DNA from: Candidatus Manganitrophaceae bacterium
Lineage (GTDB): Bacteria > Nitrospirota > Nitrospiria > SBBL01 > Manganitrophaceae
Assembly (NCBI GenBank): GCA_016200325.1
Contig: JACQEZ010000014.1
Coordinates: forward strand, 62,001-126,000
Reading direction: 5' to 3'
Length of the DNA stretch: 64,000 nucleotides
Both the position numbers and the translations under genes were made by a program. Under the pieces are notes generated by a model. The model searched no databases, was not told the DNA's origin, and saw only the letters and a program-made list of their open reading frames with translations. Below are positions 1 through 64,000 of the stretch, one piece after another; position 1 is the first letter of the stretch, and each line of letters opens with the position of its first letter.

Positions 1-1142
1 TAGTCTGTAATAAAAACCGGTCCGGTCAGTCCCGGCTCGACCGTTATCTCAAAGAGGTCATTCAACTGTTTCGCGAGCGACGCAGTCGGTTTGACCGGCA
101 CTCCCGCCTTTTGCATGATCTCCGCCACCCGCTTTGGGTCGGAGAGCGCTGCCACGGAGACCTGGTGTTTCTCCGCGATGGCGTTAAGGTAAGCGAGCCG
201 TCGCCAAGGAGGGGTGAAATCAATCGGTTTCCCCTGATATTCAAACGTCAGCGTCCCCAAGACCTCGGTCGCCACCGTCGTAAAAAGTGTTTCGGTGAAC
301 GACATCAGGTCGCGATAGTCGGCATACGCCATGTAGAATTCGAGCATTGTGAATTCGGGGTTGTGGATCGTCGAGATTCCTTCGTTTCGAAAGTTGCGGT
401 TGATCTCATAGACCCGCTCGAACCCACCGACGATCAGCCGCTTCAAATAAAGCTCCGGCGCGATTCTCAGGTAGAGATCGACCCCCAGCGTGTTGTGATG
501 CGTAACAAATGGCCGGGCCGCCGCACCCCCCGGAATCGGATGCATCATCGGCGTCTCTACCTCCAAGAAGCCATGTTGGCTGAGAAACCGGCGGATTGAA
601 TCGATGATCTGGCCGCGGAGCGCAAAGACCCGCCGGACCTCCGGATTCGCGATCAGATCGACATAGCGCATCCGGTAACGGGTCTCGACATCGGTCAGCC
701 CATGCCATTTTTCCGGAAGGGGCCGAAGCGACTTGGAGAGGAGCGTTAACCGATCGGCTTGAAGGGTCAGCTCGTCTGTTTTCGTCCGGAAAAGGGGGCC
801 CTCCACGCCGATGTAATCGCCGATGTCGAGCTTCTCGAAAAGATCATACCCGGCCTCGCCGAGATGATCTTTCTTGAAGTAGACCTGAAGCCGACCGCTG
901 CCGTCTTGCAGGTGGGCGAAGGAGGCTTTTCCAAACCGCCGGAGCGAGACCATCCTTCCGGAGATCTTGTAGCGCACCGGCTGTGCTTCAAGCGCCTCTT
1001 TGGTCGCCGTCTGATATTTCTCGACGATTTCGGCGAGGGGTGTTTTCCCCTCAAAGCGGGCTCCATACGGATCGATTCCGGCGGCGCGTAGCGCGTCGAG
1101 CTTTTTGATCCGTTGAGCAATCTGGTCATTGACCTCTTCCAT
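1..1142 (-). CDS. lysS: Lysyl-tRNA synthetase (class II), C-terminus beyond window
   Basis: Charges tRNA-Lys with lysine in the cytoplasm. The reverse strand reads MEEVNDQIAQRIKKLDALRA from the ATG at 1142. An OB-fold anticodon-binding domain follows (VRYKISGRMVSLRRFGKASF), then the class II catalytic core with motif 2 (FRNEGISTIHNPEFTMLEFY). About 380 codons are visible of the roughly 490-500 usual for LysS, so the last part, with motif 3, lies outside. The sequence GAGGGGA just upstream is a good ribosome-binding site and supports this start. The gene has its own promoter and is transcribed away from the lipoprotein gene at 1312. The identity is clear from family motifs; only the truncation by the window limits it. 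Confidence 0.95.
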   Translation of the reverse strand, partial: MEEVNDQIAQRIKKLDALRAAGIDPYGARFEGKTPLAEIVEKYQTATKEALEAQPVRYKISGRMVSLRRFGKASFAHLQDGSGRLQVYFKKDHLGEAGYDLFEKLDIGDYIGVEGPLFRTKTDELTLQADRLTLLSKSLRPLPEKWHGLTDVETRYRMRYVDLIANPEVRRVFALRGQIIDSIRRFLSQHGFLEVETPMMHPIPGGAAARPFVTHHNTLGVDLYLRIAPELYLKRLIVGGFERVYEINRNFRNEGISTIHNPEFTMLEFYMAYADYRDLMSFTETLFTTVATEVLGTLTFEYQGKPIDFTPPWRRLAYLNAIAEKHQVSVAALSDPKRVAEIMQKAGVPVKPTASLAKQLNDLFEITVEPGLTGPVFITD

Positions 1143-1200
1143 CGGCTCCCCTCGTGACGAAGCATTCCCGGATGCCGGAGAATCCTTCAAAAATCAGATC

Positions 1201-1229
1201 ATTATAGAGGATTGACCGGAGGAGGTCAA
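1201..1229 (-). promoter_or_regulatory. Sigma70-type promoter of lysS
   Basis: On the minus strand TTGACC (1229-1224), a 17-base spacer and TATAAT (1206-1201) form a near-consensus promoter about 60 bases before the lysS ATG. A small hairpin (CCGG-CAT-CCGG with flanking ATTC/GAAT) lies in the leader. Confidence 0.7.
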
Positions 1230-1274
1230 GAATCGAGCGGGAATCCAAAGACCCGATCAATCGGCCTCTGTTTC

Positions 1275-1303
1275 TTGTCAAAAGGGGGATCGGCTGTTAC
1301 ACT
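1275..1303 (+). promoter_or_regulatory. Candidate promoter of the FN3/FG-GAP lipoprotein gene
   Basis: TTGTCA (1275-1280), 17 bases, TACACT (1298-1303). Transcription would begin about two bases before the ATG at 1312. If both the promoter and this start are right, the mRNA is leaderless or nearly so. TACACT recurs as a candidate -10 at 4534 and 63276. Confidence 0.4.
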
Positions 1304-1311
1304 CAGGTGGG

Positions 1312-3717
1312 ATGTGGAAGATAAACGATCAGACAGCCGGCATTCGACAGATTAGAGCCCTCCCTTTCATCCTGATCTCTCTCCTTCTGGCCGCTTGCGG
1401 CCATAGCCATCGGCACCACGATGCAGGCCTCCTGCCGGCGCCGACGGGGGTTATCCTCACCACGGCGAGCGGAGCGATCACGGTCGAGTGGACCCCGGTG
1501 CCGGGGGCGCTCTCTTACAATCTCTATTTCGCTACTGTCTCCGGCATCACCAAGGTGAATTATCAGACGCTCCCCCTCGGCGAGCGTCTGCCGGTGGCTG
1601 CAGGCCCCTTCACCCACACCGATCTCTCCGATGGAACGACCTATTATGTGGTCGTGACCGCGGTCAACGCGGCGGGGGAGAGTGCCGAGTCGGTTGAAGC
1701 GTCTGCCACACCACTTTCCACCGCCCTTCCTCTCGCTCCCACCGGTTTGAAAGCGACCCCGTCGGTCGGTCAAATCACATTGGAATGGAACTCCGTGACA
1801 GGGGCATCGAGCTATTTCGTCTACCGCGCGGAGAGGTCGGGAGTGAATCGAAACAATTGGAATACGATCGTCGGTGGCAGGCAGACCCAGGTTCTGGGAG
1901 GGGCGACGATCCGAATCGAAGCCGGTCTGACCAATGGAACGACTTATTACTTTGTCGTCACAGCGCAGAATAGCCTTGGACAAGGGGTCGAGTCGGCTCA
2001 GGTGTCGGCGACCCCCTTTGCCTCTGAGACAGTTCCAGCACCGCCCAGCAACCTGACCGCGGTGCCTGGAGATCAAAAAGTGACATTAAGTTGGGACAAC
2101 GCAGCCGGAGCATTGTCTACCAGTGCGTATATCCTTTATTGGAGAACGGCGGCAGGGGTGACCCCTGCCAATGGACAATCGATTCCTACTGTTTCCAGCC
2201 CTCATACCGAGACGGGTCTCACGAATGGACAGACGTATTATTATGTCGTCACGGCACGCAACGATCGGGGAGAGAGTCTCCCCTCATCAGAAATATCCGT
2301 GGTGCCGAATCCCACCCCTCCGCCAGCGGTGATCACATTGCCGCCGACCAATGTGATCCTCTCAGGTTCTGCAACACTAAACGGAAAAATCAACCCGAAC
2401 GGATTCGCCGTGACAGAGGCGTATTTCGAATATGGCGTGACAACCGCTTATGGAACGAAGGTTCCGATTGCCCAGCCCTTTGCGGCGGGAAACAATTTCA
2501 TCAATGTGAATCCGATCACCCTCAATGGGCTGACTCCGAATAACCCGTACCATTATCGAATCGTGGCGAAGAACGCGAATGGGACTGCGGAGGGGGCCGA
2601 TCAAGGTTTCGTGCTGCCGTTCCTCGGTCCGCCCTATGACTTCCCGGTGGGTGCGGGGACGAGTCCAAACGATATCGTCGTTGCCGATTTTAACGGAGAT
2701 GGAAAGATGGACCTGGCAACCGCCAATTTCGCAACCAACGACATCTCGATTCTTTTCGGGACCGGTGATTTCACGACGCCGACTCAGGCATTCGGTGCGG
2801 CGGTTCACTATACGGTCGGGGTTCATCCTCAATATATCGCCGCCGGAAAGTTTCACGGTGCCGGACAGCCGCCCGACCTGGTTGTCTCCAACAGCACCGA
2901 TGGAACGATCACCCTTTTATCGAACAACGGGGCCGGTGTTTTTTCGGCGACCTCGCTTCCTGTCTATAGCAATTTGGCCGATCAGGCAAAGACCTTCCCG
3001 GCGGGTCTGGTCGTCGCAGACTTGAATCACGATTCAAACCTGGATGTGGCCGTGGCGACCACGATCAATGGAAATGGGAAAGTGGTCATTTTGTTGGGAG
3101 ACGGATCGGGGGGATTCAGCGCTCCCTCCGCGTTCCCGGCCGGCATCAGTCCGACGGGAATTGTCGCGGGAGATTTCAATCAGGACGTCAATGGAAATCT
3201 CGACCTCGTCGTCACCAACCGTTTGCGGAACCAAGTCTCGCTCCTCCTGGGTGCCGGTGACGGGACCTTCGGCGCGCCGGCTCCTTCTGACATCGGAGAT
3301 GACCCGAGCCGAACGTATGATCCGATCGGATTGGTGGCCGGGGATTTTAACGGCGATCATTTTCTCGATTTGGCCGTTGCGGACAATGCGACCAGCACCG
3401 TTTCAATCTTGATGAATAATGCGACAGGCGGGTTCGGCGTGCCGACGATATTGGTCGTCGGCTTACAGCCGTATGCCGTCGGACTGGCCGATTTTACCGG
3501 AGACGGCAATCTTGATTTGATTGTTCCCAACTTCCGCGACAATTCGGCCACGGTTTATTTGGGAAGCGGCACCGATCTGTTCGGGCCGGCTTTCCTTAGC
3601 CTCGTCGGACAGAATCCGGTTGCTGTGGCGACGGGCGATTTTAACGGAGATGGCAAGCTCGATCTTGTGGTGGTGAACCGAAGTGCCAACTCCGTCACCG
3701 TTCTTCTCGGACAATAG
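1312..3717 (+). CDS. Lipoprotein with fibronectin type III and FG-GAP/VCBS repeats
   Basis: A predicted exported lipoprotein of 801 residues. After a hydrophobic segment there is a lipobox (LLLAAC, cysteine near residue 29) followed by a His-rich stretch. Residues about 42-135, 140-240 and 243-335 form three fibronectin type III-like domains with the recurring phrase NGTTYY(F/V)VVTA. A fourth beta domain follows. From about residue 440 to the end there are FG-GAP/VCBS repeats with Asp-rich calcium-loop motifs such as DFNGDGKMDLA and DFTGDGNLDLI, which usually build an integrin-like beta-propeller. A role in surface binding or adhesion is the usual reading for this architecture, but no ligand can be named. 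It resembles the lipoprotein at 59778-61256 in its C-terminal half. No other in-frame ATG lies before the lipobox. Confidence 0.8.
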   Translation: MWKINDQTAGIRQIRALPFILISLLLAACGHSHRHHDAGLLPAPTGVILTTASGAITVEWTPVPGALSYNLYFATVSGITKVNYQTLPLGERLPVAAGPFTHTDLSDGTTYYVVVTAVNAAGESAESVEASATPLSTALPLAPTGLKATPSVGQITLEWNSVTGASSYFVYRAERSGVNRNNWNTIVGGRQTQVLGGATIRIEAGLTNGTTYYFVVTAQNSLGQGVESAQVSATPFASETVPAPPSNLTAVPGDQKVTLSWDNAAGALSTSAYILYWRTAAGVTPANGQSIPTVSSPHTETGLTNGQTYYYVVTARNDRGESLPSSEISVVPNPTPPPAVITLPPTNVILSGSATLNGKINPNGFAVTEAYFEYGVTTAYGTKVPIAQPFAAGNNFINVNPITLNGLTPNNPYHYRIVAKNANGTAEGADQGFVLPFLGPPYDFPVGAGTSPNDIVVADFNGDGKMDLATANFATNDISILFGTGDFTTPTQAFGAAVHYTVGVHPQYIAAGKFHGAGQPPDLVVSNSTDGTITLLSNNGAGVFSATSLPVYSNLADQAKTFPAGLVVADLNHDSNLDVAVATTINGNGKVVILLGDGSGGFSAPSAFPAGISPTGIVAGDFNQDVNGNLDLVVTNRLRNQVSLLLGAGDGTFGAPAPSDIGDDPSRTYDPIGLVAGDFNGDHFLDLAVADNATSTVSILMNNATGGFGVPTILVVGLQPYAVGLADFTGDGNLDLIVPNFRDNSATVYLGSGTDLFGPAFLSLVGQNPVAVATGDFNGDGKLDLVVVNRSANSVTVLLGQ

Positions 3718-4086
3718 GGCCGTCGCCTGTTCGGAGGAAAGGTCGTTTATCCGTCTGGGACAGCCCTTCATTCAGTTCAATCGTTTCCTTGTATTCAAGG
3801 GAACATGGTGATAAAATAACTCCCGTCACTATTTTTCTACATGCGGATCTCTTCATTCCGGGAGGACCTGTTTATCCGGCCCTGAACGGTCCGGATGGTT
3901 CTGGAGCGATATATGCGGGTGAAGCATTCTTATAGAACAGCCGATCACCCCTTCAATCAATTGACCCTTCTTTCAATCTCCTTTTCTTCGACAGGCACCA
4001 CATGAAAAATCGGACCGATGTAAGTATCGACCTCCCGGCGGGAGGGGGCTGTCTCATGAACAAGGAGATGAAAGGAGGAAGACCGA
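3718..4086 (+). other. Intergenic region with stem-loops
   Basis: No gene is visible. A 9-bp hairpin (3782-3790 paired with 3795-3803, loop TATT, one G-T pair) lies 65 bases after the lipoprotein stop and may end transcription, although it lacks a T-tract. A short CCTCCC/GGGAGG hairpin lies at 4031-4045, ahead of the receiver gene. Confidence 0.4.
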
Positions 4087-4461
4087 TTGTCTAAAAAGAT
4101 TTTAGTCGTTGATGACAATCAAGACACCATTCAAATCTTAACGGCGGTTCTCCGGCGAGGCGGATATATCGTAATTGCCGCGCGGGATGGGATGGAGGCG
4201 GTAGAGAAAGTTCAAGAGGAGATGCCGGAGCTGATTCTCTCCGACATTATGATGCCGAAGCTCGATGGATTCGGCGTCATACAAGCATTGAAGGCTGAGC
4301 CGAAATATCGGAAGATTCCCATTCTCATCATCTCCGCCAAAGTTGATCCGGCCTCCAAGGCCCGGGGGATTGAACTGGGGGCGGAGGACTACATCATCAA
4401 ACCGATTAATCCGGGAGAGGTGTTGCGAAAGATCAAAGAGCACTTGCCGGAGACAGCCTGA
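4087..4461 (+). CDS. Single-domain response regulator (CheY-like receiver)
   Basis: A 124-residue stand-alone receiver domain. The acidic pair is in ILVVDDN (D9, D10), the phospho-acceptor is D53 in LILSDIMMPK, and the conserved lysine is in DYIIKP. There is no output domain, so it acts by protein contact or in a phosphorelay. The start is TTG, preceded by AAAGGAGG at 4071-4078 with good spacing. No histidine kinase gene is adjacent. A separate promoter appears to lie between this gene and mpl, so the two need not be co-transcribed. Confidence 0.9.
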   Translation: MSKKILVVDDNQDTIQILTAVLRRGGYIVIAARDGMEAVEKVQEEMPELILSDIMMPKLDGFGVIQALKAEPKYRKIPILIISAKVDPASKARGIELGAEDYIIKPINPGEVLRKIKEHLPETA

Positions 4462-4510
4462 TTTTGATCGCACGACATCGGCTTTTGACCGCCTCATTTC
4501 TGTAAGCTTC

Positions 4511-4539
4511 TTGCTAAAACCCAAAGAGCCTGCTACACT
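4511..4539 (+). promoter_or_regulatory. Candidate sigma70 promoter of the mpl operon
   Basis: TTGCTA (4511-4516), 17-base spacer, TACACT (4534-4539), about 30 bases before the TTG start of mpl. Confidence 0.5.
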
Positions 4540-4570
4540 CGCATCGTCCTGATGGGATTGAGGAGACTCC

Positions 4571-5983
<1,413 letters not shown>

Positions 5984-6079
5984 TGGGTTTTTATCGGCGC
6001 CGACGGGCATGGAGGAGAGCATTTTTAAGAAATCATCTCGAAGCTATCTCATGGATGAGGAGGACCGACGCAGTCGACG

Positions 6080-7198
6080 ATGAGCCAGATTGCTGAGAAG
6101 ATGCAGGAGGGGGTTGCCTCCGGGGTCTTCCCAGGAGGGGTCCTGCTGATCCATCATCAGGGGCAGATCTGCTTCCATGAGGCATTTGGATCGGCCTCCC
6201 TTCTTCCCAATCAGATCCCGATGACCTGTGACACCCTCTTCGACCTGGCCTCCCTCACCAAGCCGCTTGCCACCGCGGCCGCGGTTCTTTTATTAATTCA
6301 AAACAAATCGCTTACGCTCACCGATCCTCTCTCCAAGTTTTTTCCCGAATTCGCTGAAGGGACCAAGCAGGAGATCACCCTTTATCATCTTCTCAATCAC
6401 AGCGCCGGTCTGCCAAATTGGAAGCCTTACTATCAGGAGATCGTCGAGCGGGAAGAAAAAGAGCCGGGGTTTTTGGGCTCCCCCTCCGCAAAACGCCTCG
6501 TCTGTCAGCGGATGCGTGAGGAGCCGCTGATCGCCGCGCCGGGTCGCCAGAGCCTCTACAGCGATCTTGGATTTATTCTCCTGGGCGAGGTGGTGGAGGC
6601 GGTCGCGACCGAGCCGCTTCACCGCTTCTGTTATCGGCAGCTCTTCTCTGAGCTTCATTGTAAGGAGACTTTCTTTATCCGCATCGGCCGCCGACCGCAG
6701 GCCTACCGAGGCCGTCTCTTTGCCGCGACCGAAGAGTGTGCCTGGCGGGGAAAGGTGATCCGAGGGTGGGTCGATGACGACAATGCCTATGCAATGGGGG
6801 GCGTGGCGGGCCATGCCGGGCTCTTCTCCACGGCATGGGAGGTCTATCGGCTGGTTCGGCTCTGGCTCGACTCCATTGCGGGAGAAGGGTTGCTCGATCC
6901 GACCCTGGCCGCTCTTTTTACCACCCTGCAGAAAGGGAACGATGTCCCGGTCGGCTCTTCTTGGGGGCTTGGTTGGGACACGCCGTCACATCCAGGCTCT
7001 TCGTCCGGCCATCATTTCTCCGCCCTCAGCTTCGGTCACCTCGGATTTACGGGGACGTCGATCTGGGTCGATCGGAAAAAAGATCTGGTCGTTATTCTTC
7101 TGACCAATCGGATTCATCCCACCCGCGAAAATCAAAAGATCCGCACCTTTCGCCCCGAGCTGCATGATCTGATCTTTCAAGAGGTCGTCGGTGTCTAA
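6080..7198 (+). CDS. Beta-lactamase-fold serine hydrolase (class C/EstB-like)
   Basis: A 372-residue member of the serine beta-lactamase-like (COG1680) family. The catalytic motif SLTK appears in DLASLTKPLATA (Ser near residue 58). The second motif is YSDLGF, with Asp where many members have Asn. A third motif, HLGFTGT, sits near residue 315. No clear signal peptide is seen, so the protein may be cytoplasmic. Its stop overlaps the GTG start of ldcA by 8 bases and it follows mpl, so a role in handling muropeptides is plausible. Family members also act as esterases or D-amino-acid peptidases, so the substrate is unknown. The ATG at 6080 has only a distant GAGGAGGA as ribosome-binding site. Confidence 0.85.
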   Translation: MSQIAEKMQEGVASGVFPGGVLLIHHQGQICFHEAFGSASLLPNQIPMTCDTLFDLASLTKPLATAAAVLLLIQNKSLTLTDPLSKFFPEFAEGTKQEITLYHLLNHSAGLPNWKPYYQEIVEREEKEPGFLGSPSAKRLVCQRMREEPLIAAPGRQSLYSDLGFILLGEVVEAVATEPLHRFCYRQLFSELHCKETFFIRIGRRPQAYRGRLFAATEECAWRGKVIRGWVDDDNAYAMGGVAGHAGLFSTAWEVYRLVRLWLDSIAGEGLLDPTLAALFTTLQKGNDVPVGSSWGLGWDTPSHPGSSSGHHFSALSFGHLGFTGTSIWVDRKKDLVVILLTNRIHPTRENQKIRTFRPELHDLIFQEVVGV

Positions 7199-8111
7199 AA
7201 GGACCGGCCGGAAAGAAATCATCAAGCCAAAGAGGCTGTCACCGGGGGACACCCTCGGCATCGTGGCCCCTGCGGGGCAGGTCGATTCAGCCGCGCTTCA
7301 TCGAGGCGTGCTCCGGCTGGAGCAGCTCGGATTCAAAGTGGTTCTGGGACGGCATGTGGAAAAGGCGCATCGCTATTTTGCCGGAACGGACCGGGAGCGG
7401 GCGGACGATCTCCAATCGATGTTCGAGAGCGGCGTCGATGCGATCGTCTGCGCGCGGGGCGGCTCCGGCGCCGCGCGCATTCTCCCGTTTCTCTCTCCCG
7501 AACGGATTGCCCGGCACCCCAAAATCTTGGTTGGCTGCAGCGATATTACGACCCTCCTCCTCTACTTCTCCCGTTCGTTCGGTTGGGCGGTTTTCCATGG
7601 CCCCATGGTGGCGACGCAGTTCGGGAAAGAATCGAATCGGCTATCGGAAGAAAATTTCGTCCGGATTCTCGGCGGAGAGAAGGTCGAAATGGTCTTTCCT
7701 CAGGTCGAGATTCTGCGGCCCGGAACGGCGGAAGGGGTCTTGATCGGCGGTTGTCTGACGTTGATTTGTACCTCGATCGGAACCGCTTATGAAATCGAGA
7801 CCGACGGGAAAATTGTCTTCATTGAAGATACCGACGAAGCCCCGTATCGGATTGATCGGATGCTCTCTCACCTAAAGGGACTCGGAAAATTCGATCGGGT
7901 GAAGGGGATTGTCTTCGGTCAAATGCCGCGCTGCCAGCCGGAGCGCCTTCCAGAGATCATCTTGGAGATCTTAGAGGAATTCTCTTTCCCTATTTTCTTC
8001 GGTTTTCCCTCGGGACATGGGGATGCGCTGGCCACCCTTCCTTTCGGCATCCACGCTCGGATCGACAGCGCCACCGCCTCGATGAGGATAGAGGAATCGG
8101 CGGTGTGTTAA
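7191..8111 (+). CDS. ldcA: LD-carboxypeptidase (peptidase S66)
   Basis: Removes the terminal D-Ala from murein tetrapeptide, giving the tripeptide that Mpl re-uses. The 306-residue protein has the S66 nucleophile in GCSDITTLL (S117), an acidic segment FIEDTDEAPYRIDRML that should hold the catalytic Glu, and a late His in GFPSGHGDALATLPFG (H276). The start is GTG at 7191, within the last codons of the hydrolase gene, which implies translational coupling. Gene order mpl-hydrolase-ldcA supports murein recycling. Confidence 0.92.
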   Translation: MSKRTGRKEIIKPKRLSPGDTLGIVAPAGQVDSAALHRGVLRLEQLGFKVVLGRHVEKAHRYFAGTDRERADDLQSMFESGVDAIVCARGGSGAARILPFLSPERIARHPKILVGCSDITTLLLYFSRSFGWAVFHGPMVATQFGKESNRLSEENFVRILGGEKVEMVFPQVEILRPGTAEGVLIGGCLTLICTSIGTAYEIETDGKIVFIEDTDEAPYRIDRMLSHLKGLGKFDRVKGIVFGQMPRCQPERLPEIILEILEEFSFPIFFGFPSGHGDALATLPFGIHARIDSATASMRIEESAVC

Positions 8112-8417
8112 CGATCCGTATGTAAGATTTACAACTGGCCTTTTCCCCCTTCCATTGCTGTGAAAAAATTACCCGAACTAACCTCTCCTCCTTGCTTTTT
8201 TTCCATCTGATTTCGGCTGCATCACGAAGTTCCGGTAGCGTTTCATAAAAACTGCATTTTTTTTCATTTCCTAACCGCAGGGACCTCTTTTTCTGTCTAA
8301 TTCGCATCTTTCGCGAGGGCATGGAACTTGCTGTTTTAGTCAAGCAAAATTGGGGGAAAGAGGAGGCGCCGCTTCCTCTTGTTATTAAAGACAATCTAAT
8401 CGGAGTTGAGGTCGATT
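8112..8417 (+). other. Intergenic region with a hairpin
   Basis: No gene seen. It is T-rich in places. A hairpin of 7 bp (AAGAGGA at 8358-8364 with TCCTCTT at 8374-8380) lies about 40 bases before the zinc-ribbon gene. It has no T-tract. Confidence 0.35.
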
Positions 8418-8585
8418 ATGAAATGTCCAAGATGCTCAGGATCGATGGTTCACGAAAACTTCTACGGCTTGGAAGATGAATACGCCTGGTTCTATCCAGG
8501 CTGGAGATGTGTTTATTGCGGTGAAATTGTCGACAAAGTTATTATGTCGAACCGAAAATCGGCCGGTCGCCATCGGAGCCGATAG
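8418..8585 (+). CDS. Small zinc-ribbon protein (two CxxC pairs)
   Basis: A 55-residue open frame starting MKCPRCSGSMVHENFYGLED and ending in a basic tail (NRKSAGRHRSR). It contains CPRC near the start and CVYC about 30 residues later, set after WFYPGWR. This is the layout of a treble-clef or zinc-ribbon knuckle. I recall very similar short proteins (CPRC.G.M ... GWRC..CG ... DPV...NR) as common singletons in Nitrospira-type genomes. Their function is not known to me; an RNA or protein adaptor is possible. A GAGG sequence 6 bases before the ATG can serve as ribosome-binding site. Confidence 0.65.
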   Translation: MKCPRCSGSMVHENFYGLEDEYAWFYPGWRCVYCGEIVDKVIMSNRKSAGRHRSR

Positions 8586-9263
8586 TCTTTCTCCGGTTAT
8601 CGTAGAGCCTCGCCGTCTTAGTGAGCAAAAGCGAGTTCTCTTGAGACGGTGCTTGGGCGGCTGCTTTGTAATCAGGACGGTGTCCGCCCGGGTTCAATTG
8701 CCATATGAATTTCTCCGCAAAGGAATGGTTCTTTCCTCTGCGGCTAAAAAAATAAGGAATGACCTCTCCACAATGTGAGGTGAAAGCGCGGTCAATTTTG
8801 ACCGATATCGAATTGCTCCCCATTCCGGCAGTGCGATGCTATCTCCGGTGGCACATGTCGCAATGCTCGACTTAATTTTGAGTCATTCGCCGCGCTCTGA
8901 TGATAACCGCCATTGGAAACCGCTGTCTTAAATTAGGTCGAGCACCGAGAAATGGAACTTGCTGACCCAGAGGTTTTAGAGACAAGGAGGGGTGCCCTCT
9001 CCGCCCATGCACAGGACGACATGAACCAAGAAAAGCATGCTTGGTATATACCGGAGATCGCCAACTTCGGAATCGGCGTTCATGGCGGTTGGATGAAATC
9101 AAAATGCCGACAGCGGCGAAGGTTTCGGAGGAGCCCATCTTCGGCAAGAATATCGACAATGCCATCGTCCGCGCCGGCCTGCCTCCGATTTCGACGAACA
9201 ATTATCAGGTTCGAGGCGGTCTGACATTTCTGTTCCATTAAATAACCTTTAAAGGAGACACAA
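8586..9263 (+). other. Gene-poor region with a possible gene remnant
   Basis: No convincing intact gene in about 680 bases. Two adjacent frames between about 9035 and 9241 read NFGIGVHGGWMKSK and then, after a -1 shift near 9101, MPTAAKVSEEPIFGKNIDNA and onward to NNYQVRGGLTFLFH and a stop. The last segment has the alternating pattern and aromatic end of an outer-membrane beta-barrel strand, so this may be the decayed 3' end of a porin-like gene. The call is weak. Confidence 0.25.
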
Positions 9264-9671
9264 ATGAACAAAACACTCAGTAAAACGCTGGTTCTGGTTC
9301 TATTGATAGGAGTGATGGCCGGTTGTGCCTCTTGGCGGGATAACCACAGCCAGAATACGCCGACCGATCGAGGTGCCAGCACCCCTTCGCGAAGCGACGA
9401 TGCTGCGCTGACGGCGAAGGTCAAGGCAAAGCTTCTGTCAGATGACGCGCTGAATGCAATGAAGATCGACGTCGACACGCAGAGCGGTGTCGTTTTCCTG
9501 AGTGGCGTGGTGGATACGGCCGACCAGAAACAAAAGGCGATTGGAATTGCTAAGAATACCGAGGGGGTCCGCCGTGTGGAGGACAACCTAAAAGTCGGTA
9601 AGTTTGAGGGCTCGTCGTCCAGAAAACCGGGGAAAGCACTTCCCGTGCACTTTCTCGAAGATGTCGGATAA
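9264..9671 (+). CDS. Single-BON-domain lipoprotein
   Basis: A 135-residue envelope lipoprotein with lipobox VMAGC near residue 20. One BON domain spans about residues 47-112 (DDAALTAKVKAKLLSDDALN ... VVFLSGVVDT ... RRVEDNLKV). BON domains bind phospholipid or stabilise the envelope, as in OsmY-like stress proteins. AAAGGAGA precedes the ATG. A related two-BON protein follows 110 bases downstream. Confidence 0.88.
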   Translation: MNKTLSKTLVLVLLIGVMAGCASWRDNHSQNTPTDRGASTPSRSDDAALTAKVKAKLLSDDALNAMKIDVDTQSGVVFLSGVVDTADQKQKAIGIAKNTEGVRRVEDNLKVGKFEGSSSRKPGKALPVHFLEDVG

Positions 9672-9678
9672 ACGGATC

Positions 9679-9716
9679 GGCTGGAGCGGCGACCTCCCGA
9701 AGCCGCCGCTCCAGCC
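9679..9716 (+). terminator. Strong hairpin after the BON gene
   Basis: A perfect 13-bp GC-rich stem (GGCTGGAGCGGCG at 9679-9691 with its complement at 9704-9716) and a 12-base loop start 8 bases after the stop codon. There is no T-tract, so it may be an mRNA-stabilising element rather than a true intrinsic terminator. Confidence 0.5.
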
Positions 9717-9780
9717 ATCAGTAACTCAGCAGGCGCTTTGCATCGATTAATTGGCCATGGGCCATGGATAGATCAATAAG

Positions 9781-10314
9781 ATGAAACAGATTCGTTATTT
9801 GTTCTTTGTAGTTTTACTGATCGTAGGGGTGGCCGGATGCGCATCCCATCAGAAGAGTGTCGCCCCGGAGACGATCGATGACGCCGCGATCTCGGCCCGG
9901 ATCCGTGCAAATTTAGCAGGCGATACAACCCTTCATCTCTTCCGGATCAACGTCGATACACGCCAGGGGGTCGTCACCCTCAGCGGGGCTGTGCCGACTG
10001 AGGAGCGAAAGAAAAGGGCGTCGGAAATCGCCGCCCAGGTGGTCGGCGTCCGGGGTGTTGAAAATCTTTTGGAAATTGCGCAGACCCGAAGGGTGGATCG
10101 CTTTGAAGATGCGGTCATCGCCTCCAAAATTACATCGGGTCTGATTCAGAACCCAATGACTCATGCGCTGGCGATCGATGTAGAATCTAAGAAAGGGATC
10201 GTCAGACTGAACGGCCGTGTTCAGAATCCAAGAGAAAAAAGCGAAGCGGAACGGATCGCTTGGAGCACGGCAGGGGTCGTCTCCGTAGAGAATCAACTCG
10301 AAGTCCTTCAATAG
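9781..10314 (+). CDS. Two-BON-domain lipoprotein
   Basis: A 177-residue protein with signal sequence and lipobox VAGC near residue 20. Two BON domains cover about residues 33-100 (DDAAISARIRANLAGDTTLH ... VVTLSGAVPTEERKKRA) and 108-176 (FEDAVIASKITSGLIQNPMT ... IVRLNGRVQNPREKSEAERI). The two-domain layout is that of OsmY/DolP envelope proteins. The ribosome-binding site is poor. It may be a paralogue of the preceding gene. Confidence 0.88.
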   Translation: MKQIRYLFFVVLLIVGVAGCASHQKSVAPETIDDAAISARIRANLAGDTTLHLFRINVDTRQGVVTLSGAVPTEERKKRASEIAAQVVGVRGVENLLEIAQTRRVDRFEDAVIASKITSGLIQNPMTHALAIDVESKKGIVRLNGRVQNPREKSEAERIAWSTAGVVSVENQLEVLQ

Positions 10315-10479
10315 CCATTGAGGATGCCGTTGGGTAAGTAGGGTGGGGAACGCCGGATACGGTTTAGGTCTGTATCAGTTTAATAAGGCCATGCATCTTT
10401 CATTTCGTTTCTCGCCGCTCACCGCTTCGTAACGCCAACGCATTCTGAAAAAAATCTGCCGTCAACTGCCGGAGGGATC

Positions 10480-11979
10480 ATGAAACCGCGCCATCGGAAG
10501 ACGCTCTTCCTCGTCTCTGTCTTTTTATTTACTATTGTCGCGCCGGTGCTAATTCTCAGTGCAAGTGGTTACCGCTACGATTTTCAGGAGGGGACCTTGG
10601 TCCGAACCGGCACCCTTGTTTTAAAGACACAGCCGGCAGGGGCGAAGATCGTCATTGATCAACAGGAACAGAAGGAGACGACGCCGGCGAAAATCGGGGG
10701 TCTTCCCCCTGCGCATTATCGGGTCCGGGTGGAGGCGGATCAATTTCGGCCCTGGTCTAAAGAGATCGAGGTTCGGGGGAATAAGATTACCCTGGCGGAC
10801 CAGATCGTATTAATTCCAAAGCAGATCCCCGTGAGCTCTCTCTTCCCTGAAGAAGTGCGGACCTTTGCTGTGTCGCAGGACGGAAGGAAGCTGAGCTATG
10901 TTCGACGTGATGCAACAAAGGGCGATAGCCTCTGGCTCTTTGATCTCGATCAGAATGAAACACATCTGCTCTTTCCGCTCGGAGAAAAGAGCGACCCGAC
11001 GGCGGGCGAATCGGCTGATTCGCCAAATCGGGAAAGTTCAGCAAATTCAATCGACCGGCTTCTCTGGTTGATGGACGGCCAGGGAATCGCTTTTTCGGTG
11101 GCAACAAAAGAAACAAAGCAGTACTTCATTCTCCCGCTTGAAGGAGGGGTGCGGGAAGGGGAGCCGTATGCGTTCGTCCCGCCGGGGAAGGGAGAGGTCG
11201 ATCAGTGGAAGTGGACCCGAAGCGGATTGAGCTTTTTCTTTCTCCAAGGAGGGCTGCTCTATCGTGCCGCCTACGACATAAGATCGACGACGCAGGTCGT
11301 CCCGGATCAAATTCAGAGCTATGCCATATCGGGAGAGACGATCTATTTTACAACAGCGTCTTCCCCCGCGCTCTTCAAACAAGACCTTCCGACCGGAAAA
11401 CGGATAGAGATCGCCCTGCTGCCGACCGAATCGGATGACATTGACAATAAGGGCAATGAGAATCTGATTTTATCCGGTCGCGGAAAAATCGCACTGATCG
11501 ATCGTCATCGACAGCTCTGGCTAATCGAGGATACCGCCGCGGGCACGTATGCTCCAATCGCCGCTCATGTCCAGAGCGCCGTGTTCAATGAGGAAGGGGA
11601 TCGGCTTCTTTATCAATCCTACAATGCCGATGTCAATGCCGGGCTTTTTGTCTATTATCTCAAAGAGGGGAAGACGCATCCGGTACGAGAGGCCGGCTCC
11701 TTTGAACAGGTCCTTCAGAAAAAAGAGCCGATCCTCGGGCCAGTTTGGTACAGTGATCGGACGCATATTCTTTACGCCGCAAATGACACTGTTTATATGG
11801 CTGAGACCGGGGGAGAGGGCTTTCCGACCGCCGATCCGATCCTTCGACTCAAGGGGGAGGCGCCGAAATTCGTTTACCATGATTCTGATGACAAGCTCTA
11901 CTTTCTTTTTCGGAACCGTCTCTACCAAGCCGACCTCTCCTTCGGAAGGACGTCGTCGTTCCTTGGGGGCCGGCTCTAA
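10480..11979 (+). CDS. Membrane-anchored PEGA-domain protein with propeller-like C-terminus
   Basis: A 499-residue protein. A single N-terminal membrane segment (residues about 8-26) is followed by a PEGA domain (about 43-108: LVLKTQPAGAKIVIDQQEQK ... PPAHYRVRVEADQFRPWSKE). The remainder, from about 115, has WD40/TolB-like beta-strand repeats (VRTFAVSQDGRKLSYVRRD, VQSAVFNEEGDRLLYQS). PEGA domains are typical of S-layer and surface proteins. GGAGGG precedes the ATG. The stop codon shares its last base with the start of the glycosyltransferase gene, so the four genes from here to 14838 look like one operon. Confidence 0.8.
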   Translation: MKPRHRKTLFLVSVFLFTIVAPVLILSASGYRYDFQEGTLVRTGTLVLKTQPAGAKIVIDQQEQKETTPAKIGGLPPAHYRVRVEADQFRPWSKEIEVRGNKITLADQIVLIPKQIPVSSLFPEEVRTFAVSQDGRKLSYVRRDATKGDSLWLFDLDQNETHLLFPLGEKSDPTAGESADSPNRESSANSIDRLLWLMDGQGIAFSVATKETKQYFILPLEGGVREGEPYAFVPPGKGEVDQWKWTRSGLSFFFLQGGLLYRAAYDIRSTTQVVPDQIQSYAISGETIYFTTASSPALFKQDLPTGKRIEIALLPTESDDIDNKGNENLILSGRGKIALIDRHRQLWLIEDTAAGTYAPIAAHVQSAVFNEEGDRLLYQSYNADVNAGLFVYYLKEGKTHPVREAGSFEQVLQKKEPILGPVWYSDRTHILYAANDTVYMAETGGEGFPTADPILRLKGEAPKFVYHDSDDKLYFLFRNRLYQADLSFGRTSSFLGGRL

Positions 11980-13718
11980 TGGGCCTCTATCTTCCCTCTC
12001 CTCAAACCACCAGCCGAAGAGAACGGTACCTGCAGCGGGTCTTTGAGATCGTTCCCGGCCTGTTGCTTTGGACGACCTTTTCGGCGCTGCTCATCTTCTC
12101 TTTTGTCCGGCCGGTCTGGGTCGCCATCTTTATCATTGCCTATGATCTCTATTGGTTAATCCGCGTCACCTATTTTTCGATTTTTATGTTCCTTGCATAT
12201 CGTCGGGTCCGGATGGAGTGGGGGACCGATTGGCGCGCCCGGTGCGAGCGGGTGTCTAAAGATCTGGCCGTCTATCGCAGAGAAGCGGAGGCGGCGTTGG
12301 CGCAACAGGAAATAGCGCGGGCGCCCCGGCAGCGGCGCCAGAGCCTCCATGTTCATGTTGAAGAGCTCAGACAGCTCGAGGAGAAGCAGGTTCAGGTTTG
12401 GGATTGGAGGCGCATTTACCATGTCGTGATCTTCCCGACCTACCGAGAAGGAATCGAGATTCTCCGCGCGTCATTGAACGCGCTCCTTCAAGCCGACTAT
12501 CCGAGCGATCGGATGATCATCGTGATGGCATTCGAGGAGCGGGAGGGGATTCCGGCCTATCAGAAGGCAAAGGCGCTCCGTGCCGAGTTCGGCGCCTCCT
12601 TCAGCGCTTTTTTGACCACCTTTCACCCCGACGGTATTCCGGGTGAGGCCCGTGTCAAGGGGGCGAACCTGTCATGGGCCGGGCGGCAGGTCCGACGTTA
12701 TCTGGATGAAAATCAAATCGCTTATGAGGAAGTGGTCCTCTCGGCATTCGATGCCGATACCTGCGTCGACCGGCAGTACTTCGGCTGCCTGACCTACAAC
12801 TACATCATTCATCCCGACCGCACCCGCCGCAGTTATCAGCCGCTTCCGATGTATCACAATAACATCTGGGATGCTCCCTCTTTTGCGCGGGTGGTAGCAA
12901 ACAGCACCACCTTCTGGCATATGGTTCAGAGCATCCGACCCGACCTCTTGATTACCTTCTCAAGCCATGCGATGTCCTTTAAGGCGTTGGTAGAGGTCGG
13001 TTATTGGCCGGTTGATGTCATCTCGGATGATTCTGTGATTTTCTTCTCTTGTTATCTCTACTATGATGGGAATTATGAAACCGTGCCGCTTTATGTCCCG
13101 GTCTCCATGGATGCCAATTTGGCGGAGAGCTACTGGAAGACGCTGATTAATCAATATAAGCAGATGCGCCGGTGGGCCTGGGGGATCGAGAAATTTCCAT
13201 TGATGATGCGCGGCTTCCTGGCGGAGCGGCGCATCCCCCTGCGAAAAAAGATTAAACATGTCTTCCGGATTTTGGAGGGGAACTACAGCTGGGCGAGCGC
13301 TCCTTTTGTGATCCCGATTTTCGGGATGCTCCCCCTTTGGGTCGGCGGGAGACAATTTCAAGAAACGGTCCTCGCCTACAATTTTATCTCAATGACCCGG
13401 TCGATCCTCTCCGTCTCGCTCATCGGCGTCGTTCTGTCGGTCTTTCTCTGCCACGCCCTTCTTCCCCCGCGACCTCCCCGGTATGGCCAATGGCGGACCG
13501 CATCGATGACGCTGCAGTGGGCGCTCGTTCCTTTCTCCTACATTTTTCTCGTAGGACTGCCGGCGGTTGATGCGCAGACGAGAATGATGCTCGGGAAGTA
13601 TCTCACCTTTTGGGTGACCGACAAACGACGCAAGGAAGGGACGGCGGAAGCGCCGACCCCGGTGGCTGTCTTGCCGGCGACAGCGACGACGCCCGCTAAA
13701 AAAAGAGGGGCCGGATGA
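11979..13718 (+). CDS. Membrane glycosyltransferase, GT2 processive type
   Basis: A 579-residue protein with N-terminal membrane segments (about residues 20-70), a cytoplasmic GT2-like domain and several C-terminal membrane segments (about 425-530). The domain opens at YHVVIFPTYREGIEILRASL. The metal-binding DAD lies in SAFDADTC near residue 258, a further acidic pair lies in SDDSVIF, and QMRRW at 395-399 matches the Q-x-x-R-W motif of cellulose or hyaluronan synthase-like enzymes. It should polymerise or transfer a sugar at the inner membrane; the sugar is unknown. A coiled-coil, Gln/Glu/Arg-rich insert (about 95-140) precedes the catalytic domain. Confidence 0.82.
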   Translation: MGLYLPSPQTTSRRERYLQRVFEIVPGLLLWTTFSALLIFSFVRPVWVAIFIIAYDLYWLIRVTYFSIFMFLAYRRVRMEWGTDWRARCERVSKDLAVYRREAEAALAQQEIARAPRQRRQSLHVHVEELRQLEEKQVQVWDWRRIYHVVIFPTYREGIEILRASLNALLQADYPSDRMIIVMAFEEREGIPAYQKAKALRAEFGASFSAFLTTFHPDGIPGEARVKGANLSWAGRQVRRYLDENQIAYEEVVLSAFDADTCVDRQYFGCLTYNYIIHPDRTRRSYQPLPMYHNNIWDAPSFARVVANSTTFWHMVQSIRPDLLITFSSHAMSFKALVEVGYWPVDVISDDSVIFFSCYLYYDGNYETVPLYVPVSMDANLAESYWKTLINQYKQMRRWAWGIEKFPLMMRGFLAERRIPLRKKIKHVFRILEGNYSWASAPFVIPIFGMLPLWVGGRQFQETVLAYNFISMTRSILSVSLIGVVLSVFLCHALLPPRPPRYGQWRTASMTLQWALVPFSYIFLVGLPAVDAQTRMMLGKYLTFWVTDKRRKEGTAEAPTPVAVLPATATTPAKKRGAG

Positions 13719-14251
13719 GGCGGATTGTCTTCCCGCTCCTGGGGATTGTCTTTTTCTACGTTTTGTTCGAGAAGTATGGCCAGCCGCTTTGGGTGAGTCA
13801 TTGGCACCTCTACCTCTTTCTGGAAGCGATGACCCACCTCTGCCTCGCCTTCTTCGTGCTGCTCGTCCTGGAAGGGTTCTCCCCTTTTTTCTTCCTTCGT
13901 GTTTTTACGACGCTCATTCCAGATCTGGATCACGTGATCTGGGCGGAATATCGAAGTTTTTTCCATACGCCGGTCTTTGTTCTGGCGCCGCTGCTCTTCC
14001 GCCGATATGGAGAGCGAGAGGCGCGCCTCCTTTTTTTTATGTTCGCAACCCACTATTTCTTTGATACCCGCTCCCAGATGGCGTGGTGGATGAATTACGG
14101 GGTGTGGCTTCTTCCTCCCAAGGGGCTGCCTGTCTTGGTCCCCTGGCTTCCGTTGGTTCTCCTGATTTCGTTAGGCCTGCTGGCCGGCTTGCTCGGTCAT
14201 GCCGATCAGATCAAGGCTTACTTGGCGGGGGAACAGGCGTGGGTCTCCTGA
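13715..14251 (+). CDS. YdjM-like (DUF457-type) membrane protein
   Basis: A 178-residue polytopic protein with about four to five membrane segments. The central stretch TLIPDLDHVIWAEY...FFHTPVF carries the D-x-D-H and H-T-P pattern of the YdjM/DUF457 membrane-bound metal-dependent hydrolase group. The start overlaps the glycosyltransferase stop by 4 bases. The operon context suggests a role with the glycosyltransferase in envelope lipid or glycan metabolism; the exact reaction is unknown. Confidence 0.6.
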   Translation: MRRIVFPLLGIVFFYVLFEKYGQPLWVSHWHLYLFLEAMTHLCLAFFVLLVLEGFSPFFFLRVFTTLIPDLDHVIWAEYRSFFHTPVFVLAPLLFRRYGEREARLLFFMFATHYFFDTRSQMAWWMNYGVWLLPPKGLPVLVPWLPLVLLISLGLLAGLLGHADQIKAYLAGEQAWVS

Positions 14252-14838
14252 TTCGTTTGATCGGTTTTGTCCTGGTCTCTCTCGCCGGGCTCGGTCTTGC
14301 TCAAGACCTGCCGCAGCACGAGCCGCAGTCGGCCGATGTCTTTCCCCGCATCCCTTCACCCCGCTTTCTGCAATCGGGCGAGCGCCGGGTCGTCGACGTG
14401 GTGATTTCAAATCCCGGCGACGAAATGAACTTCTTCACCCTGAGCATTCAGAGAAAGCCGGAAGGCTGGATCGCTCGGATCGATCCCCGAAATGTCGATC
14501 TGGCGCCGCATGAGGAAGCCCCGATTCATGTGACGTTGATCCCGCGGCGGGGCCCGCCGACTTTCACGGAGCAGATGACGCAGTATGACCTGGTGGTCAA
14601 AGCAGAGGATAAAGAGGCGAAACCGTTTTATGGAACGCTCTCACTTTATCTTAAACCGGGATATGACGATTTGATGACCTTCTTTGGAACACCGGCGTTG
14701 ATCGGGATCGTCGCCGTCGGGTTCGGCGGCTGGCTTCGCCGCCGCAGGCATTTCCGGGTCGGTGGCCTCTTTGTCATGGGAGGGGGGATTTTGGCGGTGG
14801 TGGCGGTGACGGCGGTGCTGGGAATCCTGATATTGTAA
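14239..14838 (+). CDS. Secreted, C-terminally anchored beta-domain protein
   Basis: A 199-residue protein if started at GTG 14239 (VGLLIRLIGFVLVSLAGLGL), which begins directly with a signal peptide, cleaved near AQDLP. A longer in-frame reading from 14083 would add 52 residues lying wholly inside the preceding gene and is unlikely. After the signal peptide, residues about 30-140 form an Ig-like beta domain (RRVVDVVISNPGDEMNFFTL, similar in style to NPCBM-associated or alpha-galactosidase-like beta domains). Two hydrophobic C-terminal segments flank the basic stretch LRRRRHFR. It overlaps the previous gene by 13 bases. Confidence 0.7.
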   Translation: MGLLIRLIGFVLVSLAGLGLAQDLPQHEPQSADVFPRIPSPRFLQSGERRVVDVVISNPGDEMNFFTLSIQRKPEGWIARIDPRNVDLAPHEEAPIHVTLIPRRGPPTFTEQMTQYDLVVKAEDKEAKPFYGTLSLYLKPGYDDLMTFFGTPALIGIVAVGFGGWLRRRRHFRVGGLFVMGGGILAVVAVTAVLGILIL

Positions 14839-14841
14839 GGG

Positions 14842-16026
14842 TCAGTTCTTCATCTGATCGCGCAGGGTTTGGATCCGCTGGTCGACGATATGGATCTGCT
14901 GCGAGGCCCCCCCCTTTTGGAAGAGCTCCTTTGATTTCTCAAGGTGGCGGATCGCCTCGGCCAGGTTGCCGAAACCCTGGTGGATGGTTCCGATCGTTCC
15001 TTCGATGTTTGCCATCCCGACGGCGTCCTCCATCCCTTCCCGGATCTTCAATGCCTTTTCCGCCGCAGCGATTGCCTTCTCCGATTCTCCTTGATCTTGA
15101 TAAATCAGCGCCAGGTTGATGAAGGCATTCGCCTGCGCCGAGAGGTCGTTCCCGGCTTGGACGATGGCAAGCGCATCAGATTGATAGGCGAGGGCTCTTT
15201 TGAAGTCCTTTTGATCTTTGTAGATAAAGCTGAGGCTGGTCAGGGAGATCGCTTCGCCGAGTGGATTTCTCTGCTCACGGTAGAGTTTCAACGCCCTTTG
15301 TTGATAATCCAAGGCGGTGTCATAGGAGTGATCGAGATAATAGAGATTGCCGATGGAGGCAAGCTCGCGGGCCATCAGCGGCCGGTCTGGGATCGACTCG
15401 GCGAGCTTTAAGGCCTCGGTGTGGGCCTCCGATCCCTTCGCACTGTCCCCTTTCTGATAATAGAGGGTTCCCAAGATCGAAAGATCGGCCGCTTCGGCCC
15501 GCCGGTTGCCGCTCTGCCGGTCGAGCGCCAGCGCCCGCTCGGTCCAAGCGGCGCCTTCCTTCCAGGCGCCTCTCATCGAGTAGAGAAGACCGAAGTTCGC
15601 CATGGCGGCGGCCTGTTCCTGCGGAAGCGCGGATTGACGATACGCCTGCTGATAGGCGGCCACCGCTTCCTCTTGTTTGCCGAGGAACACCAGTGCGTTG
15701 CCGTGGAGGAGGTGAATCGCGGCACTCTTCTGCGAATCGGAGAGGCCGGTGATCTGATCGGAGAGGGGTTGGAATTGATTTTCGTCGTAGAGCGTCAACA
15801 AAGAGGGAAGCGGAGAGGCGCGATCATCCGTCCGCCGTTCAGAGAGCCGGAGTTGTCCCTTTAGCTCATTAATCCGTGCCTGCTTCAGCGCGTCGGGGCC
15901 GGTTTCTTTTGACTCGCTTTGGCGGGCGGCCGGGGCGCCTGCCCATTGGGTGATTCCCCAAACAAAAAGGGCGGCCAGAAGAAGGAATAAAATTGGTTTC
16001 TTATAAAATCGAGTCATCATTCGCAA
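14842..16026 (-). CDS. Exported TPR-repeat protein
   Basis: A 394-residue protein with an N-terminal membrane or signal segment (KPILFLLLAALFVWGITQWA). At least six tetratricopeptide repeats run from about residue 100 to 385, for example AMANFGLLYSMRGAWKEGAA, ADLSILGTLYYQKGDSAKGS and AFINLALIYQDQGESEKAIA. It probably scaffolds protein contacts in the periplasm or at the membrane. It converges tightly on the plus-strand operon, with only 3 bases between the two stop codons. An in-frame Met three codons in is an alternative start. Confidence 0.85.
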   Translation of the reverse strand: MRMMTRFYKKPILFLLLAALFVWGITQWAGAPAARQSESKETGPDALKQARINELKGQLRLSERRTDDRASPLPSLLTLYDENQFQPLSDQITGLSDSQKSAAIHLLHGNALVFLGKQEEAVAAYQQAYRQSALPQEQAAAMANFGLLYSMRGAWKEGAAWTERALALDRQSGNRRAEAADLSILGTLYYQKGDSAKGSEAHTEALKLAESIPDRPLMARELASIGNLYYLDHSYDTALDYQQRALKLYREQRNPLGEAISLTSLSFIYKDQKDFKRALAYQSDALAIVQAGNDLSAQANAFINLALIYQDQGESEKAIAAAEKALKIREGMEDAVGMANIEGTIGTIHQGFGNLAEAIRHLEKSKELFQKGGASQQIHIVDQRIQTLRDQMKN

Positions 16027-16242
16027 AGCCGGGAGCTATCCTAGCACAAGCCGGGGTGTTTTTCCATCGATTCAGACGGTGTTGAAAAGGAAAAGGATCG
16101 AACGCTTGCTTTAAATTTTGAGGAGACAAGAGGGCAAAAGCAGGGGATTCGCAGATCATTTACTCGCAGATTATTTAGTAGAGAAGCGGAACGTTTGAGA
16201 TGGGTCGATCGGATGGATGTTGTTGCCGATGGCTCGATTCAG

Positions 16243-16524
16243 TTATGAGACCTTGTAGTAGACCCAGGGTTCACGTTCGGCGAGGTATCGATCTTCTCTG
16301 AAGTTCACCCGCGTCCTTAACTCCGTGAATCCTTTTTTTTGAAGTTTCAAAGCGACGTCGCTTAAGACCTCCTCGACCGTTGGATATTCGCTGCTCTGGA
16401 CGAGGAACCCTTCATAGCCGAAGTGACCGGTATAGCCGTTCTCGCCGACATCGATACGAACGTTGCGGCTGAACATCCGTCCGGTTGGATCGAACCCTTC
16501 AATGTGATGAATCTCAAAAACCAT
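16243..16524 (-). CDS. Small hypothetical protein
   Basis: A 93-residue protein starting MVFEIHHIEGFDPTGRMFSR. The frame extends 33 codons further upstream, but the ATG at 16524 (or the GTG one codon before it) is preceded by GGGAGAG and gives the compact protein. It has no recognised domain. The text VEEVLSDVALKLQKKGFTEL suggests an alpha/beta fold with an amphipathic helix. No signal peptide is present. Function unknown. Confidence 0.6.
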   Translation of the reverse strand: MVFEIHHIEGFDPTGRMFSRNVRIDVGENGYTGHFGYEGFLVQSSEYPTVEEVLSDVALKLQKKGFTELRTRVNFREDRYLAEREPWVYYKVS

Positions 16525-16760
16525 CACCAAAATTCTCTCCCAATGAGGCGAAGCGATTATAGCGAATTCAATTTTGATGTCAAGCGATTTTTGCGAATGG
16601 GACAGAAGAAAAATACCATTCACTTCCTATGCCGCGACCTGCCTTCATTTTGGGCAATGTGCTCTCTCGCCAAGAGGGACCGGCCTTTTATTATGATCGA
16701 GGGGTGCTTATCCACAATCTTTCCACGATCGATGTTGAAAACTCCTGAATTGACCCCGAA

Positions 16761-16789
16761 TTGACATTGACGGGTGACCCTTCTATAAT
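16761..16789 (+). promoter_or_regulatory. Perfect-consensus sigma70 promoter
   Basis: TTGACA (16761-16766), exactly 17 bases, TATAAT (16784-16789). The transcript should start near 16796, right at a hairpin of 9 bp with one bulge (16799-16822) that could protect the 5' end. It drives the radical SAM gene and probably aroE. Confidence 0.85.
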
Positions 16790-16846
16790 CTCCTTCTCGC
16801 CGAAGAACAATTTTCTTCCGGCTGGCAATAGATTAAATGGGAGATC

Positions 16847-18202
16847 ATGGAACAAAAAGGGGTTCGTCTTTCTAAAGGGTCGGGGCTGGTCGTCGAGACG
16901 GTGAGTTCCGGAAGTATCGCGGAAGAACTTGGGATTGAAGCGGGCGACAGGCTCCTCACCGTAAACGGAAAAGAGATGAAGGATGTGCTCGATTACCGTT
17001 TCGTGGAGGGAGAAGAAGCGCTTCTTCTGGAGCTGGCAAAGCCGGATGGCGAAGTCTGGGAGGTGGAGATCGAAAAAGAGCTCGATGAGGGTCTCGGGAT
17101 CGACTTCCCGGAGATGAAGATCCGCTCCTGCCCGAACAAATGCTTTTTTTGCTTTGTCGATCAGATGCCGGAAGGGCAGCGAGAGAGTCTCTACATTCGC
17201 GACGAGGATTACCGCTTCTCCTTTCTTTTCGGAAACTATATCACCCTGACGAATCTGACCCGCAAAGATAAAGAGCGAATTTTTGAGCAGAAGATGAGCC
17301 CCCTCTATATCTCGGTGCACACTACCGACCTCGCGCTTCGGCGCAAGATGCTCGTGAATCCAAAGGCACGCGATGTCATGGCCGAAATTCGGGAGATGGC
17401 CGAGCATGGGATCATCCTTCACACCCAGATCGTCCTCTGCCCTGACATGAATGACGGCGACTACCTCAGCAAAAGCGTCGAAGACTTGGCATCGTTCTAT
17501 CCTTCCGTCAAATCTTTGGCGGTCGTTCCCGTTGGACTGACCCGCCATCGAAAAGGCCTGGATGAGATCAAAGAGGTCAGCGTGGAATATGCGTGCGAGA
17601 TGATCGAGTGGATCAAACCGTGGCAAGAGCGATTTCGTAAAGAGATCGGCTATCCATTCGTCTTCCTGGCCGATGAGTGGTATACGAAAGCACAGATTCC
17701 TTTTCCGTCAATGGAGACGTATGCGGATCTGCCTCAACAGGGAAACGGCGTTGGGATCGTTCCTCTTTTTCTGCGCGAGTTCGATGCCATGCATCCGTTT
17801 TTACCCAACAAGGTCTCCGAGCCGGTCCAGATTTTTCTGGCAACCGGAATCTCCTTCTCTCCTTATCTGGAGTCGTGCGTTCGAAAGGTTCAGATTCGGG
17901 GGGCGGCACTGGAAGTGGTCCGGGTGACCAACGATTTCTTCGGCGATTCGGTGACCGTCGCCGGCCTGATGTCGGGCCGAGATATAATCAAAACGGTTCA
18001 ACGCTGCCGACGCGACAAATCGGCCTCCCCTTTTCTCCTTCTCCCGTCGGTCGCGCTCAATGAAGAGAGAGCCCTCTTTCTCGATGGGATGACCCCTGCG
18101 GAGGTTGAAAAAGAGTTGAACCTGACGGTGGAGGTCGTCTCGGCCGATGCCGAGGGACTGATGGGATTTCTCCAGAACATTCCGGTCGCCCAGCGCCGGT
18201 AA
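16847..18202 (+). CDS. PDZ-radical SAM protein with DUF512 domain
   Basis: A 451-residue protein of the conserved bacterial PDZ/radical SAM/DUF512 family. An N-terminal PDZ-like domain (about residues 12-75: VVETVSSGSIAEELGIEAGD) is followed by the 4Fe-4S cluster motif C95-x3-C99-x2-C102 (SCPNKCFFCF). The DUF512 region makes up the C-terminal half (ATGISFSPYLESCVRK). The reaction of the family is not established to my knowledge; it is expected to use S-adenosylmethionine. It is the first gene after a consensus promoter and lies 31 bases before aroE. Confidence 0.9.
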   Translation: MEQKGVRLSKGSGLVVETVSSGSIAEELGIEAGDRLLTVNGKEMKDVLDYRFVEGEEALLLELAKPDGEVWEVEIEKELDEGLGIDFPEMKIRSCPNKCFFCFVDQMPEGQRESLYIRDEDYRFSFLFGNYITLTNLTRKDKERIFEQKMSPLYISVHTTDLALRRKMLVNPKARDVMAEIREMAEHGIILHTQIVLCPDMNDGDYLSKSVEDLASFYPSVKSLAVVPVGLTRHRKGLDEIKEVSVEYACEMIEWIKPWQERFRKEIGYPFVFLADEWYTKAQIPFPSMETYADLPQQGNGVGIVPLFLREFDAMHPFLPNKVSEPVQIFLATGISFSPYLESCVRKVQIRGAALEVVRVTNDFFGDSVTVAGLMSGRDIIKTVQRCRRDKSASPFLLLPSVALNEERALFLDGMTPAEVEKELNLTVEVVSADAEGLMGFLQNIPVAQRR

Positions 18203-18233
18203 GACCAAGGCATCCATCCAGAGACACAGTCCA

Positions 18234-19109
18234 TTGAAATCGATCACCGGTCAGACCCAAATCTTTGGGATTTTCGGCGACCCGATCCTCCACACCCTCT
18301 CCCCGGTGATGCACAATGCCGCCTTCGCGGCGCTTGACCTTCCTTACTCCTATCTTCCCTTCGAGGTCCATCCGGAAGGCCTGGAGCGCGCAGTCAAGGC
18401 GATCCTTCCCCTCGGCCTCCGTGGACTCAATGTAACGATTCCACATAAAGAGACGGTCATTCCATTTCTCGACAGCCTCGACGAAGAGGCGGGGAGAATC
18501 GGAGCGGTCAATACGATCGAGGTTGTTTCCAGGCGCCTCATCGGCCGCAACACCGACGGCCGCGGCTTTCTGCAATCGCTGCGGGAGGCCGATGTCGATC
18601 CCAAAGGGCTCCGGGTCATTCTCCTCGGAGCCGGAGGGGCAGCGAAAGCGGTTGCGTCGGCATTGGCGATGGCATCGATTTCCGAAATGATCATTGTGGC
18701 TCGCTCGGCGAGGCGGGCAACGGAATTGTCCCATCGGCTCACCGCAATTGCATCCCATCTGAAGATAACCGTTCAACCGGCCGATTTTAAACCGGACAAA
18801 CGGTTTGATTCCAAAACGCCGACGTTGGTAATCAACTCGACCCCCCTCGGGATGAAGCCGTCCGATCCGCTTCCATTTCCTGCCTCGCTGATTCGTCCTG
18901 AGTGGATCGTTGCCGATCTCATTTATCGTCCTCATCATACCTCATTGCTTGCGGAGGCAAAACAGATCGGTGCGCGTGTCGTTCCAGGCCTGGGAATGCT
19001 GTTACATCAGGGAGCGCTTTCCTTCGAAATATGGACGAAGCAATCTCCCCCCATTTTGGTCATGAGGAAGGCCCTTCAAGAGGCGCTCTCCGAAATAATC
19101 CTTCGCTGA
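18234..19109 (+). CDS. aroE: Shikimate dehydrogenase
   Basis: Reduces 3-dehydroshikimate to shikimate with NADPH in aromatic amino acid synthesis. The 291-residue protein has the substrate-binding motif SPVMHNAAF, the catalytic Lys in NVTIPHKE, the catalytic Asp in NTDGRGFLQSL and the Rossmann glycine loop LLGAGGAAKAV. The start appears to be TTG (LKSITGQTQIFGIFGDPI), with only a weak purine-rich site upstream. Length is normal for the family. A terminator follows. Confidence 0.93.
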   Translation: MKSITGQTQIFGIFGDPILHTLSPVMHNAAFAALDLPYSYLPFEVHPEGLERAVKAILPLGLRGLNVTIPHKETVIPFLDSLDEEAGRIGAVNTIEVVSRRLIGRNTDGRGFLQSLREADVDPKGLRVILLGAGGAAKAVASALAMASISEMIIVARSARRATELSHRLTAIASHLKITVQPADFKPDKRFDSKTPTLVINSTPLGMKPSDPLPFPASLIRPEWIVADLIYRPHHTSLLAEAKQIGARVVPGLGMLLHQGALSFEIWTKQSPPILVMRKALQEALSEIILR

Positions 19110-19130
19110 TTTTTGCTGAAAAAACAGGCA

Positions 19131-19155
19131 AAACGCCGCTCGGTGGCATTTTTTG
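19131..19155 (+). terminator. Intrinsic terminator after aroE
   Basis: A 5-bp stem GCCGC (19135-19139)/GTGGC (19143-19147), with one G-T pair, is followed by ATTTTTTG and preceded by an A-rich tract. It separates the aroE unit from the pilus operon. Confidence 0.6.
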
Positions 19156-19172
19156 TCGGCTTTCCCGATTCA

Positions 19173-19201
19173 TTGACAGAAATTGTAACTTGGGATAGAC
19201 T
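19173..19201 (+). promoter_or_regulatory. Sigma70-type promoter of the pilB operon
   Basis: TTGACA (19173-19178), 17 bases, TAGACT (19196-19201), about 65 bases before the pilB ATG. The expected start of transcription is near 19208. Confidence 0.7.
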
Positions 19202-19266
19202 TTCCTCAGCGTTTTTAAGCGTTATCATACCAAATAAGGATGATTTGTCTCAGCTTGTAAGTACGA

Positions 19267-21114
19267 ATGCAGGCGAGCGCTCCTAAGTCTTCTTTTCTCG
19301 TCGAGGCTCTCTTGATTCCTGAAAAACTCGGGAAATTGCTCGTCAACGCGCAACTTATTACGGAGGATCAGCTTCAAAAAGCGCTCCTCACCCAAAAGAA
19401 AGAGGGGGGAAGGATCGGGAGTGTATTGGTCCGTTTGGGATTCATCGAGGAAGCCAAGCTATTGAAGTTCCTCAGTCAGCAATACGGCACCCCTGCCATT
19501 GACCTCTCCAAATTAGAGGTTGATCAGGCGGTGGTGAAGCTGGTTCCTTCAGAAGTGGTGAAAAAATATTTAGTCGTCCCGGTCAAACGGATGGGGGCGA
19601 CCTTGACCTTGGCAATGGTCGATCCCTCCGATGTTTTTGCCATCGACGATATTAAGTTCATGACCGGCTACAATGTCGAGCCGGTGATTGCGTCGGAATC
19701 TTCCATCGTCGAAGTAATTGGCAAATATTATGGTAAGGGCTCGCTTGCGGTCGTCGAAAAGACGATGGTCATCGAGGCCAAGGACTATACCCTTTCGGAA
19801 GAAGACAGCAATGACGGAAACACGGGCCGTGAGGACGACAATGCCATGGTCTCGGTCGATGATTTTGATACCGTGGTCGGCGATGCGCTCGAGAATATCG
19901 ATGTCGTCGAGGAGCAGCAGGATGACTCCGGGGTTAAAGAAGTCGATGCGCCCATCGTCAAGCTCGTTAACGGTGTTCTGGTCAATGCCGTCAAGATCGG
20001 CGCCAGTGATATTCATATCGAGCCGTTTGAAACGGTTTTTCGGGTTCGCTTCCGGATCGACGGCGTGATGAAGACGATCATGAACCTTCCCATTAGAATT
20101 AAAAATGCGGTGGTTTCACGTGTGAAGATCATGTCGAAGCTCGACATCGCGGAGCGCCGTCTCCCTCAAGACGGCCGCATTAAGCTAAAACTCGGAAAAA
20201 AGAAAGAGGTCGACTTCCGGGTCTCGACCCTCCCCTGCCTTTTCGGCGAAAAGGTGGTGCTCCGTATTTTGGATAAGGGAAATCTCTCGCTCGATCTGAC
20301 CAAGCTCGGATTTGAGCCGAATGCGCTGAAAGATTTCGCAGAGGCGATCAATGCCCCCTATGGGATGGTCTTGGTGACGGGACCGACGGGAAGCGGTAAG
20401 ACGACGACTCTTTACTCTGCCCTGAGCACCATCAATACCACCGAAATCAACATCATGACGGCGGAAGATCCGGTGGAGTATAACCTCTTGGGAATCAATC
20501 AGGTCCAGATGAAAGAGGAGATCGGCCTGAACTTTGCGGCTGCGCTTCGATCCTTTCTCCGGCAAGACCCCGACGTGGTCATGGTCGGAGAAATCCGCGA
20601 TTATGAAACCGCGGAAATCGGTGTCAAAGCGGCGCTGACCGGACATCTGGTTTTATCAACCCTGCACACCAATGACGCACCAGGGACCGTCAACCGTCTC
20701 TTGAACATGGGGATTGAGCCGTTCTTGGTTGCATCCTCGGTCGTTCTGATCCTGGCGCAGCGGTTGGCAAGAAGAATTTGTGCCAAATGTAAAGAGGTCG
20801 ATAATCTGCTTACTCCCGAGGCGCTGCTGAAAGCCGGCTTCAAACAGGAGGATCTCAAGGGCCTGACGGTATACAAGGGAAAGGGCTGCGACATGTGCAA
20901 CAAGTCGGGCTATAAGGGTCGGGTGGCGCTTTATGAGGTGATGCCAATCAAAGATGAGTTGAGAGAGCTGATTCTACAAGGGGCTTCTGCGGACGAGATC
21001 AAGAAAAAGGCGATAGCGCTGGGGATGAAGACCCTTCGGATGAGCGGATTGGCCAAGGTAAAAGAGGTAATGACCACGATCGAAGAGGTCCTCGACTGTA
21101 CCTTTGCAGATTAA
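19267..21114 (+). CDS. pilB: Type IV pilus extension ATPase
   Basis: Hexameric cytoplasmic ATPase that powers pilus assembly. The 615-residue protein starts with an MshEN-type N-terminal domain (LGKLLVNAQLITEDQLQKAL ... GRIGSVLVRLGFIEEAKLLK), a module known in related ATPases to bind c-di-GMP. The Walker A motif is GPTGSGKTTTLYS, followed by the Asp box (TAEDPVEYNL), Walker B (VVMVGEIRDYETAE) and His box. A tetracysteine zinc site (CAKC and CDMC) lies near the C-terminus. An acidic linker of about residues 175-220 is unusually long. No good ribosome-binding site precedes the ATG; the TTG at 19312 (residue 16), with GAGG upstream, is an alternative start. Confidence 0.93.
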   Translation: MQASAPKSSFLVEALLIPEKLGKLLVNAQLITEDQLQKALLTQKKEGGRIGSVLVRLGFIEEAKLLKFLSQQYGTPAIDLSKLEVDQAVVKLVPSEVVKKYLVVPVKRMGATLTLAMVDPSDVFAIDDIKFMTGYNVEPVIASESSIVEVIGKYYGKGSLAVVEKTMVIEAKDYTLSEEDSNDGNTGREDDNAMVSVDDFDTVVGDALENIDVVEEQQDDSGVKEVDAPIVKLVNGVLVNAVKIGASDIHIEPFETVFRVRFRIDGVMKTIMNLPIRIKNAVVSRVKIMSKLDIAERRLPQDGRIKLKLGKKKEVDFRVSTLPCLFGEKVVLRILDKGNLSLDLTKLGFEPNALKDFAEAINAPYGMVLVTGPTGSGKTTTLYSALSTINTTEINIMTAEDPVEYNLLGINQVQMKEEIGLNFAAALRSFLRQDPDVVMVGEIRDYETAEIGVKAALTGHLVLSTLHTNDAPGTVNRLLNMGIEPFLVASSVVLILAQRLARRICAKCKEVDNLLTPEALLKAGFKQEDLKGLTVYKGKGCDMCNKSGYKGRVALYEVMPIKDELRELILQGASADEIKKKAIALGMKTLRMSGLAKVKEVMTTIEEVLDCTFAD

Positions 21115-21142
21115 ACGGTATTCTAGGAACTAAGGAGAAGGT

Positions 21143-22255
21143 ATGGCAAATTTGCACCAATTGCTACAGACCATGGTTGAAAAGGGGGCTTCGGACCTCC
21201 ATCTCACCACCGGCTCCGCCCCTCAAATTCGGGTAAACGGGCATCTGGTGCCGCTCGATCTGCCTCAGCTGACGCCGGCCGATACGAAGCAGCTGGTTTA
21301 TAGCGTTTTAACAGATGCCCAAAAGCACCGATTTGAAGAGGAAAATGAGCTCGACTTCTCCTTTGGCCTCAAAGGCTTCAGCCGGTTCCGTGGAAACATT
21401 TTTATGCAGCGGGGAGCAGTCGGTGCAGCGATCCGAACCATCCCGTTTAAGATCAAGACATTTGAAGAGCTCGGATTACCTCAGGTGGTTCAGGATCTGG
21501 TGAAAAAACCGCGGGGGCTTGTCCTTATCACCGGACCGACCGGAAGCGGAAAGTCGACCACCCTGGCTTCAATGATCGACCGTATTAATTCCGAACGCCA
21601 TGACCATATCATTACAATTGAAGATCCCATTGAATTCCTGCATCCTCATAAAAAGAGCGTCGTGAACCAAAGAGAGGTTACGACCGATACAAAAAGCTTC
21701 AAGGCGGCGTTGAAATATATTCTTCGACAAGACCCCGATGTGGTCCTTATCGGAGAGATGCGCGATCTGGAGACGATTGAAGCGGCGCTGACGATCTCCG
21801 AAACCGGCCATCTCACCTTCGGTACGCTTCATACCAACTCTTGCGCCCAAACGATGAATCGGATCATTGACGTTTTCCCTTCCCACCAGCAGCCGCAGGT
21901 GCGCGCCCAGCTGTCGTTCGTGTTGGAGGGGGTGATCTCGCAGCAGCTGATCACGAAAGCGACTGGACAGGGACGGGCGATGGCGATGGAGGTGATGGTT
22001 CCGACGCCGGCCATCCGAAACCTTATCAGAGAAGACAAGGTCCATCAAATCTACTCTTCGATGCAGACCGGCCAGGGGAAACATGGGATGCAGACGATGA
22101 ATCAATCTCTTTATGAGCTCTACTCAAAACGAATCATCTCCCATGATGATGCGCTTGCCGGTTCAAGCAACCACGAAGAGCTGATGAACATGATGAGTCG
22201 CGGCGCCGGCCCTACGCCCGGCTCCCGCGAGCCGGGAAGGATGGCCCGAAGCTAG
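21143..22255 (+). CDS. pilT: Type IV pilus retraction ATPase
   Basis: Powers pilus retraction and twitching motility. The 370-residue protein has Walker A GPTGSGKSTTLASM, the Asp box TIEDPIEFLH, Walker B DVVLIGEMRDLETIEAAL, and the C-terminal AIRNLIRE motif typical of PilT. It lacks both the MshEN domain and the zinc site, unlike pilB. TAAGGAGAAGG directly precedes the ATG. It sits between pilB and pilC, as in many pilBTC operons. Confidence 0.95.
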   Translation: MANLHQLLQTMVEKGASDLHLTTGSAPQIRVNGHLVPLDLPQLTPADTKQLVYSVLTDAQKHRFEEENELDFSFGLKGFSRFRGNIFMQRGAVGAAIRTIPFKIKTFEELGLPQVVQDLVKKPRGLVLITGPTGSGKSTTLASMIDRINSERHDHIITIEDPIEFLHPHKKSVVNQREVTTDTKSFKAALKYILRQDPDVVLIGEMRDLETIEAALTISETGHLTFGTLHTNSCAQTMNRIIDVFPSHQQPQVRAQLSFVLEGVISQQLITKATGQGRAMAMEVMVPTPAIRNLIREDKVHQIYSSMQTGQGKHGMQTMNQSLYELYSKRIISHDDALAGSSNHEELMNMMSRGAGPTPGSREPGRMARS

Positions 22256-22286
22256 ATAAATCATCCGGGCATTTAAGGAGCGACAC

Positions 22287-23489
22287 ATGGCTACGTTCGT
22301 ATGGACAGGGAAGACGCGACAGGGGACGATTCAGAAAGGGGAATTGGCGGCGAACAACCGTGAAGAGGTAATTGCTCTTTTGAGGAAGGAGAACATCCTC
22401 GTCACCTCGATTCAGCAAAAGGCCAGAGAGCTCAAACTCCCCGGCTTCGGCGGGAAGATCAGCGACAAAGATATCGTGATCTTCACCAGACAGTTTGCCA
22501 CAATGATCGATGCCGGCCTCCCCCTGGTTCAGTGTCTTGAAATTTTATCGAGTCAATGCGACAATCCCATGCTTGCCAAAGCGGTCGGGGAGGTCCGGGG
22601 CGACGTAGAAGGAGGATCGACCTATGCCGACGCCCTGCGAAAGCACCCGAAGGTATTTGATGATCTTTATGTCAACATGGTGGCGGCCGGTGAGGCGGGG
22701 GGTATTCTCGATACGATTTTAAACCGGTTGGCAAAACATATCGAAAAGTCGATGAAGCTGAAGAAGCAGATCAAATCGGCAATGGTCTATCCCAGCACCA
22801 TCATGGGGGTGGCGGGAATCGTCATTGTTGTTTTGCTCGTCTGGGTGATTCCGATCTTTGCCCAGATGTTCACCGATTTCGGCGGGACGCTCCCGGCGTT
22901 GACCCAATTTGTGATCGACTTGAGCCACTTCATGCAGCGGAATATCATCAAGATCGTCCTGGGGCTCGGCCTCGCCGTCTATGGCTTCAAAAAGTATTAT
23001 CGCACCCCTGCCGGTCGAAAGAATGTCGACAAGTTTGCGTTAAAAGTACCCGTGATCGGCGACTTGATCAGAAAGGCCGCCGTCGCCAAGTTTACCCGCA
23101 CCCTCGGAACGCTGATCGCCAGCGGCGTTCCCATTCTCGAAGGGCTTGGCATCGTCGCGAAGACCTCCGGAAATAAGATCATTGAAGAAGCATTGATGAA
23201 CGCCCGCCAGAGTATCAGTGAAGGGAAAACGATTTCGGACCCCCTTGGGAAGGAAAAGGTTTTCCCCCCAATGGTGGTTCAGATGATTGCGGTGGGTGAG
23301 ACGACCGGCGCCCTCGACGCCATGCTTGGAAAGATCGCCGATTTTTACGATGATGAGGTCGATGCGGCGGTTTCGGCGCTGACCTCGTTGCTGGAGCCGA
23401 TGTTGATGGTGTTTCTCGGGATCACGATCGGAACGATCGTCATCGCGATGTATCTGCCGATCTTCAAATTGGCCGCTGTGGTTGGATAA
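22287..23489 (+). CDS. pilC: Type IV pilus inner-membrane platform protein
   Basis: A GspF-family polytopic protein, 400 residues, with two repeated cytoplasmic GspF domains (FTRQFATMIDAGLPLVQCLE and KFTRTLGTLIASGVPILEGL). The membrane segments are near residues 170-192, 220-240 and 370-393. It anchors the PilB/PilT motors to the pilus base. AAGGAG precedes the ATG. It is a paralogue of the gspF-like gene at 40538. Confidence 0.95.
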   Translation: MATFVWTGKTRQGTIQKGELAANNREEVIALLRKENILVTSIQQKARELKLPGFGGKISDKDIVIFTRQFATMIDAGLPLVQCLEILSSQCDNPMLAKAVGEVRGDVEGGSTYADALRKHPKVFDDLYVNMVAAGEAGGILDTILNRLAKHIEKSMKLKKQIKSAMVYPSTIMGVAGIVIVVLLVWVIPIFAQMFTDFGGTLPALTQFVIDLSHFMQRNIIKIVLGLGLAVYGFKKYYRTPAGRKNVDKFALKVPVIGDLIRKAAVAKFTRTLGTLIASGVPILEGLGIVAKTSGNKIIEEALMNARQSISEGKTISDPLGKEKVFPPMVVQMIAVGETTGALDAMLGKIADFYDDEVDAAVSALTSLLEPMLMVFLGITIGTIVIAMYLPIFKLAAVVG

Positions 23490-23522
23490 CGCCTCTCTCA
23501 GCCGACGCGATGGAACCGGTTC

Positions 23523-25265
23523 ATGAAAAACAAAGAAGACGAGATCATTCTCGGAAGAATAAAATGGCTGATGGCGCTGCGGGTCTTCCTGGTGACCTCG
23601 CTTCTCGGTCTTCCGCTCCTCCTGCAACTCAATTATCTAAAGAATCCTTGGTCGATCGTCACCTTTTACATTCTGATCGGGGCCACCTATCTGTTGACCC
23701 TTCTCTATACTTTCTTCTTGACCCGATCACAAAATCCGTTCCTCTTTATCTCTCTGCAGTTAGCGGTCGACCTTTTATTCGAGACGGCGCTGATTGCAGT
23801 CACCGGCGGAATTGACAGCCCCTTTGCTTTCCTATATATCATTACCATCGTTTCGGCGAGCATTTTCTTCTATCGAAAGGGAGGGGTGCTGACCGCGGCG
23901 GCGGCGACCTTCCTCTTCGGAACGCTGATCAATCTTCAGTATGCCAATGTTCCTCCCTTCAGCCTCGGCACCCCGGTCACCCTCGGCAACAAAGAGGTGA
24001 TCTTCATGCTCTTTCTTTACATGATCACCTTTTTTACCGTCGGAATCGCGAGCGGAAGGCTCTCGGAGCGACTCCATGAAAAAGAGATCGGATTCTCAAA
24101 TCTCAGGGTTTTTACAGAGGACATTGTTCAGAGCGTCTCCAGCGGCCTCGTGACGACCAATCTGGATGGAAGGATCACTTCGTTTAATCGGTCGGCCTCC
24201 GAAATCACCGGCTTCTCGTCGGCGGAGGCGATCGGAATGGCCTGGTGGGATCTTTTTGAATGGAGTGAGATTCGAAATCGATACCAAGAGCTCGCCTCCA
24301 CCGGATTGCCGCAGCGTTTTGACGGAGAAATCAATACCAGTAAGGGGGAAAGATGTCTCCTTGGCGTGACGATCTCCTCTCTTAGAAATGAGCATGGCGG
24401 CCAGATCGGTATCATCGGGACCTTTCAAGACCTGACACAGCTACGGAGCCTCGAAGAGGAGATGCAGAAGAAGGAGCGGCTCGCCACGATCGGAGAGATG
24501 GCGGCGGGGATGGCGCATGAAATTCGAAACCCGCTTGCTTCACTGAGCGGATCGATTCAGGTTCTGAAGAGCGAGCTGAATCTTCGGAACGAACACCTAA
24601 AGTTGATGGAGATTGCAGTTCAGGAGGCGGGTCGGCTCAATTCGATTATCACCCAGTTTCTTCTTTACGCGAAGCCGCTTCCGCCGCGGCGAAGGGAGAC
24701 CGATCTGCATCTGCTCCTTTCCGAAACGGTCCAACTTCTTCAGAACAACCCCGAATATAACGATCGCGTCAGCGTCGTGCTGGAAATTGCACCGCGACCG
24801 CTCCGGATCTCGATCGATCCCGATCAGATCCGGCAGGTCTTCTGGAACCTCTCGATCAATGCCTTTCAGGCAATGCCGGAAGGGGGGATCCTGACGATTT
24901 CGACGCGGCAGGTGAAGCCGAAAAAGGGAAGAGGATCCTTGCAAGATCAGGTTGAAATCATCTTCGCCGACACCGGAGAAGGAATTCGAAAAGAAGATCT
25001 TCCCAAAATCTTTTATCCCTTCTTCACGACGAAGAGCTCGGGGTCGGGATTGGGACTGTCGATTGTTCACCGCATCATCGAAGAACATGCCGGGGAGATT
25101 CGGGTAGAAAGCTCGCCGCAGGGAACGACCTTTGTCGTCGCTCTCTCGGCCGATGAAATGATTCGGACAGATTCCTTCCCACAGAAGAACGGGATGCCGA
25201 AAGAAGACCGGTCGAATCAAGGAGCGCGGCTTCAGGGTTCGCCGAATTGGGCGGCGTCGGCCTAA
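23523..25265 (+). CDS. pilS: Membrane sensor histidine kinase of the pilus operon
   Basis: Sensor kinase partner of PilR. About six N-terminal membrane helices (residues 15-180) are followed by a PAS domain (about 195-305: VTTNLDGRITSFNRSASEIT). The HisKA domain has the phospho-accepting H332 in MAHEIRNPLASLSGSI, and the HATPase has its N, G1 and G2 boxes (FWNLSINAFQAMPEG, DTGEGIRKEDL, SSGSGLGLSIVHRII). PilS in Pseudomonas senses pilin in the membrane; the same role here is inferred from operon position. No pilA lies in this window. Confidence 0.9.
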   Translation: MKNKEDEIILGRIKWLMALRVFLVTSLLGLPLLLQLNYLKNPWSIVTFYILIGATYLLTLLYTFFLTRSQNPFLFISLQLAVDLLFETALIAVTGGIDSPFAFLYIITIVSASIFFYRKGGVLTAAAATFLFGTLINLQYANVPPFSLGTPVTLGNKEVIFMLFLYMITFFTVGIASGRLSERLHEKEIGFSNLRVFTEDIVQSVSSGLVTTNLDGRITSFNRSASEITGFSSAEAIGMAWWDLFEWSEIRNRYQELASTGLPQRFDGEINTSKGERCLLGVTISSLRNEHGGQIGIIGTFQDLTQLRSLEEEMQKKERLATIGEMAAGMAHEIRNPLASLSGSIQVLKSELNLRNEHLKLMEIAVQEAGRLNSIITQFLLYAKPLPPRRRETDLHLLLSETVQLLQNNPEYNDRVSVVLEIAPRPLRISIDPDQIRQVFWNLSINAFQAMPEGGILTISTRQVKPKKGRGSLQDQVEIIFADTGEGIRKEDLPKIFYPFFTTKSSGSGLGLSIVHRIIEEHAGEIRVESSPQGTTFVVALSADEMIRTDSFPQKNGMPKEDRSNQGARLQGSPNWAASA

Positions 25266-25279
25266 CCTCAGGAAAACGG

Positions 25280-26734
25280 ATGACGATGGAAAAAGTGCTG
25301 ATTGTCGACAATGAAAAGAGCATGCGGGATTTCCTCACCATCGTATTGAAAAAAGAGGGCTATCTCGTCGAGACGGCGGAGGATGGCGATCATGCGTTGA
25401 AGATCCTTGAAAAGGATATCTTCGATGTGGTGCTGACCGACATGAAAATGCCCCGAATGAGCGGTCTCGATCTCCTAAAGGCGCTGAAAGATCTCTCCGC
25501 CGAGACGATCGTAATTATGATGACCGCCTATGCGTCGACGGAGACAGCGATTGAGGCGATGAAAGAGGGGGCCTATGATTATCTGACGAAGCCGTTTCAG
25601 ATCGATGAGGTCAAGCTGATTATCAGAAACGCCCTGGAGCGGAGGAAACTTCGCCAGGAGAACACACAGCTTCGTCAGGAGCTGAAAGGCCAGGCGACCT
25701 TTACCCAGATCATCGGGAAGAGTGAAAAGATGCGGCGGGTGCTCGACCTGGTTCGAAAGGTGGCCGACAGCAGGAGCAACATCCTCATCTACGGCGAATC
25801 GGGGACCGGAAAAGAGTTGATTGCGCGGGCGATCCATTACAACAGCTCCCGGCGCGACCGCTCCTTTGTCACCGTCAACTGCAGCGCCCTGCCGGAAGCG
25901 CTCCTGGAGAGCGAGCTCTTCGGCCATATGAAAGGATCTTTCACCGGTGCCATTGGGAATAAGGAAGGGCTGTTTGAGATCGCCCATGAGGGGAGCATCT
26001 TCCTTGACGAGATCGGGGAGACCTCCCTCTCAATCCAGGTTAAGCTGTTGAGGGTTCTTCAAGAGAGGGAGTTTCGCCGGGTCGGCGGGACGAAAGATTT
26101 AAAGGTCGATGTCCGAATCATCGCTGCGACCAATCGCGATCTGGAGAAGATGATCGCGGAAGGGAAATTCCGCGAAGACCTTTACTATCGACTCGACGTA
26201 ATTCCGATCGACCTTCCCCCGTTGAGGGAGCGGCCGGAAGATATTCCCCTCTTGGCCGATTTTTTCCTCCGCAAATTTACACAGAGCCTCGGTAAAGAAA
26301 TCGACGGGATTGAGCCGGAGGCGGTTCGGGTCTTGATGAGCCATGAGTGGAAGGGGAATGTCCGAGAGCTCGAGAACGTCGTCGAGCGCGCCGTCGCGCT
26401 CTCATCGAGCAGGATGTTGACCCTGGAAGACTTCAACGAGGGTTTCCTTAAACAGGCCGATACAATCCCGATTCCGGCTTTGATTCCGGAAGAAGGGCTC
26501 GATTTGGAAGGGTTGATCGGAAAGATTGAAAAGGAGCTCCTTCTCAAGGCGCTTCAAGAGACCAACTGGGTCAAGAAGGAGGCGGCCAAGCTCCTTCATC
26601 TCAACTTCCGCTCGTTCCGGTATCGGCTTGATAAGTATGGCATCAAAAAATATCGGAATGGAAGCGGCGATCCCGACCCTTCGGATGAAGAGGCCGATAT
26701 TGCCGACGATCCCACAGAGGAAGCGGTCGAATAA
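25280..26734 (+). CDS. pilR: Sigma54-dependent response regulator of pilus genes
   Basis: A 484-residue NtrC-family activator. The receiver domain has D54 as phospho-acceptor (VVLTDMKMPRM). The AAA+ domain has Walker A GESGTGKELIARAI, the sigma54-contact loop GSFTGA (rather than GAFTGA), Walker B GSIFLDEIGE and the R-finger region. A C-terminal Fis-type helix-turn-helix (EAAKLLHLNFRSFRYRLDKY) completes it. The frame opens at 25247, but the ATG at 25280, with AGGA 6 bases upstream, gives the standard start (MTMEKVLIVDNEKSM). It should regulate pilin genes elsewhere in the genome. Confidence 0.92.
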   Translation: MTMEKVLIVDNEKSMRDFLTIVLKKEGYLVETAEDGDHALKILEKDIFDVVLTDMKMPRMSGLDLLKALKDLSAETIVIMMTAYASTETAIEAMKEGAYDYLTKPFQIDEVKLIIRNALERRKLRQENTQLRQELKGQATFTQIIGKSEKMRRVLDLVRKVADSRSNILIYGESGTGKELIARAIHYNSSRRDRSFVTVNCSALPEALLESELFGHMKGSFTGAIGNKEGLFEIAHEGSIFLDEIGETSLSIQVKLLRVLQEREFRRVGGTKDLKVDVRIIAATNRDLEKMIAEGKFREDLYYRLDVIPIDLPPLRERPEDIPLLADFFLRKFTQSLGKEIDGIEPEAVRVLMSHEWKGNVRELENVVERAVALSSSRMLTLEDFNEGFLKQADTIPIPALIPEEGLDLEGLIGKIEKELLLKALQETNWVKKEAAKLLHLNFRSFRYRLDKYGIKKYRNGSGDPDPSDEEADIADDPTEEAVE

Positions 26735-26765
26735 GCAGGCCCATTAAATTTCTCCTTTCGGTTTC

Positions 26766-27656
26766 ATGAAAAAAACAGTCCTCATTGAAGCCCCTGCCAA
26801 GGTCAATCTTTATCTCAAAGTCTTCCGCAAAAGAGAAGATGGGTACCATGACCTCGTCTCGCTGATGCAGATGGTCGGACTCTATGATTCTTTAACCTTC
26901 CGGGCGGAGCGCTCCGGGATTCGATTGGAGCAGACCGATCCTTCCCTTCCTTCCGACCGCTCAAATCTGGTCATCCGCGCCGCCGAAGCATTGCAGAAAT
27001 CGGCCTTTCCGGACGGCGCCCCGTCTCCGGGTGTCGCAATTAAATTGGTCAAGCAGATCCCGATCGCCGCCGGCCTCGGCGGCGGAAGCAGCGATGCGGC
27101 GGCGACCTTGGTCGGCCTCAACCGGCTCTGGTCGCTCGGCTGGTCCCGCCGGCGGCTTGCAGAATTGGGGGCCACCCTCGGAAGCGATGTTCCGTTTTTT
27201 CTCTATGGCCCGACCGCATGGGTGTCCGGAAGGGGGGAGGCGGTCGAGAAGAGCTCGCCTGTCGCAGAGGGGTGGGTGGTCCTCCTAAACCCCGGAATCG
27301 CCGTCTCCACGGCGGCGGTTTATCAGGCCCTTTCGAGAAAATTAGGGTTGACAAAAAACAAGCCAAAGATTAGTATAAACAGATTTCTTGCACAAAGACC
27401 TTCTGCGACGAAGATCTTTCGCAGCCCTTACAATGACCTGGAAAAGGTCACGTTAGGGGCTCATCCGGAGCTCATCCGACTCAAACAGGAACTCCAAGCG
27501 CGGGGAGGAGAGGCTGTATTGATGTCAGGAAGCGGCCCCACCCTTTTTGCACGCTTCGAATCTTATGCCGCAGCCAAACAGGCCGCTGCCGCATTCGAGG
27601 GGCGGGGATCATTGCGGGTTTGGGTCGCGCGGATTCTAAAAAGGTCTCCTATTTAG
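26766..27656 (+). CDS. ispE: 4-diphosphocytidyl-2-C-methyl-D-erythritol kinase
   Basis: GHMP-family kinase of the non-mevalonate isoprenoid pathway. The 296-residue protein starts with IEAPAKVNLYLKVFRKREDG, carries the ATP-binding loop AAGLGGGSSDAAATL, and has the C-terminal motif LMSGSGPTLFARF. The ispE-tRNA-prs-rplY-pth-ychF order that follows is widely conserved in bacteria. No strong ribosome-binding site is visible ahead of the ATG. Confidence 0.94.
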   Translation: MKKTVLIEAPAKVNLYLKVFRKREDGYHDLVSLMQMVGLYDSLTFRAERSGIRLEQTDPSLPSDRSNLVIRAAEALQKSAFPDGAPSPGVAIKLVKQIPIAAGLGGGSSDAAATLVGLNRLWSLGWSRRRLAELGATLGSDVPFFLYGPTAWVSGRGEAVEKSSPVAEGWVVLLNPGIAVSTAAVYQALSRKLGLTKNKPKISINRFLAQRPSATKIFRSPYNDLEKVTLGAHPELIRLKQELQARGGEAVLMSGSGPTLFARFESYAAAKQAAAAFEGRGSLRVWVARILKRSPI

Positions 27657-27664
27657 TTTAGCAT

Positions 27665-27690
27665 GCCGCATTCGGCCGCTTTTTCTTTTC
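27665..27690 (+). terminator. Possible weak terminator after ispE
   Basis: A short stem GCCG-CATT-CGGC (27665-27676) is followed within 2 bases by CTTTTTCTTTT. The stem is only 4 bp, so efficiency is doubtful. Confidence 0.35.
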
Positions 27691-27730
27691 GCGATCAGCG
27701 AGAGGAATTTCGGCGAATGCGGGTTTATTT

Positions 27731-27805
27731 TGGGGCGTCGACTAGCTGGCAGGTCACGAGATTTTGAATCTCGCAGCCCAGGTTCGATCCCTGGCGCCCC
27801 AGCCA
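27731..27805 (+). tRNA. tRNA-Gln (anticodon TTG)
   Basis: A 75-base cloverleaf. The acceptor TGGGGCG pairs with CGCCCCA and is followed by G and an encoded CCA. D-stem GACT/GGTC; anticodon stem CGAGA/TCTCG enclosing TTTTGAA, which places TTG at 34-36; T-arm CCAGG-TTCGATC-CCTGG. The TGGGGCG acceptor start is typical of bacterial tRNA-Gln. It reads CAA and, by wobble, CAG. Confidence 0.96.
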
Positions 27806-27808
27806 TGG

Positions 27809-27856
27809 TAGGGGCACGGCGCGCAGGTCCCGAACGGGGCGGCACCCGTGCCCCTA
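27809..27856 (+). repeat. Imperfect palindrome (REP-like) after the tRNA
   Basis: A perfect 11-bp inverted repeat (TAGGGGCACGG at 27809-27819, complement at 27846-27856) surrounds a 26-base GC-rich loop. It begins 4 bases after the tRNA. Palindromes of the TAGGGGC...GCCCCTA type occur as dispersed repeats in many genomes, so this may be a REP/MITE-like unit that also ends the tRNA transcript. Confidence 0.55.
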
Positions 27857-27890
27857 TATGTCGATTCCTACTTTATGAGGGTGGCTTCCA

Positions 27891-28829
27891 ATGCGAAGGT
27901 TGAAGCTTTTTTCGGGTAACTCAAATCCCGTCCTCACCAAGGAGATTTGTGACTATCTCGGCATCTCTCTTGGGCACGCGATCGTCTCTACATTCAGCGA
28001 CGGAGAGATCTTCGTCAAGCTTGAAGAGAATGTTCGCGGAAGTGATGTCTATGTGGTTCAGTCGACTTCCGAGCCGGTGAATAACCATATCATGGAGCTC
28101 CTGATCTTGATCGATGCGCTCAAGCGTGCTTCGGCCGAGGAGATCACGGCGGTCATTCCCTATTATGGTTATGCACGGCAAGATCGGAAAGATCAGCCGC
28201 GGGTTCCAATCACCGCGAAGCTCTGCGCCGACCTGGTCGCGACGTCGGGGGCCCACCGGGTGTTGACGATGGACCTCCATGCGGGGCAGATTCAGGGATT
28301 TTTCAATATTCCGGTCGATCATCTCTACGCGACCCCGGTGTTGCTCGATTATTTCCAGAAGAAGAAGTTTAACGACCTGGTTGTGGTCTCCCCGGATGCC
28401 GGCGGTGTGGAGCGGGCGCGGGCCTTCGCGAAACGGATGAACGTCGGTCTTGCCATCATCGACAAGCGGCGGGAGGGGCCGAACCGGACGAAGATTATGA
28501 ACATCATCGGGGAGGTCGCCGGTCGGGACATTTTGATCCTCGACGACATGATCGATACCGCTGGGACGATCACGCAGGCCGCCGCGGCGATCAAGGCGAA
28601 GGGCGCTGGCCGGATTATCGCCGGTTGCACCCATCCGGTTCTCTCTGGCCCGGCGCTGCAGAGGTTAAACGATGCTCCGATCGATGAAGTGGTGGTGACC
28701 AATTCGATTCCGTTGAAGGGAAAAGAGGAGATTTGCAAAAAAATTACCACCCTTTCGGTGGCATCGCTCCTGGGGGAGGCAATTAAGCGAATTCATGAAG
28801 AGGCGTCGGTCAGCTCTCTTTTTGTTTGA
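27891..28829 (+). CDS. prs: Ribose-phosphate pyrophosphokinase
   Basis: Makes phosphoribosyl pyrophosphate from ribose 5-phosphate and ATP for nucleotide, histidine and tryptophan synthesis. The 312-residue protein has FSGNSNPVLTKEI near the N-terminus, the conserved YYGYARQDRKDQPRVPITAK and the PRPP-binding loop DDMIDTAGTITQA. Length and motifs are typical of class I enzymes. GAGGGTGG lies upstream of the ATG. Confidence 0.97.
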   Translation: MRRLKLFSGNSNPVLTKEICDYLGISLGHAIVSTFSDGEIFVKLEENVRGSDVYVVQSTSEPVNNHIMELLILIDALKRASAEEITAVIPYYGYARQDRKDQPRVPITAKLCADLVATSGAHRVLTMDLHAGQIQGFFNIPVDHLYATPVLLDYFQKKKFNDLVVVSPDAGGVERARAFAKRMNVGLAIIDKRREGPNRTKIMNIIGEVAGRDILILDDMIDTAGTITQAAAAIKAKGAGRIIAGCTHPVLSGPALQRLNDAPIDEVVVTNSIPLKGKEEICKKITTLSVASLLGEAIKRIHEEASVSSLFV

Positions 28830-28903
28830 GATCCAATAGATTCATATGGGGAAGACCCGTCAAACGGGCGCCGCATTTGGTTTTTAGTTGAAACGGAGGA
28901 TTT

Positions 28904-29653
28904 ATGCAGAAGCTTGAAATTCAAGGGGAGTATCGCAAAGAAGCCGGAAAAGGGGTCGCCCGGCAGTTAAGAATGCGGGGAAAGATCCCGGCTGTTCTCT
29001 ACAGCGCCGGATCATCCACCCTCTTGACGATGGACCCGAAGGACATCGACAAGGTACTCCACTCGGCTTCGGGGGAAAATACGCTGATCACCCTTCAGGT
29101 GGCGGCCGATGGGTCGGGAAGTGGATCCCACGTGGCGATTCTGCGTGACTTCCAGCGCGACCCGATCACCGGAAAGGTGCTCCATGCCGACCTTTTTGAG
29201 ATCAATATGAATGAGCCGCTGGTCGTCAAGGTTCAGGTCGAGGTGGTCGGCGGCGTGGCGGCCGGTGTAAAAGAAGGAGGGGTGCTCCAGCACAATATCC
29301 GTGAGCTGGAAATCCGCTGTCTTCCGTCTCTTATTCCGGATCAGATTGAGGTCGACGCTTCCGGGTTGGGGATAGGGGAATCAATCCATGCGAAGGATAT
29401 CCGCCTGGCCGACGGCATTGAACTGATGGGCGATCCCGATCAGGTGCTCGTCTCCGTCGCCGTCCCGATGTCCGAGGAAAAGCTCGAAGAGCTGCTGACG
29501 GCACCGAAAGAGGTGAAAGAACCGGAGGTGTTGACGAAGAAAGAGAAAGAAGGAGAGGCGCCGAAGGCCGAGGGCAAGCCGGACGCCAAGGCGGCCGAGG
29601 CCAAAGGAAAACCGGAGGCAAAGAAGGAGGAGAAGAAAGAGACGAAGAAATAG
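28904..29653 (+). CDS. rplY: Ribosomal protein bL25 (Ctc/TL5 long form)
   Basis: Binds 5S rRNA in the large subunit. The 249-residue protein has the L25 domain (about 1-95: RKEAGKGVARQLRMRGKIPA), the CTC beta domain (about 100-190) and a long C-terminal tail of Lys, Glu and Ala (about 195-249). It is the long two-domain form, unlike the short E. coli form. GGAGG precedes the ATG. A small CCCGT/ACGGG hairpin lies in its leader at 28857-28869. Confidence 0.95.
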   Translation: MQKLEIQGEYRKEAGKGVARQLRMRGKIPAVLYSAGSSTLLTMDPKDIDKVLHSASGENTLITLQVAADGSGSGSHVAILRDFQRDPITGKVLHADLFEINMNEPLVVKVQVEVVGGVAAGVKEGGVLQHNIRELEIRCLPSLIPDQIEVDASGLGIGESIHAKDIRLADGIELMGDPDQVLVSVAVPMSEEKLEELLTAPKEVKEPEVLTKKEKEGEAPKAEGKPDAKAAEAKGKPEAKKEEKKETKK

Positions 29654-29762
29654 TCTCCTCCTCTCCCTTGTTTCGATCTTGATGGGTTGAACCGGATCCG
29701 ACAGAGATTTCTCCGACGGCCTCGAAAGAAAAATAAATGGGGAATAGGCGAGGAAGCGGGCG

Positions 29763-30329
29763 GTGAAATTGATCGTCGGACTCGGAAATCCGGGTCCGGA
29801 ATACGAAGAGACCAAACATAATGTCGGCTTCTGGCTCATCGACACCTTCGCAAAGCGTCACGGTCTCTCGCTCTCAGAGAAAAAGGGAGAGGCAAAGGTC
29901 GGGCAGGGCCGCTGGACCTCCCCTTCCGGGGGAATTGATTTTATCTTAGCAAAACCGCAGACCTACATGAATCGAAGCGGCCGGTCGGTTCGCAGCCTTC
30001 TCCACTCTGCAGGAATAACCCCCTCTGAAATCATCGTGGTCTATGACGACCTAGACCTCCCTTGCGGACGGATCCGAATTCGGACGCAGGGGGGGGCCGG
30101 GGGACACCGCGGTGTTGCATCGATCATCGAGGTTATCGGAACCGATCAATTTAACCGCCTTCGAATCGGGATCGGACGCGATCCGGGTCAAGATCCGGCC
30201 GATTACGTGTTGAGCCCTTTTCGGCCGGAGGAGTTAAAGCTCGTCGAAGAAGCGGTTGAAAAAGGGGCCGAGGCGCTCCCCCTTCTGATGGAGGGGCGGA
30301 TTACCGAGGCAATGAATAAGTTCCACTAA
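29763..30329 (+). CDS. pth: Peptidyl-tRNA hydrolase
   Basis: Frees tRNA from prematurely released peptidyl-tRNA. The 188-residue protein starts at GTG (VKLIVGLGNPGPEYEETKHN). The catalytic His is H19 in KHNVGF, with YMNRSG and the DDLDLPCGRIRIR loop further on. GAGGAAGCG is the ribosome-binding site. It follows rplY in the usual order. Confidence 0.95.
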   Translation: MKLIVGLGNPGPEYEETKHNVGFWLIDTFAKRHGLSLSEKKGEAKVGQGRWTSPSGGIDFILAKPQTYMNRSGRSVRSLLHSAGITPSEIIVVYDDLDLPCGRIRIRTQGGAGGHRGVASIIEVIGTDQFNRLRIGIGRDPGQDPADYVLSPFRPEELKLVEEAVEKGAEALPLLMEGRITEAMNKFH

Positions 30330-30352
30330 AAACGTTTAGGTGTTGGATCATT

Positions 30353-31447
30353 ATGGCAGTGAATTGCGGCATTATCGGACTTCCGAACGTCGGTAAGTCA
30401 ACCATCTTTAACGCGCTCACCCGGGCGAACGCGGCGGTGGCGAACTATCCCTTTTGCACCGTCGAGCCGAACGTTGGAATTGTCGAAGTCCCCGATGAGC
30501 GGCTGACCCGGCTGGCGGAGATCTATCGGCCGAAAAAGCTCACGCCGACGCATATGGAGTTCGTCGATATCGCCGGTTTGGTCGCCGGCGCCAGTCAAGG
30601 GGAAGGGCTGGGGAATCAGTTCCTCGGCCATATCCGGGAAGTTGATGCGTTGGTCCACATCGTCCGCTGCTTCGACGATCCGGAGATCGTCCATGTCAAC
30701 GGCGCGGTCGACCCGAAGCGGGATGTCGAGATCATCGACACCGAGCTGATCCTCAAAGATTTGGATTCGATCGAAAAACGGCTTTTCCGGACGGAGAAGA
30801 AAGCAAAGTCGGGGGACAAGGAGTCGGTTCGTGAGACCGCGCTTCTCACCCGATTGAAAGAGGCGCTCTCCCAGGGACGCTCGGCGAGACAAGTCCCCGT
30901 GTCGGACGAAGAGCGGCCGATCATGAAGGACCTGGCCCTCTTAACGGCGAAGCCGATCCTCTATGTCGCCAACGTACCGGAGGAGGATGTCGAGAAGGGA
31001 AATGCTTACTCCAACCGGGTGGTCGAAATGGCGCGGGCGGAAGGGACCGAATGTGTCATCATCAGCGGAAAGATCGAATCGGAAATCGCCGTCCTCTCTC
31101 CGGAGGAAGGAAAGGTCTTCTTAAAAGATCTCGGCCTGGCCGAGCCGGGGCTGGCCCGATTGATTCGCGGCTCCTACCGGCTGCTCGGCTTGATGACCTT
31201 CTTCACCGTCGGGGAAGATGAGGTAAAGGGGTGGACGATCCAAAAGGGCACACCCGCGGTGCAGGCGGCGGGAAAGATTCACTCCGATATTGAACGGGGA
31301 TTCATCCGGGCCGAGATCTTCTCCTATGATGACCTGATCCGGTTGGGAGGTGCGCAGGCAATCAAAGAGAAGGGATTGCTTCGCCTCGAGGGAAAAGAGT
31401 ATCTCGTCCAAGACGGCGACTGCGTCTATTTTAGATTCAATGTCTAG
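30353..31447 (+). CDS. ychF: Redox-responsive ATPase YchF/OLA1
   Basis: Universally conserved Obg-family P-loop protein that binds ribosomes and prefers ATP. The 364-residue protein has the P-loop GLPNVGKST, the Switch II motif DIAGLVAGASQGEGLGNQFL, and NVPE in place of the GTPase NKxD motif, as is usual for YchF. The C-terminal TGS-like domain reads FFTVGEDEVKGWTIQKGTPA. Operon context with pth is conserved. Confidence 0.97.
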   Translation: MAVNCGIIGLPNVGKSTIFNALTRANAAVANYPFCTVEPNVGIVEVPDERLTRLAEIYRPKKLTPTHMEFVDIAGLVAGASQGEGLGNQFLGHIREVDALVHIVRCFDDPEIVHVNGAVDPKRDVEIIDTELILKDLDSIEKRLFRTEKKAKSGDKESVRETALLTRLKEALSQGRSARQVPVSDEERPIMKDLALLTAKPILYVANVPEEDVEKGNAYSNRVVEMARAEGTECVIISGKIESEIAVLSPEEGKVFLKDLGLAEPGLARLIRGSYRLLGLMTFFTVGEDEVKGWTIQKGTPAVQAAGKIHSDIERGFIRAEIFSYDDLIRLGGAQAIKEKGLLRLEGKEYLVQDGDCVYFRFNV

Positions 31448-31480
31448 CGGTTTTGAACCGTTTTCCGCCCGCGCGATGCA

Positions 31481-31509
31481 TTGACGAAGGGCGGCCGGAT
31501 ATGTTAAAA
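31481..31509 (+). promoter_or_regulatory. Candidate promoter of the rpsF operon
   Basis: TTGACG (31481-31486), 17 bases, then TTAAAA (31504-31509). The -35 is good and the -10 is weak. It would give a leader of about 160 bases for rpsF. Confidence 0.4.
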
Positions 31510-31549
31510 AATATTGTTTTGGGGGAAGCCCCGACGGGGTTTCTTCCGA

Positions 31550-31612
31550 GGCAGGAGAGACGGGTCCACCGTTTCTCGGCTGAGGCGCATAGAGGTAACG
31601 TCTCTGTGAGCC
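31550..31612 (+). promoter_or_regulatory. Structured leader of rpsF, possible S6:S18 autoregulatory RNA
   Basis: GGC (31550-31552) and AGAGACG (31556-31562) pair with CGTCTCT (31599-31605) and GCC (31610-31612), separated by an AGG/GTGA internal loop. The enclosed region contains CCACCG and a smaller stem. rpsF leaders in many bacteria carry a motif with an exposed CCG bound by the S6:S18 complex. The match here is only by position and a CCG, so this is tentative. Confidence 0.35.
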
Positions 31613-31676
31613 TTTGAAACATCCTCGCTCTAAACCTGTTTTAGGGCTTGATTAACCGTGAGGAGGAAGCAGTAAA

Positions 31677-32042
31677 ATGAACGGATATGAGACGATTTTC
31701 ATTGCCAAACCAAACCTCTCCGATGAGGAAGTAGGCAAGATGATGGAGAAGATCAAAGGGGTCATCCAGAAGGCGGGCGGAGAGCTCGTCGTCATGGAGA
31801 ATTGGGGTAAGAAGAAGCTCGCTTACGAAGTGCACAAGGAGAAAAAAGGGACCTACATCATTGCGCATTTCAAGGGAGCCGGACCGACCTTGACCGAATT
31901 GGAACGAACCTATCGGCTCGACGAATCGATCATCAAATTCATCACCCTCAAAATCCCACTCGACAAGCTCGGAAAAACCCAGCCCGCCCGCGATGAAAAG
32001 CCGACCTCATTCCGCGACAGAGAAGCATCAGGGGATAGATAA
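31677..32042 (+). CDS. rpsF: Ribosomal protein bS6
   Basis: Small-subunit protein that binds 16S rRNA together with S18. The 121-residue protein starts MNGYETIFIAKPNLSDEEVG and contains ENWGKKKLAYEVHKEKKGTY and LERTYRLDESIIKF. A Lys/Arg/Asp-rich tail follows. GAGGAGG precedes the ATG. The order rpsF-ssb-rpsR is the standard bacterial one. Confidence 0.97.
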   Translation: MNGYETIFIAKPNLSDEEVGKMMEKIKGVIQKAGGELVVMENWGKKKLAYEVHKEKKGTYIIAHFKGAGPTLTELERTYRLDESIIKFITLKIPLDKLGKTQPARDEKPTSFRDREASGDR

Positions 32043-32112
32043 CTTTATTTGAAGTTCCGCGGTCGTCTTCGTCTTTTTAGACAGAAAGGTCATACCCTGC
32101 GGAACGAGGAGC

Positions 32113-32526
32113 GTGAAAATGGTCAGCTTTAACAAAGTGATTTTAATCGGGAACCTCACCAAAGATCCGGAGATCCGTTATACGCCGAGCGGAACTGCGG
32201 TTGCCAGCTTCGGCCTTGCCGTGAACCATCGATACAAGCAGGGCGAGGAGATGAAGGACGAGGTCTGTTTTATCGACATCGTGGTTTTTGGAAAGCAGGC
32301 GGAGAACAGCGGGCAGTATCTCTCGAAGGGCCAGGGGGTGATCGTCGATGGACGTCTTCAGCAGCGTCGTTGGGAGACGGAAGACGGACAAAAGCGAAAC
32401 AAGCATGAGGTGGTGGCGCAGACGATCCGATTTCTTCCGAAGCGTCAAGACGGCGCAGAGGGACCTTCTTCGCGTGGGGGGGGAGAACTCCCGATTGACG
32501 AAGGGTCCGACGAGGTTCCATTTTAG
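32113..32526 (+). CDS. ssb: Single-stranded DNA-binding protein
   Basis: Protects single-stranded DNA in replication and repair. The 137-residue protein has an OB fold (FNKVILIGNLTKDPEIRYTP, VVFGKQAENSGQYLSKGQGV, DGRLQQRRWETEDGQKR) and the acidic tip DEGSDEVPF, which recruits partner proteins. The start is GTG at 32113 after GAGGAGC; the ATG two codons later is an alternative. Confidence 0.96.
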   Translation: MKMVSFNKVILIGNLTKDPEIRYTPSGTAVASFGLAVNHRYKQGEEMKDEVCFIDIVVFGKQAENSGQYLSKGQGVIVDGRLQQRRWETEDGQKRNKHEVVAQTIRFLPKRQDGAEGPSSRGGGELPIDEGSDEVPF

Positions 32527-32634
32527 TCGAAGCGCCATTGGCGCTCCGGGGGTGACCCGGAGCGCTTAGGTACTTAGGATGGACGCTTTACTTCATCTTG
32601 CAACAGACTACTTAACGCATCATTGGGAGGATGT

Positions 32635-32862
32635 GTGGAAAAGAAATATTTTCAGCGACGACGTATCTGCCGTTTTTGTACGGAGAAAAAAGAAAACATC
32701 GACTACAAAGAGATCCAGGTGCTGAAGGGCTTTTTGACCGAGCGGGGCAAAATTATCCCGCGCCGGATCTCCGGGAACTGCGCCCACCATCAACGGGATC
32801 TCACGGCGGCGATTAAGCGCGCTCGCAATATCGCCTTCCTCGCCTTTGCCGAAGAGCGGTAG
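32635..32862 (+). CDS. rpsR: Ribosomal protein bS18 (cysteine-bearing form)
   Basis: Small-subunit protein, partner of S6. The 75-residue protein starts at GTG ([20 protein letters not shown]) and contains [20 protein letters not shown]. It has CRFC and a third cysteine in [10 protein letters not shown], so it appears to be the zinc-capable (C+) form; E. coli S18 keeps only one of these cysteines. GGGAGG lies about 5 bases upstream. rplI does not follow in this window. Confidence 0.94.
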
Positions 32863-32879
32863 AAACGGTCGGTAGCGGC

Positions 32880-32911
32880 TTCTCCTCTCCGGAAGCTTCC
32901 GGAGAGGAGAA
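32880..32911. repeat. Perfect 32-bp palindrome
   Basis: TTCTCCTCTCCGGAAG is followed at once by its exact complement, giving a 32-bp uninterrupted palindrome (centre AAGCTT). An outer GCGG/CCGC pair (32875-32878 with 32915-32918) extends it across a small internal loop. It starts 18 bases after rpsR and could form a stable RNA hairpin or a dimeric protein-binding site. No T-tract follows. Confidence 0.8.
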
Positions 32912-32935
32912 ATACCGCGTCGGTAAGGTCTCTGA

Positions 32936-32962
32936 CGGCGCAAAGCCGTCGGCTTTACGCCG
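32936..32962 (+). other. Second hairpin between rpsR and the PilZ gene
   Basis: CGGCG-C-AAAGCC (32936-32947) pairs with GGCTTT-A-CGCCG (32951-32962): 11 bp around one mismatch with a 3-base loop. An alternative stem GACGGC/GCCGTC (32934-32950) is mutually exclusive with it. It may help end the rpsR transcript, though only CTTT follows. Confidence 0.5.
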
Positions 32963-33004
32963 CTTTGGTCGACGCAAACAGCGCCCCCTTTCCGTGAAAT
33001 CTTG

Positions 33005-33033
33005 TTGACGGATCTCTCCAGAATTGCTATAGT
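33005..33033 (+). promoter_or_regulatory. Sigma70-type promoter of the PilZ gene
   Basis: TTGACG (33005-33010), 17 bases, TATAGT (33028-33033), about 48 bases before the ATG. Both hexamers and the spacing are identical to the promoter of the giant exoprotein gene (59709-59737). Confidence 0.72.
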
Positions 33034-33080
33034 CTACTCCATCTTTCATTTTGCTTTCATCTTGATTTAGAGGAGGGGCG

Positions 33081-33455
33081 ATGCTGACTTCGGACGAGAA
33101 AACAAAGGTCAATCGGCGACAATCTCCACGGGTCCCTTATATCGTTTTGGAAGTTAAAGGGAAGCACTCCAACAAGGTCTTTTTGGCCTATGCCGAAAAT
33201 ATCAGCCAGGGGGGGCTCTTCCTCTCTTCTTCCCAATCGCTCAAGATCGGAGATCGGTTTCCGATTGAGTTCATCCTTCCCGATAATAAAACGACGGTTC
33301 GTTGCACCTGTGAAGTGACCTGGAAGAAAAAGTATGAAAAAAGCGGGGTCGCTTCCGAAGGGGTCGGCGTCCGCTTTGTCGACCTTCCTGCGTCCGAGAA
33401 AAAAGTCATCAGCGGGTGGATCGATCAGGAAGACAAGAAAAAAAGAGGTTCATGA
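33081..33455 (+). CDS. PilZ-domain protein (c-di-GMP receptor candidate)
   Basis: A 124-residue protein consisting of one PilZ domain. Both c-di-GMP-binding signatures are present: R-x3-R in NRRQSPRVPY and (D/N)-x-S-x2-G in AENISQGGLFL. The beta-barrel core continues with IGDRFPIEFILPDNKTTVRC and GVGVRFVDL. GAGGAGGGGCG precedes the ATG. Since the motifs are intact, it probably binds c-di-GMP, unlike the degenerate founding PilZ. Its partner is unknown. Confidence 0.88.
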   Translation: MLTSDEKTKVNRRQSPRVPYIVLEVKGKHSNKVFLAYAENISQGGLFLSSSQSLKIGDRFPIEFILPDNKTTVRCTCEVTWKKKYEKSGVASEGVGVRFVDLPASEKKVISGWIDQEDKKKRGS

Positions 33456-33551
33456 ACACCTTCCGATCTCATCCCGTCCCTGCCGCTCCTGCGGGTCTCT
33501 CTTTTTGCTCTCTCTTTTTTTATCCCGTAAATCCCTTTAATAGGCAAGATG

Positions 33552-33653
33552 CCGCTTCGGAGCGGGAGAGCGCCGTTCGGAAGAACGGCATTCCAAGCCC
33601 AATGACCCCTTTTACCAGAGCAGGATCGCTTGCAGAGCGCTCCCGGAGCCGGG
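33552..33653 (+). other. Structured intergenic region with three hairpins
   Basis: Three hairpins follow one another between the PilZ gene and the next: CCGCT/AGCGG (33552-33565), GCCGTTC-GGAA-GAACGGC (33572-33589, 7 bp with a GNRA loop) and CCCG/CGGG (33642-33653). A long-range pairing CGGGAGAGCGC (33563-33573) with GCGCTCCCG (33637-33645), bulged by two bases, competes with the first two. It does not match a riboswitch class I know. Confidence 0.4.
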
Positions 33654-33682
33654 ATCTGCCAAGTCGATCGAGAGGATAAAGC

Positions 33683-34282
33683 ATGGAAGTCCCAATCCCC
33701 AATTTTTATTTTATGGGCGTTCAGTTCATTCACCTGTTGGCCCTCTCGATTTGGGTCGGCGGAATTGTCATCATCGGAATGATCGTTGCCCCGATCCTCT
33801 TTGGAAGGATCAAATCGCGGCGGACCGCCGGCGAACTGATGGGGGAGATTCTCCGGCGGTTCGATCTGTTGACCCTCGGTTGCATGGTCGCCTTGATCAT
33901 CACCGGCATCATTAAATATTTTACTTGGGAAAACCTGACCCCCTGGAACTTAACCCGTTACCTGGCTATTTTAATCATGTCGGGCGCCGGTCTTTACTCG
34001 GCCCTGGTGGTCACGCCAAAGCTTCGACAGTGGCTCTCGCTTCAGTCGGGTGGGAACGCGGGCGCAAAGGCAAGCGCCAGAGCCGTCCCCCTTTCTCGGG
34101 AGACATCGACCCGTTCTTCATTGATCCTGGCGTCCTCCGGTTCGGCCGCCGTTCAAACGGCGGTTGAAGAGGTGGAAAGTGTCGAGACCGCTCCACCCGA
34201 TTTCAATCGCCTCCACCATACCTCGGTTCGACTTATGATGGTTAGTCTGATTTGTGGTGTGATTGCCCTTTTGATGGCCTAA
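33683..34282 (+). CDS. DUF4149/CopD-like membrane protein
   Basis: A 199-residue protein with four predicted membrane segments (about 10-35, 68-88, 95-115, 180-198). The start FIHLLALSIWVGGIVIIGMI...APILF matches the DUF4149 (TMEM205-like) pattern. A polar insert rich in Ser and Ala (about 125-170) lies between the third and fourth segments and is likely outside the fold. The family's function is unclear. Confidence 0.65.
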   Translation: MEVPIPNFYFMGVQFIHLLALSIWVGGIVIIGMIVAPILFGRIKSRRTAGELMGEILRRFDLLTLGCMVALIITGIIKYFTWENLTPWNLTRYLAILIMSGAGLYSALVVTPKLRQWLSLQSGGNAGAKASARAVPLSRETSTRSSLILASSGSAAVQTAVEEVESVETAPPDFNRLHHTSVRLMMVSLICGVIALLMA

Positions 34283-34312
34283 GGCAGACCCGGCAGGACT
34301 GAAAGGGAGAGG

Positions 34313-34531
34313 ATGATCGACGTGGTAAAACCGAAAGAAAGACGTCTGGAAGATCGGCGAAACGAAACGGAGGACCGGCGGGCCGGAGATCGGCGGCAAG
34401 GAGACCGACGTCAGATCATGCGCCGGACGGTGGCGCGGCGGAAGGAAGCTTGCCCGGTCTGCTTCGCCACGTTGACACTGAAACTCTTTTGCTCCTCTTG
34501 CAAGATGAGGGTGATCAAAATTCGAAATTAA
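34313..34531 (+). CDS. Small basic protein with Arg-Arg repeats and zinc ribbon
   Basis: A 72-residue protein. Residues about 9-43 repeat RR with Asp or Glu spacing (RRLEDRRNETEDRRAGDRR and onward), giving a highly charged segment. The C-terminal third has CPVC and CSSC, a zinc-ribbon pair. GGGAGAGG precedes the ATG, so it looks expressed. The basic part could bind nucleic acid. I do not recognise a named family. Confidence 0.6.
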   Translation: MIDVVKPKERRLEDRRNETEDRRAGDRRQGDRRQIMRRTVARRKEACPVCFATLTLKLFCSSCKMRVIKIRN

Positions 34532-34548
34532 TCCCACGGGATCTCTGA

Positions 34549-35379
34549 ATGCAAAGGGGCGTCGGCTGCAGCACCCGCTTATATTTCGATCCGGGCCAAC
34601 AGGAATCTTCCGCGGAGGCCTCTCTCTGTCGATTCGAACTGCGAGTTGAAACAAAGAAAGAAAGCGGGTCGATCCCTCCTCCCCCTTCGGTCCTCCCATC
34701 TCACAGAGAGAGGCTGCGGTTCTTCTCCTTTTCTTCTCTTTCCACCCCGTTGCTGATCGCCGCGGTGTTTCTAATCTTCAGCGGATGTGCCGGCGCGCCT
34801 CGACGGGCCGATTACGTCGTCGGCTACCGGGAGGTCGGGCGGGCGTCATGGTACGGCAAGGATTTTCACGGACGGCCGACCAGCAGCGGCGAGATTTATA
34901 ATATGTTCGGCCTCTCCGCGGCCCACCAGACCCTCCCCTTGGGAACGCACCTGCGCGTGACCGAATTAAAGAGCCATCGAAGCGTTCAGGTCCGGGTCAA
35001 TGACCGGGGCCCGTTTGTCGGAGGGCGAATCCTCGATCTCTCCTACGGCGCGGCAAAAGCGCTGGGGATCATCGAAGAGGGGACCGCCGAGGTCGAAATC
35101 GAGGTGATCGGCTTCGCCGTCCCGGCTCGGGGGGTGGGAGGATTCCTGGTTCAGCTCGGATCGTATCAATCAAAAGAGAATGCGCTTCGGATTAAAGAGA
35201 AGGCCGGCCAATATTACCAGACCGCTTTTGTAGAGACGGTCGAGACGAACACCGGACGGTTCCACCGGGTCCGGGTCGGCCCATTCCGCTCAGAGCGGGA
35301 AGCGCAAGAGGCGGCCCGTCATCTTCCACAAACGTTGCCCACGGAAGGGATTCAGCCGGTCGTGATTCGAGGAGATTAA
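34549..35379 (+). CDS. rlpA: RlpA-family septal lytic transglycosylase with SPOR domain
   Basis: An outer-membrane lipoprotein with a double-psi beta-barrel (about residues 95-185: REVGRASWYGKDFHGRPTSS, then VNDRGPFVGGRILDLSYGAA) and a C-terminal SPOR domain (about 200-275: GGFLVQLGSYQSKENALRIK), which binds denuded septal glycan. RlpA cleaves naked glycan strands in some species. The lipobox FSGC has its Cys at residue 80 if the ATG at 34549 is used, which leaves an odd 55-residue leader. There is no other ATG, GTG or TTG in frame before it, so the start is uncertain; a CTG near 34711 with a purine-rich upstream is possible. Confidence 0.88.
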   Translation: MQRGVGCSTRLYFDPGQQESSAEASLCRFELRVETKKESGSIPPPPSVLPSHRERLRFFSFSSLSTPLLIAAVFLIFSGCAGAPRRADYVVGYREVGRASWYGKDFHGRPTSSGEIYNMFGLSAAHQTLPLGTHLRVTELKSHRSVQVRVNDRGPFVGGRILDLSYGAAKALGIIEEGTAEVEIEVIGFAVPARGVGGFLVQLGSYQSKENALRIKEKAGQYYQTAFVETVETNTGRFHRVRVGPFRSEREAQEAARHLPQTLPTEGIQPVVIRGD

Positions 35380-35389
35380 TCCAACCGAT

Positions 35390-35803
35390 ATGTTGAAACG
35401 ATTCCATCAACTGCATCAAAAGGTCAGCACCGGCTCGCAGAAGGGTTTCACCCTGATCGAGTTGATGGTCGTGGTGGCGATCGTCGGCATCCTCGTCACC
35501 CTCGCCGAGCCGTCGTATCGCCTCGCCACCGTCAAAGCAAAAGAAGCGGCGCTCAAGAGAGACCTCTACATTTTTCGAGACGTAATCGATCAGTACCGGG
35601 CCGACCAAGGGAAATACCCCGCGGCCCTCTCCGACCTGGTCGAAAAGGGCTACCTCCGATCGATCCCGAACGATCCCTTTACCGGCGCCACCACCAGCTG
35701 GGTGGAGCTGTATCTCTCCCAAGGAGACGAATCGGGCGTCTACGACGTCCACTCCGGCAGCGATATTATTGGGACGAATGGGACTTCTTATAATGAGTGG
35801 TAG
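35390..35803 (+). CDS. gspG: GspG-like major pseudopilin
   Basis: A 137-residue type II secretion/type IV pilin-like protein. The prepilin site is G/FTLIEL, with Glu at +5, after an 18-residue basic leader; then comes the hydrophobic helix MVVVAIVGILVTLAEPSY. The C-terminal part has GspG features (VIDQYRADQGKYPAALSDLV, then RSIPNDPFTG and the late Tyr/Asp loop). It lies 5 kb upstream of the gspF/gspE-like operon. A prepilin peptidase must be supplied from elsewhere. Confidence 0.9.
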   Translation: MLKRFHQLHQKVSTGSQKGFTLIELMVVVAIVGILVTLAEPSYRLATVKAKEAALKRDLYIFRDVIDQYRADQGKYPAALSDLVEKGYLRSIPNDPFTGATTSWVELYLSQGDESGVYDVHSGSDIIGTNGTSYNEW

Positions 35804-35961
35804 CGGGGTTTTCTTCGAAGGACCCGATTGCTCTGAATTCGCTCTTATTCGGTCTCGTTTCCTCCGTATTTCAGACAGTTCAATTCAAGTTGGGGGCATC
35901 ACTTCCCGTAGCGGCATGCTGTCTGAGACATTGTAAGGCACTCATTGGTGCTAAATTCTTC

Positions 35962-36351
35962 ATGAAAGAATTAATAAACACACCTACCCCGCTTGAGTTT
36001 CTGGAGAGTGGCTCTTTTTGGAGCCCTGAGCCAAGGAATCTCTTGATTTTGTCCGGTCTCGTTTCGCTTGCCTGTATCATCTATGTTTGGCGAAAACCGG
36101 GGCGCGTCGCTGAAAAGATTTTCTGGTCTGTGGTGCTGTTAGTGCCAGTTCTTGGACCGCTTTTTCTGGGCGCGTTTTACCGTTCTCCCACGGTCCAGGC
36201 ATCGCACCTCAGGGGTCGGGAGAATCGAGATATTTATTCCCCTCAGTCGGAAGATCATGGAAACCCTGTCTCCGGCGGAGTATTAGATGGCTGCTCGCCG
36301 CCAGACGTGGGGAGTGGGCATTGCGGGGACACTCACAGCGACAATCACTAG
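35962..36351 (+). CDS. Small membrane protein, PLDc_N-like
   Basis: A 129-residue protein, starting MKELINTPTPLEFLESGSFW if the ATG at 35962 is used. Two membrane segments (LLILSGLVSLACIIYVW and IFWSVVLLVPVLGPLFLGAFY) with the intervening KPGRVAEK and the P-x-x-G-P motif match the PLDc_N (cardiolipin synthase N-terminal-like) two-helix module. The C-terminal 45 residues are polar and unmatched. The frame is open back to 35797, but that part is not convincing. An 8-bp inverted repeat (35871-35878 with 35919-35926) lies upstream. Confidence 0.5.
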   Translation: MKELINTPTPLEFLESGSFWSPEPRNLLILSGLVSLACIIYVWRKPGRVAEKIFWSVVLLVPVLGPLFLGAFYRSPTVQASHLRGRENRDIYSPQSEDHGNPVSGGVLDGCSPPDVGSGHCGDTHSDNH

Positions 36352-36393
36352 ACTTCTTATTATTCCAATTTGGAATTTTAATTGCAGGGGTTA

Positions 36394-36894
36394 ATGATGG
36401 ATGCGCAGAAGCTGAAGGAACTCCAAGCTCCATTGAAGCAGAGATATAAAGATCAGCCGCAATCGGCCATGGTGACGCTGAGAGCGCAATCAAGAATTGG
36501 GGAGGGGATCACCTGTAAGATTTAAACCGGAAAGGCCCTGGTTGAAGCGGGTCTTCACCCTGCGACGGGAGGGGATGGGCTTTCGGCCTGTTCGGGCGAT
36601 ATGTTGCTCGAAGCGTTGGTCGCATGTGCCGGGGTGACGTTGAGGGCGGTCTCCACGGCGATCGGGGTTCCTTTACGCGATGCAACCGTGAGTGCAGAAG
36701 GCGACCTCGATTTTCGAGGCACGCTGGCCGTCGACAAGGAGACGCCGGTCGGTTTTCAAAAAATTCGGCTCAAATTCGACTTGGAGAGCGATGCGACGCC
36801 TGAACAACTGGCGTTGCTGATGAAACTGACCGAGCGGTATTGCGTTGTCTATCAAACATTGATCAATACACCTGCAATTTCTATTTCATGCTAA
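36394..36894 (+). pseudogene. OsmC-family gene interrupted by an in-frame TAA
   Basis: Read through as one frame, this is a 165-residue OsmC-like protein: MMDAQKLKELQAPLKQRYKD, GEGITCKI, stop, TGKALVEAGLHPATGGDG, ACSGDMLLEALVACAGVTLR. The TAA at 36523-36525 stands where relatives usually have a Glu codon before TGKALVEAGLH, so one G-to-T change would explain it. Both expected cysteines (ACSGD and VACAGVTL) and the rest of the frame are intact. OsmC proteins reduce organic peroxides. It is either a fresh pseudogene, two separately translated parts (a restart at the ATG at 36601 is possible) or a sequence error. Confidence 0.82.
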
Positions 36895-36923
36895 TTCAAT
36901 ATTTCCGTCGGAAGATCTTTCTT

Positions 36924-39317
36924 CTATCTCTTAATCGTCACCGTATCAAAAACCGCCCCAGTCGGATCGATTGCTTTGAGGGTGAGGGTATCGCCGGCCA
37001 TCTCTCCTAAAATCAGATGATAGCTCGATGCTGAAAAAGCGGTGAAAGCGCTCGATCCCACCTCGGTGAGCGGGGAGCCGCCCCCGCCGGTGACGATATA
37101 GGTCACCCCATTCATCGAATGCGTCCGCTCGTAGGAGTGGGCGTGCCCGTTAAAAACCACCCGGACGCCATATTTCTCGAAGAGGGGAACGAAGTTGTTC
37201 AAGGCATGTGATTCACTCCCATACTCCCCATTGCTGTAAGGGGGATGATGGAAGTAAACAATTTTCCATTTGGCGGTGCTGGCGGCGAGCGTCTGCTCCA
37301 GCCAGGCGAGCTGTTTCGGATCGGGAGAGTGGAAGGAAGCATAAGTCGAATCGAGCGCGATGAAATGGGTGTCCCCCCAGTGAAAGTCATAATAGAGATT
37401 TTCTTTGGGATGATAGAAATGTGATTTGAAAGAGACGCCATTGTTGTCGAGGACATCATGGTTGCCGACGACGGGGAAAATAGGCAGGTGGCGGATTACA
37501 TTTTTATAGGGGGTAAAATAATGCGGATCGAACTCCGCTTCCGTGCCCCGATCGTAAATGACATCCCCGGGGATCAGCCCGAACGAAAAGGAGAGTTTTT
37601 CCATCAGCGCGGCAACGGAGTCCTGGGCCGGCATGCCGCTGCCGCAATCTCCGAAGACGACAAAATTAAATTGATTGCTCCCCGGCGCTTTGGCACTCCG
37701 AAAGGTCCCCTCTCCGAACGTCACTCCGTTCACGACGACCCGATAGGTGTAAAGGGTGTTCGAGCGAAGATTGGGAAGGGTGACGAAATGTCTGTTCCCG
37801 AGGTCCCCCTTTGCTTCGAAGTTATCGAAAAAGGTCATCGCGGCGGCGGTGGCGTATGATCGAATCCCGGCGAAGTCGCCTTGCGCCAGGCTGGAATCAT
37901 CGACCGTGATGGCTGGGGTCGTCTCATCGGCGAAAAAGGCCTGGAGCTGCTGCTGATGGATCTCCAAGCGGAGCCGGTAGAATGTTTCCGATGTCAGCGA
38001 CCGGTTCGCCGTCGCGAGCGTGGTATAGACCCCTCCCACCTTTTTCATCAGACGGATGTTCTGCTGTCCGGCATCAAGGCGGAGATAATAATAGTTGTTC
38101 GGGTCGAGCCACCGCCCCATTACCCCGCAGCTGTTTCCAACCTCCTTGACCATGCAGTCGGCTGAGACCGATTGATTCGGCCCGAGGTGTTTGGTGATCC
38201 GCGCCTCTTGTGCGGCGGCATCGAGGTTGACGATCTGATTAGAAATAATTTTAAAGTCGGGAAGATATTCATCCCAGCCATGCCCGATCGTGGTGGCATC
38301 CGGAACATTAAACCCATCTCCAAAGGCGGAGAAGCCGGCGCTTCCCTTCTGGTGGTTCATCGTTGTACCGGCCCCCCATGTGACGGTGCCGTCGGTGTCG
38401 CACTCCCAGGCGAGCGTGGCCGATGTGGGGGTCATAAAAGCGATGTAGGGGAGCCGTGTGGGGCCCGGACAGATCGAGTCGGTCGTGATTTTCACTTGAG
38501 TCGAAGCCGTCGCTCCGGCGTTGTCGGTCACGGTCAATTTCACGGTATAGGTTCCGGCGGTGTAATAGGTATGGTCGACTGCGGCGGCCGTTTCGGTGGT
38601 TCCGTCTCCAAAATCCCAGCGATACGCGGCGATGGTTCCATCGGCGTCCGAGGAGGCGGTACCGTCAAAGTGGATTGTCAACGGGGCCTCTCCGGATGCG
38701 GGGGCATTGGAGAGGCGGGCGACCGGCGGGCGATTGATCGATACGGCGCTGAAATTGTTAAACCAGGTGGTATCGGCGGCGGAGGCATAAGAACGAATCC
38801 CGGCATAATTTCCTGCGGTGAGCGATGTGTCGGTGACAGAGAGGGCCGGGGTCGATTCGTTGGCAAAGTAGAGCTTGAGTGAGCTTCCGCTGAAGACAAG
38901 GCGAATTTTATAATAGGTGTTGAGCTGTAAGCTCCGGACGGCCGTTCCAAGCGGGGTGGAAGCGCCATTCACGACCTTGAAGAGCTTGATGTCTCCTGCG
39001 CTGGCGTCAAGCCGCGCATAATAAAAATTGTTTGCGTCGGCCCATCTCGCCATTACCGCGCACATGTTGCCGGCCGCCGTCACCTTGCAGTCGGTCGAAA
39101 CATCCTGATTCGGACCAATCGCCGGGGTAAACTGGGTCGCTTTGCTGCCAGCATTGCTGTTTCGGAGCTGGTTGTTGAAAATATCTAAGTTAATAAGATA
39201 TTCGTTCCAACCGCTTCCCAAATCAGTGCTGTTGGGCCGGTCGAAGGTGTCTGAAGTGGCCTGGGCCGAAGCGGTGGTAAAGAGAAAAAATAAGAAGAAG
39301 ACAACGATCCATTTCAT
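36924..39317 (-). CDS. Secreted modular metallophosphoesterase with PKD domain
   Basis: A 797-residue secreted protein with signal peptide (cleavage near ASAQA). Two similar lectin-like beta domains occur at about residues 20-195 and 330-495 (DTFDRPNSTDLGSGWNEY and GFNVPDATTIGHGWDEYLPD). A PKD domain lies at about 198-280 (DGTASSDADGTIAAYRWDFG). A purple-acid-phosphatase-like N-domain (RLPYIAFMTPTSATLAWECD) is split by the second lectin-like domain. The C-terminal calcineurin-like domain has VFGDCGS, GDVIYDRG, VVGNHD, FHHPPYS and FNGHAHSYER. It probably cleaves phosphate esters outside the cell. GGAGTGAG precedes the ATG. Confidence 0.88.
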   Translation of the reverse strand: MKWIVVFFLFFLFTTASAQATSDTFDRPNSTDLGSGWNEYLINLDIFNNQLRNSNAGSKATQFTPAIGPNQDVSTDCKVTAAGNMCAVMARWADANNFYYARLDASAGDIKLFKVVNGASTPLGTAVRSLQLNTYYKIRLVFSGSSLKLYFANESTPALSVTDTSLTAGNYAGIRSYASAADTTWFNNFSAVSINRPPVARLSNAPASGEAPLTIHFDGTASSDADGTIAAYRWDFGDGTTETAAAVDHTYYTAGTYTVKLTVTDNAGATASTQVKITTDSICPGPTRLPYIAFMTPTSATLAWECDTDGTVTWGAGTTMNHQKGSAGFSAFGDGFNVPDATTIGHGWDEYLPDFKIISNQIVNLDAAAQEARITKHLGPNQSVSADCMVKEVGNSCGVMGRWLDPNNYYYLRLDAGQQNIRLMKKVGGVYTTLATANRSLTSETFYRLRLEIHQQQLQAFFADETTPAITVDDSSLAQGDFAGIRSYATAAAMTFFDNFEAKGDLGNRHFVTLPNLRSNTLYTYRVVVNGVTFGEGTFRSAKAPGSNQFNFVVFGDCGSGMPAQDSVAALMEKLSFSFGLIPGDVIYDRGTEAEFDPHYFTPYKNVIRHLPIFPVVGNHDVLDNNGVSFKSHFYHPKENLYYDFHWGDTHFIALDSTYASFHSPDPKQLAWLEQTLAASTAKWKIVYFHHPPYSNGEYGSESHALNNFVPLFEKYGVRVVFNGHAHSYERTHSMNGVTYIVTGGGGSPLTEVGSSAFTAFSASSYHLILGEMAGDTLTLKAIDPTGAVFDTVTIKR

Positions 39318-39658
39318 AGGCTCACTCCTTTTCGACGTGCGCTTACCTAATTTAAGACGAAATAGATTAATCGGATATTAAGATTCGGAGAATTTCTTGT
39401 TAAGAGAGACTGATCTAAGATGGGAATAGATGAATCTAATTATAATTGAGGATCAGAATAAACCGATTCTCCATTTGATATCAATTAGGAATTGACTTAT
39501 TTTTTAAATAAAAATTCCTAGAGTGATCCCGCTCACGCTTTCGCGAGGCCCATCTCCAAAAGGGGTTTCTTCCATTTTCCGTGGAACCTTCCGGAGCACC
39601 TTCCCCCTTGCATCTCTCTTCAAAGATTGTATAATGATCGAAAAATCAAGGGAGTGGT
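39318..39658. other. AT-rich divergent intergenic region
   Basis: No gene is seen. Between the phosphoesterase start and mazG the sequence is markedly AT-rich up to about 39520. No convincing promoter was found for the phosphoesterase; a mazG promoter is listed separately. Confidence 0.5.
39608..39635 (+). promoter_or_regulatory. Candidate promoter of mazG
   Basis: TTGCAT (39608-39613), 16 bases, TATAAT (39630-39635), 23 bases before the ATG. Confidence 0.5.
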
Positions 39659-40459
39659 ATGTCGGAAGCATTCGATCAACTGGTTGCCCTGATGGACCGG
39701 CTTCGATCGGAGCGGGGATGTCCGTGGGATCGGGCGCAGACGCCCGAATCGTTGAAGCCGTTTCTGATCGAAGAGGCCTATGAGGTGCTTGAGGCGATTG
39801 AGTCGGGAAGGGCGGAGCCGCTCTGCGAAGAGCTGGGAGATTTGCTCTTCCAGGTGCTCTTTCATGCCCAGATCGCAAAGGAGCGGGGCGAATTCGACAT
39901 CGAGGCGGTCTTAAAGACATCGATCGAAAAGATGACCCGCCGCCACCCGCATGTCTTTGCTCCCGACCCGGGAGAATCGGCACCCCTCGATAGCAAAACG
40001 GTGTTGACCCGATGGGAGGAGATGAAGAAAAAAGAGGCGGGGAATCAATCCCGCAAATCGGTGCTGGAGGGCATCCCGCGCCAGCTTCCGGCGCTCCTGC
40101 GCGCCCACCAGATTCAAGCGCGGGCAGCCCGCGTCGGGTTCGACTGGAAGACGATTGAGCCGGTTTTTGGTAAAATTGAAGAAGAATTTCAGGAGCTTCG
40201 GACTGCGGTCGTAGAAGGGGATGCCGCCCATATCGAATCGGAGCTGGGGGATCTTCTCTTTACTGTCGTGAACGCGGCGCGTTTCCTTAAAATCAGTCCC
40301 GAAGATGCGCTTCGAGGAACGATTCAACGGTTTACCGATCGCTTTCAGGCGATGGAGGTCGAGGCGGCACGGCGGGGGAGCCCGCTTGAATCATTCTCCT
40401 TAGAGGAAATGGATTCCCTTTGGGAGGAGGCAAAAAGGAGTGAGGAAGATGGGGTATAA
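39659..40459 (+). CDS. mazG: Nucleoside triphosphate pyrophosphohydrolase
   Basis: Hydrolyses NTPs and dNTPs to monophosphates. The 266-residue protein has two MazG domains: about residues 1-115 (ERGCPWDRAQTPESLKPFLI, then EEAYEVLEAIESG and EELGDLLFQVLFHAQIA) and about 150-250 (EEFQELRTAVVEGDAAHIES, then ELGDLLFTVVNAARFL). The E-E-x-x-E and E-L-G-D-L metal-binding motifs are present in both. AGGGAG precedes the ATG. Its stop lies 79 bases before gspF, so it may lead that operon. Confidence 0.94.
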   Translation: MSEAFDQLVALMDRLRSERGCPWDRAQTPESLKPFLIEEAYEVLEAIESGRAEPLCEELGDLLFQVLFHAQIAKERGEFDIEAVLKTSIEKMTRRHPHVFAPDPGESAPLDSKTVLTRWEEMKKKEAGNQSRKSVLEGIPRQLPALLRAHQIQARAARVGFDWKTIEPVFGKIEEEFQELRTAVVEGDAAHIESELGDLLFTVVNAARFLKISPEDALRGTIQRFTDRFQAMEVEAARRGSPLESFSLEEMDSLWEEAKRSEEDGV

Positions 40460-40537
40460 AATACGAGGGGTGAGCGGTCCGATCCCCCCTTCCCCTTTCT
40501 GTCTCTTTTCCGCTTATTGTTTTTTCTGGTCTTAAAG

Positions 40538-41737
40538 ATGCCTCTTTTTTCATATCGGATTGCCAAAGGGGATGGAACCGTTCTCGCCCGGCAGGAAGAG
40601 GCGGAGAATGAAGCGCTTCTTCGAAATCGCCTTGAAGGGGAAGGATATCTTGTTCTCTCGATCCACCGGGGATTCGGTCTCGCCCTTCCGACCTTCCCGA
40701 GAAAGCTCTCCCCGCGTGACTTTCTCGTCTTTAACCAGGAGCTGATGGTCCTCCTCAAAGCCGGTCTCCCCATCATGAAGGTGCTCGATATCCTCATCGA
40801 GCGGGGGAGTCAGCCCGGGTTCGTCGAAGCGTTAAAGGGGGTCCAGCGCGACATCCGAGGCGGCAGCTCGATGGCCGACGCGATGTCGAAGCACCCGGCC
40901 TATTTCTCGGAGCTCTATGTGTCGTCGCTGCGGGCCGGAGAGAAGAGCGGAAATTTGGTGGAGGTGATCGGCCGATTCATGGATTATCAGAAAAAGATCC
41001 TGGAGGTCCGAAAAAAAGTGGTCTCGGCGCTCGCCTATCCCTCCTTTCTGCTTGTGATCGGATTCGGCGTTCTTGGGTTTTTGTTGATTTATGTGATGCC
41101 CTCTTTCTCGGAAATTTATGAAGGCTCAAAAACGGAGCTTCCCTTATTCACCCGCTTTTTGCTCACCTTCGTTCAATTCATTAAGGGGAATGGTCTGTTT
41201 CTGCTGATCGGCCTTCTCGCCGCCGGATTTCTGTTGTGGAGAGTGGTTCGAAGTCGCTGGGGGAGAACCCAGGCCGACCGTCTCGCGTTATATGTCCCAT
41301 TCGTCAGTCCGATTCTTCGGCGACATCATCTCATCCGGATCACCCGGACCCTTTCGACGATTTTAAAGAGCGGTATCCCGTTAGTGGAGGCGCTTGAGAT
41401 GGTGGGAGCTGCCATGACCAATTGGGTTGTCCGCCTCCAGATCAACCGGGCGAGGGAAGCGGTTAAAGGGGGAATTGCGATCTCGGCCGCTCTCTCCGAG
41501 ATCGGTCTCTTCCCCAAGATTTCAACCGAGATGATTGCCGTGGGGGAGTCAACCGGGTCGTTGGAAGAGATGTTAAGCGAGGTGGCCAACTTCCACGAAG
41601 AAGAGCTCGACCTCTACCTCGCCCGGGTGACAACCTGGGTGGAGCCGGTGCTCCTTCTGACGATCGGCTCGCTCGTGGCGATGATTTTGATCGCCATGTA
41701 CCTTCCGATTTTCCACTTGGCGGGGACGATCCGATGA
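40538..41737 (+). CDS. gspF: GspF/PilC-type inner-membrane platform protein
   Basis: A 399-residue polytopic protein with two GspF domains (DFLVFNQELMVLLKAGLPIM and IRITRTLSTILKSGIPLVEA) and three membrane segments near residues 170, 215 and 375. The ATG at 40538 gives the family-typical MPLFSYRIA start; a longer TTG start at 40517 is less likely. It is a second copy beside pilC at 22287. Its neighbours make it part of a separate type II secretion or pilus-like assembly machine. Confidence 0.92.
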   Translation: MPLFSYRIAKGDGTVLARQEEAENEALLRNRLEGEGYLVLSIHRGFGLALPTFPRKLSPRDFLVFNQELMVLLKAGLPIMKVLDILIERGSQPGFVEALKGVQRDIRGGSSMADAMSKHPAYFSELYVSSLRAGEKSGNLVEVIGRFMDYQKKILEVRKKVVSALAYPSFLLVIGFGVLGFLLIYVMPSFSEIYEGSKTELPLFTRFLLTFVQFIKGNGLFLLIGLLAAGFLLWRVVRSRWGRTQADRLALYVPFVSPILRRHHLIRITRTLSTILKSGIPLVEALEMVGAAMTNWVVRLQINRAREAVKGGIAISAALSEIGLFPKISTEMIAVGESTGSLEEMLSEVANFHEEELDLYLARVTTWVEPVLLLTIGSLVAMILIAMYLPIFHLAGTIR

Positions 41738-41780
41738 TTAAAGGTTGTAATGAAACAATTAGTTTTGTGAGAGAGACGGC

Positions 41781-43502
41781 ATGAGACCTTTCGCACAACG
41801 TCCTCCCCTCGGCTCCTTGTTGGTAAAACGAGGAAAGCTGACCGTCCAGCAGGTGGAGCAGACGCTAGAGGAGTATAATGGCCGGGGGATGCGGCTGGGC
41901 GAAGCGTTGATTGATAAGGGGCTCATCACCGAAGAAGACCTCGCCGAGGCCCTCGCCGAGCAGTACCATCTGAAATATTATCCGCTCGATCATTTTAAAA
42001 TCGACACCGCTTATTTCAAGAAGATCCCGGTAGAGCTGATGTATCGATATCCCTTTGTCCCTTACGGCGAGCAGGAGGGGAGGGTGATTATCCTCATCTC
42101 CGATCCGACGAAGATGGCGGCGATGGATGAGCTGGAGCTGATCTTAAAGGAGAAGATCACTTTCGGTATTAGCACGCGGACCGCCTTAGTAGAGGTGTTG
42201 AAGCGGAGCGAAGGCTCCGGCCAGGTTCTCCAGCAGATTCAGGCCGACTTCAGACCTGTTTTAATCAAAGAGGACGACAAAGGGGAAGAGATCCTCTCGA
42301 TCGAAAAGGTGAGCAAAGACAGCAGCCCTGTCATTAAGCTGCTCGACACCTTAATCCTCAACGCGCTTCACAAGCGTGCGAGTGACATCCACATCGAGGC
42401 GAGTGAAAATCAGGTCTTGATGAAATACCGGATCGACGGCATCCTCTACCGCGCGATGGATCCGCTCGATATTAAATTCCATTCGGCGTTGATTACCCGG
42501 ATCAAAGTCCTCTCTGAGCTCGACATCGCCGAGAAGCGAATACCGCAGGACGGCCGGTTCAAGATGCGGCTGGAGGCGCGGAAAGTCGACTTCCGCGTGT
42601 CGATCCTTCCGAGCGTCTTCGGGGAAGATGTCGTGATCCGAATTTTGGACAAGGAATATATTACCGCCGAACTGAATGAACTGCGTCTCGATCGGCTCGG
42701 CTTCAACGAGGGAGACCTGCGGAGATTCCGCAAAGCAATCATGGAGCCTTACGGGATGGTGTTGGTGACCGGGCCGACCGGAAGCGGAAAGACGACGAGC
42801 CTCTATGCGGCATTGACCGAGATCAACACCCGTGAGGACAAGATCATCACGATTGAAGATCCGGTCGAATATCAGTTGCAGGATGTGGTCCAGATCCCCG
42901 TCAATGAAAAGAAAGGGTTGACCTTTGCGCGCGGGCTTCGATCGATTCTGCGCCACGATCCCGATAAGATCCTGGTCGGAGAGATTCGGGATGCGGAGAC
43001 CGCCCATATCGCCATTCAGTCGGCGCTGACCGGGCATCTGGTCTTTACTACGGTTCACGCGAACAATGCGTTCGATGTCATCGGACGGTTCGTCAACATG
43101 GGGATCGAGCCGTATAATTTCGTTTCCTCTCTGAATTGTATCTTGGCCCAGCGGTTGGTTCGTGCCCTCTGTACCGCTTGCAAAGAGCAGTCGCCGCTTC
43201 CTCCGGAGCTGCTGGAGATCTCCGGGCTTGATCCCGCGGAATACCGGGATCGGCTTTTCTCCCTTCCAAAGGGATGTCCGGAATGTAATGGGACCGGATT
43301 TAAAGGACGGCTGGCGATCACGGAATTCTTAAACCTCTCCGATACCATTCGGGAGATGATTCTGGAGCGGCGGCCGACCTCCGAGGTGCGGCGGGCCGCG
43401 TTGGCGGAGGGGATGACGACCCTTCGACAGGCCGGAATGGAGAAGGTGCTCCGCGATGAGACGACCCTGAAAGAGATCAACCGGGTGACGTTTATCCAAT
43501 GA
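41781..43502 (+). CDS. gspE: GspE/PilB-type assembly ATPase
   Basis: A 573-residue ATPase. The N-terminal MshEN-like domain (about residues 8-80: LGSLLVKRGKLTVQQVEQTL, then MRLGEALIDKGLITEEDLAE) is followed by Walker A GPTGSGKTTSLYAALTEI, Asp box TIEDPVEYQL, Walker B KILVGEIRDAETAHI and a tetracysteine zinc site (CTAC and CPEC). It is the second such ATPase in the window. It sits 43 bases after gspF in the same operon. Confidence 0.93.
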   Translation: MRPFAQRPPLGSLLVKRGKLTVQQVEQTLEEYNGRGMRLGEALIDKGLITEEDLAEALAEQYHLKYYPLDHFKIDTAYFKKIPVELMYRYPFVPYGEQEGRVIILISDPTKMAAMDELELILKEKITFGISTRTALVEVLKRSEGSGQVLQQIQADFRPVLIKEDDKGEEILSIEKVSKDSSPVIKLLDTLILNALHKRASDIHIEASENQVLMKYRIDGILYRAMDPLDIKFHSALITRIKVLSELDIAEKRIPQDGRFKMRLEARKVDFRVSILPSVFGEDVVIRILDKEYITAELNELRLDRLGFNEGDLRRFRKAIMEPYGMVLVTGPTGSGKTTSLYAALTEINTREDKIITIEDPVEYQLQDVVQIPVNEKKGLTFARGLRSILRHDPDKILVGEIRDAETAHIAIQSALTGHLVFTTVHANNAFDVIGRFVNMGIEPYNFVSSLNCILAQRLVRALCTACKEQSPLPPELLEISGLDPAEYRDRLFSLPKGCPECNGTGFKGRLAITEFLNLSDTIREMILERRPTSEVRRAALAEGMTTLRQAGMEKVLRDETTLKEINRVTFIQ

Positions 43503-43548
43503 TGCACCGGTAAAGAATAATCAAGATTAATTAGAACGAGGCTACAGA

Positions 43549-44493
43549 ATGGGATTTTTGAAACGGGATCGCATCGGCCTGTCGATCGGACCGACCCACC
43601 TCTCCATTGCTTCGGTGATTCAGCGGGGAGAGGGGGTGGAGGTGCGGCAGGGCGCCGTCGAGCCGTTGGAGAGAGGGGTCTGCCATCCTTCTCCGGTGGA
43701 GAAAAATATTCTTCAAATGGACCGGTGGCGGGAGGCGGTTCGCTCCGTGTTGGGCCCTTTCCGGCGGCTGCGTGCTCTGACGCTCGGTCTTCCGGATGCG
43801 GCTGTCCGAACCCTGTTGCTCGATCTCCAGCAGGTTCCGAAAAACCGGAAAGACTTCGAGCGGCTGATTCAGTGGCATATGGAGAAGACCTTTTTGTATC
43901 CCTTAGGGGATTCGCGGTTTTCGTATCAGGTGTTGGCCCGCCGGCAAACGGACGTCCGGATTCTCGCGACGGCGGTGAAAAAAGAGGTGATCGAGCAGTA
44001 TGAGATGCTGGATGGAGAGCGTGCCATCGAAGTGCGTCAGATCGCCCCTTCCTCTTTTTTCGCTTTTAATTTATTCCAGCCTGCAATCGTAAAGAACGTC
44101 GGGGAGAAGGGCCATTTTCTTTTCGTTTATCTGCTCGATCAGAGCTTAACCATTCAAATTTTCGAGGGAGGGCTGCTCAGCTTTATCCGGGTGAAGGAGT
44201 TTCCTCAAAAAGAGGAAGAGCCCGACCAGGCGGCGGAGCGGTTTTTTCAGGAGCTCGGCAGCTCCCTCTCCTTCTATGATGGAGCTGGAACCCGCCTTCA
44301 GCAGCTGACCCATCTCTTCCTTCTGACCGATCAGGCGCCGATCTCGGAGAGACGCTCTCAGGAGATGTTTCATCTTACCCCGGTCCTGCTGAATCCCTCA
44401 CAGATCCTCCGTTCCATTCCCCAGCCCGGTTCGGACTCGTCCGAGTGGGCGATGCGTCTGATGTCCGCGGCGGCCGCCGCAGTGGGAGGATAA
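43549..44493 (+). CDS. PilM/GspL-like actin-fold assembly protein
   Basis: A 314-residue cytoplasmic protein with the PilM-like opening IGLSIGPTHLSIASVIQRGE. Other PilM-type segments are FERLIQWHMEKTFLYPLGDS and ILATAVKKEVIEQYEMLDGE, and an ATPase-like region around HFLFVYLLDQSLTIQIFEGG. PilM links the motor ATPase to PilN and PilO at the inner membrane. No membrane segment is present, so PilM is a better match than GspL. Assignment rests on weak motifs and strong gene order. Confidence 0.75.
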   Translation: MGFLKRDRIGLSIGPTHLSIASVIQRGEGVEVRQGAVEPLERGVCHPSPVEKNILQMDRWREAVRSVLGPFRRLRALTLGLPDAAVRTLLLDLQQVPKNRKDFERLIQWHMEKTFLYPLGDSRFSYQVLARRQTDVRILATAVKKEVIEQYEMLDGERAIEVRQIAPSSFFAFNLFQPAIVKNVGEKGHFLFVYLLDQSLTIQIFEGGLLSFIRVKEFPQKEEEPDQAAERFFQELGSSLSFYDGAGTRLQQLTHLFLLTDQAPISERRSQEMFHLTPVLLNPSQILRSIPQPGSDSSEWAMRLMSAAAAAVGG

Positions 44494-44497
44494 CCGC

Positions 44498-45067
44498 TTG
44501 GATCGGTTTACCATTAATCTGGCATCGGGCGATTTCATCAAGAGAAGGGCGGTCGGCATCGGCCTCTCACTGCTTGCCCTGGTTTTGATTTTCCTGATCG
44601 GCCTCGACGTCCTCCAATTTTTTAATTTAAAGGAGAGTAACGCGGCTTTTGACCTTCGCATCGGGCGGGTGTTGAAGGAAAAACAACAGCTTCAAGGAGA
44701 GATCGGGAAAATGGGCCGAAATGTCTCCGATGATTCTGAGAAGTCGATGCAGAAGGAGATTCGGGTGGCCAACCAGCTCCTGAAACAGAGGCGCTTTTCT
44801 TGGACGACCTTCTTGTCGGATTTGGAGGGACGTGTTCCCTCAAAGGTCTCTGTCACCCGTGTTCAGCCCGATTTTAATAGCGGGCTGGTCGTTCTCGGAG
44901 GGGTGGCGCCTTCATTGAAAGAGGTTACCCAATTTGTCGGACGCCTTCAAAGCGATCCCTTCGAAGAGGTCTTCCTCACAGAACAGGGGGATCTCGAAAA
45001 AGAGGGGAAAAAAGGGGTGAATTTCTCCATCCGATTTAAGTACAATTCCAGAAGGGAAGGAAAATGA
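44498..45067 (+). CDS. PilN-like inner-membrane assembly protein
   Basis: A 189-residue bitopic protein starting at TTG (LDRFTINLASGDFIKRRAVG) after GGAGG. One membrane helix (about 24-44) is followed by a coiled coil and the PilN signature LKQRRFSWTTFLSDLEGRVP and VSVTRVQPDF, with a ferredoxin-like end. It probably pairs with the next gene product. The start is 4 bases after the PilM-like stop. Confidence 0.8.
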   Translation: MDRFTINLASGDFIKRRAVGIGLSLLALVLIFLIGLDVLQFFNLKESNAAFDLRIGRVLKEKQQLQGEIGKMGRNVSDDSEKSMQKEIRVANQLLKQRRFSWTTFLSDLEGRVPSKVSVTRVQPDFNSGLVVLGGVAPSLKEVTQFVGRLQSDPFEEVFLTEQGDLEKEGKKGVNFSIRFKYNSRREGK

Positions 45068-45633
45068 TCTCTTCCGGTAAGTGGCTGATGACCCATTTTG
45101 GGCGCTCTCTTTTACTCCTCGCTTTGCTGGGGGGCGTCTTTCTCTTCGTCCACCTGGGGATGGTGGTGCCTCTTCAAACGGAGATTGACACAAAGGAAGC
45201 TGCATGGCAGGCTGAACGGCCTAAGATCAGCCAGTTGACCCTGCTGAAGTCGGCACAACAAGATCTGGTTCTCTTTCGTGAAAATCTTCCGAAGGAGACG
45301 GCCCTGCCCGAGCTGGTTTCCTTTATCTCAGAAACGGCCGGATCGAACCGCCTCTCGATCCCCTCCATCTCTTATCAGCCAGAGAAAGTCGATGTGCCGG
45401 GGCTGATGAAGGTGGGGATTGCTTTCAATGTAAAGGGCCACTATCCGGATATTCGAAATTTCATTTATCGCTTGGAAAGATCACGACACTTCTTAATCAT
45501 TGAAAATCTGGTTCTAGCCTCTGCGTTCAAAGAGGGGGAAGCGATTCAGCTTCAGCTTCGGATCGCCGCCTATCTGCGCGAGGCCGGGTCTGATAAGAGT
45601 GCTCACCCGGCAGCCCGGGGGAGGTCTTCTTAA
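45064..45633 (+). CDS. PilO/GspM-like inner-membrane assembly protein
   Basis: A 189-residue bitopic protein with one membrane helix (about 14-36), a short coiled coil and a PilO-like domain (VSFISETAGSNRLSIPSISY, then VKGHYPDIRNFIYRLERSRH). The ATG overlaps the preceding stop by 4 bases. PilN and PilO form a periplasmic heterodimer in known systems. Confidence 0.8.
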   Translation: MISSGKWLMTHFGRSLLLLALLGGVFLFVHLGMVVPLQTEIDTKEAAWQAERPKISQLTLLKSAQQDLVLFRENLPKETALPELVSFISETAGSNRLSIPSISYQPEKVDVPGLMKVGIAFNVKGHYPDIRNFIYRLERSRHFLIIENLVLASAFKEGEAIQLQLRIAAYLREAGSDKSAHPAARGRSS

Positions 45634-45669
45634 AGAAGATTGTTTTTGAGTGTCGGATAAAGGGAAGGA

Positions 45670-46275
45670 ATGGATCAAAAAAAGGGACTCTTAATTGCTC
45701 TATTGGTTCTTTGGGGAGGACTGATTTTTTATCGAATGGTCCTTGATGAAGGTCCCAAACGCGCACCGCTGAAATATATAAAGGGAGCGACTGTCCAAAC
45801 TGCAAAAAAGCAAGAGGACGACGCCCCGATGAAAATTCGGACAGAGTTGTTCGAATCGAATCCTCCTTCCTCTCCGGAGGAGGTGAAGAATATTTTTGCT
45901 CCCCTTGCCGAGCCGAAACCGCCGACTTCTGCCGATCCTCGGCCTGTCGTGCCGCGCCGGCCCCCTTCTGCGCCGACCCCTGTGCCGTCGCCGCTTCCCC
46001 CTCCCATGGCGGCACCGACGCCGGAGGAGTTGGCGTTCGCGCAAGCAAAAGGGGAGCTGGCGGAGATCCGTTACCTTGGTTTTTTAGACCGGGGAAATGG
46101 GAAACCAGAAGGATTTTTTTCGAGGAGACAGGAGACGGTCATCGGGGAGAAGGGTGGGCTTCTTTTCGGCCGCTTCACGATTCGGGAGCTGTCGAGCTCA
46201 CTTGCAATCATTGCTGATAAGAACACGAAGGCTGAAGTCACGCTTCAGCTCTCAGAGGGAAAAAACGAAAAATGA
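45670..46275 (+). CDS. PilP/GspC-like membrane-anchored protein
   Basis: A 201-residue protein with one N-terminal membrane segment (GLLIALLVLWGGLIFYRMVL). A long Pro-rich linker (about 90-120) leads to a small beta domain (about 130-198: EIRYLGFLDRGNGKPEGFFS, then GGLLFGRFTIRELSSSLAII), which resembles the homology region of PilP and GspC. Those proteins dock on the secretin. No secretin gene lies nearby. Its last codons overlap the cytochrome gene by 4 bases. Confidence 0.7.
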   Translation: MDQKKGLLIALLVLWGGLIFYRMVLDEGPKRAPLKYIKGATVQTAKKQEDDAPMKIRTELFESNPPSSPEEVKNIFAPLAEPKPPTSADPRPVVPRRPPSAPTPVPSPLPPPMAAPTPEELAFAQAKGELAEIRYLGFLDRGNGKPEGFFSRRQETVIGEKGGLLFGRFTIRELSSSLAIIADKNTKAEVTLQLSEGKNEK

Positions 46276-46745
46276 GCCCACTTCGTATTCTATTGACGTT
46301 ATTGTCGATGATTATTGTCATGGCCGGTCTCATCCATATTATGACGAATGCGTTCGTGACCTCTTCCAGTGATGATCCGATGGTCTCGGCCTTCGATCTA
46401 ACCCGGCCCCGTGCGCCCTCGGATGCTCGAGCGCTTAAGAATCCGATTCGTCTCTCGGGAGATGCCATCTCGAATGGGAAGGCGCTCTATGAGGGAAAGG
46501 GAAACTGCTATGTCTGTCATGGTATGGGTGGACATGGCGATGGGGAGGCGGGGGTAATGCTGAGTCCTCCTCCGCGCAATTTTACAGATCCGCAATTCCA
46601 ACGGCTTCGGAGCGATGGGGAGCTCTTCTGGACGATTAAGTATGGAATCCCCGATACGGGGATGTTTTCCTATATACCGCGTTATGTGACCGAAGAAGAA
46701 GCATGGATGATTATTCATTACATTCGGACGTTGGAAGGGAAATAG
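46272..46745 (+). CDS. Membrane-anchored monohaem cytochrome c
   Basis: A 157-residue protein with one N-terminal membrane anchor (about 5-27) and a class I cytochrome c domain. The haem site is CYVCH in GKGNCYVCHGMGGHGDG. A distal Met is in GIPDTGMFSY, and the final helix reads EEEAWMIIHYIRTLE. It would carry electrons on the periplasmic side. The ATG overlaps the end of the PilP/GspC-like gene (ATGA), so the two are translationally coupled, an unusual neighbour for a secretion operon. Confidence 0.9.
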   Translation: MSPLRILLTLLSMIIVMAGLIHIMTNAFVTSSSDDPMVSAFDLTRPRAPSDARALKNPIRLSGDAISNGKALYEGKGNCYVCHGMGGHGDGEAGVMLSPPPRNFTDPQFQRLRSDGELFWTIKYGIPDTGMFSYIPRYVTEEEAWMIIHYIRTLEGK

Positions 46746-46779
46746 GGTAGGGCGCCTGACCGGCGGGAAGAGGTTATCG

Positions 46780-47304
46780 ATGAGAGCGTTTTTGAAAACC
46801 AGATGGAAAACCTTCCCTCTTTTTCTCTTTCTTGTGCTTTGGGTCGCTGCCTGCGGCCCAAAGGTCATTCCGAAAGAATTCGAAGAGAAGATCGACAAAA
46901 AGTTGACCTTTGAGGAAATCCAGAAAAATCCAGATGCCTATCGGGGGAGATCGATCTTAATCGGCGGAGAAATCATTGAGACCCGCAACTTGAAAGATAA
47001 AACGGAGATCGAGGTCCTTCAAAAACCGCTCGGGTCCAACCGGGCGCCTGTTCCGATCGATGAATCGAATGGGCGTTTTATTCTGATTCATTCTTCCTTT
47101 CTTGATCCCGCCGTTTTCAGAAGCGGCCGGCGCCTCACCGCAGTCGGCACCGTCCAGGGGGGGAGAGATGAACGATTCGGTGAGGCAGAAAGAATCACGC
47201 CGGTATTGGAGGATGAGCACATACACCTCTGGCCGCCGGGACAAGCAGACCGAGAACCCTCCGTTGGATTCAGCTTTGGTATCGGAGCTGTTTTTGGTCG
47301 GTAG
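46780..47304 (+). CDS. Slp-family outer-membrane lipoprotein
   Basis: A 174-residue lipoprotein with lipobox VAAC near residue 25. The Slp-type domain reads PKEFEEKIDKKLTFEEIQKN, YRGRSILIGGEIIETRNLKD and LTAVGTVQGGRDERFGEAER. Slp proteins are starvation- or stress-inducible and their role is unknown. It follows the cytochrome gene by 34 bases. It converges on the FIST gene with 34 bases between stops and no clear terminator. Confidence 0.85.
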   Translation: MRAFLKTRWKTFPLFLFLVLWVAACGPKVIPKEFEEKIDKKLTFEEIQKNPDAYRGRSILIGGEIIETRNLKDKTEIEVLQKPLGSNRAPVPIDESNGRFILIHSSFLDPAVFRSGRRLTAVGTVQGGRDERFGEAERITPVLEDEHIHLWPPGQADREPSVGFSFGIGAVFGR

Positions 47305-47338
47305 GGGAGGAAGTGATTAGCCGCCGCTTTTCGGGTGA

Positions 47339-48661
47339 CTATTTTCCTTTAAAGATGCCGAAACAGCTGGTGTAGCCATGTAGGAAGGTTGATCCCCCTA
47401 CGGCGCCGATCTCTCCATTACAGAAGAAACCTCCCAATGGAAGGGGACCAATCTGAGAATGAAACAGGTTGCTGTCGTGATTCGACTCGCCGTATAAGTG
47501 CTCGCCGCGACCGAGGCAGGAGAAGAGGAGGGCCCCTCTTGCCGATCGCGCTTTGCCCTCTATTTGGTATTGCGTCAGATACCACTTTAGGTCTTCGGCC
47601 GAAGTCTCGGCATCCCGTAAATGAAACTGGACCATCTGCCCTTCCCGAAGGAGGGCCCCCACTGCAAGGCTTCCGCTCTTCGAATCCATCCCGACCAGGT
47701 TCCGGATCAGAAAGTCGCCTCTCACCAATGTATCTTTAAACGGCGTCATCGCGAGCCCGAGAAAGAGGGAGTGCTGCATTAACTTTTGGTCCTCCTCGCT
47801 GAGTTGCTCATAGAGCTCCTGCAGCACTTCAATCGGCGGCTTGTGGTCAAGTGTTATGAGGAGATTTCGGTTACATTGTGTGATCGGAAGCGGGGTTCCG
47901 ATCGGTCGACAGCCCTGCGCAACGATGGTATCGATTTCAACATTTCCACTCAGCGCAACGCCGACAAGGCCGGACCGATAAACCGTTCTATTCAGAAAGA
48001 GCCCATTCTGTCCTGCACTGCTTCCTCCGCTTGCCAATCCGCCGATTTTGGTCGCGGCCGCATAAGCGAAATCGAGTCCGATGAGGCCTTTCTCCGCTTC
48101 GAATGAGAATGGATCTGCAAAGAGGATAAAATGAGGTTGCCGGTCAGCCGCGATCCCGAAGCAGCTTTCCCACTTTTTGGGACTTGCATCGAGATCCGGA
48201 AGGTCTGAGGAGTCTAAATGGAAAGGGGTCATCTCGACCCCCGGGAGGCGAGCGACGGTGAGCGCCATGGCCGGACGGTGTTCAACCTCTTTCCCTCCTC
48301 CGATAATCCCTCCGCCTGAGCAGCCGATTAATGTTCGACACTGTAATGATCCAGTGATGGTTTCGAGAATACTCTCATCGTCATGCTGAAAATGGGAGGA
48401 GGTAAAGAGAAAGGCGAGATCAACCGGGTCTTTCCCGATTTGAGCGTGGATCTGTTGGACAAGTCGTTTCGATGCGCTTTGGACGTCTCGGTCTTGACTC
48501 AGGGAAGAGGCCCACTGCATTGAGAGATCCTTTTTTTTCTCTGAATGATCCATATTTCTGAGAATCCGGACAAGGTCAACGGTAAGCTTTGAGGCATCAT
48601 ACCCTTTTATGGCTATTGTGTCGAGAGGGGAGCGAGAAAGGCCCTTAGATAAGGGAGACAA
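47339..48661 (-). CDS. FIST N- and C-domain sensory protein
   Basis: A 440-residue protein with a FIST_N domain (about 60-230: DLAFLFTSSHFQHDDESILE, LIGCSGGGIIGGGKEVEHRP) and a FIST_C domain (about 250-400), ending in GALLFSCLGRGEHLYGESNH and GGFFCNGEIGAVGGSTFLHGYT. FIST domains are thought to bind small ligands and are often fused to signalling domains; here none is attached. There is no signal peptide, so it is cytoplasmic. It is the last gene of the minus-strand island, 9 bases after the gene before it. Confidence 0.9.
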   Translation of the reverse strand: MSPLSKGLSRSPLDTIAIKGYDASKLTVDLVRILRNMDHSEKKKDLSMQWASSLSQDRDVQSASKRLVQQIHAQIGKDPVDLAFLFTSSHFQHDDESILETITGSLQCRTLIGCSGGGIIGGGKEVEHRPAMALTVARLPGVEMTPFHLDSSDLPDLDASPKKWESCFGIAADRQPHFILFADPFSFEAEKGLIGLDFAYAAATKIGGLASGGSSAGQNGLFLNRTVYRSGLVGVALSGNVEIDTIVAQGCRPIGTPLPITQCNRNLLITLDHKPPIEVLQELYEQLSEEDQKLMQHSLFLGLAMTPFKDTLVRGDFLIRNLVGMDSKSGSLAVGALLREGQMVQFHLRDAETSAEDLKWYLTQYQIEGKARSARGALLFSCLGRGEHLYGESNHDSNLFHSQIGPLPLGGFFCNGEIGAVGGSTFLHGYTSCFGIFKGK

Positions 48662-48670
48662 GAGAGATGA

Positions 48671-49675
48671 TTATGGACTGGTTGATCCTATCCCAAGGGG
48701 TCCGGCAGGGTAAGTAACAGAGGGCAAAACTGAGTTGTTCCCGCTATATTGAAGGGTGCCGCTGTCATCCTGTTCCATGTCGCCTTGATCGGCATACGCG
48801 CCGGGAGAATGGACGTACTGAGTCCAGTTAATCTTCGGGTTATCAAAGGTTGTTGGGCCGGTATTGTTGGTCTGCCAATTGGTCGTAAAATTCGCTTCTT
48901 GATCTCCTGAACCGGGGCTGTCCAGACTCCCGGAGCCGCCCGAGATATAGTTCACCACCTGGTGCTCGGTTTGACTGCTGGTGGTGCAGCCGGGAGGGGC
49001 CGGCGGGCCGGAAACGCTGGCGCAGGAGGCCCAATGAAAGACATTATCGGCGAGATAACCCATGTGTGGATCGGTCTGTTGCACCCCTCCGGAGAGGCAA
49101 TCGGTCCCGCCGGCAGCGCAAACGTCGATCTGAGTTGGGAAAGAGCTGGTGAATGGTTGAAGGGAATTTCCTCCGCTCGGAATGCTCATCCCCTGGCTGT
49201 CGGGGTTGAAGCGAATGTCACCGCAGTTCAGGCCGGCGAGGTTGTTGGTAATTGAGCCGACCGTTCTGCCGCATTTATACGTGGCCACGTCATCCCCTGT
49301 TCCTAAAACAGTGTCAGGACCCGGATCTGCCGTAGAGATAATCCCAAACATGTTGTCAGTCAAGGCGCCTGGTCCCGATCGGTTAAAGAATGGGCTTACG
49401 CAGGGTCCGACTGGACAAAGGGTCGGATCGACATGCCGAAGCATCAATACGGGACTGTAGCCGGGGCAATTGGGGCACTGCGGATTGGCGAAGAGGCCGG
49501 TGCATTCGGTTTTCGTCGCGCTCTCCGCCGGGCCGACTCCTCCGGCGACCGTGCAATCAGCGCGACTCCCTGTGGGAGAAAGCAGGAGAATTCCCCAGAA
49601 CGTCAGGCTCAGAAAAAGAATTATTAAATGATGATTGATTGACTTTATTAATTTGTTGGAATTTAAGGAGGACAT
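48671..49675 (-). CDS. Secreted Cys-rich hypothetical protein
   Basis: A 334-residue protein with a signal peptide (HHLIILFLSLTFWGILLLSP, cleavage near SRA/D). The mature part is rich in Gly, Ser, Pro, Asn and about 15 Cys, many in short spacings (CTGLFANPQCPNCPGYS), and has few charges. No known domain is recognised. The start overlaps the stop of the upstream gene by 13 bases. It shares low charge and Asn/Ser richness with its neighbour, which suggests a joint extracellular role. Confidence 0.75.
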   Translation of the reverse strand: MSSLNSNKLIKSINHHLIILFLSLTFWGILLLSPTGSRADCTVAGGVGPAESATKTECTGLFANPQCPNCPGYSPVLMLRHVDPTLCPVGPCVSPFFNRSGPGALTDNMFGIISTADPGPDTVLGTGDDVATYKCGRTVGSITNNLAGLNCGDIRFNPDSQGMSIPSGGNSLQPFTSSFPTQIDVCAAGGTDCLSGGVQQTDPHMGYLADNVFHWASCASVSGPPAPPGCTTSSQTEHQVVNYISGGSGSLDSPGSGDQEANFTTNWQTNNTGPTTFDNPKINWTQYVHSPGAYADQGDMEQDDSGTLQYSGNNSVLPSVTYPAGPLGIGSTSP

Positions 49676-50535
49676 ACAGCTCCTGAAGAATTGCTGAACA
49701 GTCCTGGATTAAATTGAGAGCCTTGACAGAGATTTCCGGCTGCATCGACACAGGTGATTACACCCGTTGGCCCGGATTCAAACCGACCGGTGTATGAGCT
49801 TTTGCTGGATGTAATAGAGCAGTTAGAAGGGAGGCTTTCACTCAGTGTCATCTTCAGTGTGCCGACGGCATTCCCGACCATCTGCCCATTGGCATCGGTT
49901 GTGGAATCAATAACAAAGAAGATCTTAAATTGTTGTTCATTGTCTTCGTTGAGGTCAAAGCCATATTCGATGTGGTGAACCCTCAGAGTCCCGAATGTAT
50001 CCGACCTGAATTGATAAAATGGCTGACCAATTGCTCCAAGGCTGGGAGGACTGAGAATCACGATTTTAGAGGAAGTCGCGTCATCGATTCCAAGGGGTAT
50101 GATCTGGTTGATTGAACCCTTTGTTTGGCAGGGATAGGGAAAAGGGGGACCGCTGTGGTCATTGGGTCCACAGGGAGCTCCCCTGCCGAAGCGGTTGTCA
50201 ATCAAGTTAAATCCGCCCGGGAGCTGAGGATCAAAAGCAGAGGAGCAAAAGTTTCCAAAGCCGGATGGGGAGCAATCGTCATTGGTATTAAAAGGATCGC
50301 TTGTATCGGCGAAGGGTCCCGTTGCACCACCAAAAGTTCCGCAGCTTCCGGCATTTCCACCGGCACATGCAGTTCCGGCATTATCGCTGGTGGACAGGTT
50401 TTTATTGGAGCCATTGTTAACGCCCATACCGGAGTTAATGGTCAGCGTTTTGTTGACTTGATTTCCTGCTGCCCAGGACACTTTCGGAGCGGCGAGTAGA
50501 AAAATGAGTGAGATCAGAAAAATCGGTTTCATCAT
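49663..50535 (-). CDS. Secreted Gly/Asn/Ser-rich hypothetical protein
   Basis: A 290-residue protein with signal peptide (ISLIFLLAAPKVSWA/A). The N-terminal part repeats short Asn/Gly/Ser phrases (INSGMGVNNGSNKNLSTSDN). The C-terminal half looks like a beta sandwich (FGTLRVHHIEYGFDLNEDNE, then VGTLKMTLSESLPSNCSIT). It contains several Cys. No family recognised. It lies 50 bases after the FN3 protein gene and is translationally coupled to the next gene. Confidence 0.75.
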   Translation of the reverse strand: MMKPIFLISLIFLLAAPKVSWAAGNQVNKTLTINSGMGVNNGSNKNLSTSDNAGTACAGGNAGSCGTFGGATGPFADTSDPFNTNDDCSPSGFGNFCSSAFDPQLPGGFNLIDNRFGRGAPCGPNDHSGPPFPYPCQTKGSINQIIPLGIDDATSSKIVILSPPSLGAIGQPFYQFRSDTFGTLRVHHIEYGFDLNEDNEQQFKIFFVIDSTTDANGQMVGNAVGTLKMTLSESLPSNCSITSSKSSYTGRFESGPTGVITCVDAAGNLCQGSQFNPGLFSNSSGAVCPP

Positions 50536-50584
50536 GGGTTCCTTTATATCCCTATTTTAAATCAATCATGGAACCTCTTTTTTG

Positions 50585-51418
50585 TCAATTTAATGCAACT
50601 GAAATTTCATTGGAATCTCCGCTGGAGCAGCCATCCGAATTTACTGCAGTTGCCTTATAAATATAGGTCTCTCCTGATGATAAATTTCCATCTAAAAAGC
50701 TAAGTGAGGTGATTGGCAAGGATGTAATGCGAGTATATGCCGTTTGGCCAGATGTCCGGCGGAAGAGATGATATCCAAGGAGATTTGGTTCATTTGGGTT
50801 CGACCAGGAAAGAAGGATGGTCTCTTTACCGTGTCGCGGACTCCAGAGATTTAATGGCGGCGCCGGCGGAGGCGCAGCGGCGCCTTGTATAAAATTGACA
50901 ACCAATCGTGTCGGATCGACCCCGTTCGGGAAAGCATAGGAGCCTCCTCCAGGAGAGATCTCGGTTGTGACGCCGCGGGTTGTATCCGTCAGCCGTACAA
51001 TTGGATGTTGGCAGAGGTTGTTAGAAGCATTGAGAGTCCAGGTGAGTATCGTGTCGGTTCCAAGGCGGTCCGAGGAGACATCGATATCCCAGGTGTGAGA
51101 GGGCTCGTTGCTGCTTCGAATGTCTTGCCAGAGCCATTCGCTTCCGGCCGTATAGCTGGTGCTATTCATATATTCCGGATGGGGAAATGTCGTTTGTAGC
51201 GGACCTGCAGGGAAAGCAACGGTGTCCCACTGATTATTGAAAGCATCATCAGCGGTTCTATCGACGCCCAAAATGAGTCTGCTTTGAAATACACCATTGG
51301 GTGCGAAAGGATCCGGGGTCGAGAAATTTAGAACCATATACCAATCAAGGGCCCAGCTGATGGAAGAGATTCCCATCGTGCTCATCAAAATCGCTAAGAT
51401 AAAGAAAAGTCGCCTCAT
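50585..51418 (-). CDS. Secreted protein with C-terminal fibronectin type III domain
   Basis: A 277-residue protein with signal peptide (FFILAILMSTMGISSISWA/L). The N-terminal 170 residues form an unnamed beta domain (WYMVLNFSTPDPFAPNGVFQ, FHWDID-like strands). A fibronectin type III domain covers about 185-275 (PPAPPLNLWSPRHGKETILL, LLGYHLFRRTSGQTAYTRIT). It lies 15 bases after the giant exoprotein gene and so is very likely in the same transcript. Confidence 0.75.
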   Translation of the reverse strand: MRRLFFILAILMSTMGISSISWALDWYMVLNFSTPDPFAPNGVFQSRLILGVDRTADDAFNNQWDTVAFPAGPLQTTFPHPEYMNSTSYTAGSEWLWQDIRSSNEPSHTWDIDVSSDRLGTDTILTWTLNASNNLCQHPIVRLTDTTRGVTTEISPGGGSYAFPNGVDPTRLVVNFIQGAAAPPPAPPLNLWSPRHGKETILLSWSNPNEPNLLGYHLFRRTSGQTAYTRITSLPITSLSFLDGNLSSGETYIYKATAVNSDGCSSGDSNEISVALN

Positions 51419-51433
51419 CGATTCCCCTTTGAT

Positions 51434-54400
51434 TTATGGTTTCACAACAATCAGGTTATAAGTATTTGCCGCATTTGCGTCAGTCACCTGCAGCCAGTAG
51501 CCCTGCCAGAGTTGCAAAGTCGCTTTTTGTGCTGGATCAGGATCATTATAAGTCTTAAACGTGTAGGCAGCGCCATCCCATCGGTAGAGCGCATTCCCGA
51601 CCCAACCGGCGGCTACGGCATTGGCATATGATTTAAAATTAGCGGCATTAGCGGAAGAAGTGCAGGTCCCTGTCCCACCGTTTTGACCAACGCAAGTGGT
51701 ATCTAGACTGACATCTTTGGTATAGGGGTTTCCGATGATGTTATACCCCTGGCTAAGTGGGATTGTGAAGGTCGCGGCCGAATTAGCAGACCCAGCGGGG
51801 TTTAGGAATCGTGTGTCGTCAGGGGATTCGAGGAAATATCCAACCCCAGGCAGAACCGTATCTGTTGCAGAAAGAAGATCGAACGATCCGGTCTGATTGG
51901 TCGTTCCGGTCGAGACCCACTTTTTTACATTTACTGGGACCCCGACACTCGATCCAAAAACGGTTGCCACGTCGGCAGGGCTTGGAGTCATTGGGACGGA
52001 GACCATGTTCCAACCGCTGAGTAAGTTGGTGGCCGGGATGGGGGGGCTGCTTGCCGCATTAACAACATTCGATAGTGGAGAGGTCCACGGTTTCGCATCG
52101 CTGCTTTTTAGCGCAAAGTAATAGGGGGTATTCGGATTCAGCCCTTGGATCGTGAAGGTTTCTGTCGAGCCGGCCGACTGAGGCGTCGGTGCGGTCGTCG
52201 CTGCCGTTGCATTTGAGAATCGGACCTCCCCGACCGCTGGGGTGGCAGCATCATCAACGATCTTTAATGTTGAATACCGGATGTTATAGGATGTTACCGT
52301 TCCGCAGGGACATCCCGATCCGGTTCCTGCATCTCCCGGCGCAGTCCATGTCAAGGTTGTAGAATTCGGTGTCCGGGCGCTGATTGCCAAATTGGTAACC
52401 GCATTTGGAGCAACTGAATCGGTCACGGTCGGCCCAGAGAAGATTCCTAATGAGGGAACGAGCGGTAAAAAGACCTGTTTGCCTCCGTCGGAGGCTTCAA
52501 AAAGATATGTATGGCTCCCAATACCAAGGTTGGTACTATAGGTATATTGTTCTCCATTGACATAGTTGCCATCCTTAAGTGCGGCTGAGGCGCTGCTGTC
52601 CAGGCTCATTAATCGCCCCGAATCACCATCGATGTGGACCTTTACATACAGTGGGCGGTTGTTGTCCGGGTGGGTATAAACTACTTTATACGTAAACTGA
52701 GTTGATCCGCTTTCGCCATTGTCAGGATTGACTCCATCGGTTCCATATCCGGTGGCGGATGAAAACTGTAGGAACGGTTCGTTCACAGAGACGTTCGGTC
52801 CGGGAAGAGGTACACTCGGTGCACTGGTCGGCAGTGTATAGGTGTTGCTTCCATCGGAAGCGACGAAATAATAGGTGTGCGATCCGACCGCAAGCTGATT
52901 CGCAGTCGTGCTGTAGTAGAACTGTTCTCCGTCTGTGTAATCGCCGTTTCTTAAGGGGTCATTGGTGATAAAGGAGCCATCATGAGACATATTGAAACCA
53001 ACACCATCAATATAGACCTTAATTGAAGTCGGGGCAAAATTGGATCCGCTGGCATAGACAACTTTATAAGTGTAGATGTGCGCAGGATTCCATCCATCCG
53101 GGTCGACACCATCGGTTCCGTAATATCCCCCTTCCGGAGAGTAAGAGAGGGTTGGGAGACTGTTATAGTTAACCTGGACATAGATCTGTGTAACGCGGAC
53201 TTCATTGCATCCTCCTGAGCGGAAGCAATCTTGCTTAGTCAGTTTAACCACGCCGAGAAGACTGGCGACATCATTCCAGGTCCATGCGGCACCGGTTTTT
53301 GGATTGTTATTGTAGAGGGTACTAGCATAGGTTGTGTAAGTACTGTTTCCAGGGGTTGTGTAGGCGCTCGTATAATCGGTTCCGCCGACTTGAAGGCCGA
53401 CTGAGAAGTTGATGTTATTACTCCCGGCGTCTCGAATAATTGCGAAGGATTGGACGGAGGTAATCACCGCTGTGCTCCGGACTGTATCATCCATGTTCAT
53501 ATACAGTTTATTGTTCGTTCGAGTTGCTCGTGCATAAGAGATGTCGCCGTCAAAGAGCCAGGGTACACTGCTTAGGTTGGGCGAGAAGGCAGTTGCTGAA
53601 GTGAAAGAGGTGTCATTCGCAATGGCGGTGACCCTCCGTTTCTGCTGCGGCGAACCGGCGGTGACGATGCTCCCGACGCTCATGGTGGTGAAGTTAGATC
53701 CGACTCCTGTCACGGTGGTCGATCCCGATGCGTTTGAGATGGTCCCATTGCCGGGATAGCCTGCATCCAGCGCGGTGGAGGGATCTTGGTCATTTCCTAA
53801 GAAAGTAAATCCCGATGTTTGAGAATTCCGGCTGGCCGGGTAGACAATCACCCCCGAGCTGACCGAGTCGGTCACTGAGGGGGCGAGGAAGCCGTCGCCA
53901 TTCAGCGGCCAGACAACGGGTGTGACGCCATCAGTAGCATCAAAGGAGTAGGCATGGGTGCCCGGATCGGCCATGTACACGGTTACGGTATACTGCTCGC
54001 CGTTTGTGTAGTTTCCATCGCTGATACCATTATGGGTATAAGAGGTTCCTGAAGAAAGGTTGGAGCTAAATGCAGAGTTGACGGTCAAACTGGTCGCACT
54101 CGCGATGGCGGTCACCGTCTTGGTTTGAGCGGATGCGGTAATCGTGTCTCCGACGACCAGCTCTGCTAAGAAATTCGTTCCGCTGCCGGTCACCGTGGTA
54201 GAAGATGAGGAAATCGTTCCGGCTCCGGTGACCGTGGCACCTGTATCCGGATTCATCGCGTAGACCGTCGTGTTGTAATCGAGAAGGAGTCGGGGATAGC
54301 CCGTGACCGGGGGGTTATTGTCAGCGTCGGTATAGACAATCTTAAAAATGAACGGCGTGCTGACTGTTCCGGTGTTCGGTTCTACCCCTCGGAGCGGGAG

Positions 54401-57400
54401 ATCGGTGAAGAAAGAGGTGAATGCCGCTCCGGAGAGGTTTGGAGAGAAGGCTGTGTCGACCGTTAAAGAAGTATTGCTCGCAATCGTCATCACCGTCCGG
54501 GTCTGCCCGGCAGCCGTGATGGTGGATCCAACCTGAAGCTGGGTTTGGAAGCTTGTTCCCGTCCCGGTAACGGTCGTTGTCCCTGACGTGGTCAAAGTGC
54601 CTGTGCCCGACCAGGCGGCATACGAGAAGGTCGTTCCGGACAGATTGGGGGAGAAGGGGGTATCCACCGTTAGGCTGGTGTTGCTGCTGATTGCAGTAAC
54701 GGTTCGGGTCTGTCCGCTGGCAGTGGTAATGGTTGTGCCGACTTGAAGCTGTGTTGTAAAGCTCGTTCCTGTGCCGGTCACAGTGTTGGTTCCGGAGGTA
54801 GAAAGCGTGCCGGTCCCGGTCGACCGGAGAGTATAGCCGGTCTGATTTGCGAAAGAAAGGGTCGGCGCACTGCTGGAGACGACCGGCCCGCTCAGGGTTC
54901 CAGAGAGTGGAGTCCGGGCCGTGTTGGTGCCGTCTGAGACGTCGAAGTAATAGTTATGGGGCGCTCCTTGCGCTGCAAGCCCGGTGGTTGTGTAGACATA
55001 CTGCTCCCCATTGGTGTAATCGCCATCATGCAGCGCCGCAGAAGCTTGCGTGTCTAGGGTCATGGCGACCCCTCCTGCGCTGCCGTCAATGTGAACCTTG
55101 GGATATCCGGCGGCAGGGGCAACACCAAAAGCCTGTGTGTATACGATTCGATAGCTGAAAGATGTCCCCGTGGTCCCACCATTCGGGTCGACCCCGTCGT
55201 CGAAATACCTCGGATCACTTGCAAAGGTCAAATTAATCGGCGAATAGGTGATGGTGAGATAAAGTTGGGTGACCCGAACTTCATTGTTGTTGGTTTGGTG
55301 TACCACCACCGCCCCCATGCCGTTGATATCATTCCAGGTCCAGTTTTCCCCGGTTGCTGGATTGGTGGTGTAAAGGGTGCCGGAGAGTGTTCCATAGGCG
55401 TCGGCCGGGGTTTTGGTGGACCCTGAGAGATAATCAGTGATGCCGAGTCGTAATCCGAAGTCCAGGCCTGTGGTCGTGGAGCTCGATGTGTCTCTGGCAA
55501 CAACCGATACCTGAACGGAGATAATCGAGAGGGCATCCGGTAGCGTTGCAGGGGGGTCGATCTCCATATAGAGCCGGTCACCGTTCACGGTGCTCCTGGC
55601 GAAAGAGGTATCACCGTCGTTTGTATCCAGCGCTACTGCATTGGCATAGGTGCTGGTGCCGCTGGAGCTACAGGTTGGGGTTGAGTTGCAGAAGGTCCAG
55701 CCAGTGGTGGCTGCCGTCCCTGAGCTCGTGAGTCCAGAAGGGGCGAGGTTTGGTGAGGCTCCGGTAAGGGAGACATAGGGCCCGTTATAGGTTGCAGTGC
55801 CGGCCGGTGACCGCGCCGTATTGGTCCCATCGCTGGCGTCGAAATAATAGGTATGGCTTCCCTGGCTCAATGTTGCCGTATAGACGTATTGCTCTCCATT
55901 TGCGTAATTTCCATCGTGGAGGGTTGCAGCGGCGGAGGAGTCGAGGGTCATTGCGACGCCGGTCGCGTTACCGTCGATGTGAACCTTCGGATTGTTCGCA
56001 GCGGGGGCGACGTTATTAATTTGATAGTACACAGTTTTGAACTTAAACTGAGTGCTTGTATTTCCTAGATCGGGATTCACCCCATCGGCGATATAACCGG
56101 ACTCGGTCGAAGTTTGTAATTGAACCGGACCATAGTTGACGGTTACATAGAGTTGTGTGACGCGCATTTTGCTGGCATTCGTATGATGAACGACCGCGAT
56201 CAATTTTTGGATATCGGTCCAGGTCCAGGGGGCTCCGGTCAATGGATTGAACCCATAGGCTGTCCCTGACAAGGTCGTATATGTTGTTGAGGAGGTGCTG
56301 AGGACCGATCCCTCGATGAGATTATCGGCGGTGGAGAGCCCCAGCGTAAAGTTAATTGTCCCCGACTCGCTCCTGACGATCGCACTCACCTGAACCGAGG
56401 TGATGAATTGTCCATTGGATCGGGCGTCGTCGAGCGACATATATAAATAATCGTCGGTGTTCCTCCCCCGAGCATAGGTTGTATCGCCATCATTGGTGTC
56501 GAGGGCGGTTGTCGGATCGAAACAGTCAGATCGTCTAAAGCCCGAATTGCAGAAGCTGAACCCGGAGGTCCCATCGACGGAATCGCTTGGATAGAGGATG
56601 AAGCTGCCGGCCGGTAGGGAAATAGCGGGACCGCTATAATTCCCGGAGACCGGGGACACGACGCTGGCAGTCCCATCCGAGGCGTCAAAATAATAACTAC
56701 GAGTGGTGCCGGTGGGGAATCCTCCTGAATAGGTGTATGTGTATTGTTCCCCATCGATGTAGTTCCCGTCATGCAGCGTCGGATCCGAAACATTGGTATC
56801 GAGGGTCATTGCAACGCCGGTTGCATTGCCGTCGATGTGGACCTTGGGATACCCGGCGGCCGGAGCGGTGCCATTGGCATTGCTATAGATGACTTTGTAG
56901 GTAAAGCTTGTGGTGTTGTTTCCGGAGTCGGGATTAACCCCGTCGATACTGTCATAGCCCGGATCATCTGAGAAGGAAAGGATCACCGGTGTATGGGTAA
57001 TCAACACTTTAAATTGGGTAATACGAACAGCATTTGTGCTCTCATTGAGGACGATCCCGAGCGCTTGATTGATATCATCCCAAGTAAAAGATTTTCCGGT
57101 ATCCGGATTGATTTTGAATAGGGCGCTGGCCGGTGTATAAGTGGTATAGGCCGCGCAACTGGCACTCACTGCGACGCTGAAGGCACTGCTGAGATAGTCT
57201 GTTCCATTTAATTGAAGGCCCAATCGGACACTGGCCGCACTACTGGGTGCGCACATTACTGCCGAGACCTGAACGGCGGTGATTGAGCCGGTCAGTGCCG
57301 AGTCGTCCAGATCAAGATAAAGAGTCTCTCCATTATCCGAAGGGGCATTATCTGCATAAGTCGTGTTTCCATCGGCTGTGTCAAGGGCACTTGAAGCATC

Positions 57401-59317
57401 ACCCCCATTAAAACCCCAATCCCCGGTCGTCAGGGCATTATCTGCCGACGGCAAGATGGTATCGGTCCCTGCGGCAATTGCCACTCCGGGAGCCGCCAAC
57501 GTACCGACAGACGGCTTCTGGGCGCTATCCGAACCGTCCGATGCAGAGAAATAATAATTGTGTTGGCCGGAAGAGAGAGAAGCGGCGGTATAGACGTACT
57601 GCTCGCCATTGGTATAGTCGAGATCATTAAAGTCCGGATCTTCCGTATTGGCGTCGCGCGTCATGGTATGGCCGCCGTCGCCGTCGATATAAACTTTAAT
57701 TGTTGAGGGCGGATTGTTGTTTAGATTGGTATAAACAACTTTGTATTTAAATGAGGTGCTGGCATTGCCACTGTCAGGATAGACCCCGCTGGTTGAGCCG
57801 TAACCGGTATCGGGGGTGTAGGACAACGCAACAGGATCGATATAGTTGATTGATAAATAGACCTGTGTGACCCGGATCCCGTTGGCGTTGGTCCGATGGT
57901 TGATGACTGCGATCAGACTGTTAATGTCATTCCAAGTCCAGGCGGCCAGCGTTGCGGGATTATGGGTATAGAAATCGCTGGTAAAAGTCTGATAGGACGT
58001 GGTTCCTCCGATAAAAGTAAATGGTACGGCTGAATCGCGGGAGGTAGGAAGCTGAGGGCTGAAGGCGGAACTGACGGTGAGATCGTTACTATCAGTCACA
58101 GCGGAAACCGTTCGGGTTTGTCCCATCGCGGTGATCTGACTTCCAACGGCCAATTGTGAGGTAAAGTTGGTGGCATTCCCATGAATACTGGTTGTACCAG
58201 TGGAATAAATGGTGCCGGAGCCCTGCACTTCATCAAAACCGGTGACATAATCAGTGCCGTTGGTCCGAATACCGACCTCCATATTGCAGGGGATGGTGAT
58301 GCATTTTGCGACGACGTTGAGTCGGACTCCTGTAATTGCAGTTGTTCCGTTGGGGAAATCGTCCAGATCAATATAGAGGCTGTCATCCTGGGTAATGCTC
58401 TGAACATAGGAAGTGTCCCCGTCATTAGTATCTAGGGCTGTTGCTTCAGAGCCGGCCGGGCTGTATGCCCATCCGATATAGGTCCAGCTCGTCCCGGCTG
58501 AAAGGTTTGGGGAAAAAGTGCTGTTGACGGTAAGACTTGTGGCGCTGGCGATGGCTGTGACAGTTCGGGTCTGTCCTGCAGCGGTGATAATACTTCCGAC
58601 AAGGAGTTTGGTGTTAAAACTGGTTCCGGACCCTGTAACCGTGGTGCCGCTGGAGGAGATTGTTCCGGTTCCATTCCAGACTGACGTAAGAGCATTTCTT
58701 CCCGAAGGGGAGATCGCCTTCGTATAGTTCACCTTTACATAGACCTCTGTGATTCGAAGCGCGTTGGCATTGCTTGCATGCAACACCATTGGAATCAATG
58801 AGTTGATGTCTGTCCAGGTCCATGGCGCGCTCGTTCGCGGATTGGTTGTATATAAATTACCTGAATAACTACTGTAAGAGGAGCTTCGGACCGATCGGCT
58901 GCTGCCGAGTCGGTCACTGGTATCCGTTGTCCCAGCGCGGAACCCGATCTGAATGTTTGTGCTCGATCCAGTGACTCGGGCCACTGCGAAGACCTGAACG
59001 TCGTTGATCGTCCATCCAGTGAGGGTTGTATCGTCCAAATCCATATAGAGTTTGTCATTCAGCGCGCTGTCTTGAATATAACTTGTGTCACTGTCATTGC
59101 TGTCAAAAACGGTTGCATAGGTGAATCCACCCCCCACGACTGTCCAAGATCCGACCGCCGCGAAGTTGGCATTCTTGCCGCTCGGATGAAGGATGAGGGT
59201 GTCGGCATGACCCGTTGAAGTGGTGAAAAGAGTAAAGATAAAGGTTGAAATAAAAAAGTAAAAAATTCTAAGGAATAGATCGCGATATTGAGAAGGGAAT
59301 CCATTTTTAGGAATCAT
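51434..59317 (-). CDS. Giant modular exoprotein (about 2,630 residues)
   Basis: The start at 59317 has AGGTGA 7 bases upstream and leads directly into a signal peptide (IFYFFISTFIFTLFTTSTGHA); an upstream ATG at 59362 has no ribosome-binding site. The mature protein alternates a ~150-residue jelly-roll-like module A (ALDTNDGDTSY ... LYMDLDD ... TWTDINSL ... RVTQLYVTVNY, six copies) with a ~110-residue module C (DGVNPDSGN ... KVHIDGNATGVAMTLD ... YTNGEQYVYT, seven copies). Module B (~65 residues, six copies) interrupts them. The C-terminus has one fibronectin type III domain (codons at about 52060-52420) and a SGWNMVSVPMTP domain ending YWLQVTDANAANTYNLIVVK. There is no LPXTG, autotransporter barrel or RTX signal. 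An adhesin or surface fibre is the likely role. A c-di-GMP riboswitch precedes it. Confidence 0.88.
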   Translation of the reverse strand: MIPKNGFPSQYRDLFLRIFYFFISTFIFTLFTTSTGHADTLILHPSGKNANFAAVGSWTVVGGGFTYATVFDSNDSDTSYIQDSALNDKLYMDLDDTTLTGWTINDVQVFAVARVTGSSTNIQIGFRAGTTDTSDRLGSSRSVRSSSYSSYSGNLYTTNPRTSAPWTWTDINSLIPMVLHASNANALRITEVYVKVNYTKAISPSGRNALTSVWNGTGTISSSGTTVTGSGTSFNTKLLVGSIITAAGQTRTVTAIASATSLTVNSTFSPNLSAGTSWTYIGWAYSPAGSEATALDTNDGDTSYVQSITQDDSLYIDLDDFPNGTTAITGVRLNVVAKCITIPCNMEVGIRTNGTDYVTGFDEVQGSGTIYSTGTTSIHGNATNFTSQLAVGSQITAMGQTRTVSAVTDSNDLTVSSAFSPQLPTSRDSAVPFTFIGGTTSYQTFTSDFYTHNPATLAAWTWNDINSLIAVINHRTNANGIRVTQVYLSINYIDPVALSYTPDTGYGSTSGVYPDSGNASTSFKYKVVYTNLNNNPPSTIKVYIDGDGGHTMTRDANTEDPDFNDLDYTNGEQYVYTAASLSSGQHNYYFSASDGSDSAQKPSVGTLAAPGVAIAAGTDTILPSADNALTTGDWGFNGGDASSALDTADGNTTYADNAPSDNGETLYLDLDDSALTGSITAVQVSAVMCAPSSAASVRLGLQLNGTDYLSSAFSVAVSASCAAYTTYTPASALFKINPDTGKSFTWDDINQALGIVLNESTNAVRITQFKVLITHTPVILSFSDDPGYDSIDGVNPDSGNNTTSFTYKVIYSNANGTAPAAGYPKVHIDGNATGVAMTLDTNVSDPTLHDGNYIDGEQYTYTYSGGFPTGTTRSYYFDASDGTASVVSPVSGNYSGPAISLPAGSFILYPSDSVDGTSGFSFCNSGFRRSDCFDPTTALDTNDGDTTYARGRNTDDYLYMSLDDARSNGQFITSVQVSAIVRSESGTINFTLGLSTADNLIEGSVLSTSSTTYTTLSGTAYGFNPLTGAPWTWTDIQKLIAVVHHTNASKMRVTQLYVTVNYGPVQLQTSTESGYIADGVNPDLGNTSTQFKFKTVYYQINNVAPAANNPKVHIDGNATGVAMTLDSSAAATLHDGNYANGEQYVYTATLSQGSHTYYFDASDGTNTARSPAGTATYNGPYVSLTGASPNLAPSGLTSSGTAATTGWTFCNSTPTCSSSGTSTYANAVALDTNDGDTSFARSTVNGDRLYMEIDPPATLPDALSIISVQVSVVARDTSSSTTTGLDFGLRLGITDYLSGSTKTPADAYGTLSGTLYTTNPATGENWTWNDINGMGAVVVHQTNNNEVRVTQLYLTITYSPINLTFASDPRYFDDGVDPNGGTTGTSFSYRIVYTQAFGVAPAAGYPKVHIDGSAGGVAMTLDTQASAALHDGDYTNGEQYVYTTTGLAAQGAPHNYYFDVSDGTNTARTPLSGTLSGPVVSSSAPTLSFANQTGYTLRSTGTGTLSTSGTNTVTGTGTSFTTQLQVGTTITTASGQTRTVTAISSNTSLTVDTPFSPNLSGTTFSYAAWSGTGTLTTSGTTTVTGTGTSFQTQLQVGSTITAAGQTRTVMTIASNTSLTVDTAFSPNLSGAAFTSFFTDLPLRGVEPNTGTVSTPFIFKIVYTDADNNPPVTGYPRLLLDYNTTVYAMNPDTGATVTGAGTISSSSTTVTGSGTNFLAELVVGDTITASAQTKTVTAIASATSLTVNSAFSSNLSSGTSYTHNGISDGNYTNGEQYTVTVYMADPGTHAYSFDATDGVTPVVWPLNGDGFLAPSVTDSVSSGVIVYPASRNSQTSGFTFLGNDQDPSTALDAGYPGNGTISNASGSTTVTGVGSNFTTMSVGSIVTAGSPQQKRRVTAIANDTSFTSATAFSPNLSSVPWLFDGDISYARATRTNNKLYMNMDDTVRSTAVITSVQSFAIIRDAGSNNINFSVGLQVGGTDYTSAYTTPGNSTYTTYASTLYNNNPKTGAAWTWNDVASLLGVVKLTKQDCFRSGGCNEVRVTQIYVQVNYNSLPTLSYSPEGGYYGTDGVDPDGWNPAHIYTYKVVYASGSNFAPTSIKVYIDGVGFNMSHDGSFITNDPLRNGDYTDGEQFYYSTTANQLAVGSHTYYFVASDGSNTYTLPTSAPSVPLPGPNVSVNEPFLQFSSATGYGTDGVNPDNGESGSTQFTYKVVYTHPDNNRPLYVKVHIDGDSGRLMSLDSSASAALKDGNYVNGEQYTYSTNLGIGSHTYLFEASDGGKQVFLPLVPSLGIFSGPTVTDSVAPNAVTNLAISARTPNSTTLTWTAPGDAGTGSGCPCGTVTSYNIRYSTLKIVDDAATPAVGEVRFSNATAATTAPTPQSAGSTETFTIQGLNPNTPYYFALKSSDAKPWTSPLSNVVNAASSPPIPATNLLSGWNMVSVPMTPSPADVATVFGSSVGVPVNVKKWVSTGTTNQTGSFDLLSATDTVLPGVGYFLESPDDTRFLNPAGSANSAATFTIPLSQGYNIIGNPYTKDVSLDTTCVGQNGGTGTCTSSANAANFKSYANAVAAGWVGNALYRWDGAAYTFKTYNDPDPAQKATLQLWQGYWLQVTDANAANTYNLIVVKP
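52420..57838 (-). repeat. Module C, seven copies in the giant exoprotein
   Basis: Approximate spans: 57490-57838, 56625-56990, 55760-56135, 54870-55240, 53860-54870 (enlarged by three B inserts), 52780-53165 and 52420-52780. Landmarks are DGV-(N/D/Y)-PD, F-x-Y-K-V-V-Y, K-V-(H/Y)-I-D-G, (N/D)-Y-x-(N/D)-G-E-Q and Y-Y-F-x-A-S-D-G. An Ig-like fold is likely but not proven. Confidence 0.75.
53165..59200 (-). repeat. Module A, six copies in the giant exoprotein
   Basis: Approximate spans: 58725-59200, 57838-58470, 56990-57490, 56135-56620, 55240-55760 and 53165-53855. Shared landmarks are an Asp-rich DTNDGDTSY loop, LYM(D/S/N)LDD, a strand I-x-x-V-Q-V-x-A, G-T-D-Y, the W-T-W-N-D-I-N phrase and the closing R-V-T-Q-x-Y-V-x-V-N-Y. 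The style recalls jelly-roll domains of phage structural and bacterial surface proteins. Two copies (second and sixth) are split by module B. Confidence 0.75.
53548..58682 (-). repeat. Module B, six copies nested inside modules A and C
   Basis: Approximate spans: 58475-58680, 58015-58225, 54630-54825, 54415-54625, 54035-54240 and 53550-53755. Each reads roughly GTGTISSSGTTVTGSGTSF ... VGSIITAAGQTRTVTAIAS ... TSLTVNSTFSPNLS. The third and fourth are in tandem. DNA identity between copies looks high, which suggests recent spread. Confidence 0.8.
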
Positions 59318-59540
59318 TTTTTTAATCACCTGATTTCCTTCTCCACTCGACAAGCAATCCATTATTCTTGCTTTTTGTTTTCAAGCCCGCTTCGGCCATT
59401 GTCCGCATAGGATGTATATTATTTTGGTATATAGTCCTAGACCGAGTATATCGCTGTCCCGTCTTGCGTCAACAAGATTCATTACACAATTCTGTTGGTT
59501 GTCTGAGTGTTTTAAAATTTCTACCTGCCTATTTTTATCA

Positions 59541-59577
59541 ATAAAAAAGCTCATACCACCTTTATGGGGATGAGCTT
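59541..59577 (-). terminator. Intrinsic terminator / riboswitch expression platform
   Basis: On the minus strand AAGCTCAT (59577-59570) pairs with ATGAGCTT (59554-59547) and runs into TTTTTT. Inner CC/GG pairs can lengthen the stem. It begins 5 bases after the aptamer P1 helix and over 220 bases before the gene start, so it is an attenuator, not a gene-end terminator. AGCTC in its 5' arm can pair instead with GAGCT in the aptamer core (about 59665-59669), a possible antiterminator. Confidence 0.85.
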
Positions 59578-59581
59578 CGAG

Positions 59582-59675
59582 CGATAGCCGCTTCGGGAGT
59601 CCTTGCAACCATATCACTGAGACTTAGGTCAGGGACTTTGCGCCCCTTCTCTTTCGAGGAGGGTAGCTCTTATCG
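59582..59675 (-). promoter_or_regulatory. Class I cyclic-di-GMP riboswitch (GEMM) aptamer
   Basis: The minus strand folds as GEMM. P1 is CGATA (59675-59671) with TATCG (59586-59582). After GCTACCC comes a hairpin closed by a GAAA tetraloop (59655-59652). Next is GGGGCGCAAAG, matching the conserved GGGACGCAAAG. A second helix AGTCC/GGACT carries CCTAAG (59628-59623) and TATGG (59613-59609), the 11-nt GAAA tetraloop receptor. The promoter lies just upstream and a terminator just downstream. c-di-GMP should therefore set whether transcription continues into the giant exoprotein gene. The sign (on or off) cannot be read safely from sequence. Confidence 0.9.
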
Positions 59676-59708
59676 GTGGCTTTATCTGAACTGAAATTGT
59701 CAATCCAT

Positions 59709-59737
59709 ACTATACGACTGGGATATCATCCCGTCAA
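59709..59737 (-). promoter_or_regulatory. Sigma70-type promoter of the riboswitch transcript
   Basis: On the minus strand TTGACG (59737-59732), 17 bases, TATAGT (59714-59709). Transcription should start near 59702, about 27 bases before aptamer P1. Confidence 0.78.
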
Positions 59738-59777
59738 GGGAAATGATATACCAATAATGTATTATGTGAGATGAGGT

Positions 59778-61256
59778 TTAATCGGGGTTTGTCTGAAGGA
59801 AAACGGAAATGGTGTTGTCGCCTGCATTGGTCACGGCAAGGTCATCTCGGCCGTCGCCATTTAAATCTCTGGCCACAACTCCCAGAGGACGGTTGCCGGT
59901 TGGATGTTGGATTGGATCCGAAAATAGACCGCCCCCGAGGTTTAGTAAAATGGAAACAGTCTTGTTAGCGCTGTTTGACACTGCAATATCAGGTTTTCCA
60001 TCGTGGTTAAAATCTCCTGTCGCGGCAAATTCGGGGCGTCCTCCCAAAGCGATTATCACTGGTTGGGCTGAAAGTCCCCCAATACCATCTCCAAAAAACA
60101 GAATTAATTGGGACGAGTCGCTATTGACGACGGCAAGGTCGAGATTTCCGTCCCCATTCCAGTCTCCAGACACAATCGCATTAGGACCGGCCACCCCGTT
60201 AGTGCCCGTAGTAGAGAAGAATTGTTGGGAAGGGAAGCCGCCGCTGCCATCATTGAGTAAAATCGCGATCTGATTATCGGATCCAAAAACGACAACCAGA
60301 TCCATCCAGGTATCATTGTTTAAATCAACGGCAAGTAGTGCGATCGGTCCATTCCCGCTGAACGGTACAGGCAGAGGAGATTGGAAGGTTCCATCTCCGT
60401 TTCCAAAAATAAGGGAAAGGTCAACTGTCGAAAGATTAAGAGTGGCAAGGTCTTGTTTGCCGTCATTATTAAAATCGGCAGTAACGATGGCAATGGGACC
60501 ATTGGTCGACAAGGAGACTTCTGTCGTGGAGCCGATTCCACTGTCAATGCCCAGAAACATGGAGATCGATGAATCGTGCGAGGGATCTCCAAAATTAGCG
60601 ACTGCCAAATCGTCAAACGTTCCGGGGTCGAATCGACCCGTAGTAAGTGATTGCGGAAAGATGCCAACTGAATAAGACTGCGTCACAGAAAATAGACCGC
60701 CTCCCGTTCCTTTTAGGAGTGAAATAGTATTATCGTCCGTATTAGTACTAACTAAGTCAACGATACCATCATCATTAAAATCACCAGAAGAGATCGAAGC
60801 AGGTGACGGCCCCACTGGATAACTGGTCGGACTTAAGAAGAGGCGGAAGGTGACCTGGATGGTTGCGGTTTTTGAGAGCCCGCCGGAGGTGGCGGTAATG
60901 GTTGCCGATCCTTCTGCCAATCCCGATGCGAGCCCATTGGCGTCGATACTTACTATAGTTGGAGTATCGGAGGACCAGGTGAAGGTAACGCCAGAGAGAG
61001 CATTTCCACTGGAATCCCGGGCGACCGCACTGAATTGTTGAGAGCTATTTTTTGCGATGGTCACGGAAGCGGGGGAGACCTCGATCGCTGCAATGATAGG
61101 ATTCGGTGTAGGCCCCGGCCCATTCTCATTTCCACCACCTCCGCCGCCACAGGCAGCGATAATTGAGAAGAGACCTATTCCTAAGGTAAAAAGCAGAATT
61201 TGAGTAAATGAGATCCTGCCGGTTGGTCGGTCCGATATGCTGAAAAGGATTTTCAT
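59778..61256 (-). CDS. Lipoprotein with BIG2-type Ig domain and FG-GAP repeats
   Basis: A 492-residue lipoprotein. A hydrophobic segment leads to lipobox IIAAC, followed by six Gly and a Pro/Asn linker. A bacterial Ig-like (BIG2) domain spans about residues 55-137 (IEVSPASVTIAKNSSQQFSA ... GLASGLAEGSATITATSGG). The rest has about six FG-GAP/VCBS repeats (DFNDDGIVDLV, DFNNDGKQDLA, DWNGDGNLDLA, DFNHDGKPDIA, DLNGDGRDDLA), probably a beta-propeller. It has its own promoter and lies upstream of the riboswitch transcript on the same strand. Confidence 0.85.
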   Translation of the reverse strand: MKILFSISDRPTGRISFTQILLFTLGIGLFSIIAACGGGGGGNENGPGPTPNPIIAAIEVSPASVTIAKNSSQQFSAVARDSSGNALSGVTFTWSSDTPTIVSIDANGLASGLAEGSATITATSGGLSKTATIQVTFRLFLSPTSYPVGPSPASISSGDFNDDGIVDLVSTNTDDNTISLLKGTGGGLFSVTQSYSVGIFPQSLTTGRFDPGTFDDLAVANFGDPSHDSSISMFLGIDSGIGSTTEVSLSTNGPIAIVTADFNNDGKQDLATLNLSTVDLSLIFGNGDGTFQSPLPVPFSGNGPIALLAVDLNNDTWMDLVVVFGSDNQIAILLNDGSGGFPSQQFFSTTGTNGVAGPNAIVSGDWNGDGNLDLAVVNSDSSQLILFFGDGIGGLSAQPVIIALGGRPEFAATGDFNHDGKPDIAVSNSANKTVSILLNLGGGLFSDPIQHPTGNRPLGVVARDLNGDGRDDLAVTNAGDNTISVFLQTNPD

Positions 61257-61268
61257 CGTGTATTTAAG

Positions 61269-61297
61269 AGCCTATCTCCGGATCAACAATCTGTCAA
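61269..61297 (-). promoter_or_regulatory. Sigma70-type promoter of the BIG2/FG-GAP lipoprotein gene
   Basis: On the minus strand TTGACA (61297-61292), 17 bases, TAGGCT (61274-61269), close to the ATG at 61256, giving a very short leader. Confidence 0.5.
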
Positions 61298-61300
61298 ACC

Positions 61301-61323
61301 AAGATCCCAAGATCCCAAGATCC
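61301..61323. repeat. Short tandem repeat AAGATCCC
   Basis: Nearly three copies of the 8-base unit AAGATCCC lie directly upstream of the -35 of the lipoprotein promoter, in the space between divergent genes. Confidence 0.7.
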
Positions 61324-61403
61324 ATTGATGGGTCAGAAGCGTTTATGATATGGTGTTCGCAGGATTGAGAACCGTAACGAATCTAAAAGAAAGGGGAGAG
61401 GCG

Positions 61404-63230
61404 TTGACAAAGACTTCGTTGCCAACCTGGAATTTAAGTGATCTGTATCAGAAGATCGACGATCCGAAGATTGATGCTGACCTCCGCAACGCACTCCAGC
61501 AGGCCGAGCAATTCGAGGAGAAAAACCGAGGCAAAGTTCTCTCGGGGGAGGTCGGTCCGATGGGTCTCCTTGAAGCGCTGCGTGACTTGGAGTCGATCCG
61601 TGAGCAGATCGACCGGGTCTCCTCCTACGCGCATCTCATTTTTGCAGCCGACACACTCAATCCCAAACATGGCGCCCTGCTTCAACGGGTTCAGGAGCGT
61701 TTCACCGAGATCCAGCAACACCTTCTCTTTTTCGAGCTCGAGTGGTCAGCAATACCGAAGGAGCATGCAAAGGAGTGGATAGAGGCACCTGAACTGACGC
61801 AATATCGACATTTTCTTGAGTCCATCCGGAAATGGGCTCCCTATCGGCTCTCCGAAGCGGAAGAGAAGGTTCTGGAGGAGAAGGCCAATACCGGTTCGCG
61901 CGCCTTCCAGCGTCTCTTTGATGAAACTTTGAATCAAATCCAGTTTTCTGTCGATTTAAATGGAGAGCGGCAATCCCTTACTGAGCAGGAAGCCTTGGCC
62001 CTCCTTTATGATTCAAAGCGGGAAGTCCGCCGGGCGGCGGCACAGGGGCTGACGAAAGGCCTTCAAGGGAATGCGCCGCTTCTGACGTTCATCTTCAACC
62101 AAATTGTCGCCGATCATGCCATCGACGATCGGCTTCGTCGATTTTCAGATCCAATGGCATCGCGGAACCTTTCGAACGAGATCGATCCCGCTGCAGTGGA
62201 TGCACTTCTCGCCTCCTGTGAATCCGAGTATGCTTTGGTGGCGCGCTACTATCGTCTAAAGAAGCGACAGCTGGGGTTGGACACCCTTTATGATTATGAC
62301 CGATATGCTCCATTAACCTCGGTTTCCGAGGCGGTTTCTTTTGAGGAGGCCCAAGCGCGCGTTCTCTCTTCATTCAACGATTTCTCCCCGCAGGCGGCGG
62401 AGATCGCCTCACGCTTCTTTGAGGGCCATTGGATCGATGCCGCCGTCCGCCCCGGCAAGCGAGGCGGGGCATTCAGTTCGGGGACCGTTCCAAGCGTGCA
62501 TCCCTATGTCTTTGTCAATTATCTCGGCACACCCCGCGATGTGATGACCCTGGCGCATGAGTTGGGCCATGGCATCCACCAATGGCTCTCGCGACGGCAG
62601 AACTATTTCAACTTTGATACCCCCCTTACCACGGCGGAAACCGCCAGTGTCTTTGCCGAAATGCTTGTTTTTCATCGGCTCCAAAATGAAGAGAAGGATC
62701 CGAAAAAACGGCTGGCGCTTTTGATGGAAAAGCTCGAAGAGAGTTTTGCCACCGTCTTTCGGCAGGTTGTCCTCTGTCGCTTTGAGCAAAAGGCGCATGC
62801 AGCGAGACGAAGCGAAGGAGAGTTAAGTCCAGACAGAATCAATGCGCTTTGGATGGAAGAGAACCGAGTGATGTTTGGTGATTCAGTCGTTCTGACCGAT
62901 GATTACCAATGGTGGTGGAGCTATATTTCCCATTTTATCCACTCTCCGTTTTATACTTATGCCTATGCCTTCGGGCATCTTCTGGTCTTGGCGCTTTATG
63001 AGAAGTATCTGGAGGACAAGCGGTCCTTTGTCCCAAAATATCTGGATCTTCTGTCGGCCGGCGGATCGGATCGCCCCGACCGACTGATTTTGGAAAAGAT
63101 GGGGCTCGACATTACACAGCGCGATTTTTGGCAGGGAGGGCTGCGCTTTCTCAGACGGATGGTGGAAGATGCGGAGCAGCTCGCCGCAGATAGCTCTTCC
63201 GGTCCGGTCGGCCCGGCTCTCAGCAAATGA
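61404..63230 (+). CDS. pepF: M3-family oligoendopeptidase (PepF-type)
   Basis: A zinc oligopeptidase of about 608 residues that degrades short peptides in the cytoplasm. The zinc site HELGH (residues 385-389) is in TLAHELGHGIHQWLSRRQNY, and the downstream Glu ligand is in TTAETASVFAEMLV. Further M3 landmarks are PYVFVNYLGTPRDVMTLAHE and FYTYAYAFGHLLVLALYEKY. The frame opens at 61350, but the TTG at 61404 with AGGGGAGAGG just upstream gives the family-like start (LTKTSLPTWNLSDLYQKIDD). Confidence 0.93.
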   Translation: MTKTSLPTWNLSDLYQKIDDPKIDADLRNALQQAEQFEEKNRGKVLSGEVGPMGLLEALRDLESIREQIDRVSSYAHLIFAADTLNPKHGALLQRVQERFTEIQQHLLFFELEWSAIPKEHAKEWIEAPELTQYRHFLESIRKWAPYRLSEAEEKVLEEKANTGSRAFQRLFDETLNQIQFSVDLNGERQSLTEQEALALLYDSKREVRRAAAQGLTKGLQGNAPLLTFIFNQIVADHAIDDRLRRFSDPMASRNLSNEIDPAAVDALLASCESEYALVARYYRLKKRQLGLDTLYDYDRYAPLTSVSEAVSFEEAQARVLSSFNDFSPQAAEIASRFFEGHWIDAAVRPGKRGGAFSSGTVPSVHPYVFVNYLGTPRDVMTLAHELGHGIHQWLSRRQNYFNFDTPLTTAETASVFAEMLVFHRLQNEEKDPKKRLALLMEKLEESFATVFRQVVLCRFEQKAHAARRSEGELSPDRINALWMEENRVMFGDSVVLTDDYQWWWSYISHFIHSPFYTYAYAFGHLLVLALYEKYLEDKRSFVPKYLDLLSAGGSDRPDRLILEKMGLDITQRDFWQGGLRFLRRMVEDAEQLAADSSSGPVGPALSK

Positions 63231-63251
63231 CTTTCCAATCCGCTCTATCTT

Positions 63252-63281
63252 TTGGACAACGCTTCGAAACTTTGGTACACT
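63252..63281 (+). promoter_or_regulatory. Candidate promoter of the nucleotide-sugar dehydrogenase
   Basis: TTGGAC (63252-63257), 18 bases, TACACT (63276-63281), 21 bases before the ATG. Confidence 0.4.
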
Positions 63282-63302
63282 CTCCAAAACTGGGGGAGAA
63301 CC

Positions 63303-64000
63303 ATGACAGAGATTAAATTAGAAGATCAAATCAAAATCGCAATCATTGGATTGGGATATGTCGGCCTTCCACTTGCGGTTGAATTCGGAAAAAAATTTAA
63401 CACGGTTGGATTTGATATTCATGCGAAACGCGTTGACTCGCTCCGAAAGGGGCAAGACAGCACACTAGAGGTCTCGGAAGAGGCGCTTCACGCTGCGAAA
63501 AAGCTCACCTACACGACCGACCGCCAAGGAATTAAGGAGTGCAATTTTTTCATCGTCACCGTCCCAACACCGATCGATGCACACAAACGCCCCGATCTCA
63601 CCCCGGTTGTCAAAGCTACCGAGAGTATCGGAGCGGTCTTAAAAAAAGGGGATATCGTCGTCTACGAATCGACGGTTTATCCCGGAGTGACGGAAGAAAT
63701 CTGTGTGCCTATTTTAGAAGAAAAATCCGGTTTAAAATTTAATCACGACTTCTTTGCCGGCTATTCTCCGGAGCGGATTAATCCAGGAGACAAAGAACAT
63801 ACCGTCACGAAGATCCTGAAGGTCGTTTCCGGTTCGACACCAGAGACCTTGAATACGATTGATGCCGTCTACCGATCGATCATCGTCGCCGGCACCCACC
63901 GCGCGGAATCGATCCGGGTCGCCGAGGCGGCGAAGGTGATTGAGAACACGCAGCGGGATGTGAATATTGCCTTGATCAACGAACTGGCGCTTCTCTTCAA
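63303..64000 (+). CDS. Nucleotide-sugar dehydrogenase (TviB/WbpO-like), cut at window end
   Basis: Oxidises a UDP-sugar (probably UDP-GlcNAc or UDP-GalNAc) at C6 to the uronic acid for surface polysaccharide. The first 232 codons are visible. They hold the Rossmann motif [20 protein letters not shown], the segment [24 protein letters not shown] and [15 protein letters not shown], all typical of the UDP-glucose/GDP-mannose dehydrogenase family. HKRPDLTPV and GDKEHTV favour the VI-antigen TviB/WbpO branch. GGGGGAG precedes the ATG. The catalytic Cys lies beyond the window. Confidence 0.92.

Follow-up and report, generated by a model that had tools for sequence, protein, structure and literature searches.

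In the Ohr/OsmC peroxidases, as described for XfOhr, the catalytic residues are Arg19, Glu51 and Cys61, with the glutamate lying ten residues before the peroxidatic cysteine, and the proteins form tight homodimers whose active sites lie at the dimer interface (PMC5962072). A second point of reference comes from young pseudogenes: in Salmonella, 346 of 378 pseudogenes were reported to carry a single inactivating mutation, 131 of these being premature stops (Kuo and Ochman 2010, PMC2916853). In-frame stops have also been described in bacterial genes that, as a group, show dN/dS < 1 (PMC7918605). The locus described here, in a draft genome of Candidatus Manganitrophaceae, touches on all three. 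It lies in a contig stretch of 64,000 nucleotides (hereafter the window) and is an OsmC-like gene interrupted by one TAA. Like the Salmonella examples it combines one inactivating point change with a lack of accelerated divergence; unlike them, as they are presented in that report, the stop is known from one genome of the species and from a draft assembly. We consider it probable, though well short of certain, that this is a real and very young nonsense allele, either a young pseudogene or a segregating allele of an ordinary kind.

An OsmC-like frame with one internal stop

The frame and its parts are as follows.

36394..36894, + strand: OsmC-like frame of 166 codons, closed by a terminal TAA and broken by one internal stop
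36523..36525, + strand: internal TAA, codon 44, in a homologue column that is mostly Glu
36394..36522, + strand: upstream piece of 43 residues; a Pfam scan of 36382-36522 gave nothing at E 0.001
36601..36894, + strand: restart frame of 97 aa from the first ATG/GTG/TTG past the stop, starting at M70 within a predicted central helix (67-90)

The internal TAA shares its frame with the ATG at 36394 and the terminal TAA at 36892-36894. With the stop read as X, the 166-residue translation scores 64.8 bits against Pfam OsmC (PF02566, gathering cut-off 27.5) and aligns without frameshift to 87 homologues, picked by similarity to the window protein (the best 80 of at least 577 confirmed in a genome collection, plus 7 from relatives; this set underlies all counts out of 87 below). 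This bears out the first-pass annotation, made from the sequence alone, which had described a frame conserved on both sides of a single TAA. The gene is one for a small OsmC-family protein, probably with a redox role.

The same annotation had expected Glu at the stop, and Glu is indeed the commonest residue in that column, although other residues occur there too (E 60, D 11, Q 5, A 5, S 4, H 1, K 1; n=87); of the five genus mates, four have Ser and one has Asp. No in-frame stop interrupts any of the 87 homologue matches.

The fold assignment agrees with the family assignment. The best predicted model has a mean pLDDT of 87.3 (the other four, 74.5-83.9; stop read as Gln), and five PDB chains match at E <= 0.001, all of them OsmC-like (2OPL twice, 3CJE, 1LQL twice), with an rmsd of 8-19 A over the alignments. 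Of the solved structures, the OsmC-like protein GSU2788 (2OPL) is the best match both in sequence (E 1.6e-14) and in fold (Foldseek E 3.3e-09, TM 0.65/0.60), but it superposes only in part, with 24% identity and an rmsd of 18.7 A along the Foldseek alignment; in addition, a serine of 2OPL aligns with window Cys150. A further likeness is to the NCBIfam OsmC-related (seleno)protein model NF041052, which the window protein matches with 41.5 bits over model positions 47-136; this is below the curated cut-off of 95 and leaves the protein outside that family. Selenoprotein-type recoding was rejected as an account of the stop: the codon is TAA rather than TGA, it lies away from any cysteine column, and it is common to none of the 87 homologues.

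Lack of decay and age of the stop

At the 68 near-invariant columns of the homologue alignment (>=95% conserved) the window protein deviates once, and 46 of the 87 homologues deviate equally or more. It has 2 private residues against a mean of 2.2 in the others, 54 of which have at least that number. Identity to the homologue L044 rises from 69% before the stop to 82% after it. Faster evolution of the first part seems to be general, since two other nearest pairs (L046/L044 and L047/L050) likewise go from 69% to 80% across the stop position; the pair L044/L045 is without that contrast (83% and 85%). Pairwise dN/dS is not quoted, synonymous sites being saturated against L044, L045, L046 and L005.

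We simulated neutral decay by random substitution, counting a frame as clean if it had gained at most one new change at a near-invariant column and no new stop. The probability of a clean frame was 0.45 at 1% substitution, 0.11 at 2%, 0.022 at 3% and 0.005 at 4%; the stop, if real, is thus younger than roughly 2-3% neutral divergence. A long-decayed pseudogene is ruled out by this simulation together with the single deviation in 68 columns and the two private residues. What is found is an inactivating change without further decay, as in young pseudogenes, and a frame this clean implies either that the stop is very young or that the base is wrong or a minority one.

The latter alternative, a miscalled base, a consensus error or an allele of a minority strain carried into the draft consensus, fits the sequence equally well, and we regard it as a real but distinctly less likely explanation. 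It would account for the full conservation of the rest of the frame, and the assembly is a draft of 20 contigs in which tRNA-Ile(GAT) and tRNA-Ala(TGC) were not found; the one point against it is that the change is a substitution and not a change in homopolymer length. On the favoured account of a young nonsense allele, purifying selection would have kept the OsmC-like gene intact up to a very recent time, when one nonsense change at codon 44 would have arisen in the assembled lineage or strain. The expected product, a peptide of 43 residues, would lack the OsmC core and leave the gene functionally null, and the locus would be either a young pseudogene or a nonsense allele that is still segregating. 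We infer that the TAA is truly in the organism's DNA, that the gene yields no functional product and that the organism tolerates the loss. In practical terms the locus should be annotated as a pseudogene candidate rather than as a redox enzyme, and its significance goes little beyond that and its value as a clean example of possible very young gene loss.

Cysteines and the position of the catalytic glutamate

Four cysteine codons mark the subfamily.

36514..36516, + strand: Cys41, before the stop; Cys in 87/87
36589..36591, + strand: Cys66, within one homologue-finding pattern; Cys in 87/87
36625..36627, + strand: Cys78, matching in position the central-helix (peroxidatic) cysteine of OsmC/Ohr; Cys in 87/87
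36841..36843, + strand: Cys150, matching in position the second cysteine of OsmC/Ohr; Cys in 87/87

The cysteines noted in the first-pass annotation as remaining are thus all in place, three of the four (Cys66, Cys78 and Cys150) downstream of the stop. The invariance of Cys66 is partly a selection effect, as two patterns were used to find homologues and this residue sits in one of them. Cys78 and Cys150 correspond to the two reactive cysteines of Ohr/OsmC peroxidases and are putatively reactive themselves.

The likeness to XfOhr as described in PMC5962072 thus extends to the fold family, the central-helix cysteine and the second cysteine. It ends at the catalytic glutamate and at the two extra invariant cysteines of the window subfamily. 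Ten residues before the central cysteine, taking the spacing as ungapped, the window protein has Gly68, and of the 87 homologues 79 have Gly, 7 have Ala and 1 has Ser; both paralogues in the same genome have Glu there (NPEE before Cys). Peroxidase activity of the subfamily is therefore unproven, and the earlier label of a peroxide-reducing enzyme is a family inference only. The subfamily can be described as OsmC-like, with four invariant cysteines and no glutamate at the Ohr catalytic position.

Read-through and restart

A gene that is still functional through read-through would keep a frame as clean as that of a young loss, and suppressor read-through had been among the explanations first offered for the stop. 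TAA would then be decoded at some rate to give the full-length protein, in keeping with the way the frame is conserved before and after the TAA and with the group-level dN/dS of bacterial genes with in-frame stops cited above. The evidence from this genome points the other way. An Rfam tRNA search over the assembly gave 46 matches, and ARAGORN, run on loci covering all of them, named 45 distinct genes; all 45 have ordinary anticodons, with no stop-reading tRNA and no TTA anticodon among them, and the match that ARAGORN left unnamed has CCC as read from the Rfam alignment. TAA is the terminator of 5 of the 14 Pfam-matched window genes inspected, the OsmC-like gene included (the PilM and pilin T2SSG matches in this set are below their cut-offs). 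No Rfam match at E <= 1 occurs within 35300-37500, and the stop is peculiar to the window gene relative to the 87 homologues. We therefore judge read-through to be very unlikely. A more specific version, in which the TAA is real and fixed and low-level read-through without a dedicated suppressor tRNA makes the stop a dose dial for an acquired OsmC-like protein, is highly speculative and would be somewhat less probable still.

Among the tRNAs found in the 20-contig assembly, the absence of tRNA-Ile(GAT) and tRNA-Ala(TGC) indicates that the tRNA list is incomplete, perhaps because an rRNA operon is absent from the draft assembly.

It might also be that the gene is now split, with the 97-residue product from the ATG at 36601 retaining Cys78 and Cys150 and working alone. 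This fragment by itself scores 62.3 bits against Pfam OsmC, above the cut-off, but the ATG lies 75 bases past the stop with no clear Shine-Dalgarno sequence by eye. Translation from it would start partway through the predicted central helix and lose the predicted helix 4-20, strands 26-35 and 41-43, Cys41 and Cys66; the last of these strands is unsure, because residues 41-50 have a mean pLDDT of 55. Given these missing elements and the active sites at the interface of the tight OsmC/Ohr homodimers (PMC5962072), the predicted structure makes function of either piece unlikely, and we give the split gene hardly any credence.

Genomic context

The genes on either side of the OsmC-like frame are listed below.

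35390..35803, + strand: pilin-like gene, upstream flank, adjoining RlpA here and in the genus-mate stretches L022, L040 and L041
35797..36351, + strand: uncharacterised ORF of 184 aa; PLDc_N at 19.7 bits, below the cut-off of 23.3
36924..39317, - strand: PKD/metallophosphoesterase gene, convergent downstream flank, with relatives elsewhere in genus mates

The window OsmC-like copy comes after RlpA and the pilin gene. No OsmC-like match occurs in the corresponding genus-mate RlpA-pilin stretches L022, L040 and L041. In the genus-mate stretches examined, the 184-aa ORF has no tblastn match at 1e-8, and relatives of the PKD/metallophosphoesterase gene are absent from the RlpA-pilin stretches examined.

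The interval between pilin and MazG in L041 (5261-9203, genome G005) corresponds to the interval that holds the OsmC-like gene in the window; it has a cassette-like appearance, with small variable genes split by inverted sequences that look attC-like by eye (two of them lie near 8530-8600 and 6286-6345). An integron cassette origin of the window gene was considered and found little support: no attC-like sequence was seen by eye in window positions 35800-37400, and none of six genomes has a match to the integron-integrase model above its cut-off, the weaker matches in 6/6 being found likewise in 14/14 controls.

Relatives and origin of the window copy

Comparison with sister genomes, proposed in the first-pass annotation, goes part of the way. 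An open relative is present in 5/5 genus mates, with 70-72% identity downstream of the stop position, but these copies adjoin TrmI, within a few hundred bases in 5/5, and are not at the window locus. A stop arising in the genus copy at its usual locus is therefore too simple an account of the window gene. Of 41 genomes (own, genus, order and class) 9 match at E 0.001, one of them at no more than 31% identity. Outside the genus, close relatives are patchy: in a draw from the phylum without genus mates 3 of 395 genomes match at E 1e-20, its own included. Since two OsmC-family paralogues in the same genome (C1:340840 and C11:463795) are open and close relatives are patchy outside the genus, loss of the window gene is probably tolerated.

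Among the matches listed, full-length identity is 79% to a metagenome-assembled genome (MAG) labelled Caldithrix and 76% to one labelled Granulosicoccaceae, and it is 66-67% to the genus copies, which places the window copy nearer in similarity to genes from other phyla than to those of its own genus. A tree groups the window gene with the Caldithrix- and Granulosicoccaceae-labelled genes, at a weak support of 64/85 and with a bootstrap that has not settled and 40/85 inner branches open. The AU test does not reject a single clade uniting the window gene and the genus copies (p 0.279; 0.0547 when two class relatives join the genus-copy clade), and horizontal transfer therefore stays a candidate only. 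As judged from sequence comparison, the window gene may be either a separately acquired copy or a relocated genus copy.

Base composition was set aside as a sign of transfer. GC3 of the window gene (0.593) is within the range of the 14 window genes (0.571-0.739); the values for two genus copies are 0.753 and 0.771, and these are not diagnostic because the five genes measured at this genome's own TrmI locus are likewise high (0.719-0.789). A plasmid DNA search returned 10 records at 60-80% identity, one of which covers >80% of the query and is annotated as an OsmC family protein.

In G005 and G002 (L038/L039) the gene order at the TrmI locus is TtcA, TrmI, OsmC-like, TPR, OsmC paralogue, pirin. 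The genome that carries the window gene has the same order except that the OsmC-like slot is empty, with 59 bases from the TrmI stop to the TPR start (L037:3889-3947). This difference, an OsmC-like gene retained beside TrmI by the genus mates and missing there from this genome, is a side lead.

Follow-up and report, generated by a model that had tools for sequence, protein, structure and literature searches.

An A20 GEMM-I riboswitch with a predicted transcriptional OFF platform ahead of a giant secreted-protein gene in Candidatus Manganitrophus

Riboswitch signalling by Hypr enzymes and cGAMP is known from Geobacter and other deltaproteobacteria; for Nitrospirota, we found no report of it in the literature searched. 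To our knowledge, characterised cGAMP riboswitches activate their genes. The classic Geobacter GEMM-Ib/cGAMP (c-AMP-GMP) riboswitches, such as those of GSU1761/pgcA and pilM, carry an A at Vc2 position 20 and contact adenines in J1/2, in a genome that encodes Hypr GGDEF enzymes, and the A20G change alone converts a cGAMP GEMM-Ib riboswitch of Geobacter to c-di-GMP (PMC6456294). Among close relatives in Desulfobacca acetoxidans, a natural G-to-A change at this selectivity position, which separates c-di-GMP-I from c-AMP-GMP paralogues, moved the preference in in-line probing towards cGAMP (PMC9481103). The third point of reference is Cd1 of Clostridioides difficile, a c-di-GMP-I riboswitch and transcriptional OFF switch whose aptamer can form alongside the terminator but not alongside a competing antiterminator.

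Here we analyse a riboswitch in a window of 64,000 nucleotides, the whole stretch of DNA considered, from the manganese-oxidising Candidatus Manganitrophus (Nitrospirota, order Troglogloeales), for whose family the published comparative genomics makes no mention of c-di-GMP, riboswitches or GGDEF (PMC9040806). With the Geobacter riboswitches it shares the GEMM-I fold, the A at Vc2 position 20, the J1/2 contact adenines and the Hypr GGDEF enzymes in the genome, whereas it belongs to another aptamer subfamily (with CGAUAA in J1/2) that groups with G20 aptamers, its terminator is separate from P1 and its predicted polarity is OFF instead of ON. The platform resembles that of Cd1 in its coexisting aptamer and terminator and its excluding antiterminator, but Cd1 senses c-di-GMP and builds the antiterminator from the 3' strand of the aptamer, whereas the window's riboswitch uses the 5' strand and the ligand core. 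A G-to-A change among close relatives is likewise suggested here as in Desulfobacca, whose paralogues differ from the window's riboswitch in their predicted ON polarity and in lying in tandem with AdoCbl riboswitches (PMC9481103).

The riboswitch unit and the gene that follows it

The riboswitch in the window is a real GEMM-I unit. Between 59737 and 59543 the minus strand carries, in the order that the initial annotation had given, a sigma-70 promoter, a GEMM-I aptamer and an intrinsic terminator, and sequence reading, RF01051 and folding all bear this out. The parts are the following.

59709..59737, minus: riboswitch promoter, TTGACG (59737-59732)-N17-TATAGT (59714-59709), 10/12 to consensus in a promoter scan
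59592..59678, minus: GEMM-I aptamer, RF01051, of the A20 (cGAMP) type
59675..59681, minus: P1 5' strand AGCCACC, pairing with GGCU (59589-59586) in P1 (folding)
59680-59675, minus: GCCACC, within the P1 5' strand, the outer antiterminator half, pairing with GGUGGU (59560-59555)
59665..59669, minus: GAGCU, the ligand core (nt 19-23) and inner antiterminator half (folding, partition functions)
59668, minus: ligand-selectivity nucleotide A, Vc2 position 20, at model position 11 of the RF01051 alignment
59586..59597, minus: J3/1 and P1 3' strand, CCCGAAGCGGCT (RF01051 alignment; P1 fold at length 124)
59547..59577, minus: intrinsic terminator hairpin, wholly downstream of the aptamer (folding; conserved in the genus)
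59543..59548, minus: terminator U tract (sequence reading)

The Rfam c-di-GMP-I covariance model, through which the initial annotation had proposed to check the aptamer, matches it over its full length (RF01051, model 1-87 at 59678-59592; 43.2 bits, E 3.9e-5), above the gathering cut-off of 35 bits. The structural hallmarks of GEMM-I are present in the alignment, the sequence and the P1 fold: a GAAA tetraloop (59655-59652) and its receptor (CCTAAG, 59628-59623; TATGG, 59613-59609), the core CGCAAAG (59642-59636), and P1, P2 and P3. The terminator stem, AAGCTCAT (59577-59570) with ATGAGCTT (59554-59547), gives -21 kcal/mol and a z score of -3.05 when its stretch is folded alone; a simple terminator scan did not list it, because that scan permits only loops of 3-8.

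A 201-base query recovers the promoter-aptamer-terminator block from three other Candidatus Manganitrophus genomes at 89-90% identity, the same identity holding for aptamer and terminator over about 140 nt, and in each the block precedes an orthologue of the same giant gene, which places it beyond chance. In the alignment of the four genomes, the first promoter (its -35 identical, its -10 nearly so), the aptamer and the terminator are conserved and most of the flanking leader is not. Downstream of the terminator lie the following features.

59486..59502, minus: conserved inverted repeat ACAA-N9-TTGT, just upstream of the second promoter (four-genome alignment)
59445..59472, minus: second promoter, TTGACG-N16-TATACT, downstream of the terminator, 10/12 to consensus
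59344-59336, minus: Shine-Dalgarno-like GGAGAAGGA ahead of the giant gene (sequence reading)
51434..59329, minus: giant secreted-protein gene, 2,631 aa from GTG 59329, with orthologues in three genomes
50585..51418, minus: next gene in the same direction, a secreted protein with a weak fn3 match

A giant exoprotein gene had been placed behind the riboswitch in the initial annotation, and a secreted-protein gene of 2,631 residues indeed follows, its start likely being GTG 59329. The putative exoprotein begins with a signal-peptide-like sequence and carries an fn3 domain at its C terminus, and no repeats were listed when it was compared with itself by BLAST. Large proteins from about a dozen further genomes of the class match its C-terminal part (P0001 residues about 2310-2642) at 35-43% identity, whereas close matches to most of the remainder are confined to the genus. 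Several other riboswitch-linked genes in the window's genome begin with secreted, fn3-like sequences, and the listed riboswitch-linked products of this genome contain no CXXCH haem motifs. Upstream, a lipoprotein-like gene with Big_2 and FG-GAP repeats (59778-61256, minus) runs in the same direction and ends about 40 bases before the riboswitch promoter.

The TTGAC and TATACT elements of the second promoter are identical in all four Manganitrophus genomes while their flanks diverge, and the inverted repeat beside it is a possible operator. Because this conserved promoter lies beyond the terminator and bypasses the switch, the riboswitch probably controls only part of the expression of the giant gene; the second promoter, if used, would blunt any riboswitch effect.

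The ligand and the origin of A20

c-di-GMP aptamers of the GEMM-I (Ia) type have G at Vc2 position 20 and cGAMP aptamers of the GEMM-Ib type have A; the window aptamer (59668) and its three orthologues all have A. In the solved cGAMP riboswitch, J1/2 spans A9 to A14 and the contacts are G8, A9, A11, A12, A14, C15, G40-A42 and C75 (PMC6274999). By our own mapping, G8, A9, A11, A12 and A14 correspond to G59674, A59673, A59671, A59670 and A59668, the C15-G40 pair is swapped to a G-C pair (G59667-C59640), and the remaining mapped contacts are A59639, A59638 and C59596, the last being the equivalent of Vc2 C92 in the RF01051 alignment.

The initial annotation had looked for altered ligand contacts elsewhere, in GCTACCC where Vc2 has GCAAACC. 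That difference is present, but the one that determines specificity is A59668, just 5' of it: other members vary there too (GCATACC in G000:C17:39508 and 39683, GCTAACC in L050/L051) and the site lies outside the contacts listed in PMC6274999, for which reasons we take nucleotide 20 as decisive and no longer read GCTACCC as a mark of altered contacts. Nucleotide 20 is nevertheless described as tuning selectivity, not as a hard filter (PMC9262584); c-di-GMP may therefore also bind, and an aptamer that binds both ligands is possible.

The window's genome has about 30 GGDEF hits. A Ser at the position of Asp344, together with a GGDEF motif, is the Hypr signature of cGAMP synthases, and among the GGDEF domains read for the motif, two GAF-GGDEF proteins with conserved orthologues carry it (Ser in GHxxGS, GGDEF intact), which predicts this activity for them.

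L098:2023-3162, minus: GAF-GGDEF protein with the Hypr Ser signature, conserved in the order
L099:1702-2808, plus: GAF-GGDEF protein with the Hypr Ser signature, conserved in the order

The first has orthologues, all keeping the Ser, in 14 of the 18 genomes of the order, exactly those with RF01051 hits, and the second in 11 of the 18. This co-occurrence is weak as independent evidence, because the four genomes without both belong to other families. From the A at Vc2 position 20 and the Hypr-type enzymes together, cGAMP is more likely the ligand than c-di-GMP, which the initial annotation had named.

The 18 genomes hold 98 RF01051 aptamer hits, spread over 14 of them, of several kinds: the classic A20 CTTTG type (ten in the window's genome), G20 types, and the CGAUAA type, in which A20 and G20 both occur. 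In a tree built with the nucleotide-20 column removed, from few columns and with long branches, the window clade falls with four G20 aptamers from family f5 (99/96) and not with the ten classic A20 riboswitches. On this tree nucleotide 20 must have changed at least six times. The AU test strongly rejects a single clade uniting all A20 aptamers but speaks only marginally against a forced union of the window clade and the classic A20 group (p-AU 0.055). The grouping with G20 aptamers suggests that a separate G-to-A change gave the window aptamer its A20. The f5 aptamers (L050-L053) are its closest sequence relatives, 76-78% identical, and also have a separate terminator, but they have G at position 20 (the c-di-GMP type) and other target genes. 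As read by eye, the genes behind L050, L051 and L052 encode small secreted proteins that belong to a single family, and chaperone-like and usher-like genes come next.

Elsewhere in the order, G20 (c-di-GMP-type) and A20 (cGAMP-type) aptamers occur in tandem, in that order, at G000:C16:34892-35146 (L005, L094), at G000:C20:152324-152567 (L009, L096), and in G003 (C517), G004 (C1:3347666-3347882) and G005 (C1:1017732-1017947). If the G20 member is OFF and the A20 member ON, such pairs may form a two-messenger gate.

The predicted antiterminator and polarity

GAGCU in the core (59669-59665) is complementary to AGCUC in the terminator 5' arm (59576-59572), a pairing that the initial annotation had put forward as an antiterminator. 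Folding and partition functions support it and extend it by GCCACC/GGUGGU: in the four Manganitrophus leaders (three distinct), the minimum-energy fold contains both helices just before the terminator 3' arm emerges. In partition functions of the window leader, the aptamer core pair reaches P 0.70-0.92 at lengths 123-132, the antiterminator P 0.96-0.98 at lengths 135-156 before collapsing once the terminator completes, and the terminator P 0.93-0.99 from length 159. The antiterminator is favoured over the aptamer by 8.8-10.2 kcal/mol in the three distinct leaders, an advantage matched in 0/150, 2/150 and 0/150 shuffles that keep the terminator stem.

The same stem-preserving test in four f5 homologues reached the advantage in 10, 9, 8 and 95 of 150 shuffles; folding and shuffling give no antiterminator of the window type in homologue G016:C8, and in the other f5 homologues the test is only marginal. 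Across 17 subfamily members, a core pairs better with its own terminator than swapped cores do (p 0.005). Core/downstream duplex energies against mononucleotide shuffles gave p 0.03-0.08 for the window group, the stem-preserving shuffle and the partition functions being clearer. The segments that pair do not vary among the genomes of the genus, so that the window's own helix draws no support from compensatory change.

Terminators lie downstream of the aptamer in 18/18 scorable members of the CGAUAA type; in the classic GEMM-Ib types, 26 overlap the P1 3' strand, 3 do not and 18 are unscored. The classic ON platform, in which the terminator 5' arm is the P1 3' strand, is thus not that of the window, and we rejected a pilM-like ON mechanism through capture of the P1 3' strand because the window terminator does not overlap the aptamer. 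The sister riboswitches in the same genome look like ON switches, unlike the window's. In the related CGAUAA-type riboswitches G016:C40 (L133), G016:C72 (L140), G011:C50 (L110) and G012:C21 (L126), a terminator-loop stretch such as CUCUUAUCG is complementary to the aptamer core CGAUAAGAG.

In our calculations, the antiterminator is incompatible with the ligand-bound aptamer and precedes the terminator. Ligand binding is predicted to terminate transcription, against the precedent of the activating cGAMP riboswitches, because the aptamer can stand alongside the terminator but loses its ligand core to the antiterminator. The terminator is the more stable fold at full length, so the decision must be kinetic, as it is in Cd1 (PMC9262584).

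We therefore propose an A20, cGAMP-preferring GEMM-I riboswitch with a transcriptional OFF platform, a reading that we regard as evenly balanced in its ligand and polarity. Transcription would start near 59702 and the aptamer would fold first. Without ligand, the emerging terminator 5' arm AGCUC would capture the core GAGCU, which holds the ligand-selecting A20, and GGUGGU would next capture GCCACC of P1, completing a two-part antiterminator that separates the 5' arm from the 3' arm and lets the giant gene be transcribed. Ligand bound to the early aptamer would lock core and P1, leaving the 5' arm free to pair with the 3' arm, and transcription would stop; the second promoter would provide ligand-independent expression.

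Competing explanations and meaning

A serious though somewhat unlikely alternative is an OFF switch for c-di-GMP of the ordinary kind, or for both c-di-GMP and cGAMP, in which A20 is tolerated and c-di-GMP remains the main signal, as for the four closest G20 relatives. The nearest relatives outside the genus are G20, the tuning role of nucleotide 20 leaves room for it (PMC9262584), and most of the roughly 30 GGDEF hits have the usual Asp; yet A20 is kept in all four Manganitrophus copies, changes at this position shift the preference in the tested cases (PMC6456294, PMC9481103), and Hypr-type enzymes are encoded.

We consider it improbable that the riboswitch is instead an ON switch for cGAMP of the classic Geobacter kind, its ligand blocking termination through a rearrangement beyond what secondary-structure energies capture. 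The decrease in G. sulfurreducens upon gacA deletion (PMC6456294) and the ON design of the classic members in the window's genome would fit such a switch, but the window terminator shares no base with the aptamer, both can form together, and the sole strong alternative pairing captures the ligand core. Least credible, and in our view very improbable, is a decaying aptamer with the giant gene expressed mainly from the conserved second promoter: the covariance score is below that of most siblings (43 against up to 67 bits), but within the genus the flanking leader has diverged more than the aptamer, the terminator and the first promoter, and of the mapped contact residues only one pair differs, being swapped as a pair.

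Returning to the cGAMP-preferring OFF switch, we tentatively suggest that one genome uses cGAMP with opposite signs for different secreted proteins, through classic GEMM-Ib ON switches and through an independently derived A20 OFF aptamer with a core-strand antiterminator. If true, the ligand letter would have changed repeatedly between G20 and A20 in one riboswitch subfamily while the core:terminator pairing was retained, and a cGAMP riboswitch network would exist outside Deltaproteobacteria, with Candidatus Manganitrophus controlling large secreted proteins through ON as well as OFF outputs. The base that selects the ligand is also part of the antiterminator, and for this reason the subfamily, with its G20 and A20 relatives, offers a natural series in which to test how the ligand can change while the regulatory switch is kept.
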